From: a virus
Direction: 5' to 3' (one strand)
Length of the DNA stretch: 35,234 nt
IMG/VR virus record: IMGVR_UViG_3300032271_000366
Location: 1 to 35,234 of that record
How positions within the stretch are numbered: the stretch's first letter is position 1; every line of letters starts with the position of its first letter. The notes under the pieces are model-generated. The model saw only the letters and a list, made by a program, of their open reading frames with translations, did no database searches and was not told the origin of the DNA. Made by a program: the position numbers and the translations under genes. Shown in pieces: positions 1 through 35,234 of the stretch.

Positions 1-123
1 GATTTTTACAGGTTACATTTCAAATGTAGGAAGTGGTACGCCTATCGAGTTAGAGATGGAAGATAATATGTGGCTGCTAAAACAGATACCGGCTCCTACT
101 AAATGTTTTCCATCCACAACAAC
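1..123. repeat. Direct terminal repeat, left copy (circular junction)
   Basis: Bases 1-123 are identical to bases 35112-35234. The repeat lies inside one reading frame, the baseplate hub gene, which is continuous only if the two ends are joined. This is what a circular assembly leaves when the overlap is not trimmed. A biological terminal redundancy of a headful-packaged genome would look the same at the sequence level, so the repeat shows circularity or permutation but not a physical end. Confidence 0.97.
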
Positions 124-877
124 TGTTGAAGATTTACTAAGGGATGTCATAGATTCGAAAGTATGCCCGCCACAGTATAAGGATGCTGTAAGTAAATTAA
201 CGGTGAACGCAATTACTAAAACAACGGTGGGGCAGTTTCTCACACAAGGGGAAACGGTCATGCAGATACTTGCTAGGTTTCGTAAAGATTACGGGTTAGA
301 GGCTTATTTTAAAGGCAATGAATTGCGAATAGGCTTAGAGGTTTACTTGGCCAACGAAGCTGCAAATCATAAGTTCACCTTTCAAAAAAACATCATTGAG
401 GATGAATTAGAATATCAGCGCAAAGATGATTTAGTGTTGAGTGCTTTAGCTACCAATACCATTGTAGAGAACACAGGAAATCAGACCAAAGATGGACAAA
501 ATAAGACCAAAAAAACGCAGCTTCAAGTGTTGGTTACGCTGAAAAATAACGTAGCCACATTCAAGGAAATTAAGTCAGGTGATAGCGTTTCCGAAAATAC
601 AGAAGGGCAAAGAAATAAATATTTCTTTCCGGGTGCGCAAAACATATCCGAGTTGGGGAAGTTGGCAGAGAAGAAATTAAGGCTACTTTATTATGACGGA
701 TTGACGGGAAGTTTTACTACTTTTGGGTTACCTTACGTAAAACAGGGGGATAGTGTGGAGTTGGTGGATAATATTTTACCTGAAAGAAATGGAAAGTACC
801 GGGTAAAGAAAGTTGATTACGAAGGTGGGGTAGGGGGATTAAGGCAGACCATATCACTACACATGAAACTATTATGA
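1..877 (+). CDS. Baseplate hub protein, C-terminal part (5' end lies at 34786)
   Basis: This is the remaining portion of the 400-residue hub gene; the reading frame is entered at base 2 and the ATG at 56 is internal, not the start. Hub proteins of the gpD/gp44 class form the ring at the tail tip that carries the spike and joins the tube. The C-terminal third reads 'LPYVKQGDSVELVDN' followed by 'GKYRVKKVDYE', the usual closing beta domain of these proteins (a 'pG..v.l.d......g.y.v..v...' pattern). The stop overlaps the next start as ATGA at 874-877, implying translational coupling with the spike gene. A late-control-D alternative name describes the same role. Confidence 0.75.
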   Translation, partial: IFTGYISNVGSGTPIELEMEDNMWLLKQIPAPTKCFPSTTTVEDLLRDVIDSKVCPPQYKDAVSKLTVNAITKTTVGQFLTQGETVMQILARFRKDYGLEAYFKGNELRIGLEVYLANEAANHKFTFQKNIIEDELEYQRKDDLVLSALATNTIVENTGNQTKDGQNKTKKTQLQVLVTLKNNVATFKEIKSGDSVSENTEGQRNKYFFPGAQNISELGKLAEKKLRLLYYDGLTGSFTTFGLPYVKQGDSVELVDNILPERNGKYRVKKVDYEGGVGGLRQTISLHMKLL

Positions 878-1392
878 GCGCAAGGAAAATACAGGATTCG
901 GTTCAAAGAATATCAGGTACGCTTGGTAAGGATGATGTGCGCTTGATTAAGGGCGAAGTAAAGTCAGTTGATAAGAACACTAGAACTTGCGTAGTAGGTG
1001 CGCTCACCGGAAAGGAAAGTTTTGAGATAACCAATGTTCATCTGATGACGGTTGTAGATGATGGGATTTTAGTTATTCCAACGGTAGGTAGTCAGGTAAC
1101 TATTATCGGCTCAACATTTGTTGAATTTACAGTTATTCAGTATAGTGAGGTGGACGAAATTGTAATGAGAGGTGGTGATTTGAAAGGGCTTGTAGTTTTA
1201 GATAAATTAGTGGATAGGCTTAATAAAATTGAGGACGATATCAACTCTATCAAAACAGCATTTACAGGATGGACACCCGTACCTAATGACGGAGGCGCAG
1301 CACTTAAAGCAGCTTCGGCATCATGGGCGGGGCAAAGATTGACTGATACGCAAGCAAGCGATATTGAGAATACTAAAATAACGCAAGGATGA
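874..1392 (+). CDS. Baseplate spike / assembly protein V-like
   Basis: The 172-residue product would be the trimeric tail spike that pierces the outer membrane. Residues about 22-95 form a short-beta-strand domain with the OB-fold pattern of gpV/Mu gp45 ('RLIKGEVKSVDKNTRTCVV', 'IPTVGSQVTIIG'). Residues 109-130 are a heptad-like helix, and the C-terminus holds 'GWTPVPNDGGAALK', a motif I associate with Bacteroidota phage baseplate proteins. It overlaps the hub gene by 4 nt and the next gene by 4 nt (ATGA), so the three are coupled. No long beta-helix tip is evident, so the membrane-piercing tip is either this short tail or another protein. Confidence 0.65.
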   Translation: MSARKIQDSVQRISGTLGKDDVRLIKGEVKSVDKNTRTCVVGALTGKESFEITNVHLMTVVDDGILVIPTVGSQVTIIGSTFVEFTVIQYSEVDEIVMRGGDLKGLVVLDKLVDRLNKIEDDINSIKTAFTGWTPVPNDGGAALKAASASWAGQRLTDTQASDIENTKITQG

Positions 1393-1688
1393 GAGAAGAT
1401 TTTTTACTTGATGGCGATGACTTGCTTATTAAAGACAGCGATTTTGTTGTAGGTGAAAGCGATATGCAGCACATCAAAGATACAATAAATGCAACGCCCG
1501 GATATTGGAAGGAATACCCCAATGACGGGGTGGATATTGTTTCTTATGAGAACAGTACGGGCGAGCAGCAGGATATACAACGTACGGCAAAGCTGCAATT
1601 ACAAAGCGATGGGTACAGGGTTAATCCTATTGTAAACGCAGCGATAAATGGCACTTATACAGTAACTATTAAAGCGACTAACTTATGA
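1389..1688 (+). CDS. Baseplate wedge protein, gpW/gp25-like
   Basis: A 99-residue protein with the size and layout of the T4 gp25 / P2 gpW / Mu gp46 group, which nucleates sheath assembly at the baseplate. The N-terminus 'DLLIKDSDFVVGESDMQHIKDTINATPG' matches the usual 'D......G......e......i...l.t.pGe' arrangement, with the strand-helix-strand order expected. It sits directly after the spike gene, as in Mu-like tail operons, with 4-nt overlaps on both sides. The lysozyme-like EPR motif of gp25 itself is not visible, which places it closer to the Mu gp46 branch. The call is by size, order and weak pattern. Confidence 0.6.
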   Translation: MREDFLLDGDDLLIKDSDFVVGESDMQHIKDTINATPGYWKEYPNDGVDIVSYENSTGEQQDIQRTAKLQLQSDGYRVNPIVNAAINGTYTVTIKATNL

Positions 1689-1894
1689 CTTTTATAGCAC
1701 CTGACGGAGCAACAATATATGACATTTGTTTAAATACTTATCAAACGCTAAATTTGCTTGTGAAGTTGATGACGGATAACGGAATAAACGGAGTGAATGA
1801 CACTATTGATGCTGGCACTGTTTTTACTTTTGATGAAACGCTTGTCAAAAATCTTCAAACGAAAAACTATAAAGTGAAATATGCGACAAAATGA
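1685..1894 (+). CDS. Small LysM-like baseplate protein
   Basis: A 69-residue product. 'GATIYDICLNTYQTLNLLVKLMTDNGI' followed by 'TIDAGTVFTFDETLV' follows the LysM pattern: a 'g.t.ydI...' strand-helix start, a helix ending near 'NGI', and an 'i..G..i.f' final strand. In contractile phages short LysM proteins such as Mu gp43-type or T4 gp53-like products help hold the tube and hub in the baseplate; peptidoglycan binding is the other possibility. It overlaps both neighbours by 4 nt within the baseplate operon. The LysM call is a pattern judgement and the role is inferred from position. Confidence 0.5.
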   Translation: MTFIAPDGATIYDICLNTYQTLNLLVKLMTDNGINGVNDTIDAGTVFTFDETLVKNLQTKNYKVKYATK

Positions 1895-2184
1895 TAACAA
1901 TACTTTCGAGCCGAAAATTTGCAACCCGTTCAAAAAAGAGAGAAGTGGGGCAATATAAAGATGTTTTGGAATATCAGTATACCTCAGGAGCGGATGGCGA
2001 AGCATCTATAAGCCTTCCTGCTCTTATTGGTAAGGAGATTATTCAGATAGAGAAGGAAATTAAACCTCTTTTATCTTCCGAGTATTCATTTAACGCATCA
2101 TCGGGGCTATTGACTTTAATTGGAACAACAGCGGACGCAGGTCAAACCTTATTCATCCTATACAAAACCACCATAACCTATTAA
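1891..2184 (+). CDS. Unknown baseplate-region protein, 97 aa
   Basis: I do not recognise this family. The 97-residue product is rich in beta-forming residues. Its second half resembles a small sandwich ('EYSFNASSGLLTLIGT', 'AGQTLFILYKTTITY') of the kind that caps or adapts tail fibres. It starts by overlapping the preceding stop by 4 nt and its own stop shares a base with the start of the fibre gene at 2184, so it is translated together with the fibre. An adaptor between baseplate and fibre is a reasonable guess from position only. Confidence 0.55.
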   Translation: MITILSSRKFATRSKKREVGQYKDVLEYQYTSGADGEASISLPALIGKEIIQIEKEIKPLLSSEYSFNASSGLLTLIGTTADAGQTLFILYKTTITY

Positions 2185-4580
2185 TGAAAAAATACCTTTC
2201 AATATTACTTTTATTTTTCACACTTAGTTCTTTTGGACAATCGTGGACTAAGATAAGTGGCAGGTACGATAATCAATGGGCTTCATTTGATAGTGCTTTG
2301 TTTATTCCTACGGGATGCGGCACACCTTCGGGCGTTGCTTCGCTAAGGAACGCAGGTAAAACAAAGATGGCAGCAATGTATTGGGATAGCTGCAATCTAA
2401 GACTGTACGTTTTTCACCCCGTAGATAGCACATGGAAACAACCGGGTGCAGGGATTACTTTATTGAACGGATTGACAGGATCAACACAGACGTTTGCAAC
2501 GGGCAATTCGGGAACCAACTTCAATATCTCATCAAGCGGGACTACTCATACTTTTAATTTACCGGATGCAGGGGGAAGCAAAAGAGGGGCTTTAACTTCC
2601 GCAGACTGGATAAGATTTGACGGTAAACAAGACGCTATTACTTTAACCACTACCGGTTCAAGTGGCTCAGCAACCTTTACAAGTTCTACTTTAAACATAC
2701 CTACTTATACCTTATCCGGGCTTGGGGGTATTACAAGGGCTTCGCTAAGCGCAACGGCTCCTGTAAGTTATAATTCGAGTACGGGCGTTTTTAGTATGGC
2801 AGCGGCAACCGGTAGTGTAAATGGATATCTTACTTCAACTGATTGGACTACATTCAACAATAAGCAATCAACAATAACGCTAACCACAACGGGAAGTAGC
2901 GGAGCGGCCACTTTCACAAGTTCCACATTAAACATTCCCAATTATACACTATCAGGACTTGGCGGGATTGGGCTTTCGTCCTTATCCGCTTCGTCCCCAC
3001 TTTCATATAATAGCGGAACTGGTGCTTTCTCTATTCAGGTGTCAACATCCGCTCAAAACGGATACCTAAGTTCAACCGATTGGAATACATTTAATCGTAA
3101 GTTAGATAGTATTTCTCTTACTGCTACAAGCCCTTTGACTTATACAAGTTCTACTAAGACTTTGAGTACTAGTGTAACGGCTTCTCGTTTACTTGGCCGA
3201 TATACTAACAGTACAGGAGCAGCACAGGAGATAAAATTAGGAACAGGTCTTACTTTATCTAACGATACTTTATCGGCATCATCAAGCGGTGGTTCGCCCG
3301 GTGGAAGTACAACGCAAGTTCAGTATAATTCATCAGGAGCCTTCGCAGGTTCATCTAGTTTAACATGGGACAACAGCAATACTCGATTAAGCGTGGGAGG
3401 GACGGCAAGTCCAACGGGAACGTTAACGGTAAAAATGCCCGGTGCATTAAGCAGTTCAATAGGGATGACCATGAGAAACAGTGCTGACAATGCCGACCTT
3501 TATTCATTCCGAGGTAACGGTGATGAATATTATGCCGGCACATTATTTTCTTTGCACTCACAAGGATTGGGCAATACCACTTGGGGATACAATGCAGGGC
3601 AAGCGATTAATACCAACAGTACTCTAGGAACTTATGTAGGTCGAAATGCAGGTTATAGCACAACGTCAGGCGATGAAAATGTAATGATTGGATGGGGTGC
3701 AGGGTATCAAAATACCACAGCAGGAAACAACACCTATATAGGTGCTTTTGCTGCGCAAGCAAATGCAAGTATAGCAACTAAGGCTCAAAATGTATTCATT
3801 GGGGCAGAGGCGGGCTATAATAGCGCAGCGGATAATTCATGTTTTATTGGTTACCGGGCGGGCAACTATTCTTTAGGTTCATCCAATATGTATATAGGTC
3901 GCTCGGCAGGTGCGGGTGTGGTAACAACAAATACAGGGAGTAACAATAGTGCTATCGGATATAATGCTTTATCATCAGTAACAACGGGTAGTAATAATAT
4001 TGCCATTGGTACAAGTTCGGGAATCAATATAACAACAGGCGCACAAACAACCTTAATAGGTGCGGAATGTGTATCCAACGCTTCGGGCGGTACAACATCT
4101 AATGCGGTGTATGTGGGGTATCGTGCAGGATATAGTTCAACTGGTGATGACAATGCCATGATAGGCAGGTCGGCAGGGCAGAACAACACCACAGGATACG
4201 AAAATGTTTTTATTGGAAGGAATGCTTGTTCTACCAACACCACAGGCAGAGATATTACGATTGTAGGGGCTTTTGGTGATGTGAGCGCAGCAACGGGCAT
4301 CGCCAATGCAACGGGTATAGGTGCGAATGTGGTAGTAAGCCAAAGTAACTCGGTTATACTTGGCTCATCATGTAATGTGGGTATTGGAACCTCAACACCT
4401 AACGCATCTAGTAAGCTAGATGTAAACAGTACAACACAAGGTAGTAACCCTTTCCCACGTATGACATCAACACAAAGACTAGCCATTAGTTCTCCTGCAG
4501 TTGGGCTTCATGTTTATCAAACGGACGTTGTAGAGGGTGTGTACGTTTACAAATCAGGCGGTTGGGCATTCGCATATTAA
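2184..4580 (+). CDS. Large repeat-built tail fibre with N-terminal signal-like sequence
   Basis: A 798-residue fibre, likely receptor-binding. Residues 1-19 look like a Sec signal (two Lys, a Leu/Phe-rich core, then SSFGQ), unusual for a virion protein. Residues about 150-310 hold tandem ~79-residue units containing 'TLTTTGSSG', 'TSSTLNIP' and 'YTLSGLGGI'. Residues about 450-740 are dense short repeats of the type 'IG..AG..TTG..N..IG', as in trimeric beta-roll stalks of YadA-like adhesins. The C-terminus, about 735-798, reads 'SSKLDVNST...PRMTSTQRLAISSPAVGLHVYQTD', a frequent ending of Bacteroidota phage and surface fibres. Host adhesin origin is possible. The gene follows the baseplate operon and precedes the lysis genes. 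Confidence 0.8.
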   Translation: MKKYLSILLLFFTLSSFGQSWTKISGRYDNQWASFDSALFIPTGCGTPSGVASLRNAGKTKMAAMYWDSCNLRLYVFHPVDSTWKQPGAGITLLNGLTGSTQTFATGNSGTNFNISSSGTTHTFNLPDAGGSKRGALTSADWIRFDGKQDAITLTTTGSSGSATFTSSTLNIPTYTLSGLGGITRASLSATAPVSYNSSTGVFSMAAATGSVNGYLTSTDWTTFNNKQSTITLTTTGSSGAATFTSSTLNIPNYTLSGLGGIGLSSLSASSPLSYNSGTGAFSIQVSTSAQNGYLSSTDWNTFNRKLDSISLTATSPLTYTSSTKTLSTSVTASRLLGRYTNSTGAAQEIKLGTGLTLSNDTLSASSSGGSPGGSTTQVQYNSSGAFAGSSSLTWDNSNTRLSVGGTASPTGTLTVKMPGALSSSIGMTMRNSADNADLYSFRGNGDEYYAGTLFSLHSQGLGNTTWGYNAGQAINTNSTLGTYVGRNAGYSTTSGDENVMIGWGAGYQNTTAGNNTYIGAFAAQANASIATKAQNVFIGAEAGYNSAADNSCFIGYRAGNYSLGSSNMYIGRSAGAGVVTTNTGSNNSAIGYNALSSVTTGSNNIAIGTSSGINITTGAQTTLIGAECVSNASGGTTSNAVYVGYRAGYSSTGDDNAMIGRSAGQNNTTGYENVFIGRNACSTNTTGRDITIVGAFGDVSAATGIANATGIGANVVVSQSNSVILGSSCNVGIGTSTPNASSKLDVNSTTQGSNPFPRMTSTQRLAISSPAVGLHVYQTDVVEGVYVYKSGGWAFAY

Positions 4581-4590
4581 AAATAAAATT

Positions 4591-4887
4591 ATGGCACTAT
4601 TAGTAAAACCATCAGGAACACAATCTATTCAGATTGAAGGCAGCACGGCAAACTTATCAGAAATTACCGTCTTGCTTGAAATTGGTATCAACAAAGAAAA
4701 TACCGTTATTGAAGTGTCAGGCTATCCGTATCAGTCATTGACAGACATGACGGCATTAAACATACCTGACCTTATGCACTTTGGTAAATTTGACATACCG
4801 GCAGGTAAAGAAGGAAGCGTATCGGTAGCGCACAACTTAGTAAAAAAGGAACTCGAACTTGGAGGATATTTAGTAACTATAATTTAA
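4591..4887 (+). CDS. Unknown small protein between fibre and lysis genes, 98 aa
   Basis: I choose the ATG at 4591, 10 nt after the fibre stop and preceded by an A-rich leader; an upstream start at 4537 would run 44 nt into the fibre gene and add residues that look untranslated. The product is beta-rich, with 'SIQIEGSTANLSEITVLLEIGI' at the N-terminus and a Gly-containing end, and no membrane segment. It could be a fibre tip, fibre chaperone or minor structural protein. No family is recognised. Confidence 0.6.
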   Translation: MALLVKPSGTQSIQIEGSTANLSEITVLLEIGINKENTVIEVSGYPYQSLTDMTALNIPDLMHFGKFDIPAGKEGSVSVAHNLVKKELELGGYLVTII

Positions 4888-4892
4888 ACAAA

Positions 4893-5126
4893 ATGAACTC
4901 AGGATTATTCAAACTTGGATGGCAGGATTTCGCCAAAGGCGCATTGGTAAGTGTAGTAACTGCGGTGCTAGGCACACTTGGAACTTCTTTATCAAGCGGT
5001 CATGTACCTACGGGTGCAGAATGGAAAAGCATAGGATTGCTTGCACTTTCTTCATTGGTGGCTTACTTGGGTAAGAATTTTATAACTAACTCCGAAGGAA
5101 CTATTGCAGGCAAAGAAAATAATTAA
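4893..5126 (+). CDS. Holin-like membrane protein
   Basis: The 77-residue protein has two predicted membrane helices, about residues 13-33 ('AKGALVSVVTAVLGTLGTSL') and about 45-61 ('SIGLLALSSLVAYLGKNF'), a short hydrophilic hinge between them and a charged C-terminal tail. That is the form of a class II holin, which makes the inner-membrane lesion that times lysis. It is immediately followed by a spanin-like gene and an endolysin gene, which is the main support. The sequence does not allow a specific holin family to be named. Confidence 0.65.
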   Translation: MNSGLFKLGWQDFAKGALVSVVTAVLGTLGTSLSSGHVPTGAEWKSIGLLALSSLVAYLGKNFITNSEGTIAGKENN

Positions 5127-5129
5127 TGT

Positions 5130-6026
5130 ATGGAACAGCATGAAATTAAAGGAAATGCACAGGTAGATTTTATTGCTCAGTCGCTTACTAGCATTATGGA
5201 TAGATTAAACGAGCAGGATTCTATTATCGGTCAGTTACGGGAAGCGCAATCAGCGACAAACGCTAAGCTAAACAACGGGATATCTTCAAACTTGGAAAAG
5301 TTAGTGAAAAAAGTTGATAGCCTGCATGAGTTTATGATTGAAACTAAGACCGTGGCCAAGATGGAAGAGAAATCGCATGAAGAGGATCACAACAAAGCTA
5401 TGACTAAGCTAGGTTGGAAACTTGGCGCGCTGCTTACAGGCCTAATGTTTGTACTTCAAATTGTAGTGGACTATCTTAAATCGCACTTGTTTGTTATTGC
5501 AATTCCTTTGATATTCATGCTGACATCATGCAGCCGTCAGCGCATGCAAGCGATTCATTGTAGTAAATGTCCGCACTCGGATAGTACTTATGTGCATGAA
5601 GTTGTTACCGAAGTGCCACATGATAGCACTATTTATTTCTTTGGAGATACTGCTATTACTACGGTGCATATTGTATGCGACACTGCCTTAGTGCCTCACG
5701 TTGTTTATAAGAGCGTTTCGGGGCGTAGGGTGCATCAAGATGTTACCTTATTAGATAACTCGCTCACCGTGCGCTGTATTGATAACCCGGATAGCTTAAA
5801 ATTGCATTGGACAAATACTGTCAGGACAAATCTTGTCCAAAAAATACGCAACTATCAAATTCCGTTTAAGAAACCGTTTACCAAGTGGCAACTATTTCAG
5901 ATATGGACGGGTAGGGTAGTTTGGATATTGCTTTTGATCGTGGCATTGCTGATAATTTCTAAGGCTATTATTCAAGCATACTTCCCGGAAAGTAGGGCGT
6001 TAAAATTCATATCTAAAATACTATGA
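5130..6026 (+). CDS. Composite lysis protein: coiled coil plus spanin-like lipobox and C-terminal membrane anchor
   Basis: The 298-residue product has three parts. Residues 1-95 are charged and helical, likely a coiled coil. Residues 98-115 are a membrane helix. Residues 119-134 are a hydrophobic stretch ending in the lipobox LTSC (Cys134), then about 125 periplasmic-type residues, a final membrane helix at 261-282 and a basic tail. A lipobox at the front and a membrane anchor at the end is the layout of unimolecular spanins such as T1 gp11, which join inner and outer membranes. Here it follows another domain in the same frame, so either the protein is fused or translation also starts inside, for example at Met106 (5445). 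It lies between the holin-like and endolysin genes and overlaps the latter by 4 nt. Confidence 0.6.
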   Translation: MEQHEIKGNAQVDFIAQSLTSIMDRLNEQDSIIGQLREAQSATNAKLNNGISSNLEKLVKKVDSLHEFMIETKTVAKMEEKSHEEDHNKAMTKLGWKLGALLTGLMFVLQIVVDYLKSHLFVIAIPLIFMLTSCSRQRMQAIHCSKCPHSDSTYVHEVVTEVPHDSTIYFFGDTAITTVHIVCDTALVPHVVYKSVSGRRVHQDVTLLDNSLTVRCIDNPDSLKLHWTNTVRTNLVQKIRNYQIPFKKPFTKWQLFQIWTGRVVWILLLIVALLIISKAIIQAYFPESRALKFISKIL

Positions 6027-6499
6027 AACTAATTGACGTAGCCAAGTCTTATATCGGACAAAAGGAAATTGAAGGAAACAAAGGTTTCCCTGATAAAGAC
6101 TTTGAGAATAAGTTAAGGTTTGTCGGATGGCAGCCTCCAATGGCTTGGTGTGCTGCTTTTGTAAAAAGATGTGTTTATGATGCGGCTAGTCCTGATGATT
6201 GGAATCGACTAGGTGAACACATGAACATGAGTGCATTGGGTACATATAACGGGCTTAAAGCTGCCGGGTGTACTATAAGTCAAGTTCCTGTATTGGGTTC
6301 GTTGGTGGTTTGGCAGCATGGGAGTACGGTACAAGGCCATATTGGAATAGTAAGCAGCGTACAGGATGATACGAATTTCACTTCGATTGAAGGTAATACA
6401 AACGCATTAGGAGGTCGTGAAGGTGATACGGTAGCCGAGAAGAAACGCAAGACTACCCCTATGGGCAATCTTACTTTAAAAGGGTTTGTAATCCTATGA
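6023..6499 (+). CDS. Endolysin, TIGR02594/CHAP-like cysteine peptidase
   Basis: The 158-residue protein is a cell-wall hydrolase. The catalytic Cys sits in 'MAWCAAFVKRC' (about residue 43), the His in 'GHIGIVSSV' (about 106), and an 'IEGNTN' strand follows. This order of AWC, GHIG and EGN is typical of the TIGR02594 family of NlpC/P60-like peptidases found in phage and secreted lysins. There is no signal peptide, so export would rely on the upstream holin. It overlaps both neighbours by 4 nt in a lysis cassette. Confidence 0.85.
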   Translation: MKLIDVAKSYIGQKEIEGNKGFPDKDFENKLRFVGWQPPMAWCAAFVKRCVYDAASPDDWNRLGEHMNMSALGTYNGLKAAGCTISQVPVLGSLVVWQHGSTVQGHIGIVSSVQDDTNFTSIEGNTNALGGREGDTVAEKKRKTTPMGNLTLKGFVIL

Positions 6500-7539
6500 A
6501 AATAATTAGCGAAATTGTCAAAGAATACATCGAGAAATATTCGCTTGATGGCAAGCTAACCGTACCTAAGCAGACCTTAGCTAGAATTATCCTACAAGGA
6601 AACCCAAGTGTGGAATTTACGGGGGAAGATACCGATACAAAAATTCACAATATTAGGACGGTAATTAGAAACTGGACGGGAGCCAATGGAGATAGGAGAA
6701 GAGGACAAAGACCCGAAGATATACCCTTAATAAGTACTCCAAAAGAAGGCTTAAATCTTCTGCAAGAGTTCATTGATGAAAGCGACTGCGTAGAATCGCA
6801 GCCTTTTCAGATACAGGGTGCGAAGAATATTGTTATCATCAATGATGTTCATATACCGTTCTTCCATCAAAAATCAATTATCACCGTATTTAAGTACCTA
6901 AAAGACACACAGCCCGATGTGTTGTATCTAAACGGGGATATAATGGATTGTTACCGACAAAGTAGCTTTCAGCCTGATCCACGCCGAAGGAACACTAAAG
7001 GCGAACTAAGGCTTGCAAAAGAGTTTCTTAGCATATTAAGATCTAAACTTCCCAATTCGCGAATCATATACAAGTTTGGTAATCACGAGAAAAGATGGGA
7101 AGATTTCCTAAAAAACAAAGCGCCAGAGCTGCTCGAAATAGACGAGTTTCATCTTAACATGATACTAGGTTTAAACGGCATGGGAATAGACTATCTGCCG
7201 CAAGATAAATACGCAGTTGCAGGGTATCTGAATATCTTACATGGTCATGAGTTGGGTAAGACGTTTGGAATACCTGCTAATCCTGCAAGGTGGCTTTATA
7301 CCAAGCTAAAAGGCAACGCAGCGATAGGACACCTTCATGTTACATCTTCTCACTCTGAAAGCAGTATTAATAGGAGCGAACACGCCACATTTACTATTGG
7401 CTGTTTGTGTGGCCTTAGCCCGGAGTATTTTCCAACGGCATTTGTAAAGTGGAATCACGGGTTTGCACACGTAGAAATGGACGGGGACAACTTCACTTTC
7501 AATAACCACAAGATTATTAATGGAGAAATTAGAAGATAA
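6496..7539 (+). CDS. Calcineurin-like metallophosphoesterase
   Basis: The 347-residue enzyme has the full two-metal site: D117-x-H119 in 'NDVHI', GD148 in 'LNGDIMD', GNHE at 195-198, H249-G-H251 in 'LHGHELG' and GHLH at 278-281. Residues 1-70 form an added N-terminal helical domain with a basic end ('GDRRRGQRP') that could bind nucleic acid. The substrate is not clear from sequence; phage members of this fold include nucleases, phosphodiesterases and protein phosphatases. The gene overlaps the endolysin by 4 nt and the next gene by 20 nt, so it belongs to the late or lysis transcript. Confidence 0.85.
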   Translation: MKIISEIVKEYIEKYSLDGKLTVPKQTLARIILQGNPSVEFTGEDTDTKIHNIRTVIRNWTGANGDRRRGQRPEDIPLISTPKEGLNLLQEFIDESDCVESQPFQIQGAKNIVIINDVHIPFFHQKSIITVFKYLKDTQPDVLYLNGDIMDCYRQSSFQPDPRRRNTKGELRLAKEFLSILRSKLPNSRIIYKFGNHEKRWEDFLKNKAPELLEIDEFHLNMILGLNGMGIDYLPQDKYAVAGYLNILHGHELGKTFGIPANPARWLYTKLKGNAAIGHLHVTSSHSESSINRSEHATFTIGCLCGLSPEYFPTAFVKWNHGFAHVEMDGDNFTFNNHKIINGEIRR

Positions 7540-7780
7540 ACCCGAAGAAGAAAAGGTAGAAATTGAAATACCATCCGATGTGGAGGAGGTGTATGAGGAA
7601 GAACCTACCACGATGCACGATTATTTGAGCGCAGCTTATTACGCTCTGCAAGCATTGGGTGATATTGATACAGGAATGATGACAAAAAACGAAGTGCAAA
7701 GGCTTAACCGGGTAAAAAGGAAGTCACGCAAAATCATTTACTTCGTCATTGAACAGTACGCTGAAGAACTTGGCTTGTAG
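7520..7780 (+). CDS. Small acidic protein of unknown function, 86 aa
   Basis: The start overlaps the phosphoesterase gene by 20 nt in another frame. Residues 1-30 are extremely acidic, with many Glu and Asp, followed by a helical part with a basic patch ('RLNRVKRKSRK') and a C-terminal 'EQYAEELGL'. An acidic head and basic helix suggest a protein-binding or DNA-mimic role, but nothing specific is recognised. It is the last plus-strand gene before the repressor, which points toward it from the other strand. Confidence 0.6.
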   Translation: MEKLEDKPEEEKVEIEIPSDVEEVYEEEPTTMHDYLSAAYYALQALGDIDTGMMTKNEVQRLNRVKRKSRKIIYFVIEQYAEELGL

Positions 7781-7858
7781 TTTCAATTCCTCCGAATTTG
7801 GGGGGGTTATCCAACTTGTGACGTTTTTACACGGGTTGATTTACAATCGTTGCTCATG

Positions 7859-8095
7859 CTATTTGCTTTTTGTTATTTTCTTCGTTCCATTAAGCCTTGC
7901 ATCCCTTCGCTTAGTAAAGAAATGCGCCAAATCGTAAGCCGTATTTGGGCTTGTACCTTCGCCTTTTAAATAACGATAGATAGTAGTTTTACTAACTGCC
8001 AAAGTAATACTTGCAGCAGTTATATCCTTATCGTCAATCTCTTTTGCTTTTTTCAAAGCGAGCAATTCCTTTGTGTTGATTTGAAGTGAAGTCAT
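7859..8095 (-). CDS. Small HTH repressor-like DNA-binding protein
   Basis: The 78-residue product starts at the ATG complementary to 8093-8095; codons further upstream give a Lys/Ile/Phe-rich extension that looks untranslated and would overlap the promoter. Residues about 25-55 form a helix-turn-helix ('ITAASITLAVSKTTIYRYLKGEG') and the C-terminus is basic. It is the only minus-strand gene and lies back to back with the early operon, the position of a phage repressor or Cro. Control of both divergent promoters at 8143-8212 is likely. No integrase is present, so whether it maintains lysogeny is open. Confidence 0.75.
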   Translation of the reverse strand: MTSLQINTKELLALKKAKEIDDKDITAASITLAVSKTTIYRYLKGEGTSPNTAYDLAHFFTKRRDARLNGTKKITKSK

Positions 8096-8142
8096 ACATT
8101 TTTTATTTGATGTTGCAATACTAATAAATAAAAATAGAATAA

Positions 8143-8178
8143 CCAAATTATAGCCATAAATAAATTTATTTCGCCAAA
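8143..8178 (-). promoter_or_regulatory. Candidate repressor promoter
   Basis: Read on the minus strand, TTTG (8175-8178) is followed after 18 nt by TATAATTTG, a near match to the Bacteroidota -33/-7 pattern TTTG and TAnnTTTG with one extra base. It points into the repressor gene, whose start is about 48 nt downstream. Confidence 0.4.
8158..8171. promoter_or_regulatory. Palindromic operator candidate
   Basis: AAATAAATTTATTT is a perfect 14-bp palindrome lying between the two divergent promoters and overlapping their -33 to spacer regions. A dimeric HTH protein bound here could control both directions. The AT-only composition means chance is a real alternative. Confidence 0.4.
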
Positions 8179-8181
8179 TAC

Positions 8182-8212
8182 TTGCAATTAAAAAATAAAT
8201 TATATAGGTTTG
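8182..8212 (+). promoter_or_regulatory. Early promoter, Bacteroidota type
   Basis: TTG (8182-8184), a 20-nt spacer and TAGGTTTG (8205-8212) match the Bacteroidota primary sigma pattern TTTG/TTG and TAnnTTTG. It would start transcripts near 8219, just upstream of a foldable leader, and drive the recombination genes. Confidence 0.65.
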
Positions 8213-8229
8213 CATCACATTAAAAAACA

Positions 8230-8282
8230 GCTAGGGCGAGGCGGTGAGGTAAAATAAGCAGTATCAAGAGCCGTCCCCTAGC
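8230..8282 (+). promoter_or_regulatory. Foldable early leader RNA
   Basis: GCTAGGG at 8230-8236 is complementary to CCCTAGC at 8276-8282, with a GC-rich inner part (GGCGG near 8240 against CCG at 8271). The interval is much richer in G and C than the surrounding AT-rich leader. It lies in the 5' leader of the early transcript, 18 nt before the first ORF. It could protect the mRNA or regulate translation. No known RNA family is recognised. Confidence 0.4.
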
Positions 8283-8300
8283 ACTTTTAAATCAAACCAA

Positions 8301-8453
8301 ATGAAATATCAAGATCAAGTAAAAGCAACCGACAAAGCCCCCGCAGGATGGAATATTCTAATGGCAACGATGTTTTTCTTCGCTACTATGATGATGATTT
8401 CCCAATGCGTAAAGCATCAGCAACCACAACCGACTTTTCAATCATCTAAATAA
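8301..8453 (+). CDS. Tiny single-pass membrane protein, 50 aa
   Basis: The first ORF of the early transcript. The N-terminal 17 residues are polar, residues about 18-37 form one hydrophobic segment rich in Met and Phe ('LMATMFFFATMMMIS'), and the C-terminus is Gln/Pro-rich. It starts right after the leader hairpin, with an A-rich upstream stretch, and the next gene follows after 12 nt. A small early membrane protein might alter host physiology or superinfection. The function is unknown. Confidence 0.5.
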   Translation: MKYQDQVKATDKAPAGWNILMATMFFFATMMMISQCVKHQQPQPTFQSSK

Positions 8454-8465
8454 ACAAAAAAACCT

Positions 8466-8906
8466 ATGAAAAATCCTTTAGAAAACACAGGCTTTACTAA
8501 GCCAACCGACTATGACCAATTAAACATTATTAACCCCGTTGCCGCTGCACATAAACTTTTTATTGCAGCAGTTACAGAAACCTTTACATTGGAGAAATGC
8601 CCGTTGGAAAGTGTTACATTCAAACAAATTGAAGGTGCAAGCCCGGATGATATTATGCACCTTGCCAAGCAAAAAGAATTTACTGTCATTCCTAGTGCTT
8701 TGGGATATATTATGATGCACATGGCTTGTTCACCTATTGATGGAGGACGTGGTACCCAATGGATCCACAGCACTCCCGTTGCCGAAGATATAAAAGGTGC
8801 TGAACAATGGATAGCAGATTGGGAGTATAACTACCGTAAAAACAAGGAAGAAAAGCTATCACAAGTAAATGCCGACTTTGATATTATTACTCAAACAACC
8901 AAATAA
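8466..8906 (+). CDS. Unknown early protein next to RecT, 146 aa
   Basis: No family is recognised. The protein appears soluble and compact: an N-terminal helical half ('NPVAAAHKLFIAAVTETF'), a central part with 'GYIMMHMACSPIDGGRG' and 'WIHSTPVAED', and a charged C-terminal helix. It ends 6 nt before recT and should be co-transcribed with the recombination pair, so a role in recombination, or as accessory to the annealing protein, is possible. Confidence 0.7.
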   Translation: MKNPLENTGFTKPTDYDQLNIINPVAAAHKLFIAAVTETFTLEKCPLESVTFKQIEGASPDDIMHLAKQKEFTVIPSALGYIMMHMACSPIDGGRGTQWIHSTPVAEDIKGAEQWIADWEYNYRKNKEEKLSQVNADFDIITQTTK

Positions 8907-8912
8907 ATAACC

Positions 8913-9650
8913 ATGAGCGAACAATTAGAACAAGTAGGCTTGCCATCATTCAGCGATACACAAGCCTTTGAACACGCACAGAGGGTAGCTAAAATGCTAT
9001 CTTCATCAACTCTTATTCCAAAAGAGTATCAGAATAATATTCAGAATACGATGATTGCTTTAGAAATTGCAAACCGTACAGGGGCTAGTCCCCTTATGGT
9101 AATGCAGAACTTATACGTAGTTCATGGCAAGCCATCGTGGAGTAGCACATTTATTGTAGCCGCTATTAACTCATGCGGTAAATTCAGCCCCCTACGCTAT
9201 GAATTAACGGGAACGGGCAAAGACCTTGCTTGCATGGCTTGGGCTACCGACAAGGCAACGGGTGAACGCTTAGACGGTGTTCGTATCACTATGGCGATGG
9301 CAGAAGCGGAGGGGTGGGTATCTAAATCAGGCAGTAAATGGAAAACGATGCCCGAACTAATGATAAGATACAGGGCTGCTGCTTTCTTTGGTAGGCTTTA
9401 TGCTCCCGAAATGATGTTAGGTATGCACACGGTGGACGAGGTGGAGGACGTACACGCCCCGAAAATGAAGATTGAGCCTGCTGATGTCGAAGCCAAGCGA
9501 AGTGCGGAAATGAAAGCTACCGTAGCAAAAATGATTGAAGGCTGCAAAAGTGAAGATGACTGCAACCAACTTTTACAGGATGCCGAACAATACGGGTTGC
9601 AAAAAGAACTTGCAGAGAAGCGTAATTTAATCACAGGTAAATTGATGTAA
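8913..9650 (+). CDS. recT: RecT-family single-strand annealing protein
   Basis: The 245-residue product shows the RecT core: 'ANRTGASPLMVMQNLYVVHGKPSWSSTFIVAAINSCGKFSPL' split over residues about 52-95, and 'KWKTMPELMIRYRAAAFFGRLYAPEMMLGMHTVDE' over about 142-177. RecT coats single-stranded DNA and anneals complementary strands in phage recombination, working with a 5'-3' exonuclease. The next gene, 1 nt downstream, encodes such a nuclease, giving a RecE/RecT-type pair. The C-terminal 50 residues are charged and helical. Confidence 0.88.
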   Translation: MSEQLEQVGLPSFSDTQAFEHAQRVAKMLSSSTLIPKEYQNNIQNTMIALEIANRTGASPLMVMQNLYVVHGKPSWSSTFIVAAINSCGKFSPLRYELTGTGKDLACMAWATDKATGERLDGVRITMAMAEAEGWVSKSGSKWKTMPELMIRYRAAAFFGRLYAPEMMLGMHTVDEVEDVHAPKMKIEPADVEAKRSAEMKATVAKMIEGCKSEDDCNQLLQDAEQYGLQKELAEKRNLITGKLM

Positions 9651-9651
9651 G

Positions 9652-10449
9652 ATGAACTTCGATAACTACAAATTCAGAGCTTCCTGCGTTGGTAAGATAA
9701 TGACCAATGGAAGGGGTAAAGACGATATGGGAGAAACAGCCAAATCTTACCTAAAGCAAATCATCCGAGAGGTGCGATGGAAACGCCAAGAGGATATTGA
9801 CACTAAGCAGATGCGCAAGGGTAATGTGTGTGAACCTGAAAGTGAAACGCTGTACAATGTTTACAGGTATCTTAACAGGCGCAAACCCGCTTGTGGTGAG
9901 TTCAAAAAGAATGAGGTGAACTTGTCCAATGACTTCAACACGGGAACGCTTGACCTAACCAATACGAATAATTGGGAAACAGCAAAGGAAATCATTGATA
10001 TTAAAAGTTCATACGATTGGACTACGTTTCCTTACGCCAGCGATCCTGTTACAGGTATTTATGAATGGCAGCTACAAACCTACCTTAGCTTAGTGCCGAC
10101 TGCTAAAATTGCTATCCTTGCCCATTGCCTAGTGAATCTTGATGGCGATAGTTTTTTAGACGAGCAAAGGCGAATTGGTTTCAAGTGGAATGATCCGCAG
10201 TTAATGAGCGATGATGCAATTAAGGATTGCAAGAAACTTGAAAAACGATTTATCTACGATATACCGAAGTTTATTAAAGACAATCCTCATATTGAGATTT
10301 TCAGCGACATGGCTACGTTCCCTAATATCCCCGAAATAGAAAGGGTGAGGGAAGTAATCATTGAAAGGGATGATGCAGCTATTGAACGTATGCACGCCCG
10401 TGTAATCGAGTGCAGGAATTGGATGAACGAGAATTGGGATAAGGTGTAA
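9652..10449 (+). CDS. YqaJ/lambda-exonuclease-like recombination nuclease
   Basis: The 265-residue product carries a PD-(D/E)XK core: 'GTLDLTN' supplies the first acidic residue and 'EIIDIKSSYDW' the D-x-K pair (about residues 97-121), preceded by 'RKGNVCEPESETLY', which matches the 'G...E..a...y' helix of YqaJ nucleases. The N-terminal 'FRASCVGKIMTNGRG' is also typical. It would resect double-stranded ends to give substrate for the annealing protein encoded 1 nt upstream. The stop codon runs directly into a hairpin at 10449-10471. Confidence 0.85.
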   Translation: MNFDNYKFRASCVGKIMTNGRGKDDMGETAKSYLKQIIREVRWKRQEDIDTKQMRKGNVCEPESETLYNVYRYLNRRKPACGEFKKNEVNLSNDFNTGTLDLTNTNNWETAKEIIDIKSSYDWTTFPYASDPVTGIYEWQLQTYLSLVPTAKIAILAHCLVNLDGDSFLDEQRRIGFKWNDPQLMSDDAIKDCKKLEKRFIYDIPKFIKDNPHIEIFSDMATFPNIPEIERVREVIIERDDAAIERMHARVIECRNWMNENWDKV

Positions 10450-10471
10450 ACGGTGGAGGCTAAACGCCGTT
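10449..10471. repeat. Hairpin spacer 1 (AAC...GTT bounded)
   Basis: AACGGTG (10449-10455) pairs with CGCCGTT (10465-10471), one G-T pair included, around a 9-nt loop. It begins at the last base of the exonuclease stop codon and is followed by GGCGATTT, similar to the GCGATTT after the next spacer. It may be a degenerate relative of the attC-like element at 10969. The 10450-10514 interval contains nothing else. Confidence 0.4.
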
Positions 10472-10514
10472 GGCGATTTGGAACAGTAAATTATCAACTT
10501 AAAATAATGTAAAT

Positions 10515-10739
10515 ATGGAACACGAAAATTTGAATAAAGAAGAAACCGCCAATAGCGATTTAGGTGCTGTTATCGGCAGTTTATATCACGATATTTATTT
10601 ATTCAAAGTGAAAGACTACACAACTATTTTACTTGGAAGATACCACGATGGAAAATTCTACATTCAACGTGGGGATGGGGTAAAATACGAGTATGATGCA
10701 TACAGAGTTGTTTGGAAGCGGTTACTAAATTGCTGCTAA
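10515..10739 (+). CDS. Unknown small protein, 74 aa
   Basis: The product begins with an acidic 15-residue head and continues as a small beta-rich domain ('DYTTILLGRYHDGKFYIQRGDGVKYEYDAYRVVWKRL'), ending in a Cys pair. No family is recognised. It lies in a run of tiny ORFs, each followed at its stop codon by TAAC and a short palindrome, which suggests insertion as separate units rather than an old operon. Confidence 0.5.
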   Translation: MEHENLNKEETANSDLGAVIGSLYHDIYLFKVKDYTTILLGRYHDGKFYIQRGDGVKYEYDAYRVVWKRLLNCC

Positions 10740-10764
10740 CGTTTTGCAGGTTTATTTAGTTGCG
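10735..10764. repeat. Spacer 2 between tiny ORFs (degenerate attC-like)
   Basis: Directly at the stop codon the sequence reads CTGCTAACGTTTTGCAG, in which CTGC and GCAG pair. It is followed by TTTAGTTGCGATTT, so the interval is bounded by TAAC and GTTGCG. The same boundary pattern occurs at 10449 and 11283. On its own this would be weak evidence for an element. Confidence 0.35.
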
Positions 10765-10782
10765 ATTTAAAAACGAAAAATT

Positions 10783-10971
10783 ATGATAACAGAACAAAGT
10801 TACTTAGAAGCAAAAAAGATAGTTGAAACCTACGAAAGTAAGCAATTATTGAATAAACCTATTGTTATAAGACAAGTATGCACTATCGGAGGAGAATGTA
10901 AAGTTAGAGGTGAAAATAATGAATGTAAAGGAACTGCGTATTGTGGGTACAAAAAGCATACTTTCTTATAA
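10783..10971 (+). CDS. Small Cys-rich protein, 62 aa
   Basis: The N-terminal 30 residues are helical and charged. The C-terminal half has four cysteines in 'CTIGGEC...NECKGTAYC', which could bind one metal ion or form disulphides. No family is recognised. The stop codon overlaps the left outer box of the attC-like element at 10969, as seen in integron gene cassettes, where the recombination site follows the gene closely. Confidence 0.5.
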   Translation: MITEQSYLEAKKIVETYESKQLLNKPIVIRQVCTIGGECKVRGENNECKGTAYCGYKKHTFL

Positions 10972-11059
10972 CGGTCGGCAATATGAAACGGTTGCCTTGT
11001 AAGACGTTTCAAATTTACTAAACAGCCTGATGGCAACTGTTTTATATTGCTTGTTAGGC
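10969..11059. repeat. attC-like palindromic recombination-site candidate
   Basis: Left arm 10978-10996 pairs with right arm 11032-11050 over 19 positions (17 Watson-Crick, 2 G-T). The loop is 35 nt (10997-11031). Outside the stem, TAAC (10969-10972) faces GTTA (11053-11056), separated from the stem by 5 nt on the left and 2 nt on the right. The right box reads GTTAGGC, matching the integron R' consensus GTTRRRY. Outer AAC/GTT boxes, unequal spacers and a long imperfect stem are the layout of attC sites. The left box TTATAAC does not fit RYYYAAC fully. Confidence 0.6.
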
Positions 11060-11067
11060 ACAGTACT
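11053..11067. repeat. Inverted repeat flanking ORF 11076-11273, left copy
   Basis: GTTAGGCACAGTACT is the reverse complement of 11272-11286 in 14 of 15 positions. It overlaps the R'-like box of the attC-like element. In integron cassettes the first bases of a cassette are complementary to the R'' box after its own gene, which is what this pair shows. Confidence 0.6.
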
Positions 11068-11075
11068 TTATCAAA

Positions 11076-11273
11076 ATGACAAACAAAGAACGAAACTTAA
11101 TTAAAAAGAAAATACTTAAATGCTTAACCGAAGATTTTAAAGGCAATCAAGCGATATTTGATAAGAAACAGGGTTGGCAAGTGTTTAACGGAACTGATTT
11201 AGATATGGTTATGGATGCCGTATGTAAAGGTTTAGAAATGGCAAAATATGAGATGTGTGAAGGCGTTTCTTAG
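11076..11273 (+). CDS. Small cassette-borne protein, 65 aa
   Basis: The protein is basic and helical at the N-terminus ('NKERNLIKKKILKCLTEDF'), with a central Gly/Asp turn and a C-terminal amphipathic helix ('LDMVMDAVCKGLEMAKYEM'). No family is recognised. The gene is bracketed by 15-bp inverted repeats at 11053 and 11272 and preceded by an attC-like palindrome, so it looks like a single mobile gene cassette. A helical protein of this size could be a DNA-binding regulator, antitoxin or inhibitor; none of these is shown. Confidence 0.5.
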   Translation: MTNKERNLIKKKILKCLTEDFKGNQAIFDKKQGWQVFNGTDLDMVMDAVCKGLEMAKYEMCEGVS

Positions 11274-11286
11274 TATTGTGCCTAAC
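11272..11286. repeat. Inverted repeat flanking ORF 11076-11273, right copy
   Basis: AGTATTGTGCCTAAC starts within the stop codon of the cassette gene and contains GCCTAAC, an exact match to the integron R'' consensus RYYYAAC. It is followed by 17 nt and GTTTGCG (11304-11310), so the expected stem of a full site is missing or decayed. Confidence 0.55.
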
Positions 11287-11347
11287 TAGGGGCTAAGAAT
11301 GCAGTTTGCGTCCTTATACAAATAAAACAAAGGGATAGTAGAATATT

Positions 11348-11470
11348 ATGGAAAAAATGACCTACCGAGAATTTATTGAACTTTGCAAAGAATTAAGAAG
11401 GCTTCAAGAACTATGCAGAAAGCCAATGACGGTGTATGAAAAAAACAAAGCCAAGAAAGCAACAGCATAA
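11348..11470 (+). CDS. Tiny basic helical protein, 40 aa
   Basis: A 40-codon ORF with an A-rich leader just upstream. It encodes a charged helix ('REFIELCKELRRLQELCRK') with a Lys/Ala tail. It lies between the cassette region and the DnaA-like gene, in the same direction. Translation is plausible from the start context but not otherwise supported. Confidence 0.35.
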   Translation: MEKMTYREFIELCKELRRLQELCRKPMTVYEKNKAKKATA

Positions 11471-11505
11471 TTTGAAAAAGAATTTGATAAAAAATTGAAA
11501 GAACT

Positions 11506-11847
11506 ATGACACCCACAGAAATAATCAGAATGACCGCTACTATATGCGGAACTACTCCCGAAATGATAAGGAGTAAAAGTAGAAGAAACGGATCGGCTAA
11601 AAAAGCCACAGAAAAAGCAGTCTTTGCCCGGTGGTGCGTTTGGTTTATCATGTACCATTATTTAGGACTGCCAAAGAACGGTATATCATCGGCATTTGAT
11701 ATGCACCACGCTTCTATCATTCATGCACTAGGTACAAAATTTGACAAAGGGCAATTACTTAGGGATGCCGAAATGATCAAAGAACGAGGCATTTTACTTG
11801 CACGGGTAATTGAAGGATATTATTATCATCAGGCTATTGCGAGTTGA
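11506..11847 (+). CDS. DnaA domain IV-like DNA-binding protein
   Basis: The 113-residue protein resembles only the C-terminal origin-binding domain of DnaA. 'ARWCVWFIMYHYLGLPKNGISSAFDMHHASIIHA' corresponds to the helix-turn-helix and the signature D-H-T-T-V-x-H-A of DnaA, here HHASIIHA (residues about 41-75). 'EIIRMTATICGTTPEMIRSKSRR' matches the preceding DnaA segment ('v...f.i....l.gksR'). There is no AAA+ ATPase domain. It may bind the phage origin, or host DnaA boxes. It lies just upstream of the replication genes, and a promoter for them overlaps its last codons. Confidence 0.75.
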   Translation: MTPTEIIRMTATICGTTPEMIRSKSRRNGSAKKATEKAVFARWCVWFIMYHYLGLPKNGISSAFDMHHASIIHALGTKFDKGQLLRDAEMIKERGILLARVIEGYYYHQAIAS

Positions 11848-11865
11848 TTTTTTTTAGTATTTTTG
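11837..11865 (+). promoter_or_regulatory. Replication-module promoter, Bacteroidota type
   Basis: TTG (11837-11839), an 18-nt spacer and TATTTTTG (11858-11865) match TTG and TAnnTTTG. It overlaps the end of the DnaA-like gene and would start a transcript covering the helicase genes, with a leader of about 95 nt. Confidence 0.55.
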
Positions 11866-11873
11866 GAGCGTAA

Positions 11874-11935
11874 ATAAGCGTGGTGGCTTATACAAAATTC
11901 TAAATGCTCGTTGTTCGATGATTGGTTTCCACCAC
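11874..11935 (+). promoter_or_regulatory. Structured leader with two exclusive pairings
   Basis: ATAAGC (11874-11879) and GCTTAT (11886-11891) form a hairpin with loop GTGGTG. The downstream CCACCAC (11929-11935) is the exact complement of GTGGTGG (11880-11886), the loop plus one stem base. The RNA can therefore form a pseudoknot or switch between two states. It lies in the untranslated leader about 34 nt before the next gene. An autoregulatory or ligand-sensing element is possible; no known riboswitch is recognised. Confidence 0.4.
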
Positions 11936-11968
11936 AACCTTTCATCTTTCAACGGGCAATTTTATTTT

Positions 11969-12175
11969 ATGAGTACTTTAATACATGAAGAATTATTCTT
12001 CGGGGCTGACGAAAAAGAAACCGCTGAGTACAAAGTATATGTAAATGGGCAAGGCGATATTTATATAGCAGACTTTGATGACGATAGAATAGATGCCAAT
12101 GTTATTGTTATTTTAAAAGAAGATTGGCATACTTTCAAAAAGTTTATTGACCAACAACTGAAGAAAAATGGGTAA
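11969..12175 (+). CDS. Small acidic protein ahead of the replication genes, 68 aa
   Basis: I choose the ATG at 11969; a start at 11918 would take in the leader hairpin region and adds residues unlike the rest. The product is acidic with a beta-rich middle ('[33 protein letters not shown]' split by turns) and a basic helical end. It overlaps the next gene by 8 nt, so it is probably coupled to it. No family is recognised. Confidence 0.55.
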
Positions 12176-12788
12176 AGACCCCGCATTTTTGTTTTATCCA
12201 AACGATTGGGTTGGGGGAACTATGGGCATGACCTTTGAGCAGAAAGGGGCATACATGGAGTTGTTAATGGCTCAATTTAATCGTGGTCATATGACCACAG
12301 ATATGATAGCTCAATTAGTAGGTCAACATTGGGACATGATTAAGGTCAAATTTGTGCAGGACGAAAATGGACTATGGTATAATCAAAGGTTGGAATTAGA
12401 AAAAGAAAGAAGAAAAAATTATACACAATCTAGACTTAACAACCGTTCAGGCAGTAATCAACACACAAAGAAAAAGCCTAAAAAACAAGCTCATATAGGG
12501 GGTCATATGACCAATCATATGGAAAATGTAAATGTAGATGAAAATATAGATAATAAATGGTACAGAAAATTCCTTCACCTAAAAATCACCGAAGATGAAT
12601 TTAACGACCTGCTAAAACTTGGCTACTCAAAACAGCAGATTGATGATGTTTTGGATTCCATCGAGAACTACAAAAAAAACACTCAGTATACAAAATTATT
12701 CCTAACAGCTAAAAATTGGTTAAAAAGGGATGCAAAATTAACACCACAAACCATAACCTATGAACGCAAGCCGGGAATACGAGAGTAG
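12168..12788 (+). CDS. DUF1376-type phage replication protein
   Basis: The 206-residue protein begins '[20 protein letters not shown]' followed by '[13 protein letters not shown]', the hallmark of the DUF1376 (YdaU) winged-helix domain found in phage replication initiators. A basic, Asn-rich linker (about residues 85-125) leads to a C-terminal helical domain ending in '[12 protein letters not shown]', a pattern seen in primosomal DnaD/DnaT-like proteins. It probably recognises the origin or loads the helicase encoded directly downstream. Position and domain agree; the exact step is inferred. Confidence 0.75.
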
Positions 12789-12789
12789 T

Positions 12790-14205
12790 ATGGGACTTAT
12801 ACCACCTCAAAACATTGCATTAGAGGCACATATACTTGGCCTTTGCCTTTTCGACAAGGAAGCAACAGCAACTGTGATGCAATTAATCACAGAGGAGATG
12901 TTCTACAAAAACGAACACCAAGCCATTTTTTCGGCTATTACAGGGCTTTTCTTGGCAAAGATGAACGTAGACATACTTACGGTGTCAGAGTCGCTTAGAA
13001 AGGCTGAAAAGTTAGAAATGATAGGAGGGGCTTATTACCTTGCTGAAATATCAGGCAATGTAGCTTCAGGAATACACGTTACCGATTGGTGTCTTATAGT
13101 CAAGGAATGTTGGATAAAAAGAGAATTGATCCGCTCACAGGCAGAAGGGATAAGACTAGCTTACTCGGATAGCGCAGATTGCTTCGAGTGTTTCTCCTAC
13201 ACAAACAACGCCTTAGCTGTTATTGGGAATAAGATTGAAATGGGTAAAAACATCATGTGGTCAGATGTGGTAGCTAAAGCCTATGTAGGAATATTGGAGA
13301 TGGCAGCTAAGAAACATGAGGACGAAAGCGCAATACCGGGCATCTCGTCTTATATCAGTTCGCTTGATAGTATTACTTTAGGTTTTCAGCGTAATGAATT
13401 GATAATCATTGGAGCAAGGCCAAGCGTGGGGAAAAGTAGTATCATTTCTTACATGATGCGAAATCTAGCAAAAGATGATATTCCCGTAGGTTTTATAAGT
13501 GCCGAAATGAGCAGTAACAGCGTAGCTGAATTGATGATAAGTGCCGAAAGTGAGATTGATGGTTACAACCTGAAGTCAGGCAAACTAAGCGAAGGGGAAA
13601 CGGCATCGCTGAACAACGCTATTGGGAGATTGGAAAAGTTACCGATTAATATTGACGATGCTAGTAACATGACCATTGAAAGGTTGGCTATCATTGCCCG
13701 GAAGTGGTACAACGAACAAGGGATAAAGATTTTGTTTGTAGATTACCTGCAAATGCTTAAGACCACTACAAGGCAAGGAACTAGGGATATGGAACTAGGG
13801 GTAATAACCAAAGGGCTAAAGAATATAGCTAAGGACTTAAATATCCCCGTAGTTGCTTTGTGTAGTTTAAACAGGACAAGCGCAAAAGAGAAAAACGCCC
13901 CAACGATAACTGACTTAAGGGATAGCGGAAATATTGAATCGGATGCTGACCTCGTTATCTTACTGCATCGCCCAGAGGTTTACTTAGACCACGAGAGCAT
14001 CACAGACGAAGTGAGGGGTAAGATGGAAGCGGATATTTGTAAGAACAGAAACGGTAAAGTTGGATTAGCTTTAATCTACATGGACAAGAAAACGAGAAGT
14101 TTCCGAGATTGGGAAACAAGGAACTCAGAACCTACAAGAAATTACGGTCAGTTAAAGTCGAGAACGAGCAGTCAGGATATAGCAGAACAAGATTTACCAT
14201 TTTAA
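12790..14205 (+). CDS. dnaB: Replicative DNA helicase, DnaB family
   Basis: The 471-residue protein has the two-domain DnaB form: an N-terminal helical domain ('PPQNIALEAHILG...LITEEMFY...HQAIFSAI') and a RecA-like C-terminal domain with Walker A 'GARPSVGKSS' (about 208-217), Walker B 'ILFVDYLQM' (about 314-322), 'LCSLNR' and 'LRDSGNIESDAD'. It unwinds DNA at the phage replication fork. I take the ATG at 12790, one base after the preceding stop; the ATG at 12760, overlapping by 29 nt, is also possible. The C-terminus ends in 'EQDLPF', which resembles the SSB tail. Confidence 0.9.
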   Translation: MGLIPPQNIALEAHILGLCLFDKEATATVMQLITEEMFYKNEHQAIFSAITGLFLAKMNVDILTVSESLRKAEKLEMIGGAYYLAEISGNVASGIHVTDWCLIVKECWIKRELIRSQAEGIRLAYSDSADCFECFSYTNNALAVIGNKIEMGKNIMWSDVVAKAYVGILEMAAKKHEDESAIPGISSYISSLDSITLGFQRNELIIIGARPSVGKSSIISYMMRNLAKDDIPVGFISAEMSSNSVAELMISAESEIDGYNLKSGKLSEGETASLNNAIGRLEKLPINIDDASNMTIERLAIIARKWYNEQGIKILFVDYLQMLKTTTRQGTRDMELGVITKGLKNIAKDLNIPVVALCSLNRTSAKEKNAPTITDLRDSGNIESDADLVILLHRPEVYLDHESITDEVRGKMEADICKNRNGKVGLALIYMDKKTRSFRDWETRNSEPTRNYGQLKSRTSSQDIAEQDLPF

Positions 14206-14214
14206 AATAATACA

Positions 14215-14415
14215 ATGAAAACCTGTTTAGAACACTACGAGGAATTGCCCGAACCATTTAGGTCAGAGGCAATCGAAAATCATAAAAATTTCGCTTTAAC
14301 AAGGAAGGTTAAAAAGTGCGAAACATTGGCAGGTGCTATTGCTACGGGCTTTTCGTGGGCATTAAGTCTTGAAGGGGGAAAGTATTGGTACAAATTTTAC
14401 AAGACAATCAAATAG
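14215..14415 (+). CDS. Unknown small phage protein, 66 aa
   Basis: The protein starts 'CLEHYEELPEPFRSEAIEN', contains 'TLAGAIATGFSWALSLEGGKYWY' and ends 'FYKTIK'. I recall similar 'LPEPyr..Al.N......l..Al...F.W....G..yW..iy' small proteins in phages of Bacteroidota, without an assigned function. It follows the helicase by 9 nt and is probably in the same transcript. Confidence 0.6.
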   Translation: MKTCLEHYEELPEPFRSEAIENHKNFALTRKVKKCETLAGAIATGFSWALSLEGGKYWYKFYKTIK

Positions 14416-14466
14416 TGCAGCAAGCAATTTTATTCAATATATGACACACTTTAAAAACGAAAAAAC

Positions 14467-15324
14467 ATGAAGAATTTACTTGTTAGCTTTTCAGGGGGAG
14501 AAACATCAGCGTTTATGGCTCAATGGTTAAAAAAACATTATAGGGAATTTGGCTATGAAAACATTGTTTTTGTATTTGCAAATACAGGACTTGAAAACGA
14601 ACAGACTTTAGAATTTGTTGAAAGGTGTGATACTTATTTCGGCTTAAAATTGCATTGGGTGGAGGCTTTAGTTTGGCAAGGAGAGAGAAGGGGAACAGGA
14701 TATACCATAACCGACTTTGAACACGCTAAACGCAAAGGAGAACCATTTGAAGCTGTTATACAGAAATACGGAATACCGAACCAAGCTACACCACATTGCA
14801 CAAGAGAATTAAAGCAAGCACCAATAAATTCATTTGCAAAAGTTTGGTTTAATGATGAGGCTTATCATACGGCTATTGGAATTAGAAAAGATGAAATTGA
14901 TAGGATGAATGCAAGAGCCAAAGAAATGGGGTTTATTTATCCGCTTATAAATAGCAAAATGATACCTTCAAATAAACCAATGGTAAATATCTTTTGGCGT
15001 CAAATGCCTTTTAGATTAGAGTTAAAAGGATATCAAGGAAACTGCAAGACTTGCTGGAAAAAGTCAGACAGAAAACTTTATCAAATTGCAAAAGAAAATA
15101 CATCAGCATTTGATTTTATGAATGAAATGGAACAGAAATATCCGACTGACCCAATGGGATACAATAAGGTGTTTTTTAGAAATAATCGAAGCGCAAAGCA
15201 GATAATCGAAGAAGCAAAGAATTGGAAAGGAAGAATTAAAAACGATGCCGATGAATATACTTATCAACTAGATTTACTTGGCGGTGAAAGTTGCGAAGTA
15301 TTTTCAGAATGTAGTAACAATTAA
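14467..15324 (+). CDS. PAPS-reductase-like PP-loop enzyme
   Basis: The 285-residue enzyme belongs to the adenine-nucleotide alpha-hydrolase fold. The PP-loop is 'SFSGGETSAFMA' (about residues 7-18), 'FANTGLENEQTLEF' follows, and 'HCTRELK' (about 117-123) corresponds to the C-T-x-x-K region of PAPS reductases. A Cys pair in 'GNCKTCWKKS' (about 196) may bind metal. Such enzymes activate a substrate with ATP for sulphate reduction, tRNA thiolation or DNA phosphorothioation (DndC). In phages the role is usually unproven. Nearby genes for a DNA-type glycosyltransferase and its partner make a DNA-modification role attractive, but that is inference. Confidence 0.75.
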   Translation: MKNLLVSFSGGETSAFMAQWLKKHYREFGYENIVFVFANTGLENEQTLEFVERCDTYFGLKLHWVEALVWQGERRGTGYTITDFEHAKRKGEPFEAVIQKYGIPNQATPHCTRELKQAPINSFAKVWFNDEAYHTAIGIRKDEIDRMNARAKEMGFIYPLINSKMIPSNKPMVNIFWRQMPFRLELKGYQGNCKTCWKKSDRKLYQIAKENTSAFDFMNEMEQKYPTDPMGYNKVFFRNNRSAKQIIEEAKNWKGRIKNDADEYTYQLDLLGGESCEVFSECSNN

Positions 15325-15336
15325 AACAATTTAACC

Positions 15337-15726
15337 ATGCACACCTCCACACAAATTCAAGCCTTCCACGAAACAAAAGAAGTAAGGGAAGGGCAAAAAG
15401 CAAGGATGCTGAGATTTTTTCAGAGTAATCCTAATGAATGTTATTCAGATCGGGAGCTATCTGTAATTATCGGTATAGGTGAACGCCAAGCTGGAACACG
15501 AAGAAAAGAACTGCAAAATGAAGGTAAAGTCAAATGTGTAGGCACAGACCGATGCAACCTTTCATTGCGCACCGTTCAGTTCTACCAACTCGGACAAGGG
15601 GAATCAGTACAAGGCACAAGCCTAAAGTCAAAAGTCGCTGAATTGCGTAAGTTTGTGAACGAATACGGGGCAGGAGATTTGATTGCGATGGGAATACTGA
15701 ATAAAATGGATAAGTTAGGACTATGA
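15337..15726 (+). CDS. Winged-helix DNA-binding protein, 129 aa
   Basis: Residues about 17-75 form a winged helix: 'GQKARMLRFFQSNPNECYSDRELSVIIGIGERQAGTRRKELQNEGKV' is distributed over three helices with a turn before the wing. The C-terminal half is helical with 'SKVAELRKFVNEYG'. Such small proteins in phage early regions act as regulators or helper factors for nearby enzymes. It starts 12 nt after the PP-loop gene and overlaps the next start by 4 nt, so it belongs to this modification or accessory unit. Confidence 0.65.
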   Translation: MHTSTQIQAFHETKEVREGQKARMLRFFQSNPNECYSDRELSVIIGIGERQAGTRRKELQNEGKVKCVGTDRCNLSLRTVQFYQLGQGESVQGTSLKSKVAELRKFVNEYGAGDLIAMGILNKMDKLGL

Positions 15727-16121
15727 AGCAAGTAAATTTATTTGGGGGAGAATTTGACCCAAGCAAAAATGAACAAAAATATTCAACCAAGATTGAAGCC
15801 CCTATTTATGAGCCTAAAAACGTAAAGCCGCATTTAATAGAACTTTGCGACAAAAGCAAAACTCATAGATTAATGAGGGAAATTGATATGTCTAATTTGC
15901 CTATTGAAGAAAAGAACTTTTTAATGGATGCAGCAAGAAGGCACAATGTTTTTAACTATGAGAAGGTTGCTGATTACTATGCTCACGCTACACCCGAAAT
16001 GCAACAATTAATGGAAAGAAGCGGATTGGTAATTATAGACTTTGAAAAGGCTGTTGAATATGGATATATTAAATTATGTGATGAAATAAAAACTCAATAC
16101 CTTACAGAATATGGAGAATAA
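15723..16121 (+). CDS. Conserved partner of the glycosyltransferase, 132 aa
   Basis: The N-terminus 'QVNLFGGEFDPSKNE' is followed by 'PIYEPKNVKPHLIELCDKSKT', 'AARRHNVFNYEKVADYYAHATPEMQQLMERSGLVIIDF' (in parts) and 'VEYGYIKL'. I recall this same sequence pattern directly upstream of the type of glycosyltransferase encoded next, in phages and prophages, though I cannot check that here. The helical 'RHNVFNY...DYYAHA' segment is the likely core. The gene overlaps the transferase by 11 nt. It may present the DNA substrate or be part of a complex. No catalytic motif is visible. Confidence 0.65.
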   Translation: MKQVNLFGGEFDPSKNEQKYSTKIEAPIYEPKNVKPHLIELCDKSKTHRLMREIDMSNLPIEEKNFLMDAARRHNVFNYEKVADYYAHATPEMQQLMERSGLVIIDFEKAVEYGYIKLCDEIKTQYLTEYGE

Positions 16122-16962
16122 AGATTTTGCAATATTTATTATGGTGTATGGAAGACCTGATAAGAACCTAACATACAATACTCTACTAAAATGCGGATAT
16201 ACGGGCAAAGTGTATTTTGTAGGCGATGATACCGATAGTGAAATTGATGGCTACAAAAAACTGTATGGTGATGATTTATTAATTTTTGATAAAAAAGAAG
16301 TTGCTAAAAAATACGATAGCGGTGATAATAGCGGAGATTTAAGAAGCACAATGTTTGCCGCAAATACAATTTTTGATTTAGCTGAACAAAAAGGAATTGA
16401 ATATTTCTATATAATGTGTGATGATTATTACGAGTTTGACTATATGTTTAAAGACGAAATAAAGGGGATGAAATTATGTAGGAATATTGATAAAGTATTT
16501 GACTTGACCATTAATTTTTTTAAGACTACAAAAGCATTATCAATAGCATTTGCCCAAACAGGTGATTTTATTGGTGGAATAGATAATGGTAAAGGTGTTT
16601 ACAGATTTAGTAAAAGGAAAGCTATGAATAGTTTTTTATGTAGCACAAAAAGAAGATTTGAATTTTTGGGAAGAATGAATGAAGATGTAACGACCTATAT
16701 TAATTTAGGAACAAAAGGAGAATTATTTTTAACTATTCCAGTTTTTGCTGTAAACCAAAAAGATACTCAGCAAGTTAAAAAAGGACTTACTGAAATGTAT
16801 GTTGATAATGGAACTTATATCAAGTCTATGTTTTCAGTTATTTACAATCCTTCTTGTGTTAAAGCATCAATAATGAATGCTTCGCACAAAAGAATACATC
16901 ATTCTATAAAATGGATAAATACAACCCCTATGATAATTAGTGAAAAGTATAAAAAGTATTAG
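16111..16962 (+). CDS. TET-associated-type glycosyltransferase (TAGT-like)
   Basis: The 283-residue protein has a GT-A type nucleotide-sugar fold. It starts 'FAIFIMVYGRPDKNLTYNTLLKCGYTGKVYFVGDD', here described in sections, and has a DxD-like metal motif 'MCDDYYEF' (about residues 102-109), 'SIAFAQTGDFIGG', 'KRKAMNSFLCSTKRRFEFLGRMNEDV' in parts and 'DNGTYIKSMFSVIYNPSCVK'. This set is what I associate with TAGT proteins, which add sugars to modified DNA bases. No TET/JBP oxygenase or hydroxymethylase is present in this genome, so the acceptor is uncertain. It is more AT-rich than the structural genes, which hints at transfer. Confidence 0.7.
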   Translation: MENKDFAIFIMVYGRPDKNLTYNTLLKCGYTGKVYFVGDDTDSEIDGYKKLYGDDLLIFDKKEVAKKYDSGDNSGDLRSTMFAANTIFDLAEQKGIEYFYIMCDDYYEFDYMFKDEIKGMKLCRNIDKVFDLTINFFKTTKALSIAFAQTGDFIGGIDNGKGVYRFSKRKAMNSFLCSTKRRFEFLGRMNEDVTTYINLGTKGELFLTIPVFAVNQKDTQQVKKGLTEMYVDNGTYIKSMFSVIYNPSCVKASIMNASHKRIHHSIKWINTTPMIISEKYKKY

Positions 16963-16964
16963 TT

Positions 16965-17246
16965 ATGATTCGCAAGGTAAGCAAGAAAAGAGCGCAGCAG
17001 AATAGGGACTACTCAAAAGTAAGGTTGGAATACTTGGAAGCGCACCCCGTATGTGAGGCGAATTTACAGGAATGTTTAAAAGTGGCAGACGAGATTCACC
17101 ATAAAAAAGGCAGGACAAATGATTTACTTTGCAATAGCGAATACTTTTTAGCAGTATGTTGGAATTGCCATGTTTGGATTGAATTAAACCCAAAGGAGGC
17201 AAAAGAATTAGGATTTAGTTTTAGTAGGATTCATAAAAACTTGTAA
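16965..17246 (+). CDS. HNH endonuclease next to terminase
   Basis: The 93-residue protein has the HNH form: 'HPVCEANL' supplies a Cys, 'DEIHHKKGRTNDLLCN' the His-His pair and Asn, and 'FLAVCWNCHVWIEL' the CxxC-H segment. Free-standing HNH proteins encoded beside the small terminase are common in tailed phages; in HK97-like phages they stimulate terminase cleavage, while others act as homing enzymes. It starts 2 nt after the glycosyltransferase and ends 9 nt before TerS, supporting a packaging role. It is unrelated at sequence level to the second HNH gene nested in terL. Confidence 0.85.
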   Translation: MIRKVSKKRAQQNRDYSKVRLEYLEAHPVCEANLQECLKVADEIHHKKGRTNDLLCNSEYFLAVCWNCHVWIELNPKEAKELGFSFSRIHKNL

Positions 17247-17255
17247 CTTTGTAGG

Positions 17256-17741
17256 ATGGCAAAAGGTGCAAAGTTTGACAAGCAAAAGACGCTTACTCTC
17301 ATGGTTAGTTTACTCCGTGAAGGTGGAACACGTGGCGGAATTTTGTCAAAGGTTGGCAAAACATGTCAATGTAGCGTAAGGACACTAGACAGGATATTAA
17401 AGGAAGCCACACAGATACACATGCAGGAATCAGCACAGCTTCAAAAAGCCGAACTTGAAGGATTGACCGAGGCGAGAAAAAAAGAGGCAATGGAGGGTGT
17501 TTTAAGCAGTTTGGAGCGCAAAAAGATTTTGAGCGAGATTGCAAGGGGCAAAGTTTTAGTAAAAAAGCCTGTCGTAACTAAATTCGGGGTGGAAGAAATT
17601 GACTGTGAACCCGATCACGGGGATAGGAAAGCAGCTATTGCCGAACTAAATAAGATGGACGGGGATTATGCGCCGGTTAAGTCAAAGCAAGAAATCACAA
17701 TAGACAAGCCCGTCATCATAGACTGGAATGGAACAGCTTAA
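17256..17741 (+). CDS. terS: Terminase small subunit
   Basis: The 161-residue protein starts with a helix-turn-helix ('KTLTLMVSLLREGGTRGGILSKVGKTCQCSVRTLDRILKEA' in outline, residues about 9-50), continues with a charged helical region suited to oligomer formation, and ends with 'KSKQEITIDKPVIIDW', the C-terminal strand found in many TerS proteins and thought to contact TerL. It recognises the packaging start on phage DNA. The end overlaps terL by 14 nt, as usual for this pair. Confidence 0.85.
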   Translation: MAKGAKFDKQKTLTLMVSLLREGGTRGGILSKVGKTCQCSVRTLDRILKEATQIHMQESAQLQKAELEGLTEARKKEAMEGVLSSLERKKILSEIARGKVLVKKPVVTKFGVEEIDCEPDHGDRKAAIAELNKMDGDYAPVKSKQEITIDKPVIIDWNGTA

Positions 17742-19986
17742 ATTCACCCCAACACCAAAGCAGCGGGAGGCACACCGGTTACTAAAAGAAAACAATATCG
17801 TGCTTTATGGTGGTGCTATTCGTGGGGCAAAGTCTTATTGGGGATGCCTCGAGATAGTTACCTTCTGCTTTCAATATCCTAACAGCCGGTGGTTAATGAT
17901 GCGAGAAAGTATGCCAACCTTAAAGCGTACATTATTAAAAACCTTTAACGAGTACTTTTTAGGCAAGGGGCTTCATGCCTACGTCAAGCATTTTAATCAG
18001 CAAACGCAAACAATCACTTGGAACAACGGCAGCGAGATTATATTCATGGCCGAGAGTTACGACACGGATAAAGAGTTAAACCGGTTCCGGGGCTTGGAGA
18101 TAAACGGGGCTTTCGTGGATGAGGTGAATGAGATTAACGAAGAAACCTTTAATAAGATTATCGAGCGTGCAGGTTCGTGGTTTGGTTCGCCCGGCTGCCC
18201 AACAAAGATATTAATGAGTTGTAACCCTAATCAGGGATGGACAAAGGATCGATTTTATGACAGGTGGAAAGCAGGAACCTTGCCCAAAGGCGTGGCCTAC
18301 TTACAGGCACGAATAGAAGATAACCCACATATCCCCCAAGAATACATTGAGAGCCTTAAAATGCTTCCCAAGTATCAGTACAAGGTATTCGTAGAAGGCG
18401 AGTGGGATATAAGCCTAAAAACAGGTGGTGAGTTTTACAAGTGCTTTGAATTGGATAAGCACGTAGGTCATTGCGAATACAATCCTGAATTGCCATTACA
18501 TATCAGTTGGGATGATAACGTCAACCCATACTTACCGGTAGGCATATTTCAGATTGAGGGCAAAGCAGTTCGCATGATTGATGAGATAGCCGGAGTGAAT
18601 CCAAACAACACCATAAAAGCCGTCTGCAATGAAATCAAGCGCAAGTATATGGGGCATAAATCAGGAATGTTCGTTTACGGGGATAGTACAGCTCAAAAGG
18701 ACGATACCAAGATTGAGAAAGGGTATGACTTTTTTAGGCTTGTGATGGAAGAGTTGAGAGAGTTTCTCCCACAGCGCAGGGTGGCTTCATCTAATCCTAG
18801 TGTGGTGGCAAGGGGTATGTGGATTAACACCTTTTTAGAAACGGGAAGGGGCGGTATAACATTTATGATAAATGATTCGTGTAAGAAGGCCATCAATGAT
18901 TTCATCAATCTAAAGGAGGCGGCAGACGGCACGAAAAACAAGGAAATGGATACTATCAATGGGGTTCGCTGTCAGAAAGTAGGACATTACTGTTTTGTAG
19001 GCGAAACAATAGTTACAACGATTTTAGGCGATTTGCCTATATCTCAGGTCATGGAGGGTAATTACGTGCTTACAAGAAACGGTTATAAAAAAGTATTAAA
19101 GGTTCACGATAATGGAGTGCAAAAAGTTAGCACATACAGAATAGGGGATAGGTTAATTACTTGTACGCCCAATCATTATTTTTGGACGGAAGAAAATGGA
19201 TTTAAGGCAATAAAAGAATTGACATATTGGACTACTTTTTGTATCTTGGGCAGAAATAACAAATTATGCAAAAAGAAGTTATTACCTACAATGGCAGAAC
19301 GTTCATCAGATACCCTAATTCAAAAAACAGGAGCGAAAGAGAGTATTATCACGGATGGATTAATAAAGGACGCAGCCGCAAAAAAGAACGATTACACCGG
19401 TATATTTATACTCAAGAGGTTGGGGAGATACCTAAGGGGTATCACATTCATCATGTTGATGGAAATTGCCAAAACAACGCAATTAGCAATTTACAATGCG
19501 TTAAAGGAGGTGAGCATATTAGACAGCACCTATTTAATGCAAGCGATGAACAAAAGGCACATAGAATTGCTATCTTACGAGATATTGCAAGACCAAAAGC
19601 AAGCGAATGGCACGCATCGGAAGTTGGCAGGGCGTGGCATCGAGAGCTTGCTGCAAAAAATAAAGAAACAAATAAGCACACGGGCATATGTGAGGTCTGT
19701 GGTAAGGAATATACTTCAACACATGGCGGTGTTACCAAGTATTGCTCAGGTAAATGCAGAAAAAGAATTGCTGCTAGATGGCTACGGGAAAGACGAAAGG
19801 CGAGTGTATGATTTGTCTATTCAAGACAATCACGAATACATAGCTAATGGCATTTTAGTATCTAACACAGACCTCGTCGATTATCTATTTTGCTTTGCTT
19901 TCGCCCAAGAATATGCGGATTATCAGCGAGGCGGGATAGTAACCAACCCAATGACAGGGAAAAATGTATCAAAACATGGTTATTAG
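17728..19986 (+). CDS. terL: Terminase large subunit interrupted by an intein
   Basis: A 752-residue precursor; removing the intein (residues 422-713) leaves a 460-residue TerL, a normal size. The ATPase has Walker A 'YGGAIRGAKS' (27-36) and Walker B 'AFVDEVNEI' (D131, E132). The nuclease has acidic motifs at 'SWDDN' (D262/D263) and 'VYGDST' (D319), then motif III 'GHY|TDLVDYL', where the bar marks the intein. Without splicing the third metal ligand is separated from the others, so nuclease activity should depend on protein splicing. TerL cuts and pumps DNA into the prohead. The frame stays open through the intein, although an HNH gene uses another frame there. Confidence 0.92.
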   Translation: MEQLKFTPTPKQREAHRLLKENNIVLYGGAIRGAKSYWGCLEIVTFCFQYPNSRWLMMRESMPTLKRTLLKTFNEYFLGKGLHAYVKHFNQQTQTITWNNGSEIIFMAESYDTDKELNRFRGLEINGAFVDEVNEINEETFNKIIERAGSWFGSPGCPTKILMSCNPNQGWTKDRFYDRWKAGTLPKGVAYLQARIEDNPHIPQEYIESLKMLPKYQYKVFVEGEWDISLKTGGEFYKCFELDKHVGHCEYNPELPLHISWDDNVNPYLPVGIFQIEGKAVRMIDEIAGVNPNNTIKAVCNEIKRKYMGHKSGMFVYGDSTAQKDDTKIEKGYDFFRLVMEELREFLPQRRVASSNPSVVARGMWINTFLETGRGGITFMINDSCKKAINDFINLKEAADGTKNKEMDTINGVRCQKVGHYCFVGETIVTTILGDLPISQVMEGNYVLTRNGYKKVLKVHDNGVQKVSTYRIGDRLITCTPNHYFWTEENGFKAIKELTYWTTFCILGRNNKLCKKKLLPTMAERSSDTLIQKTGAKESIITDGLIKDAAAKKNDYTGIFILKRLGRYLRGITFIMLMEIAKTTQLAIYNALKEVSILDSTYLMQAMNKRHIELLSYEILQDQKQANGTHRKLAGRGIESLLQKIKKQISTRAYVRSVVRNILQHMAVLPSIAQVNAEKELLLDGYGKDERRVYDLSIQDNHEYIANGILVSNTDLVDYLFCFAFAQEYADYQRGGIVTNPMTGKNVSKHGY
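18991..19866 (+). mobile_element. Intein in TerL nuclease motif III, endonuclease carried out of frame
   Basis: The 292-residue intein begins at Cys422 ('CFVGETIVTT', block A). Block B is 'ITCTPNHYF' with T59 and H62 of the intein, and block F is 'RRVYDLSIQDNHEYIANG' with the usual His. It ends 'ILVSN' before Thr714. The last Asn and the following Thr are the expected splice residues. The penultimate residue is Ser instead of the usual His, a known variation that can slow cleavage. About 92 N-terminal and 25 C-terminal residues make up the splicing domain. The ~180 residues between show no endonuclease motif in this frame; the HNH gene is in the -1 frame. Confidence 0.9.
19266..19811 (+). CDS. 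HNH homing endonuclease nested out of frame inside the intein
   Basis: The 181-residue product is an HNH nuclease: 'RLHRYIYTQEVGEIPKGYHIHH' in two parts leads to 'HHVDGNCQNNAISNLQ' (62-77) with the H-H...N core. A C-terminal zinc-finger-like segment has 'CEVCGKEY' and 'YCSGKCRKR' (C142, C145, C160, C164). It uses the -1 frame relative to terL. A TAA at 19257-19259 in its own frame, 6 nt before the ATG, shows it is not a simple extension of upstream coding and must start on its own or by frameshift after that point. Its stop falls at the start of intein block F. Cleavage of intein-free terL alleles would spread the intein. Confidence 0.88.
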   Translation: MQKEVITYNGRTFIRYPNSKNRSEREYYHGWINKGRSRKKERLHRYIYTQEVGEIPKGYHIHHVDGNCQNNAISNLQCVKGGEHIRQHLFNASDEQKAHRIAILRDIARPKASEWHASEVGRAWHRELAAKNKETNKHTGICEVCGKEYTSTHGGVTKYCSGKCRKRIAARWLRERRKASV

Positions 19987-19993
19987 TTTATAT

Positions 19994-20021
19994 GTTAATT
20001 ATTTGCACCTAGGTTAATTAT
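19994..20021. repeat. Direct repeat upstream of late promoter
   Basis: GTTAATTAT occurs at 19994-20002 and again at 20013-20021, 19 bp apart, close to two helical turns. A related ATATGTTA occurs at both 19990 and 20024. The position about 70-95 bp upstream of the late promoter would suit an activator binding site, but the AT content makes chance repeats common. Confidence 0.35.
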
Positions 20022-20089
20022 CAATATGTTAGTCTAAATTGCTCGTATTGTAAAACAAAACAGATAATGCACTTGTTTGTAAGGAATAA

Positions 20090-20118
20090 TTGGCATTGAA
20101 ATAATTTCCCTATATTTG
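20090..20118 (+). promoter_or_regulatory. Late promoter, Bacteroidota type
   Basis: TTG (20090-20092), an 18-nt spacer and TATATTTG (20111-20118) fit the -33/-7 pattern exactly. It lies in the largest gap of the right half (19987-20134), 17 nt before the ATG of the first structural gene. The rest of the gap is AT-rich and holds only the direct repeat at 19994. Confidence 0.7.
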
Positions 20119-20134
20119 TAGCCAAAGTGCCAAA

Positions 20135-21070
20135 ATGCCTTATCTATTCCGTCAGGACTTCACACGTTTAATTCAAACAGATGCCCTTAATCAGATTATA
20201 GGCAGCAACTTAGATATACTTGATGAGGAGATAAACGCAGCGTGCGAATTGGCTAAGTCAATGCTTAGACCTCGTTTTGATATCAGCACAGAATTTAGAG
20301 AAACATTAGCATGGAATTTAGGGCGAAGTTACTACGCCGGAGAGCGTTACTACTTAGATGCGCCCGTATATCAAGAATCAGATACTTACTACTATTCTAT
20401 GCCCTGTATTCAAGGCACAGATTTTTATATTTGTATTGTAAGCGAAACAACAGGTCCTTTTGTTTCGGGCGATTGGCGCAAGGTAAATAAAAGGTATAAG
20501 GTTTACTATGCTAAGTACCCTCATCCTGTATTCGATTATAAGACTGTTTACAAAATTGGCGATATCGTATGGTGGGCTGATAAGGTTTACACAGCACTAA
20601 AACCAACGGTAGTAGAAAATCATGCAAGCGACCTGCAGTATAGGAACGTGGAAAATATACCGATTGGTAATGTATTCCCGGACGATGCAACTAATGGGCT
20701 AAGTTATTGGGGCGCAGGAACAACCTACTATGTAATGGCTAGTATCGCTCCTGACGAAACCGACTACTATATTTGCGGTGATAACAGGGATTTGAGAATC
20801 AAAACAGCCTGTATAGATATTGCCCTATATGAACTAAATGCACGCCTAGCACCTGCCAACGTCCCAAAAGTAAGAATGGAACGTGCCAAAGGAGCGGAGG
20901 AGGAGAGAATAGCGGGCGATAAGGGTTTTATCTACCCAATTACCTGCGCACTTGGATACTTACAGGCAGTTGAAAGGGGCAATGTAACGCCTTCGCTTCC
21001 GTTATTACAACCCGATCAAGGCATGAGGATTCGTTTTGGTGGCGGGGTAAAAAAAATAAATAGCTACTAA
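20135..21070 (+). CDS. Head-tail connector, Mu gp36/DUF1320-like, with inserted domain
   Basis: The 311-residue protein has a short N-terminal helical part ('NAACELAKSMLRPRFDIS', about 35-52) and a C-terminal part 'IKTACIDIALYELNARLAPANVPKVRMERAKGAEE' in outline, which match the two ends of the DUF1320 connector family. The family is usually about 140 residues, so residues about 55-220 look like an insertion. The insertion is rich in Trp and Tyr, with 'YKIGDIVWWADKVYTAL' and 'DWRKV' motifs similar to small carbohydrate-binding modules. It would sit at the head-tail joint and perhaps display a glycan-binding domain. It is the first gene after the late promoter and overlaps the portal by 1 nt. 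Confidence 0.6.
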   Translation: MPYLFRQDFTRLIQTDALNQIIGSNLDILDEEINAACELAKSMLRPRFDISTEFRETLAWNLGRSYYAGERYYLDAPVYQESDTYYYSMPCIQGTDFYICIVSETTGPFVSGDWRKVNKRYKVYYAKYPHPVFDYKTVYKIGDIVWWADKVYTALKPTVVENHASDLQYRNVENIPIGNVFPDDATNGLSYWGAGTTYYVMASIAPDETDYYICGDNRDLRIKTACIDIALYELNARLAPANVPKVRMERAKGAEEERIAGDKGFIYPITCALGYLQAVERGNVTPSLPLLQPDQGMRIRFGGGVKKINSY

Positions 21071-22407
21071 TGGCTTCACTCATACAAAGACTGTCTAACT
21101 TCATATCCCCTACCACGATAGGCACGCCCTTATCTACCAATGTAAGCACGGACGTTAATCTGCTAAAAAAGGATTTGAGCAATGCCATATTCCCTGCGCA
21201 AGTTCAAAGGATAAGACAAGATGTAAGCACTTGGAGGGATGCGGCCAAACAAGCGGAATCAGCCTTTTATCCGTGGAGGACGAAGCAGCAGATACTTTAT
21301 ATTGACACGATTTTAAACGGTCATGTAAAGGCTTGCATGAGTAAGCGAAACAACCTGACCATGTTAAGGGCGTGGAGTTTTTACAATGGCGAAACAAAGG
21401 TAGATGACGAGTCTTTAGAAGCGATATTTAAAAGTGAATGGTTTGAAAAATACTTGACCTATGTACTCGAAAAAGAGGCATACGGGTACAGCTTAATCTC
21501 ATTGGGAGATATAAAGGGCGATGCTTTCCCGGATATAAAAAGCATCAAGCGTTGGAACGTCAGCCCGGATAGATACGAGGTTTTGACATTTCAAAACATG
21601 CCGGGAGGTTATAAGTTTTTAGAAGAACCTTACAGAGATTGGCACGTTTACTGCGATACGCCAAGCGATAACGGCAGCAGTCCAACGGGATACGGTTATC
21701 TTTATTCAGTTGCTCTTTATGAGATATTCCTTCGAAACTTATTAGGTTTTAATGGTGATTTTGTAGAGTTGTTTGCACAACCTTTCAGAGTAGCCAAGTC
21801 GAGCAAGTCAGGAAAAGAACGTGAGGAATTGTATGATGCTATCCGAGATATGGGGAGTAGTGGATTTACTGTTATTGACTTGAATGACGAAATCGAGTTT
21901 TTGGAAACGGCATTAGGTGGAACGGGTTACAAGTCCTATGATAATTTTGAAGCTAGGCTTGAAAAGAAAATCAGCAAAATTATACTTGGACACTCGGACG
22001 CTATGGATAGTACGCCCGGTAAACTTGGTTCACAGCAAGGAAACGAAGATAATCCAGTGAGTAATGCTTTAGATGAAAAAGCTACAACGGATGGCAGGTC
22101 GGTTGAGAATAATGTGAACAATCTTCTTATCCCACGTATGCGCAACTTAGGATTCAATATTCCTGACGGCCTTACTTGGAAATTGGAGAATGACAAGGAA
22201 AAGATGGAACTGCGAGAGAATGAAGATAAGAACAATGCAGTAACCGTATCCAATATTTATCAGTTAAAACAGGCGGGCTTTACAGTTGATCCGAAATACA
22301 TTGAAGAAAGGACGGGTATCCCTGTAAGTATTGCGCCTACTGTGGCTCCCAATCCTGACATGACGGATAATCTAAAGAAAAAAGTATCGAATATTTATAA
22401 AAACTAA
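21070..22407 (+). CDS. Portal protein, Mu gp29 (DUF935)-like
   Basis: The 445-residue product is the dodecameric channel through which DNA enters the capsid. Its features suit the Mu gp29 group: 'RIRQDVSTWRDAAKQAESAFYPWR' in parts near the N-terminus, 'HVKACMSKRNNLTM' (about 79), 'KRWNVSPDRYEV', 'GGYKFLEEPYRDW' and a long C-terminal helical region with 'ISKIILGHSDAMDSTPGKLGSQQ'. The length is near the usual 450-520. It shares the last base of the connector stop (TAATG) and is followed by the head morphogenesis gene, as in Mu-like clusters. Confidence 0.82.
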   Translation: MASLIQRLSNFISPTTIGTPLSTNVSTDVNLLKKDLSNAIFPAQVQRIRQDVSTWRDAAKQAESAFYPWRTKQQILYIDTILNGHVKACMSKRNNLTMLRAWSFYNGETKVDDESLEAIFKSEWFEKYLTYVLEKEAYGYSLISLGDIKGDAFPDIKSIKRWNVSPDRYEVLTFQNMPGGYKFLEEPYRDWHVYCDTPSDNGSSPTGYGYLYSVALYEIFLRNLLGFNGDFVELFAQPFRVAKSSKSGKEREELYDAIRDMGSSGFTVIDLNDEIEFLETALGGTGYKSYDNFEARLEKKISKIILGHSDAMDSTPGKLGSQQGNEDNPVSNALDEKATTDGRSVENNVNNLLIPRMRNLGFNIPDGLTWKLENDKEKMELRENEDKNNAVTVSNIYQLKQAGFTVDPKYIEERTGIPVSIAPTVAPNPDMTDNLKKKVSNIYKN

Positions 22408-22418
22408 CACTAACACCC

Positions 22419-22685
22419 ATGATTTTTACACCAAAGGTAGGAATGCGCTTTATTACTGGCGCAAATATGCGACCAAACATCATTTCAACACAGGATATTT
22501 TTGAGTTTGAAGTTGTAGAGCATACACTTGATGAAAGATTTGTAAAATTAAAAAATCATCTTGGAGAATTGTTTTGGATAGCAAGTTCAGGCATCGAACC
22601 TATGGTTGTTTTGGAAGATGCAAAGCAAAGCGACTACGAAAGAGGGTGCGAAGATACTGCACGTAAAATGATGTGTTTGCCATAA
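22419..22685 (+). CDS. Small unknown protein between portal and head gene, 88 aa
   Basis: A beta-rich protein with 'PKVGMRFITGANMRPNIIS', 'DIFEFEVVEHTLDERFVKLKN' in parts and 'WIASSGIEPMVVL'. The layout suggests a small barrel, with a charged helical end. It starts 12 nt after the portal and its stop overlaps the next start by one base. No family is recognised, and its AT-rich codons differ slightly from those of the portal. A moron-type insertion within the head operon is possible. Confidence 0.55.
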   Translation: MIFTPKVGMRFITGANMRPNIISTQDIFEFEVVEHTLDERFVKLKNHLGELFWIASSGIEPMVVLEDAKQSDYERGCEDTARKMMCLP

Positions 22686-23452
22686 TGAAATTCTCCAAAA
22701 AGCAGATAGATGATTTAATGAATGGTGTCTTTGACGGCACTATTGACTACAATAATCTGCCTAAGGATTTGTACCTTGCTATTGCCGGGTATCTGAAAAA
22801 AGGGCTATATGAAGGTTACGGTGGAACATTAGCCGACTTTGATGGGCATGATTTAAAGATGCTCAAAAGCCTACGGGAAAATGTGTACCTATTTTCAGGG
22901 GCTAAAACCTTTCAGCAGGTCGAGGCCTATAAGGCACTTCTGACTGATACAGGCGGGCTTATTTCGTTTAAGGAGTTCCGAAATGCAGCACAGGAAACCT
23001 ACGACCTGTTTAATGTTGATTGGGCATTGACTGAATACAATACAGCAATAGCACAAGCACAAAATGCAGCTAAGTGGAATGATATAGAAGCAAACAAAGA
23101 TGTGCTGCCGATGCTTAGGTATTCAGCTATTGGTGATGCTTGCGCTATTTGTCAGCCATTGGATGGAATTGTAGCCCCTGTGGATGATGATATATGGGAT
23201 ACTATCATGCCTGAAAATCATTACAACTGCAGGTGCATTGTCATACAGGAAGATGCGGACGTTCAGCCAACGGAAGGGAATCAAGATATAGTTGATGACG
23301 TAAGCGAAAAAATGCAGGACGTGTTCAAGTCCAACGTAGGCAAGACGGGCGATATCTATGACAAGGCGCATCCGTATTTCGATATTCCAAAAGAATACCA
23401 TAATTTAGCAAAGGAAAACTTTAATCTACCAATACCTAAGAATGATGAATAA
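22685..23452 (+). CDS. Phage head morphogenesis protein, SPP1 gp7 / Mu gp30-like
   Basis: I choose the ATG at 22685, giving 255 residues; a start at 22673 adds four residues that overlap the previous gene more. The signature is at the C-terminal half: 'DACAICQPLDGIVAPVDDDIWD' in parts, followed by 'MPENHYNCRCIVI', the C-x-x-C plus N-H-x-N-C-R-C pattern of the family. These minor head proteins bind the portal or DNA and are ejected in some phages. The gene follows the portal and overlaps the next gene by 11 nt. Confidence 0.85.
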   Translation: MKFSKKQIDDLMNGVFDGTIDYNNLPKDLYLAIAGYLKKGLYEGYGGTLADFDGHDLKMLKSLRENVYLFSGAKTFQQVEAYKALLTDTGGLISFKEFRNAAQETYDLFNVDWALTEYNTAIAQAQNAAKWNDIEANKDVLPMLRYSAIGDACAICQPLDGIVAPVDDDIWDTIMPENHYNCRCIVIQEDADVQPTEGNQDIVDDVSEKMQDVFKSNVGKTGDIYDKAHPYFDIPKEYHNLAKENFNLPIPKNDE

Positions 23453-23717
23453 AAGCACGGGTTACATAAGCATAGATGCCGTTATAGCGTGTATGCTTCA
23501 TTGCAGAAGGTTCAATAAAAGAATCAAAACTATCCGTCTTTGTCATTCGTGGTGGTATGAGTTTTCCGAGTACACCAAAAGAACGGCTCCTGATTACAAG
23601 TTCAATAAAGATGAGGGCATTATCTTGCATGGGGTAGTTATTGTTGAAGGTCATGCGTTCCAAATAGAGAAATTGGAATACGATTTATTGGAGGCTAAAA
23701 AACCTGCACTTGCGTAA
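23442..23717 (+). CDS. Unknown small protein, 91 aa
   Basis: The product has 'SIDAVIACMLHCRRFNKRIKTIRLCHSWWYEF' in the N-terminal half and a basic central helix, then 'ILHGVVIVEGHAFQIEKLEYD'. It overlaps the head gene by 11 nt and the next gene by 1 nt, so it is translated with the head operon. I do not recognise it; a second HNH or zinc protein was considered but the Cys/His spacing does not fit. Confidence 0.5.
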   Translation: MMNKSTGYISIDAVIACMLHCRRFNKRIKTIRLCHSWWYEFSEYTKRTAPDYKFNKDEGIILHGVVIVEGHAFQIEKLEYDLLEAKKPALA

Positions 23718-24172
23718 TGGAAAACAACAACGCTGCCAAATTCGCTGCCATCAGTAAAGCGTTAAATGAATTACCTAGGACGCTACCTATTGAATTGGGG
23801 GCTATTGGCGTGCGGGAGTTTGTGGGCAATTTTACTAAGCAGGGTTATAGTGGCGCACCGTGGAAGGAAGTACAGAGGCGAACACCCGGCACTAAGGCGT
23901 ATAAGTACCCTGCTCGTCCTAAGTCAAGCGCAAAGACAAGACCGATATTAGTAGGTTCGGGTACGTTGCGCAGGGCTGTTAATGGCAGTACTAAAGAAAC
24001 AAGTTTAAACAGGGTAGTTTGGCGTGTGGAATTGCCTTATGCTAAGGCGCAAAATGGTGGAACAGATAAGATTCCCGCACGTCCATTTATGGGATTTTCA
24101 AAAGAACTGATACAGAAATTAGACGATAAAGTAAACCAAAGAATAAAACAAGCCCTAAGTGCCACTACTTAA
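23717..24172 (+). CDS. Virion morphogenesis / tail completion protein (Mu gpG-like)
   Basis: The 151-residue protein has the usual motifs of the phage virion morphogenesis family: 'GVREFVGNFTKQGYSGAPW' near the N-terminus, 'ILVGSGTLRRAV' in the middle and 'YAKAQNGGTDKIPARPFMGFS' near the C-terminus. IPARPFMGFS is the clearest signature. It helps finish the head-tail joint. It overlaps neighbours on both sides, 1 nt upstream and 14 nt downstream. Confidence 0.85.
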   Translation: MENNNAAKFAAISKALNELPRTLPIELGAIGVREFVGNFTKQGYSGAPWKEVQRRTPGTKAYKYPARPKSSAKTRPILVGSGTLRRAVNGSTKETSLNRVVWRVELPYAKAQNGGTDKIPARPFMGFSKELIQKLDDKVNQRIKQALSATT

Positions 24173-24698
24173 AGATATAATTATTGAGTTACGAGATGAG
24201 ATAGGCTCCATGTTCATTACTACCGGTGATGGCGAGGTGGTAGACATCAAGTCTGTCATGTGGAATAACCAATTAGAGCGTGTTAAAGCGGGTGAACTTA
24301 CTTTGCCACGCTATCCTTGCGCTTACTTAGAGGTGTTGCCGCAACAATGGGAAACTTTGGGCAGAACATACTTGGCCGCAAATGTTACTTTCAGAGTGCA
24401 TTTGATTCATCAGGAATTTGACGCTATGGACGGCACTCAAGATCAAAACATGAATGTATTTGATTTGCGCAAAAGGTTATTGCAGTTTTTTTCATTATAT
24501 AAGGCAGACGGATGCGGGCGAATGGTTCCTGTAAATGAAGAACAGGACTATGCTCATGATAACCTTTACCACTACATTATAGATTTTAAAGCGCATGTAA
24601 TTGAAAGCAGTATCTTTGCAAATACAGGTAGTAGCGGTTCGTTTATTGTAAAAGAGCCGACAACTGATTTAGATTTAACGGTAGAAAAACAACACTAA
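24159..24698 (+). CDS. Tail terminator-like protein, GTG start
   Basis: Translation starts at GTG 24159, inside the end of the previous gene. The 179-residue protein has 'LPRYPCAYLEVLPQQWETLG' and 'VTFRVHLIHQEF', the strand pattern of Mu gp37-type or minor tail terminators, which close the tail tube at the head side. The C-terminal 'DAMDGTQDQNMNVFDLRKRLLQFF' forms the expected helix. It shares one base with the next gene start. The call rests on gene order with moderate pattern support. Confidence 0.6.
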   Translation: MPLLKDIIIELRDEIGSMFITTGDGEVVDIKSVMWNNQLERVKAGELTLPRYPCAYLEVLPQQWETLGRTYLAANVTFRVHLIHQEFDAMDGTQDQNMNVFDLRKRLLQFFSLYKADGCGRMVPVNEEQDYAHDNLYHYIIDFKAHVIESSIFANTGSSGSFIVKEPTTDLDLTVEKQH

Positions 24699-25570
24699 TG
24701 GCTAGGTCAGTCGAAGAAATAAACGATTATTTGAAAGTGCAATTAGTTGCGCAGTTTGCATCTGTGGGCATTACTATTGACACCACAACATGGAGTAAGC
24801 GCAACTATATGCGCAACTTTTTATGGGTGTTCGCCATAGCACAAAACTACTTTGAGCAGTTGCAAGATTTGTTCATTCAACAAGTCGAAGCCATACAGGT
24901 AGCAAGTCATGGGGCAAGTGCCGCATGGATTCAGTACCAAATGATAAACTTTTTTCAGTACTCGGCAACGGTTCCGCAGTATCTTATCATTTCAGCAGGT
25001 GTGTATTCCTATCCTATCATCGACCCAACGCTGCATATCATTGCGGCTTGCTCGGTTACAACAGGATTAAGCGGACGGGTTTATATTAAGTGTGCGCAGA
25101 TGGTGAGCGGTTCATTGGCAGCATTAGACGGTAGTATGGTAAGCGCAGCACAGGGATTTATTAATCTCACAGGCGATGCGGGTATTTACTATACGGTATC
25201 AAGTGCCGACCCTGATAGACTTTATATTGATGCGAACATTTACTACAAGGGGCTTTATGCAAGTACTATTCAAGCGGACGTTATATCTGCTATCAATGCT
25301 TTCCTTGCAAATCAAGGGGTAGTAAATTTTAACGGCAATATTGAATTGACTGATTTGATACGAGCGATAAAAGATGTGCCGGGCGTGAATGATGTAATAC
25401 TGAACAACGTAAACGGCAGAGCTGCTACAACGGCTTTCGTGGACGGTACGGGCATTGTAGTAACGCAACAATGGATAAACAGACAATGGGCAACTATTGC
25501 AGGTTATATAATAAGTGAGGACGATACAGGGCATACATTGGCTGATTCACTAACCTTTAATGCTGAATAG
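24698..25570 (+). CDS. Baseplate J-like wedge protein
   Basis: The 290-residue protein shows the J-like core in its second half: 'DAGIYYTVSSADPDRLYIDANIYYKGLYAS' in outline, 'VISAINAFLANQGVVNFNGNIELTDLIRAIKDVPGVNDVIL' in parts. This strand-helix order is found in gpJ / Mu gp47 / T4 gp6 wedges, which surround the hub and trigger sheath contraction. It lies among head and tail completion genes rather than beside the spike at 874-1688, so the baseplate genes are split in two blocks. It overlaps the next gene by 1 nt. Confidence 0.8.
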   Translation: MARSVEEINDYLKVQLVAQFASVGITIDTTTWSKRNYMRNFLWVFAIAQNYFEQLQDLFIQQVEAIQVASHGASAAWIQYQMINFFQYSATVPQYLIISAGVYSYPIIDPTLHIIAACSVTTGLSGRVYIKCAQMVSGSLAALDGSMVSAAQGFINLTGDAGIYYTVSSADPDRLYIDANIYYKGLYASTIQADVISAINAFLANQGVVNFNGNIELTDLIRAIKDVPGVNDVILNNVNGRAATTAFVDGTGIVVTQQWINRQWATIAGYIISEDDTGHTLADSLTFNAE

Positions 25571-26241
25571 TGCCGACAATATTCGACATAGATACCGACC
25601 AACAGGCAGATGATTTGATGCCCCCGGACAAGAGGGGTGTTAGGTTTCTCGCTTTTGCTAAGGCAATTCTAAAACCTTTAGCGTGGTTAGTTAATTCAAT
25701 ATGGTACGGATGGAAGGATGGCACAGTACCAAGCGATTGGGCAGCAGGAACGTATTACAAGTATGACCAAGTTACATTTTTGAATCAAGTATTTGAATGT
25801 GTAGTAACTTCCACATCAACAGACCCGAGCAACTTAACTGACTGGCGGCTGATTCAGACTAATTTTATAGGGGTATCTGAAAGGCAATTATATAATGGCA
25901 GTAAGATTGAGTTGGAATATGCACTTAATAAATGGTTCCATACAACGTATAGGCAAGACCCTGCGGTTGCTGATATTAATATTGAAACAAAGCACGCTGA
26001 AATTGGGTACTTTATCACCGGAACGGGATTATATGATAGTAGCGTGGTTTATGCTACTGATTCAAGCGAGTATGTAGGTGTAGACCAATTCATCACACAA
26101 GCGGCAAATTTCAAGGTAAATATTCCGAGTGCTGTTTATGTTGCATTGGCTAGTGATGATGCCACACGAACACAAATAGTACGTAATTTTGTAAATAAGT
26201 ACGTTATAGCAGGAGTTTATTATACAGTAGCACCATATTAA
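25570..26241 (+). CDS. Baseplate-associated protein with binding-module insertion, GTG start
   Basis: The start is GTG at 25570, sharing a base with the stop of the J-like gene. The 223-residue protein follows the wedge gene where Mu gp48 / gpI would be. Residues about 45-95 contain 'YGWKDGTVPSDWAAGTYYKYDQVTF' in part, then 'FECVVTSTSTDPSNLTDW', the Trp/Tyr and 'Y..GD.V...g..Y.c' layout of small carbohydrate-binding modules, also present in the connector gene at 20135. It may link the baseplate to fibres. The gpI-like name is positional. Confidence 0.55.
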   Translation: MPTIFDIDTDQQADDLMPPDKRGVRFLAFAKAILKPLAWLVNSIWYGWKDGTVPSDWAAGTYYKYDQVTFLNQVFECVVTSTSTDPSNLTDWRLIQTNFIGVSERQLYNGSKIELEYALNKWFHTTYRQDPAVADINIETKHAEIGYFITGTGLYDSSVVYATDSSEYVGVDQFITQAANFKVNIPSAVYVALASDDATRTQIVRNFVNKYVIAGVYYTVAPY

Positions 26242-26248
26242 AAACATC

Positions 26249-27061
26249 ATGGGAAAAAGAATAGATTACAGTTTCATCAGCGGAACAAGCGGGATGCCCT
26301 TTAAAAAAGGAACGTGGAAGCACTTGCAAGATGCTATTTTTGAGAATGACATCGCCTTAGTTGGCGCTATGTACGGGGCTGACATATCCGCATTGTCCGG
26401 GGGCTTCGTGCTTTATGGCTGTAATAACAATGGCAACACCACCACTTATGACATACGTGATGGGGCAATAGCTTACAATGGCAAGTTATATCAAGTAACG
26501 GGCAGTACGTTTACCGTAACGGGCGTACAAACTGCGGTTGCTAATATTGTTACCACGTATTACACGGATGCAACGGCAGACCCTACCACCTTCACAGATG
26601 GGGCGATTCACAACGTCCACGTAATTGAAAAAATTACTTTCCAAGCAGGAGCGGTAGGTAGTGGCATATTCAACTATTACGATTTACAATACCTGTACGC
26701 AAGTGAGCAGCCTATCTTTGTTGGCGATACGGGCGCACCTGCCTTTACTTCCCCATCAAACGTAGGTAACGACCCAACGGGAGTTTATGAGGTCTTAGGA
26801 TTTCATCGCAGCACCCGTAATCACACATTAACCATTACAGGAACTATTAAGGTAATAAGCTACCCGGGTTCGGGAACATTTACCGTGTTTACATTGCCTG
26901 CAGGGTATAGACCTGCGCAAAAGGTTCCGTTTATTGTTTATATTTTTGGCGATTTGTTTACCAACGGAGTAGTGAACGAAGATGGCACGGTAGTTATATC
27001 AGGTGCAAGTCCGGGGTATTCAAACGTATATGTTCACATAACAGCAACATACTTCATTTAA
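26249..27061 (+). CDS. Tail fibre / receptor-binding protein candidate
   Basis: The 270-residue product is Gly/Thr-rich and beta-rich. The N-terminus 'DYSFISGTSGMPFKKGTWKHLQ' is a likely baseplate-attachment part, followed by a carbohydrate-binding-like region and a C-terminal sandwich with 'GTFTVFTLPAGYRPAQKVPF', a motif I associate with C-terminal domains of Bacteroidota phage fibres. It lies after the J-like and gp48-position genes, as fibres usually do. It is the last large gene before the terminator at 27234. Confidence 0.7.
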   Translation: MGKRIDYSFISGTSGMPFKKGTWKHLQDAIFENDIALVGAMYGADISALSGGFVLYGCNNNGNTTTYDIRDGAIAYNGKLYQVTGSTFTVTGVQTAVANIVTTYYTDATADPTTFTDGAIHNVHVIEKITFQAGAVGSGIFNYYDLQYLYASEQPIFVGDTGAPAFTSPSNVGNDPTGVYEVLGFHRSTRNHTLTITGTIKVISYPGSGTFTVFTLPAGYRPAQKVPFIVYIFGDLFTNGVVNEDGTVVISGASPGYSNVYVHITATYFI

Positions 27062-27062
27062 C

Positions 27063-27209
27063 ATGAGTTCATCACACCAACATAAAGCTATTGTGTATCT
27101 TAAGCCTAGCCTAAGTGCTAAGTTAGAAAACTATGCCAAGCAAATGGAGGTGAGTAAGTCGAAGGTTTTAGTTCAGGCAGTTGAAAAATTATTAGCAGAA
27201 AAAAAATAG
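27063..27209 (+). CDS. Tiny ribbon-helix-helix DNA-binding protein, 48 aa
   Basis: The ATG is one base after the fibre stop. 'KAIVYLKPSLSAKLENYAKQ' gives a strand and first helix and 'EVSKSKVLVQAVEKLLAEKK' the turn and second helix, the RHH (Arc/CopG) plan with a 'v.l.p.l...l...a....s.s..v..av...l' pattern. Dimeric RHH proteins repress promoters. It is placed just before the terminator and the capsid promoter region, so control of late or capsid transcription is possible. Confidence 0.7.
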   Translation: MSSSHQHKAIVYLKPSLSAKLENYAKQMEVSKSKVLVQAVEKLLAEKK

Positions 27210-27233
27210 GGTGTTTTCATTTTCATAGGTGAG

Positions 27234-27262
27234 GCTCGTGCATTTATTGCACGGGCTTTTTT
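27234..27262 (+). terminator. Rho-independent terminator
   Basis: GCTCGTGCA (27234-27242) pairs with TGCACGGGC (27248-27256) over nine positions, one G-T, around a 5-nt loop, and is followed by six T. It ends the connector-to-fibre transcript and separates it from the capsid genes. Confidence 0.9.
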
Positions 27263-27285
27263 GTTGCCTAAAATAAAAGTAACTC

Positions 27286-27324
27286 ACTTTCAATAGTTCC
27301 TTTTCCCTTCTTATGAACTTTGTA
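27286..27324 (+). promoter_or_regulatory. Possible promoter for capsid and tail genes
   Basis: After the terminator a new transcript is needed. The sequence has TTTC (27289-27292) and, after about 23 nt, GAACTTTG, a partial match to TAnnTTTG. The match is weaker than at the three other promoters, so a different sigma factor or an activator may be used. The interval 27263-27328 holds no other feature. Confidence 0.3.
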
Positions 27325-27328
27325 TCAA

Positions 27329-28441
27329 ATGTACTGCATAGACCCATCAGCCGAAATTCCAATCATGCTTATCAATAAGCATATAGGATTCGATGAAGAA
27401 GAAGGGCAGGGCATTAGCGGTTCTTTGTTTCAGGAGGAGTTACTACGACTTGATTCTATGGGCAAGGCTCGCATCGAGGTGTATATTAACAGCGTTGGAG
27501 GTTCAGTTTTGGAAGGCTACAATATTTGCAATGCAATATTGAAAACCAAAACACCGGTAGATACTTACAACGTAGGAATGGCTGCAAGCATAGCAGGCGT
27601 CATTTTCCTAATGGGTAGAAAAAGATATGCAGCCGATTATTCCATCTTCATGGCTCACAATCCAAGCGGATGCGATGACGAAGATTTCCTACAATCAATA
27701 AAAGACAGCTTAGTCAAATTGGTAAGCGCAAATTGCAGCTTAGATGAAAGCAAGGTCAGCGAGATAATGGAAGCTACCACATGGATGGATGCACAGGAAT
27801 GTTTAGCTGCGGGAATAGCCACACAGATAGAAGTAACGTCCGACCAAAACAAGAAACACGCACCTAAGCCAAATGAAGCTAAGGCAAGGTGGAAGGAATA
27901 CAGCACGATTGTAAATTCAATTTTCGATAAAAAACCGAACATGAACAAAGTAACCAATATTCTGAAATTAACTGACGGTAGCAATGAAGATGCTATCGTA
28001 TCAGCTATTACAGACATCACCAACAAGCTAAATTCAGCTAACGAGGTGGTAAATGCAACTAAGGCAGAAAAAGACGCCTTGAAGAAAAAACTTGATGATG
28101 CGGAAGATGCTTACAATAAAATGAAAGCAGAGTACGACAAGATGAAAAACGATATGGACGAGGCCGAAGATGCTTTGAATGCCGAAAAGTGTTCAAACAT
28201 GGTGAAGGGCTACGCTAAGGCAGGCCGTATCAAAAATGAAGCTGCAGTTATTGATAAGTGGGTTGCACTTGCAAAGAATGATTTTGAAGGAACAGAGGTT
28301 CTTATTAAAGAATTGCCTTTGAATAAAGCGGGTGTAATCATCCCGGAAACTGTGGACAATAAATCAGGCGGTGATCTTTCTAAGCCTGCAAACGTGGCTA
28401 CATACATGGCTAAATTACGTAACAAACAAAACGCTAAATAA
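27329..28441 (+). CDS. Prohead protease (ClpP-like) fused to scaffold region
   Basis: I choose ATG 27329 (370 residues) over TTG 27320. The N-terminal ~170 residues form a ClpP/SppA-type protease: 'IEVYINSVGGSVLEGYNI', 'YNVGMAASIAGVIFLMG' with the nucleophile Ser, and 'SIFMAHNPSG' with the His. The rest is a charged coiled coil (residues about 220-290, Lys/Glu/Asp-rich) typical of scaffold proteins. A Met at 27941 begins 'NKVTNILKLTDG', a likely internal start for a separate scaffold, as with lambda C and Nu3. The protease would trim the scaffold during head maturation. It lies directly before the major capsid gene. Confidence 0.85.
   Translation: MYCIDPSAEIPIMLINKHIGFDEEEGQGISGSLFQEELLRLDSMGKARIEVYINSVGGSVLEGYNICNAILKTKTPVDTYNVGMAASIAGVIFLMGRKRYAADYSIFMAHNPSGCDDEDFLQSIKDSLVKLVSANCSLDESKVSEIMEATTWMDAQECLAAGIATQIEVTSDQNKKHAPKPNEAKARWKEYSTIVNSIFDKKPNMNKVTNILKLTDGSNEDAIVSAITDITNKLNSANEVVNATKAEKDALKKKLDDAEDAYNKMKAEYDKMKNDMDEAEDALNAEKCSNMVKGYAKAGRIKNEAAVIDKWVALAKNDFEGTEVLIKELPLNKAGVIIPETVDNKSGGDLSKPANVATYMAKLRNKQNAK
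27941..28441 (+). CDS. Candidate nested scaffold protein (internal in-frame start)
   Basis: The ATG at 27941 would give a 166-residue protein made of the scaffold half only: a short head, a long charged coiled coil and a C-terminal tail ending in 'MAKLRNKQNAK'. The upstream bases are A-rich ('gataaaaaaccgaac'), like other starts here. Many protease-scaffold genes make a separate scaffold in this way. It could instead be produced by proteolysis of the fusion. Confidence 0.5.
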   Translation: MNKVTNILKLTDGSNEDAIVSAITDITNKLNSANEVVNATKAEKDALKKKLDDAEDAYNKMKAEYDKMKNDMDEAEDALNAEKCSNMVKGYAKAGRIKNEAAVIDKWVALAKNDFEGTEVLIKELPLNKAGVIIPETVDNKSGGDLSKPANVATYMAKLRNKQNAK

Positions 28442-28443
28442 AG

Positions 28444-29457
28444 ATGGCAATTACTATCAACCCAAATACATACGCTGGTAATTATGCTAGTTATATGTGG
28501 CTTCCTGCCGTGTTCGGCATGGATACAATCAACAAAGGACTTGTAAGCATTCACGATGGTATCAAGTATCGTGAGGTTATTGGGACTTTGGATTTTTCCA
28601 ATCCTTTGCAGACAAGGGTTGCTACTCCTGCTCCAAACTCAAGCGGAACAACTATCGGTGAGCGTTATCTTGATGCTAAAGACATTATGATTTACTCCGA
28701 ATTTAACCCTGCGGACTTTGAAGCGCATTGGTTAAGTGAGCAGTTAAGCCGTAAGTTGCTTGATGAAACATTGCCGATGGAAGTTGAAACATACATGACT
28801 GCAATGATTTTAAGTCGTGCAGGTGAAGGTTTGGAAACAAACATCTGGATGGGTTCAACAACCTACACAGCCACACCGGGTACTGCGGGCAATGGTCAGT
28901 TAGTATTTTTCGACGGGTTCCTAAAGCAGATGATTGCGGATGCTGCAATTAATCAATTTGCTTCGCCTAAGACATTGACAGTAGGTGTAACAGATGGCTC
29001 GCATACGAACATCGTTGATGCTTTACAAGGTCTTATTGACTTAGCAGCAGCAAACAAAAAAGCATTGCTTTCTAAGCCTACCCGCTATGAGAGAATGAAG
29101 TTTATTGTAAGTATTGCTACCGAGCAGATTTACCAAAACTACCTTGCAAACAGCACCACTTTCAAGAACAACAACACAACCGACAAGGGGATTAATAAAT
29201 ACTTGGGTTATGAGATTGTTGTAGCTGCGGGTATAGCTGATAACACAATCTTATTCTGTGAGGCGATTATGGAGCCGGACGGGGCATTGCACGTAGGGGT
29301 AAACACAATGGACGATAACACCGTTACATTGAACCGTGTACAAAACAACTCTGAATTATTCTTCGTGAAAGGATTAATGAAGATGTGTGTGAACTACAAA
29401 AACAGTTCTGAAATTTTCTTATTCACCACGCTTACAGCGGCAACATTTAACGCATAA
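28444..29457 (+). CDS. Major capsid protein
   Basis: The 337-residue protein follows the protease-scaffold gene by 2 nt and fits an HK97-fold capsid in length and order. The N-terminal arm 'YAGNYASYMWLPAVFGMDTINKG' leads to an E-loop-like region, a central helix ('EAHWLSEQLSRKLLDETLPMEVE' in part) and a P-domain with 'KGINKYLGYEIVVAAGIADN'. The spacing 'ILFCEAIMEPDGALHVGVNT' near the C-terminus resembles capsid proteins of Bacteroidota phages. Post-translational cleavage is not obvious from sequence. Confidence 0.8.
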   Translation: MAITINPNTYAGNYASYMWLPAVFGMDTINKGLVSIHDGIKYREVIGTLDFSNPLQTRVATPAPNSSGTTIGERYLDAKDIMIYSEFNPADFEAHWLSEQLSRKLLDETLPMEVETYMTAMILSRAGEGLETNIWMGSTTYTATPGTAGNGQLVFFDGFLKQMIADAAINQFASPKTLTVGVTDGSHTNIVDALQGLIDLAAANKKALLSKPTRYERMKFIVSIATEQIYQNYLANSTTFKNNNTTDKGINKYLGYEIVVAAGIADNTILFCEAIMEPDGALHVGVNTMDDNTVTLNRVQNNSELFFVKGLMKMCVNYKNSSEIFLFTTLTAATFNA

Positions 29458-29458
29458 C

Positions 29459-29890
29459 ATGAAAAAGATTCTAACCATATTGCTTTTAGCTTTTGCTTTT
29501 ATTGCAACGGCATCGGCTCAATCCACAACTCCACGTTTTGGTACAACATCAAAACAGGATAATACTTACCGAGTATTGAACTTGGGCTATACTGCTATTG
29601 CAGATGTGGCCGGTAATGATACAATTTCTATTGCCCCCGCAAAGTATTGTAATTACTACCGTGCTTCACTAACTGATAGCGTTACGATTAAATTCAGTTC
29701 AGTAACTGGAAGCTATGCAGGGGATATTCTTTACTTTATTATATCCGGATCAAGCGGAACAAAAGCAAAGTTCATCACTACTAACACTTTGAACGCAGGT
29801 ACAGCTACTTTATCTACCAATGGTAGAAGCATAATTACACTTCTATTTGACGGTGCTAAGTGGACGGAGGCATCACGAGTAACCCAATAG
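29459..29890 (+). CDS. Signal-peptide-bearing beta protein after the capsid gene
   Basis: The 143-residue protein opens with a strong Sec signal: two Lys, an 11-residue Leu/Ile/Phe core and a cleavage site ATASA-Q near residue 20. The rest is a small beta domain ('DSVTIKFSSVTGSYAGDILYFIISG', 'ATLSTNGRSIITLLFDGAKWTEA' in parts) of the kind seen in capsid decoration or fibre heads. A signal peptide on a gene in the capsid block is unexpected, since virion proteins are assembled in the cytoplasm. It may be a surface-decorating or host-altering moron, or a decoration protein derived from an exported host protein. The start is one base after the capsid stop. Confidence 0.65.
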   Translation: MKKILTILLLAFAFIATASAQSTTPRFGTTSKQDNTYRVLNLGYTAIADVAGNDTISIAPAKYCNYYRASLTDSVTIKFSSVTGSYAGDILYFIISGSSGTKAKFITTNTLNAGTATLSTNGRSIITLLFDGAKWTEASRVTQ

Positions 29891-29895
29891 CACAT

Positions 29896-30174
29896 ATGGA
29901 AGACTTGAAAAAATACCTAACTGCGCATCCTGAAATTAAGGAGCTGTGGTTAAATGAACACAATAAGTTTTGCCTAAGCGCAAACAATCACTTTCCTAAG
30001 CACGTAACGAGGGAGGAAATATTGGGCGAAGACGATGGCAGCAGCGATGTGAAGTATGGCAGCTTGAAGATTGACGCATTAAAAACGTTGATTGATGACC
30101 GTAAAATTGAAGTAGGAACGGCTACGACTAAGAAGGAATTTATCGCTTTATTGGAAGCGGCAGACGGCAAATAA
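29896..30174 (+). CDS. HeH/LEM-domain protein, Mu gp35-like position
   Basis: I choose ATG 29896 (92 residues); a start at 29860 would overlap the previous gene. The C-terminal half 'LKIDALKTLIDDRKIEVG' followed by 'TTKKEFIALLEAAD' is the helix-extended loop-helix (HeH/LEM-like) DNA-binding motif also found in Rho N-terminal domains. A HeH protein sits after the capsid gene in Mu-like phages (gp35 group). The N-terminal half contains an acidic and a His/Lys-rich part. Its role at the head vertex or on packaged DNA is inferred from position. Confidence 0.65.
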   Translation: MEDLKKYLTAHPEIKELWLNEHNKFCLSANNHFPKHVTREEILGEDDGSSDVKYGSLKIDALKTLIDDRKIEVGTATTKKEFIALLEAADGK

Positions 30175-30184
30175 AAAACATACT

Positions 30185-31735
30185 ATGGCACTTTCAGATA
30201 TTAACTTTCAGCTTGGACAAGGTGCATTAGGCAGACCATTGCCGGGCGAAGATTACATTAGCGGATTCTTGACATACATTAATAATGGTGATTTACCTTC
30301 GGGCTTTACCACTACTAATCGCATCAAGCAATTTTATAGTATAAGTGATGCTGAAAATGCAGGGATTTTAAACGACTATTCAGACGCTACGGCTGCACAA
30401 GGTCAGATAGTGGTAGATACTATTGGCTCCAATGGCGATAAAGCCGTTGTAAGTGTGGTAGAAATAAGTCCTAGTGGCGTTACTCGTACTGTGGTACTTT
30501 GTACTTACATTAAGGCATCGACAGAAACTACCGAGAATCAAGTATCTGACGCTATGGCCGTTTTGATTAACGCAGGAACTATCACTCACGGTTATTCTGC
30601 TGTATCAACTACCGGAACTATCAATTTAGTATTCCCTAAGCGTTTGGGTATCTATCCGAACACAGGAAGCCCAATCGTAACTACAATCACCGGGACAATA
30701 TTCTTAATTCTTTCTCAGCCCGGAGATTATATCGCAGGTACTTACAGTAAACTTGCTATATGGCATTATCATATTGCCGAGTTTTTCCGTCAATCGCCAA
30801 GCGGTATTTTGTTCTTTGGATTCTTTGCTTTTCCTGAACCTTACACATATACCGAGATTACCACTATGCAAGACTTTGCTGATGGCAAACTTCGTCAGAT
30901 TGGTATCTTTAAGAATGATTACTTTAGCGATACTTCAGAGTTTACTGTTATCAATACAGTATGTGAGGCAAATGCAACTGACCATGCTCCTTTAAGCGCA
31001 TTGGTAACAAGCAATATAGTAGGTGGTGACTTGAATGTAGACCTGCCTTCACTTGCTACTTTGACTGCGAATAAAGTTTCCTTTATCATTGGTCAGGATG
31101 GCGCAGGACAAGGTAATTACCTTTATTTGACTTCCGGGATTAGTATATCTCAGCTTGGATGTGCATTAGGTGCGGTTGCTGCGGCAAAAGTATCTGAATG
31201 TATCGGATGGGTTGGAGGGTTTAATTTGTCGGACGGTTACGAGAATGAAGTATTAGCATTCAGTAATGGGCAGTCTTACGCTTCTATAAGTGGACTGATT
31301 GCCTTACAAACGGCACTTGATACTAAGCGATATATCTTCGCTCGTAAGTTCAGAGGCAAAAACGGTTCATACTTTAACAGCGACCACACGGCTATTGCGC
31401 CAAGTTCCGACTATGCCTATATTAGAGATAACCGGACTATTGATAAGGCTATCCGATTACTGTATGCAGGTAAGTTACTGAATGACCTTAACGGGGAGAT
31501 TGACTTGCAAGGTAATGGCTATTTGACAGCACCTCAACAATCAATCTTTGAAAGCGATGCGAGTACGTCTTTAGACCAAATGGTGAGAGATGGCGAGATT
31601 TCAGCTTATTCAGTAACGGTCAATCCAAATCAAGATGTACTTACTACTGGAACATTAGTAGTGGGCGTTAAGATTTTACCTAATGGCGTGGCAAGGCAGA
31701 TTGTGGTTCCAATTTCATTCACTCGATCAATTTAA
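30185..31735 (+). CDS. Tail sheath protein
   Basis: The 516-residue protein is the contractile sheath subunit. The N-terminus 'GQGALGRPLPGEDYISGFLTY' is typical of the DUF2586 / Mu gpL-like sheaths of Bacteroidota phages, the central part contains variable inserted domains, and the C-terminal ~130 residues ('YAYIRDNRTIDKAIRLLYAGK' in part, 'LNDLNGEIDLQGNGYLTA', 'VTVNPNQDVLTTGTLVVGVKI') form the conserved domain that connects subunits. Together with the tube gene 3 nt downstream, it defines a myovirus-type tail. Confidence 0.85.
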   Translation: MALSDINFQLGQGALGRPLPGEDYISGFLTYINNGDLPSGFTTTNRIKQFYSISDAENAGILNDYSDATAAQGQIVVDTIGSNGDKAVVSVVEISPSGVTRTVVLCTYIKASTETTENQVSDAMAVLINAGTITHGYSAVSTTGTINLVFPKRLGIYPNTGSPIVTTITGTIFLILSQPGDYIAGTYSKLAIWHYHIAEFFRQSPSGILFFGFFAFPEPYTYTEITTMQDFADGKLRQIGIFKNDYFSDTSEFTVINTVCEANATDHAPLSALVTSNIVGGDLNVDLPSLATLTANKVSFIIGQDGAGQGNYLYLTSGISISQLGCALGAVAAAKVSECIGWVGGFNLSDGYENEVLAFSNGQSYASISGLIALQTALDTKRYIFARKFRGKNGSYFNSDHTAIAPSSDYAYIRDNRTIDKAIRLLYAGKLLNDLNGEIDLQGNGYLTAPQQSIFESDASTSLDQMVRDGEISAYSVTVNPNQDVLTTGTLVVGVKILPNGVARQIVVPISFTRSI

Positions 31736-31738
31736 ACT

Positions 31739-32158
31739 ATGGCAACTCCACTCATAAACGGTATTAATGGCGCATGGAATGATGTAACGGTAACGGCTAA
31801 TGGCCGCATACTTATTGGCATCACGGCTATTACATACAATGTAAAGCAGAAAAAAGAGAATAACTACGGTACGGGTGCTGAACCTGTAAGTAGAGGCTAT
31901 GGCGCTGTTGAATACGATGGCGGGGAAATGGAACTTTACTTCGAGGAGTGGAAGAAATTTATTGCTGATTCACCTGCAGGTAATCCGTTGCTTGAACCAC
32001 CTTTTACTATTGCAGTAACATTTGGGAATAGCGCAAGTGCCATCAAAAAAGACGTACTTCTTATGTGCGAGTTCACAGAAAACAACATGAGCACCAAACA
32101 AGGCGATACAAAAATCATGGTTAAAGTACCATTTGTGTACGCCGGTATATTAAGATAA
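31739..32158 (+). CDS. Tail tube protein
   Basis: The 139-residue protein follows the sheath gene, as in nearly all contractile tails. It is rich in strands: 'LINGINGAWNDVTVTANGRILIGITAITYN' in outline, then a variable loop 'KKENNYGTGAEPVSRGYG' and a 'KVPFVYAGIL' end. These match the Mu gpM-like tube group with a loop-inserted beta-barrel. It forms hexamer rings around the tape measure. It stops 1 nt before the chaperone gene. Confidence 0.8.
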   Translation: MATPLINGINGAWNDVTVTANGRILIGITAITYNVKQKKENNYGTGAEPVSRGYGAVEYDGGEMELYFEEWKKFIADSPAGNPLLEPPFTIAVTFGNSASAIKKDVLLMCEFTENNMSTKQGDTKIMVKVPFVYAGILR

Positions 32159-32159
32159 A

Positions 32160-32531
32160 ATGGAACAAACAGAAAACACCACCTTTACCGAAGAACAATT
32201 AGCGGCTATTCAAGCGAAAGCTGATGAACTAACGGAAAGGGAGAAAAGAAAAGTGCATTACTTTGTTACCCCACATCACACAACGGGCGAACCGATTGTT
32301 GCTTACGTTAAAGACCCTCCGTACTTAGGTAAGTTGGTATTCTTGGATGAGATTACCGGTAAAGGGGCTATCATGGCCGGCAATAAGTTAGCTGAGCAGA
32401 ATATCTTAGCAAAGGATTCACACCCGTTAATGAGTGGCAACGATGCGGCAAGCGAGCCTTACAGATTAGGGTTGGCGGTTGCTTGTGTTTCGTTATTGGA
32501 GATGTATAGTGCGGAGTTTAAAAAAAAATAG
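32160..32531 (+). CDS. Tail assembly chaperone, short (zero-frame) form
   Basis: The 123-residue protein binds the tape measure during tail assembly. The helical, acidic N-terminus and 'FVTPHHTTGEPIVAYVKDPPYLGK' in parts resemble short chaperones of contractile Bacteroidota phages. The zero-frame product ends right after an A9 run (32520-32528) with TAG. A -1 slip there gives the longer form listed next. Chaperone pairs of this type occur between tube and tape measure genes, the position here. Confidence 0.75.
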   Translation: MEQTENTTFTEEQLAAIQAKADELTEREKRKVHYFVTPHHTTGEPIVAYVKDPPYLGKLVFLDEITGKGAIMAGNKLAEQNILAKDSHPLMSGNDAASEPYRLGLAVACVSLLEMYSAEFKKK

Positions 32532-32704
32532 CTGAATTTGAAATTGATTCAATAGATTCAGCAGATAGTATAAAACGTATGAACGCACTTATAAGGTGCG
32601 TTTTGCGTTTGAACCCTAGTGAATTGGATTCTGATGAATGGCATGAGGCTTGGGCGCAAGTGAAGTTTTATTTAAGTGTAGCGAGTAACGTAAAGTTTGA
32701 ATAA
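32160..32704 (+). CDS. Tail assembly chaperone, -1 frameshifted long form
   Basis: Slippage by -1 on AAAAAAAAA at 32520-32528 bypasses the TAG at 32529 and adds 58 residues beginning IAEFEIDSIDS and ending VASNVKFE, stop TAA 32702-32704. The -1 frame is closed just upstream by a TAA at 32519-32521, so entry must occur within the A run. The added part is a helical domain with 'RMNALIRCVLRLNPSEL' that should recruit the tape measure, as in lambda G/GT. The new stop overlaps the tape measure start as TAATG. The 172-nt stretch has no start of its own that would make a separate gene. Confidence 0.8.
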
Positions 32705-34314
32705 TGGACGATAAGACTCTAGAATATGTACTACTATTAAAGGATGAAATGTCGGGCAAGTTGGCCGATGTTGAAAAGCACGTACAGGGATTAGACAATA
32801 AAATAAAGGGAGTACACAAGGGCGCCCACGAATCCGCTGTTGGGGGCATAAAGGAAATGGTTACGGGCTTTATGGAATTGGCTGTGGTGGAGAAGGCTGT
32901 GGAATTTATAGGCGAGTTTTTAAATAGTTCCAAAGAAGCATACAACGAATCGGCACAGGCATGCGCACAGCTTAACGCTACGATGGAAGCCACGCATAAT
33001 ATTGCCAATCTAAATAGAGAAGCATTAGACGCACAATCAGCCGCTTTAATGCGCACTACCTTATTTGACGATGATGATATCACCCGGGCGCAATCCGTAC
33101 TAGGTACGTTCACATCTATTAAAGACAAGGTTTATATGGATGCTATTCCTGCCATCACGGATTTAGCTACTAAGATGGGAGGCGATTTGCAAGGGGCAAC
33201 GGTTCAGATTGGCAAGGCTTTGAATGACCCAATACAAGGTATGAATGCGCTTAGGCGTGTGGGGGTATCGTTTAGCGATAATCAAAAGGTAGTAATCAAA
33301 AGGCTTCAGGAAACAGGCCACCTAGCCGAGGCGCAAGCTATAATCTTAAAGGAATTGCAAACAGAGTTTGGCAATTCAGCTAAGGCAGCAGCAGAGGCAG
33401 GAACAGGTGCGCTCATAGTAATGCAGCACAGGTTCCAAAATATTAAGGAGGTTATAGGCGAAGGCGTAGTAAGTATGCAAGTGTTCGGGGCAAAGGCTGT
33501 CGAAACATTCATAAGTAAAAATTACGGCATTACCTTTGAAAGGGTAGAGGAATTTCTAAAAGAAAAGCTACCTATTGCGCTTGTGTATATGCAAAAGGCG
33601 GTTGGTGCTGTTTTGGCCTTTATCGCTCCTATTGCGCAGGTTATCTTTGCTAACTTCCACGCTACGCATGCGGCGGTGAAAAGGGTATTTGACACTCTAA
33701 AAAGTTTCGGGGGAAGCGGTATAAACATATTCTCCATACTCGGAAAAGTCGTAGGTTTTTTGTTGGATAAAATGTTTTTTATAGCTGTTGCTCTATACAC
33801 GGCCATAAGTTATTTAGTTCAATTTTATGGGATGTGGCTTCACATCATCAAGAAAGTGTCTGACTTCGTTGGAATTACGGCTGTGATAAAAGATGCTTGG
33901 AATTTGCTTACACAAGCTTTCCAATGGACGTATGAGAATGTTATACAGCCTATGATTGCAGGATTAAAAGAGGCAGGCGATTGGCTTAGTAAGTTAGCGG
34001 GAACAGATACAACGGTAACGGTCAATAAAGAGGAGGGCAAGCAAGAAAAAAGCTGGCTTGATGGATTGCTTGGCGAAGGCGGGGCGAAAGTTCCTGCGGT
34101 GGATGGATTGGGTAAGGACATAGCACCTATGGCAACGGGAAGTAAAGCAACGGGAACAAAAGCCACCACTATAAATATTACCATCGAGAATTTGGGTAAA
34201 GAAATCACCATCCAAACCACGAATTTAAAGGAAGGCACAGCGCAGGTGAAAAACATGATTAGTAATATGTTAGCAGAGGCGGTCAATGATTCTCAAATCT
34301 TAATCGGACACTAA
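32704..34314 (+). CDS. Tape measure protein
   Basis: The 536-residue protein sets the tail length and is passed into the tube lumen. It is largely helical with coiled coils at the N-terminus, a TMP-type segment 'IQIGKALNDPIQGMNALRRVGVSFSD' in parts (about residues 160-190), several hydrophobic stretches at about 290-390 ('VGAVLAFIAPIAQVIFANFH', 'FIAVALYTAISYLVQFYG'), and a Lys/Gly-rich C-terminal linker. At about 0.15 nm per residue the tail would be near 80 nm. It overlaps the frameshifted chaperone stop and shares a base with the next gene. Confidence 0.88.
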   Translation: MDDKTLEYVLLLKDEMSGKLADVEKHVQGLDNKIKGVHKGAHESAVGGIKEMVTGFMELAVVEKAVEFIGEFLNSSKEAYNESAQACAQLNATMEATHNIANLNREALDAQSAALMRTTLFDDDDITRAQSVLGTFTSIKDKVYMDAIPAITDLATKMGGDLQGATVQIGKALNDPIQGMNALRRVGVSFSDNQKVVIKRLQETGHLAEAQAIILKELQTEFGNSAKAAAEAGTGALIVMQHRFQNIKEVIGEGVVSMQVFGAKAVETFISKNYGITFERVEEFLKEKLPIALVYMQKAVGAVLAFIAPIAQVIFANFHATHAAVKRVFDTLKSFGGSGINIFSILGKVVGFLLDKMFFIAVALYTAISYLVQFYGMWLHIIKKVSDFVGITAVIKDAWNLLTQAFQWTYENVIQPMIAGLKEAGDWLSKLAGTDTTVTVNKEEGKQEKSWLDGLLGEGGAKVPAVDGLGKDIAPMATGSKATGTKATTINITIENLGKEITIQTTNLKEGTAQVKNMISNMLAEAVNDSQILIGH

Positions 34315-34793
34315 TGAAGGAACTGTATAAATCACCACTCGGAACACCGGTATATGCGGATATTACGTTCAAGGCAGTTACATATACTGCGCCTGATGGG
34401 AAAGTGTATAACACCGAAAAACAGACCTATATAACCGTACTTATCAGCGTTACGATTCCAAAGATTATTATTAAAACGCAGATTCAAGGTTCGGACGGAT
34501 CCATTAAAGAGTATATAGGTCAAGATGATGCTCAGGTATCAATTAACGGTGTCATCACAGGTAGCAATGGAGAATACCCTTCCGAAGATGTGGCGAAGCT
34601 AAATAACATGATTCAGGCAAGAGTGCCTATCCCCGTAGTGTGCGAGTTCCTTAATTCTAATTCGATGGGGATATATAATTTAGTTATTGAAAGCGCATCA
34701 CTTCCACAAGAGGCGGGGCGCATATCCCAACAGGCATTTACTTTAAATTGTATTTCGGACACCCCAACAGAAATAGACTTTATCAATGCTTGA
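34314..34793 (+). CDS. Baseplate protein following tape measure, DUF6046-like
   Basis: The 159-residue protein is placed between the tape measure and the hub gene. It is beta-rich: 'TYITVLISVTIPKIIIKTQIQGSDGSIKEYIG' in outline, then 'DAQVSINGVITGSNGEYPSEDVAKLNNMIQAR' in parts, and 'LVIESASLPQEAG'. This is the pattern I associate with DUF6046 phage baseplate proteins, similar in place to LysM-bearing gp53/gp43 proteins that cap the tube. It overlaps the hub start by 8 nt. The family name is from memory and is tentative. Confidence 0.6.
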   Translation: MKELYKSPLGTPVYADITFKAVTYTAPDGKVYNTEKQTYITVLISVTIPKIIIKTQIQGSDGSIKEYIGQDDAQVSINGVITGSNGEYPSEDVAKLNNMIQARVPIPVVCEFLNSNSMGIYNLVIESASLPQEAGRISQQAFTLNCISDTPTEIDFINA

Positions 34794-35234
34794 CGTATAT
34801 AGTCAATTACAGTTCACACAGCTTCCGAGCGTAGCCAACCCCAAGCATAATAGGCGGTTTAACATCAACTTTTGCCATAAAATTGAAGCCGAGGATAGCT
34901 GGGAAGATTTCACGAACAACGCAAAAATAACTTTACCTAAAGCATTAAGATACGCAGGGAAATACGGGGTTCATGATAATCTAAAAGGGGTAAACGTAAA
35001 TATTGGAGGATTTGATTCCGACCCTTTATTCCTTAAAGGGGATAAGGTGGATATAATTACCGGGTATAAATATAGGGATGGTAACGGCAACGAAAGGTTG
35101 CAAAGCAATAAGATTTTTACAGGTTACATTTCAAATGTAGGAAGTGGTACGCCTATCGAGTTAGAGATGGAAGATAATATGTGGCTGCTAAAACAGATAC
35201 CGGCTCCTACTAAATGTTTTCCATCCACAACAAC
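34786..35234 (+). CDS. Baseplate hub protein, N-terminal part (continues at position 1)
   Basis: This is the start of the hub gene that is finished at the left edge of the window. The ATG at 34786 overlaps the stop of the upstream gene by 8 nt. There is no stop before the window end, and the frame matches that of 2-877 after removing the 123-bp repeat, giving a 400-residue protein. The N-terminal third is beta-rich with a charged segment around 'KHNRRFNINF' and a 'KGDKVDIITGYKY' stretch, typical of the first ring-forming domain of Mu gp44 / P2 gpD hub proteins. Its place after tape measure and before the spike gene supports a hub. The family call rests on pattern and synteny. Confidence 0.75.
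   Translation, partial: MLDVYSQLQFTQLPSVANPKHNRRFNINFCHKIEAEDSWEDFTNNAKITLPKALRYAGKYGVHDNLKGVNVNIGGFDSDPLFLKGDKVDIITGYKYRDGNGNERLQSNKIFTGYISNVGSGTPIELEMEDNMWLLKQIPAPTKCFPSTT
35112..35234. repeat. Direct terminal repeat, right copy
   Basis: Exact second copy of bases 1-123. It repeats part of the baseplate hub coding sequence in the same frame, so joining position 35111 to position 1 restores a 401-codon gene. Confidence 0.97.

Follow-up and report, generated by a model that had tools for sequence, protein, structure and literature searches.

Integron-type gene cassettes in a tailed-phage contig and relatives of them beside a phage-encoded tyrosine recombinase

The closest described counterparts of the locus analyzed here are groups of at least two attC sites with no integrase nearby (CALIN) in virulent phages, e.g. 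Polaribacter phage P12002L. Seventeen such integrase-less clusters are reported in the available text of PMC9892861, where IntI1 recombined five of six tested phage attC sites, two of the six being from P12002L. That text describes the clusters and the activity of IntI1, and its available part contains no reversed gene polarity, no start codons in the hairpin loop and neither an own recombinase nor an attI. In the literature searched, which left out most subscription journals and all of bioRxiv, nothing turned up on phage cassettes of reversed orientation, on start codons located in attC loops or on the recombinase clade described below. Few complete integrons exist in Bacteroidetes according to the available text of PMC9024848. 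Canonical IntI enzymes (profile TIGR02249; VchIntIA, structure 2A3V) are tyrosine recombinases encoded where an attC array meets its attI. The genes of Treponema integrons precede their attC. The integrase of these chromosomal integrons is inverted and, like that of the phages treated below, co-directional with the cassette genes (PMC3607928, available text).

The window, i.e. the whole stretch of DNA analyzed, is an IMG/VR record of 35,234 bases from a tailed phage and resembles the virulent-phage CALINs in its attC-type hairpins, its small genes and the lack of an integrase. The original prediction called phage-borne cassettes without an integrase rarely reported; 17 such clusters are already published. 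Tailed-phage genes in the window encode a RecT-like annealing protein, an exonuclease, a DnaB-like helicase, terminase, portal, tail sheath and tape measure; the host phylum is probably Bacteroidota. The genes of the RecT-type annealing protein and the exonuclease lie directly 5' of the cassette cluster, and the stop codon of the exonuclease gene (9652-10449) is overlapped by the R'' of the first attC-type site. No integrase was detected in the record using the TIGR02249 profile and, over all six frames, a second profile termed A2, so that the window with its three sites is an integrase-less cluster. An attI-like motif was not found in the window, and the record may be a fragment. A tRNA search and an Rfam scan of the window gave no match, and blastn of positions 10500-11600 against named phages gave short chance matches only. 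No clean empty site was found; the close relative L100 has diverged at the position of the cluster.

Some further features of the record were noted. The small protein adjoining the cassettes (11506-11847) has a DnaA C-terminal-like domain (PF08299, E 2.4e-6, below the cut-off). A TET-associated glycosyltransferase (PF20691, E 1.7e-27), which is a possible hint of DNA hypermodification, is encoded at 16111-16962 in a stretch of 29% GC. A PAPS-reductase-like gene is located at 14467-15324, and the same Pfam family occurs as cassette cargo in another contig (L337, 233-1111). The palindromic sequence GGTCATATGACC is found twice in the primosomal-protein gene (12284-12306 and 12491-12513, 184 nt apart); the copies are perhaps origin repeats.

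Three attC-type sites and three cassettes were delineated (Table 1). The original prediction, made from the palindrome of site 3, spoke of at least one and perhaps three captured genes: the number three stands. That the two preceding ORFs, which contain their R' boxes, are cassettes too had been missed. An attC site is an imperfect palindrome between the inverse core RYYYAAC and the core GTTRRRY. Site 3 corresponds to this description, with a real imperfect stem flanked by TATAAC (ending at 10972) and GTTAGGC at unequal spacers of 3 and 0 nt; palindrome and R' fit, and R'' (TTATAAC) departs from RYYYAAC at its first base. The GTTRRRY rule fits the R' of cassette 3 only, those of cassettes 1 and 2 being GTTATCG and GTTATAA. 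Folded as single-stranded DNA, as had been proposed, site 3 reached -16.2 kcal/mol on the + strand and -12.6 on the - strand, compared to a mean of -8.8 (sd 2.4) for shuffled + strand sequences, of which one in 200 was as good. Its arm score was attained by 8 of 20,000 random places of the window with the same spacing. With the unbiased finder, site 1 had an arm score of 24 (8 of 20,000 random places equally good), and site 2 was weak on its own (309 of 20,000). The unguided arm-pairing script recovered hairpins 1 and 3, with the best own-end partners exactly at 10740 and 11286, and hairpin 2 only weakly.

In an integron cassette, the first core is complementary to the last inverse core of the same cassette, and this relation was found for all three. 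The ends of the unit 11053-11286 pair at 14 of 15 bases, as had been read from the sequence originally (14/16 over 16-mers), those of cassette 1 (10569 and 10740) at 12/16, and those of cassette 2 (10864-10880 and 10957-10972) throughout with the exception of one bulged base. Pairing of 14/16 occurs with a frequency of 2.5e-5 among random GTT/AAC 16-mer pairs of the window. A free search for end pairs over the whole 35 kb returned four chance pairs of 13/16, with five in the reversed control and 0-5 in Markov copies. End pairing alone is therefore not unusual for 35 kb, and the case had to rest on relatives and homologous loci. Past the last R'' (11287..11347, + strand), neither a second hairpin nor an attI-like motif was present; the cluster either finishes or is truncated there. 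For the product of ORF 11076-11273, the AlphaFold model has a mean pLDDT of 79 with two helices and a low-confidence middle. This product had no fold relative in BFVD at E ≤ 0.001, and the ORF had no match in named phages and plasmids.

Table 1. Positions of the attC-type sites and cassettes in the window.
Feature	Position	Strand	Details
attC-type site 1	10444..10576	+	R'' end 10451; arms 10458-10479 / 10546-10568; R' from 10569
Cassette 1	10452..10740	+	hairpin 1 and ORF 10515-10739 (74 aa)
attC-type site 2	10733..10871	+	R'' end 10740; arms 10742-10764 / 10842-10863; R' from 10864
Cassette 2	10741..10972	+	hairpin 2 and ORF 10783-10971 (62 aa)
attC-type site 3 (palindrome of the original prediction), short class	10965..11060	+	arms 10976-10996 / 11032-11052
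Cassette 3	10973..11286	+	hairpin 3 and ORF 11076-11273 (65 aa); ends GTTAGGCACAGTACT 11053, AGTATTGTGCCTAAC 11286

A covariance model, R1, was built from 44 aligned sites of 111-121 nt taken from phages and Bacteroidota chromosomes. In its 24-pair structure, 90.4% of the cells were paired and 202 cells were changed on both sides, and the covariation score was 0.528 vs. 0.051-0.115 when slid; the covariation is partly built in, because the sites were picked for arm complementarity. Features not selected for were a G.U pair at columns 31/121 (38 of 44 sites) and a mismatch at columns 19/131 (25 of 44). Site 2, which is absent from the training set, was matched by R1 with 50.0 bits (E 1.9e-8), whereas the 83.7 bits of site 1 come from one of the 44 training rows; site 3 was not matched. 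Similar sites do occur elsewhere, as the original prediction required: R1, with no more than 11 candidates scored in each genome, had matches in at least 150 of 296 Bacteroidota genomes, their phylum being read from one locus (L089), and in 0 of 149 genomes of another phylum, namely that of the genome containing locus L090.

Relatives of ORF 11076-11273 were identified in seven other viral contigs (L082-L088) and in one Sphingobacteriales contig (L089). In each of the seven viral contigs, the gene is located between a box starting with GTT and a box ending with AAC, which are mutually complementary and vary in sequence between contigs (GTTAGGCACAGTACT / AGTATTGTGCCTAAC, GTTGGGCGCAGTACT / TAGTATTGCGCCCAAC and GTTAGCTTTTAGTAC / AGTATTAAAGCTAAC). 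The hairpins 5' of the gene vary too, with compensating changes (L086 vs. L087). Thus, palindromes and matching ends accompany the ORF in 7 of 7 viral contigs, and a related phage with the ORF and without palindromes was not among them. The sites around the relative in L088 resemble, by eye, ordinary proteobacterial attC; this relative of the 65-aa ORF is located at 4001-4240 of an 82 kb viral contig. A relative from Bacilli (L090) had no attC-like ends by eye and no R1 match in its genome; hence, the gene is not confined to cassettes. Relatives of ORF 10515-10739 (L144-L147) were used to place the R' within the ORF and the start codon within the preceding hairpin. The viral contigs are predictions and some may be host fragments; phage genes lie beside the arrays in several of them.

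Fifty records were searched with TIGR02249, and a match was obtained in 10, above the cut-off in none. In the six records that were opened, among them that of L082 with the relative of cassette 3, a tyrosine recombinase gene of 264-287 aa starts just past the array on the same strand. When loci were collected from the recombinase alone, 63 of 79 had R1 sites (63 of 69 with ≥ 600 nt upstream, 53 of 59 without exact copies), and an R1 match was missing at 6 of the 69. All 217 R1 matches of this set lay upstream on the strand of the recombinase and none in 422 kb downstream; the contigs with matches measure up to 281 kb. The motif AAC-N3..6-ATAT was present within 200 nt of the recombinase gene in 60 of 62 distinct upstream regions vs. 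410 of 2,758 control windows, the pattern being tuned on the same set (the first version found 25 of 62 and was then loosened). In 30 of 52 cases, the AAC of the motif is the own R'' of the last cassette. By association, therefore, the arrays of related phages end at a conserved attI-like motif just 5' of a short tyrosine recombinase gene; the motif sits where attI should be and is a putative attI. Exceptions were L430, where the recombinase is on the opposite side, L437 and L438, which lack an R1 match, and L334 and L348, which lack the attI motif. In one phage contig (L303 / L314), over 20 R1 matches precede the recombinase and a GroEL gene.

The phage enzymes, like canonical IntI, are tyrosine recombinases next to the attI, here putative, of an attC array, but they score below the TIGR02249 cut-off (0 of 50 above), lack the extra segment and fall outside the IntI clade. 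The distance from KDR to HxLRH was 53-61 aa in the phage enzymes vs. 100 in IntI, i.e. the extra segment is absent; the motif pattern matched 7 of 14 IntI and 1 of 8 Xer rows, and an IntI value of -129 is a false match. The solved IntI structure 2A3V aligns in two pieces. In a tree of 63 of 96 recombinases, for which phage rows were thinned and three short rows dropped, IntI and Xer each formed a 100/100 clade with the phage enzymes outside both, and the deeper order was weak. Profile A2 gave 269-416 bits for the phage enzymes (five of which trained it), 235-331 for array-linked chromosomal relatives, 160-177 for Xer and ≤ 156 for IntI, the groups being separated by bit scores only. Since Xer proteins score too, A2 at E ≤ 1e-25 matches 270 of 296 genomes. 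Bacteroidota chromosomal arrays share with the phages the R1 hairpin family and a related recombinase beside the array: R1 matches were found in 18 of 20 chromosomal regions with such a recombinase, most of the 20 having been chosen for that nearness. Large chromosomal arrays of R1 type with ordinary gene orientation and a recombinase that had gone unrecognised were seen at L159-L173 and L424-L443.

The layout of the phage arrays with recombinase is shown also by a cultured phage. Polaribacter phage Leef_1 (MT732473) encodes an A2-type integrase, Leef1_38 (225 bits), and has three weak R1 matches (23.8-33.3 bits) as well as two hairpins upstream of Leef1_38 on the same strand, whose own ends pair at 14/16 and 15/16. 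This integrase has been taken to indicate a temperate phage (PMC8776804, available text), and the words 'integron' and 'cassette' are absent from the main text of that source as available. In Cellulophaga phage Ingeline_1, a related integrase scored 208 bits, and R1 gave no match.

Among the alternatives, placement of the cassettes by an ordinary IntI of the host, as proposed for the known phage CALINs, with the phage recombinase as a bystander, survives best. TIGR02249 exceeded its cut-off in 84 of the 296 Bacteroidota genomes, and the IntI1 activity on phage attC sites cited above (PMC9892861) speaks for such a route. P12002L (KR136259) has the start-in-hairpin layout: P12002L_0042 starts within the hairpin of an R1 match at 32793-32929 (- strand), a site that may differ from those tested in PMC9892861. 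Profile A2 detected no recombinase of the phage-array kind in P12002L. However, 20 sampled bona fide intI regions contained a single weak R1 match under E 0.001 (L248, 33.5 bits), and the phage arrays keep to a fixed side and strand of a recombinase that is not IntI. We regard a host IntI as a rather unlikely source. A Bacteroidota IntI (TIGR02249) as the enzyme serving the arrays was rejected as a candidate, the sampled intI regions carrying other attC types.

The boundaries of the mobile unit were determined from units common to different contigs. Cassette 3 aligns with L082 at 93.4%, from -4 to 0 relative to two YAAC ends, and with L083 at 84.8%, from -6 to 0, the flanks being different in both cases. 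Among the relatives of cassette 1 (L145, L147), similarity with L147 stops at R''. The L267/L291 unit is 100% identical over 287 nt and the L267/L304 units over 339 and 331 nt, the latter contigs having common cassettes in different order; L265/L306 share a unit at 98.4% and L288/L295 one at 94.3%. In common units, the alignment begins at about -4 relative to the first AAC end, stops at 0..+3 relative to the next one and includes the hairpin, so the hairpin 5' of a gene moves with that gene. As judged by this comparison, with the same units in different contigs and joints at YAAC, the cassettes appear to move as discrete units between positions. Own ends matched in 69 of 112 viral sites vs. 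33 of 1,025 random GTT[AG] positions. That integron-type cassettes exist in a phage whose record has no integrase is borne out by this recurrence between contigs, while the pairing of a gene with the hairpin following it, assumed originally, had the wrong polarity: hairpin and downstream gene move together. The idea that the hairpin 3' of a gene belongs to that gene, with the N-terminal leader swapped at each insertion, was ruled out by the unit boundaries.

Ordinary phage mosaicism, in which RecT-type homologous recombination acts at short common palindromes with no site-specific enzyme, could draw on the annealing protein and exonuclease encoded directly 5' of the cluster, but is improbable given breakpoints within a few bases of YAAC in independent pairs, end pairing that is specific to a cassette and not common to its neighbours, and arrays polarised toward the recombinase.

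Integron-type cassettes, the preferred reading, have an unusual orientation in this window. Its genes oppose the ordinary cassette direction, each with its hairpin 5' and travelling with it. Around canonical intI genes, attC has the polarity of R1 read backwards, and genes of Bacteroidota chromosomal arrays follow that polarity. At the 53 best-scoring of 76 chromosomal matches, a forward gene was present once and a reverse ORF of ≥ 300 nt ending at the site 39 times. In viral contigs, retrieved with the same sequence pattern, the gene was forward at 99 of 113 sites, with no forward-gene evidence at 14; the 113 are distinct sites out of 152 matches, from which cut-off matches, some weaker matches and duplicate contigs had been removed. 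The recombinase-first set gave a forward gene at 99 of 116 sites and no forward-gene evidence at 17; these are distinct sites above about 50 bits out of the 217 R1 matches, near-copies left out. The usual order, gene then attC, is thus that of the chromosomes and is reversed in the phages. Chromosomal cassettes are also larger, the median own-end distance being 1,438 nt in Bacteroidota chromosomes vs. 209 nt in viral contigs. Treponema integrons differ from the phage arrays in using IntI; in the latter, both the cassette gene and the recombinase run opposite to attC polarity.

The start codon is within the hairpin loop in two of the three window cassettes (1 and 2). At 77 of the 113 viral sites, a loop ATG was followed by a frame open for ≥ 30 codons beyond R'. 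In the recombinase-first set, the start was in the loop at 71 of 116 sites with the frame passing through the arm, and at 42 others shortly past R'; loop starts occurred at 68 of 99 long and 3 of 17 short sites. The commonest stops of loop-started ORFs lie 13, 1 and 11 nt before their own R'' end, a boundary that was not used for selection. Leaders of unrelated genes are alike, e.g. beginning with MLENENLNE or MLENENMNE. Ten larger cargo products were scanned and comprised three DNA methyltransferases, a PAPS-reductase-like and an exoribonuclease-like protein; the other five had no Pfam match. A role of the palindromes restricted to transcription termination or to mRNA structure between the small genes is hardly credible, for although they fold and sit at stop codons, they have no T run, contain start codons whose frames run through the arm (71 of 116), have cassette-specifically pairing distant ends and move with the gene as a unit.

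Taken together, the stem, spacers, ORF borders and end pairing described in the original prediction are confirmed, its integron interpretation is partly supported, and two observations go beyond it: two of the three genes start in the loop, and relatives of the cassettes adjoin a phage-encoded recombinase. The explanation that we consider best, at a probability of roughly 0.8, is a cluster of three integron-type cassettes carried by a Bacteroidota phage whose record has no integrase. The hairpin, the matching ends, the polarity, the unit boundaries and identical units in different contigs were observed. The mobile unit extends from YAAC|G to the next YAAC|G and consists of an attC-type hairpin followed by a small reversed gene. 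The hairpin probably has a dual role, its single-stranded DNA form being the recombination site and its loop giving start codon and N-terminal leader. From the position of the recombinase beside the arrays, we infer that it moves the cassettes; those of the window would owe their position to such an enzyme, either that of another phage or one that has since disappeared.

These results suggest that related phages exchange small genes by a system of their own. It is fairly probable that Bacteroidota phages, including jumbo phages, possess a self-contained integron. It would comprise an attI, a dedicated recombinase clade distinct from both IntI and Xer, and arrays of miniature reversed cassettes in which attC doubles as recombination site and start of translation, a start codon and a leader peptide coming with each gene; the phage of the window would then hold cassettes from such systems. 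Leef_1 is cultured and its host is named, so that the idea is directly testable. If true, this would be an integron system that escapes searches with IntI profiles, and it would offer one answer to the question of how promoterless cassettes are expressed, in that the recombination site brings the start codon. Phages would have a platform for gene capture and shuffling of their own, independent of host integrons, and small genes and DNA methyltransferases would be cargo exchangeable between phages.

Follow-up and report, generated by a model that had tools for sequence, protein, structure and literature searches.

The terminase gene terL of a viral genome very probably carries a mobile class-1 intein with its nuclease encoded in a separate, overlapping gene, an assignment in which splicing, translation and cleavage are all inferred. 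The stretch studied, referred to here as the window, is positions 1 to 35,234 of IMG/VR record IMGVR_UViG_3300032271_000366. The usual account of an intein is of a single protein that does two jobs. In the elements examined here the two jobs appear to be held in two overlapping frames, within terminase genes from a Thermoplasmatales archaeal assembly and from phages and prophages whose hosts differ widely. We propose tentatively, with slightly less than even confidence, that these are undescribed, widespread 'two-frame' terminase inteins that evolved at least twice and whose endonuclease is an independently translated overlapping gene. On that proposal they would be the intein counterpart of the intron-encoded endonuclease ORF, a captured stage in the colonisation of inteins by free-standing endonuclease genes, and would lie a single stop codon short of the fractured-gene, split-intein state. 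The layout opens to test how inteins gain endonucleases, why fusion is unneeded and how split inteins could arise.

Organization of the terL insert

The N-extein of the window terL matched Terminase_3 (3.3e-15) and phrog_979 TerL (3e-31) and was 98% identical to that of two intein-less relatives, L179 and L180. The TerL of these relatives, 460 aa long and 97.6% identical to the window TerL, places the insertion exactly at 18991/19866, within the nuclease active-site motif. L179 and L180 thereby satisfy the definition of an intein as an in-frame insertion that is absent from homologues and has a precise empty site. The class-1 requirement was also met: the window possesses C1, TPNH (TxxH, block B), N292 and T+1. 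At the penultimate position it has Ser in place of His, as do 24 alleles. C1, G13, T28, G31 and H62 of the N-terminal half and E282 and N292 of the C-terminal half were invariant in 54 alleles.

The intein C-terminal model TIGR01443 scored 23.9 against a curated cut-off of 15.6, and PF14890 (Intein_splicing) alone gave a sub-threshold match in the window TerL. AlphaFold modelled the Hint halves, residues 1-80 included, at pLDDT 90-98, as required of a Hint fold, and the TerL-frame spacer between them mostly at low confidence. One long helix was predicted with fair confidence in part of this spacer, so that the peptide may not be entirely inert. The gp41-1 intein was the best match of the family splicing profile (1.2e-18) and was also found by Foldseek with the splicing part (8.5e-7). 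Two other readings of the insert were rejected. A group I intron was ruled out by the lack of any Rfam intron match at 18700-20200 (E up to 1) and by the frame, which is open throughout; a split intein or fractured gene was ruled out since terL runs unbroken through the whole insert and is not two ORFs.

The HNH ORF scored 51.7 bits with HNH_3 (PF13392; cut-off 24.8). H44 was invariant in 54 sequences, in addition to the core and zinc-finger residues (Table 1), and the protein met the definition of an HNH homing endonuclease by catalytic motif and zinc sites. Its model had a mean pLDDT of 96.2. The best PDB match was I-HmuI (1u3e), by profile (7e-4) and by structure (Z 7.8, rmsd 3.0 over 77 residues). 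The HNH stop fell within block F in 101 of 124 alleles, 55 sharing the window's distance from the intein end, and most often arose where the Tyr-Asp codons TATGAT give TGA in the -1 frame.

A preliminary description of the window, made from its sequence alone, had placed an intein with splicing blocks in the terL frame at 18991-19866. It had also placed an HNH ORF with its own ATG in the -1 frame at 19266-19811, preceded by a TAA 6 nt upstream. All of these coordinates proved exact, with TIGR01443 and the Hint fold in agreement on the intein. With the TAA so close to the ATG, there is hardly any space for a fusion translated from upstream. The HHVDGN-type core and Cys-rich finger that it had recognized were supported by the above-threshold PF13392 match and by the residues invariant in 54 sequences. 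Its placement of the HNH stop at block F was upheld by TATGAT, and the 460 residues that it gave for ligated TerL match the length of the L179/L180 protein.

Table 1. Positions of terL, intein and HNH features in the window
Feature	Position	Strand	Details
terL	17728-19986	+	single open frame, 752 codons
Putative upstream co-conversion tract	18951..18990	+	17/40 bases differ from intein-less allele
terL N-extein, 421 aa: ATPase domain and most of nuclease domain	17728..18990	+	
Intein, 292 aa, Cys1 to Asn292, +1 Thr	18991..19866	+	boundaries equal empty site in L179/L180
N-terminal splicing half (blocks A, B; Cys1; TPNH at 19165-19176)	18991..19265	+	
TAA in HNH frame, 6 nt before ATG	19257..19259	+	
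HNH homing-endonuclease gene, 181 aa, ATG to TGA, -1 frame	19266..19811	+	PF13392 6.5e-14
HNH core HIHHVDGNCQNN	19443..19478	+	H62, H63, N71, N75 invariant in 54 sequences
Four-Cys zinc finger: C142, C145, C160, C164	19689..19757	+	all invariant, 54 sequences
C-terminal splicing half (blocks F, G; ends VYDLSIQDNHEYIANGILVSN)	19798..19866	+	TIGR01443
TATGAT: block F Tyr-Asp in TerL frame, TGA HNH stop in -1	19807..19812	+	
terL C-extein, including nuclease motif TDLVDYL, and stop	19867..19986	+	matches L179/L180
Putative downstream co-conversion tract	19867..19887	+	6/21 bases differ vs 3/99 beyond

Distribution of the layout

The same layout was found by tblastn in Tetrasphaera phage TJE1, Acinetobacter phage Highwayman, Rhodobacteraceae phage MD07 and a gut clone, each with intein blocks in the TerL frame and the HNH at -1. 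The annotated phage records that were checked (3/3) list only terL with no HNH inside, indicating that annotation overlooks such nucleases. A scan for close relatives with the window intein alone as query gave no matches; a query made from the intein-frame alignment succeeded. Applied to viral contigs, this alignment retrieved 158 relatives, and 78 of the best 80 carried an HNH at the same -1 offset. An HNH-alignment scan together with a genome scan gave 175 HNH matches in total, 164 of them inside the intein ORF and every one of these at -1. Removal of near-copies left 126 distinct alleles.

Cys1 was present in 126/126 alleles and the terminal Asn in 125/125 scored; the +1 residue was Cys in 119, Ser in 5 and Thr in 1 of 125 alleles. 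By the definition of a canonical large intein, in which the endonuclease is fused in frame, these elements do not qualify: the offset was -1 in all window-type alleles. Genomes carrying the layout included Hymenobacter, Flavobacteriaceae, an isolate of Bacteroides mediterraneensis, Nitrospiraceae, a Clostridium MAG, Woesebacteria and a Thermoplasmatales archaeal MAG. Nine of ten host proteins scanned matched terminase families (Terminase_3, Terminase_6 and GpA types), and L097 matched intein models only. Insertion sites lay mostly at the last acidic motif of the nuclease domain, with some at other TerL motifs. Two TerL ORFs contained two inteins, each with its own out-of-frame HNH (L173:1331-4735, 1134 codons; L153:1009-4242, 1078 codons).

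Selection on the overlapping frames

To estimate how often the TerL frame would be open by chance, we held the HNH protein fixed, re-drew synonymous codons and counted TerL-frame stops. There were no stops in the overlap in any of the 126 alleles, against 3.1 expected per allele. The remaining forward frame had about 20 stops, matching expectation, and the HNH ORF was full-length, with start and stop, across the family. For the window allele alone 3.8 stops were expected and the probability of an open frame was about 0.01; the strong case against chance therefore comes from the 126 alleles and not from the window. With free-standing HNH proteins as query, a less biased control, 47 matches were nested at -1, 4 were nested at +1 and 30 were not nested. 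Each of the 30 unnested relatives showed 2-13 stops in the equivalent frame.

The preliminary description had stated that terL stays open through the overlap, which held, and had put the chance of this near 2 in 10,000, which did not hold: that figure assumed random sequence. It had named two observations that would refute it. Homologues with a broken TerL frame did not occur among the 126 alleles, and a pair of sequencing indels was excluded because the layout recurs across many independent contigs. The layout is neither error nor chance.

Substitution rates in the two frames, a comparison that the preliminary description had proposed, were assessed in 15 independent pairs of related alleles. 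HNH-silent/TerL-changing substitutions occurred at 3.35 times the both-changing rate, and TerL-silent/HNH-changing substitutions at only 1.31 times, identifying the -1 frame as the conserved gene. That the HNH is the conserved protein follows from these codon-position rates, and AlphaFold agrees (pLDDT 96 vs the low-confidence spacer). On this evidence the HNH is under selection in the overlap, and the TerL-frame peptide is inferred to be a spacer kept mainly stop-free, not a conserved domain. The earlier proposal that one stretch of DNA encodes separate splicing and homing proteins is supported by the open TerL frame (0/126 broken) and by selection on the HNH frame; translation, splicing and cleavage are still inferred.

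A second lineage at the +1 offset

An HNH at +1 with a fully open TerL frame was present in L293:2289-2837, L301:1576-2124 and L318:2435-2953, and also in L320, all of which belong to a different TerL intein type. In this lineage 6-11 TerL-frame stops were expected and 0 were present, and the frame was open in 0/1000 re-drawn versions, which shows that selection to keep the host gene open can purge every one of the roughly 6-11 stops expected. Both offsets occur in distinct TerL intein lineages, which indicates that the layout arose at least twice. Further inteins lie in the TerL of L318, towards Walker A, and in that of L293, near Walker B.

Mobility at the terL site

Comparison with the intein-less allele revealed diverged tracts on both sides of the insert (Table 1). 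Divergence in the rest of the N-extein was 69/1223 bases, and the upstream tract was significantly enriched (Fisher p 8e-11). Judged from the bases alone, this two-sided tract is the mark of homing by gene conversion, in which donor flanks are copied in break repair. A homing endonuclease is expected to be mobile with co-converted flanks at an empty allele, and this was met. The proposed search for terL alleles with and without the insert yielded both kinds: 126 nested alleles and the intein-less L179/L180.

L064 and L054 have inteins 87% and HNHs 72% identical, yet their TerLs are 25% identical. L007 and L069 show the reverse: their TerLs are 91% identical, yet their inteins are 49% and their HNHs 36% identical. 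The element is thus inferred to have moved between unrelated TerLs, and its distribution is disjunct. Intein and HNH distances were weakly correlated over all pairs (Spearman 0.14), and we therefore do not claim strict co-evolution of the two parts. Among 80 TerL relatives, 78 were uninterrupted at the site, L187 was cut short and only L190 had the insert.

Expression of the HNH gene

ATG was the start codon in 99/126 HNH ORFs. Strong Shine-Dalgarno-like sites were found at 30% of HNH starts vs 13% of control same-phase ATGs (p 4e-5), and GC dropped 8 points around the HNH start. Shine-Dalgarno strength over the whole set was only marginal (Mann-Whitney p 0.06), and the claim therefore rests on the strong-site tail and the GC dip. 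The window HNH start had no strong Shine-Dalgarno match (-3.5 kcal/mol), so that its translation depends on an assumed Shine-Dalgarno-independent, Bacteroidota-like host. The nearest relatives suggest that the window host belongs to the Bacteroidota. Lack of a strong Shine-Dalgarno site is usual in that phylum.

Alternative explanations

The -1 offset common to all window-type members would be compatible with an intein-N::HNH fusion made through -1 ribosomal frameshifting, with no use of the HNH start. Canonical slippery heptamers, however, were present in only 3/125 alleles, an HNH-frame stop lay no more than 30 nt upstream of the start in 78/125 (6 nt in the window), HNH starts have Shine-Dalgarno-like sites and the 8-point GC dip, and a +1-offset lineage exists; we consider frameshifting very improbable. 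No more credible is a decayed element, in which splicing persists but an indel has put the HNH ORF out of frame and left it defunct. Endonuclease loss is common in inteins, and HNH-less TerL mini-inteins were found here (L066, L175), but the HNH frame is under strong purifying selection, its catalytic and zinc residues are invariant, the ORF is full-length family-wide, and invasion of the window's lineage was recent.

Out-of-frame HNH inserts of the ShiLan type have been reported as non-splicing (PMC11855218), and the insert could likewise stay in TerL as a loop. The complete and strictly conserved class-1 splice residues, the Hint fold at pLDDT 90-98 and the position in the TerL nuclease active-site motif make this highly unlikely. 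A role for the HNH in DNA packaging, as for HK97 gp74, in place of homing has in its favour that the host gene is TerL and that packaging HNH proteins adjoin terminases (discussed in PMC10448857). We judge it improbable: the window has a separate terminase-adjacent HNH-type ORF (16965-17246), which the intein-less L179 retains, most relatives have a TerL that lacks the insert (78/80 uninterrupted), the distribution is disjunct and a co-conversion tract is present.

Proposed mechanism and origin

For a mobile intein with a separately encoded nuclease, we propose that the ribosome translating terL would read straight through the intein and the overlap. The two Hint halves would fold together and excise with a useless spacer of about 180 residues between them, joining the TerL exteins into the inferred 460-aa protein. 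A second ribosome would start inside the intein to produce the 181-aa HNH in the -1 frame, ending at the TGA supplied by the block F codons. The nuclease would then cut intein-less terL at the insertion site, site-specific cleavage being inferred, and repair would copy the intein and short flanks into the cut allele.

Free-standing HNH genes of the same family occur directly after uninvaded terL in L139 and L148. In L105:1665-4139, a TerL with an HNH-less mini-intein has a free-standing HNH of this family directly downstream. These arrangements suggest a route of origin: it is likely, by inference, that a free-standing HNH gene beside terL landed out of frame in the intein, at or near its target site. 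In the HNH tree, which is poorly resolved, nested and free-standing genes are intermingled, implying about 9 changes of state, only 2 of them forced by strong branches.

Comparison with known systems

In ShiLan a phage methylase carries an insert with an HNH out of frame; no splicing domain was found there, and retention of the insert is presumed (Arsenault et al. 2025, PMC11855218). The likeness is close: a ~195 aa HNH gene with zinc fingers in a shifted frame, no stops added to the host gene, and a disjunct distribution from which homing was inferred (PMC11855218). The window type differs in its complete class-1 intein around the HNH, its location in TerL, its more than 100 alleles and its occurrence at both offsets. 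It thus shares with ShiLan the out-of-frame HNH with an open host frame and does not share the lack of a splicing domain.

Previously studied mycobacteriophage TerL inteins contain an in-frame LAGLIDADG endonuclease and are sited in the ATPase domain (Kelley et al. 2016, PMC5050341). The window type resembles them in its TerL host, active-site insertion and splicing blocks flanking a homing endonuclease. In the mycobacteriophage inteins one polypeptide has both activities, whereas the window type has two frames, two proteins and an HNH, and lies mostly in the C-terminal nuclease motif. Dassa et al. 2009 reportedly described fractured genes with a separate endonuclease ORF between the halves of a gp41-1-type split intein. 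The gp41-1 splicing domain is the most similar to that of the window type, in which, by contrast, the host reading frame runs unbroken across the endonuclease gene. I-HmuI, the best match of the HNH protein, is carried by an RNA intron and has no intein.

In collaborative homing, a free-standing endonuclease gene lies beside an intron (discussed in PMC10448857). The free-standing HNH relatives beside uninvaded or mini-intein terL (L139, L148, L105) are similar, but the window-type partner is an intein and the nuclease gene is now inside it. The ShiLan study (PMC11855218) cites Gorbalenya 1998 for overlapping frames and a 2025 bioRxiv preprint (10.1101/2025.01.02.630785) for non-canonical phage inteins. 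Given these two works the general idea may already have been described, and priority is uncertain. The breadth, invariant splice sites, dual-frame selection test, empty-site tract and second offset are results of the present analysis.

Neighbouring and related genes

The window ORF at 16965-17246 is a small HNH-type ORF upstream of the terminase genes with 95.6% DNA identity to the L179/L180 copy, and it may be a packaging-type HNH. Window regions 15727-16963 and 17238-17640 were compared with L179. L179, the near-identical relative, is without the 283-aa ORF present in the window at 16111-16962. Upstream of its terL lies an ORF of 407 aa, DNA-methylase-like, that is absent from the window. 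These differences represent module exchange beside the terminase. An Omnitrophota MAG (L178:2-7121) has adjacent gyrase subunit genes with several inteins, among which HNH and LAGLIDADG domains appear to be in frame; this is the canonical fusion, in contrast to the window type.
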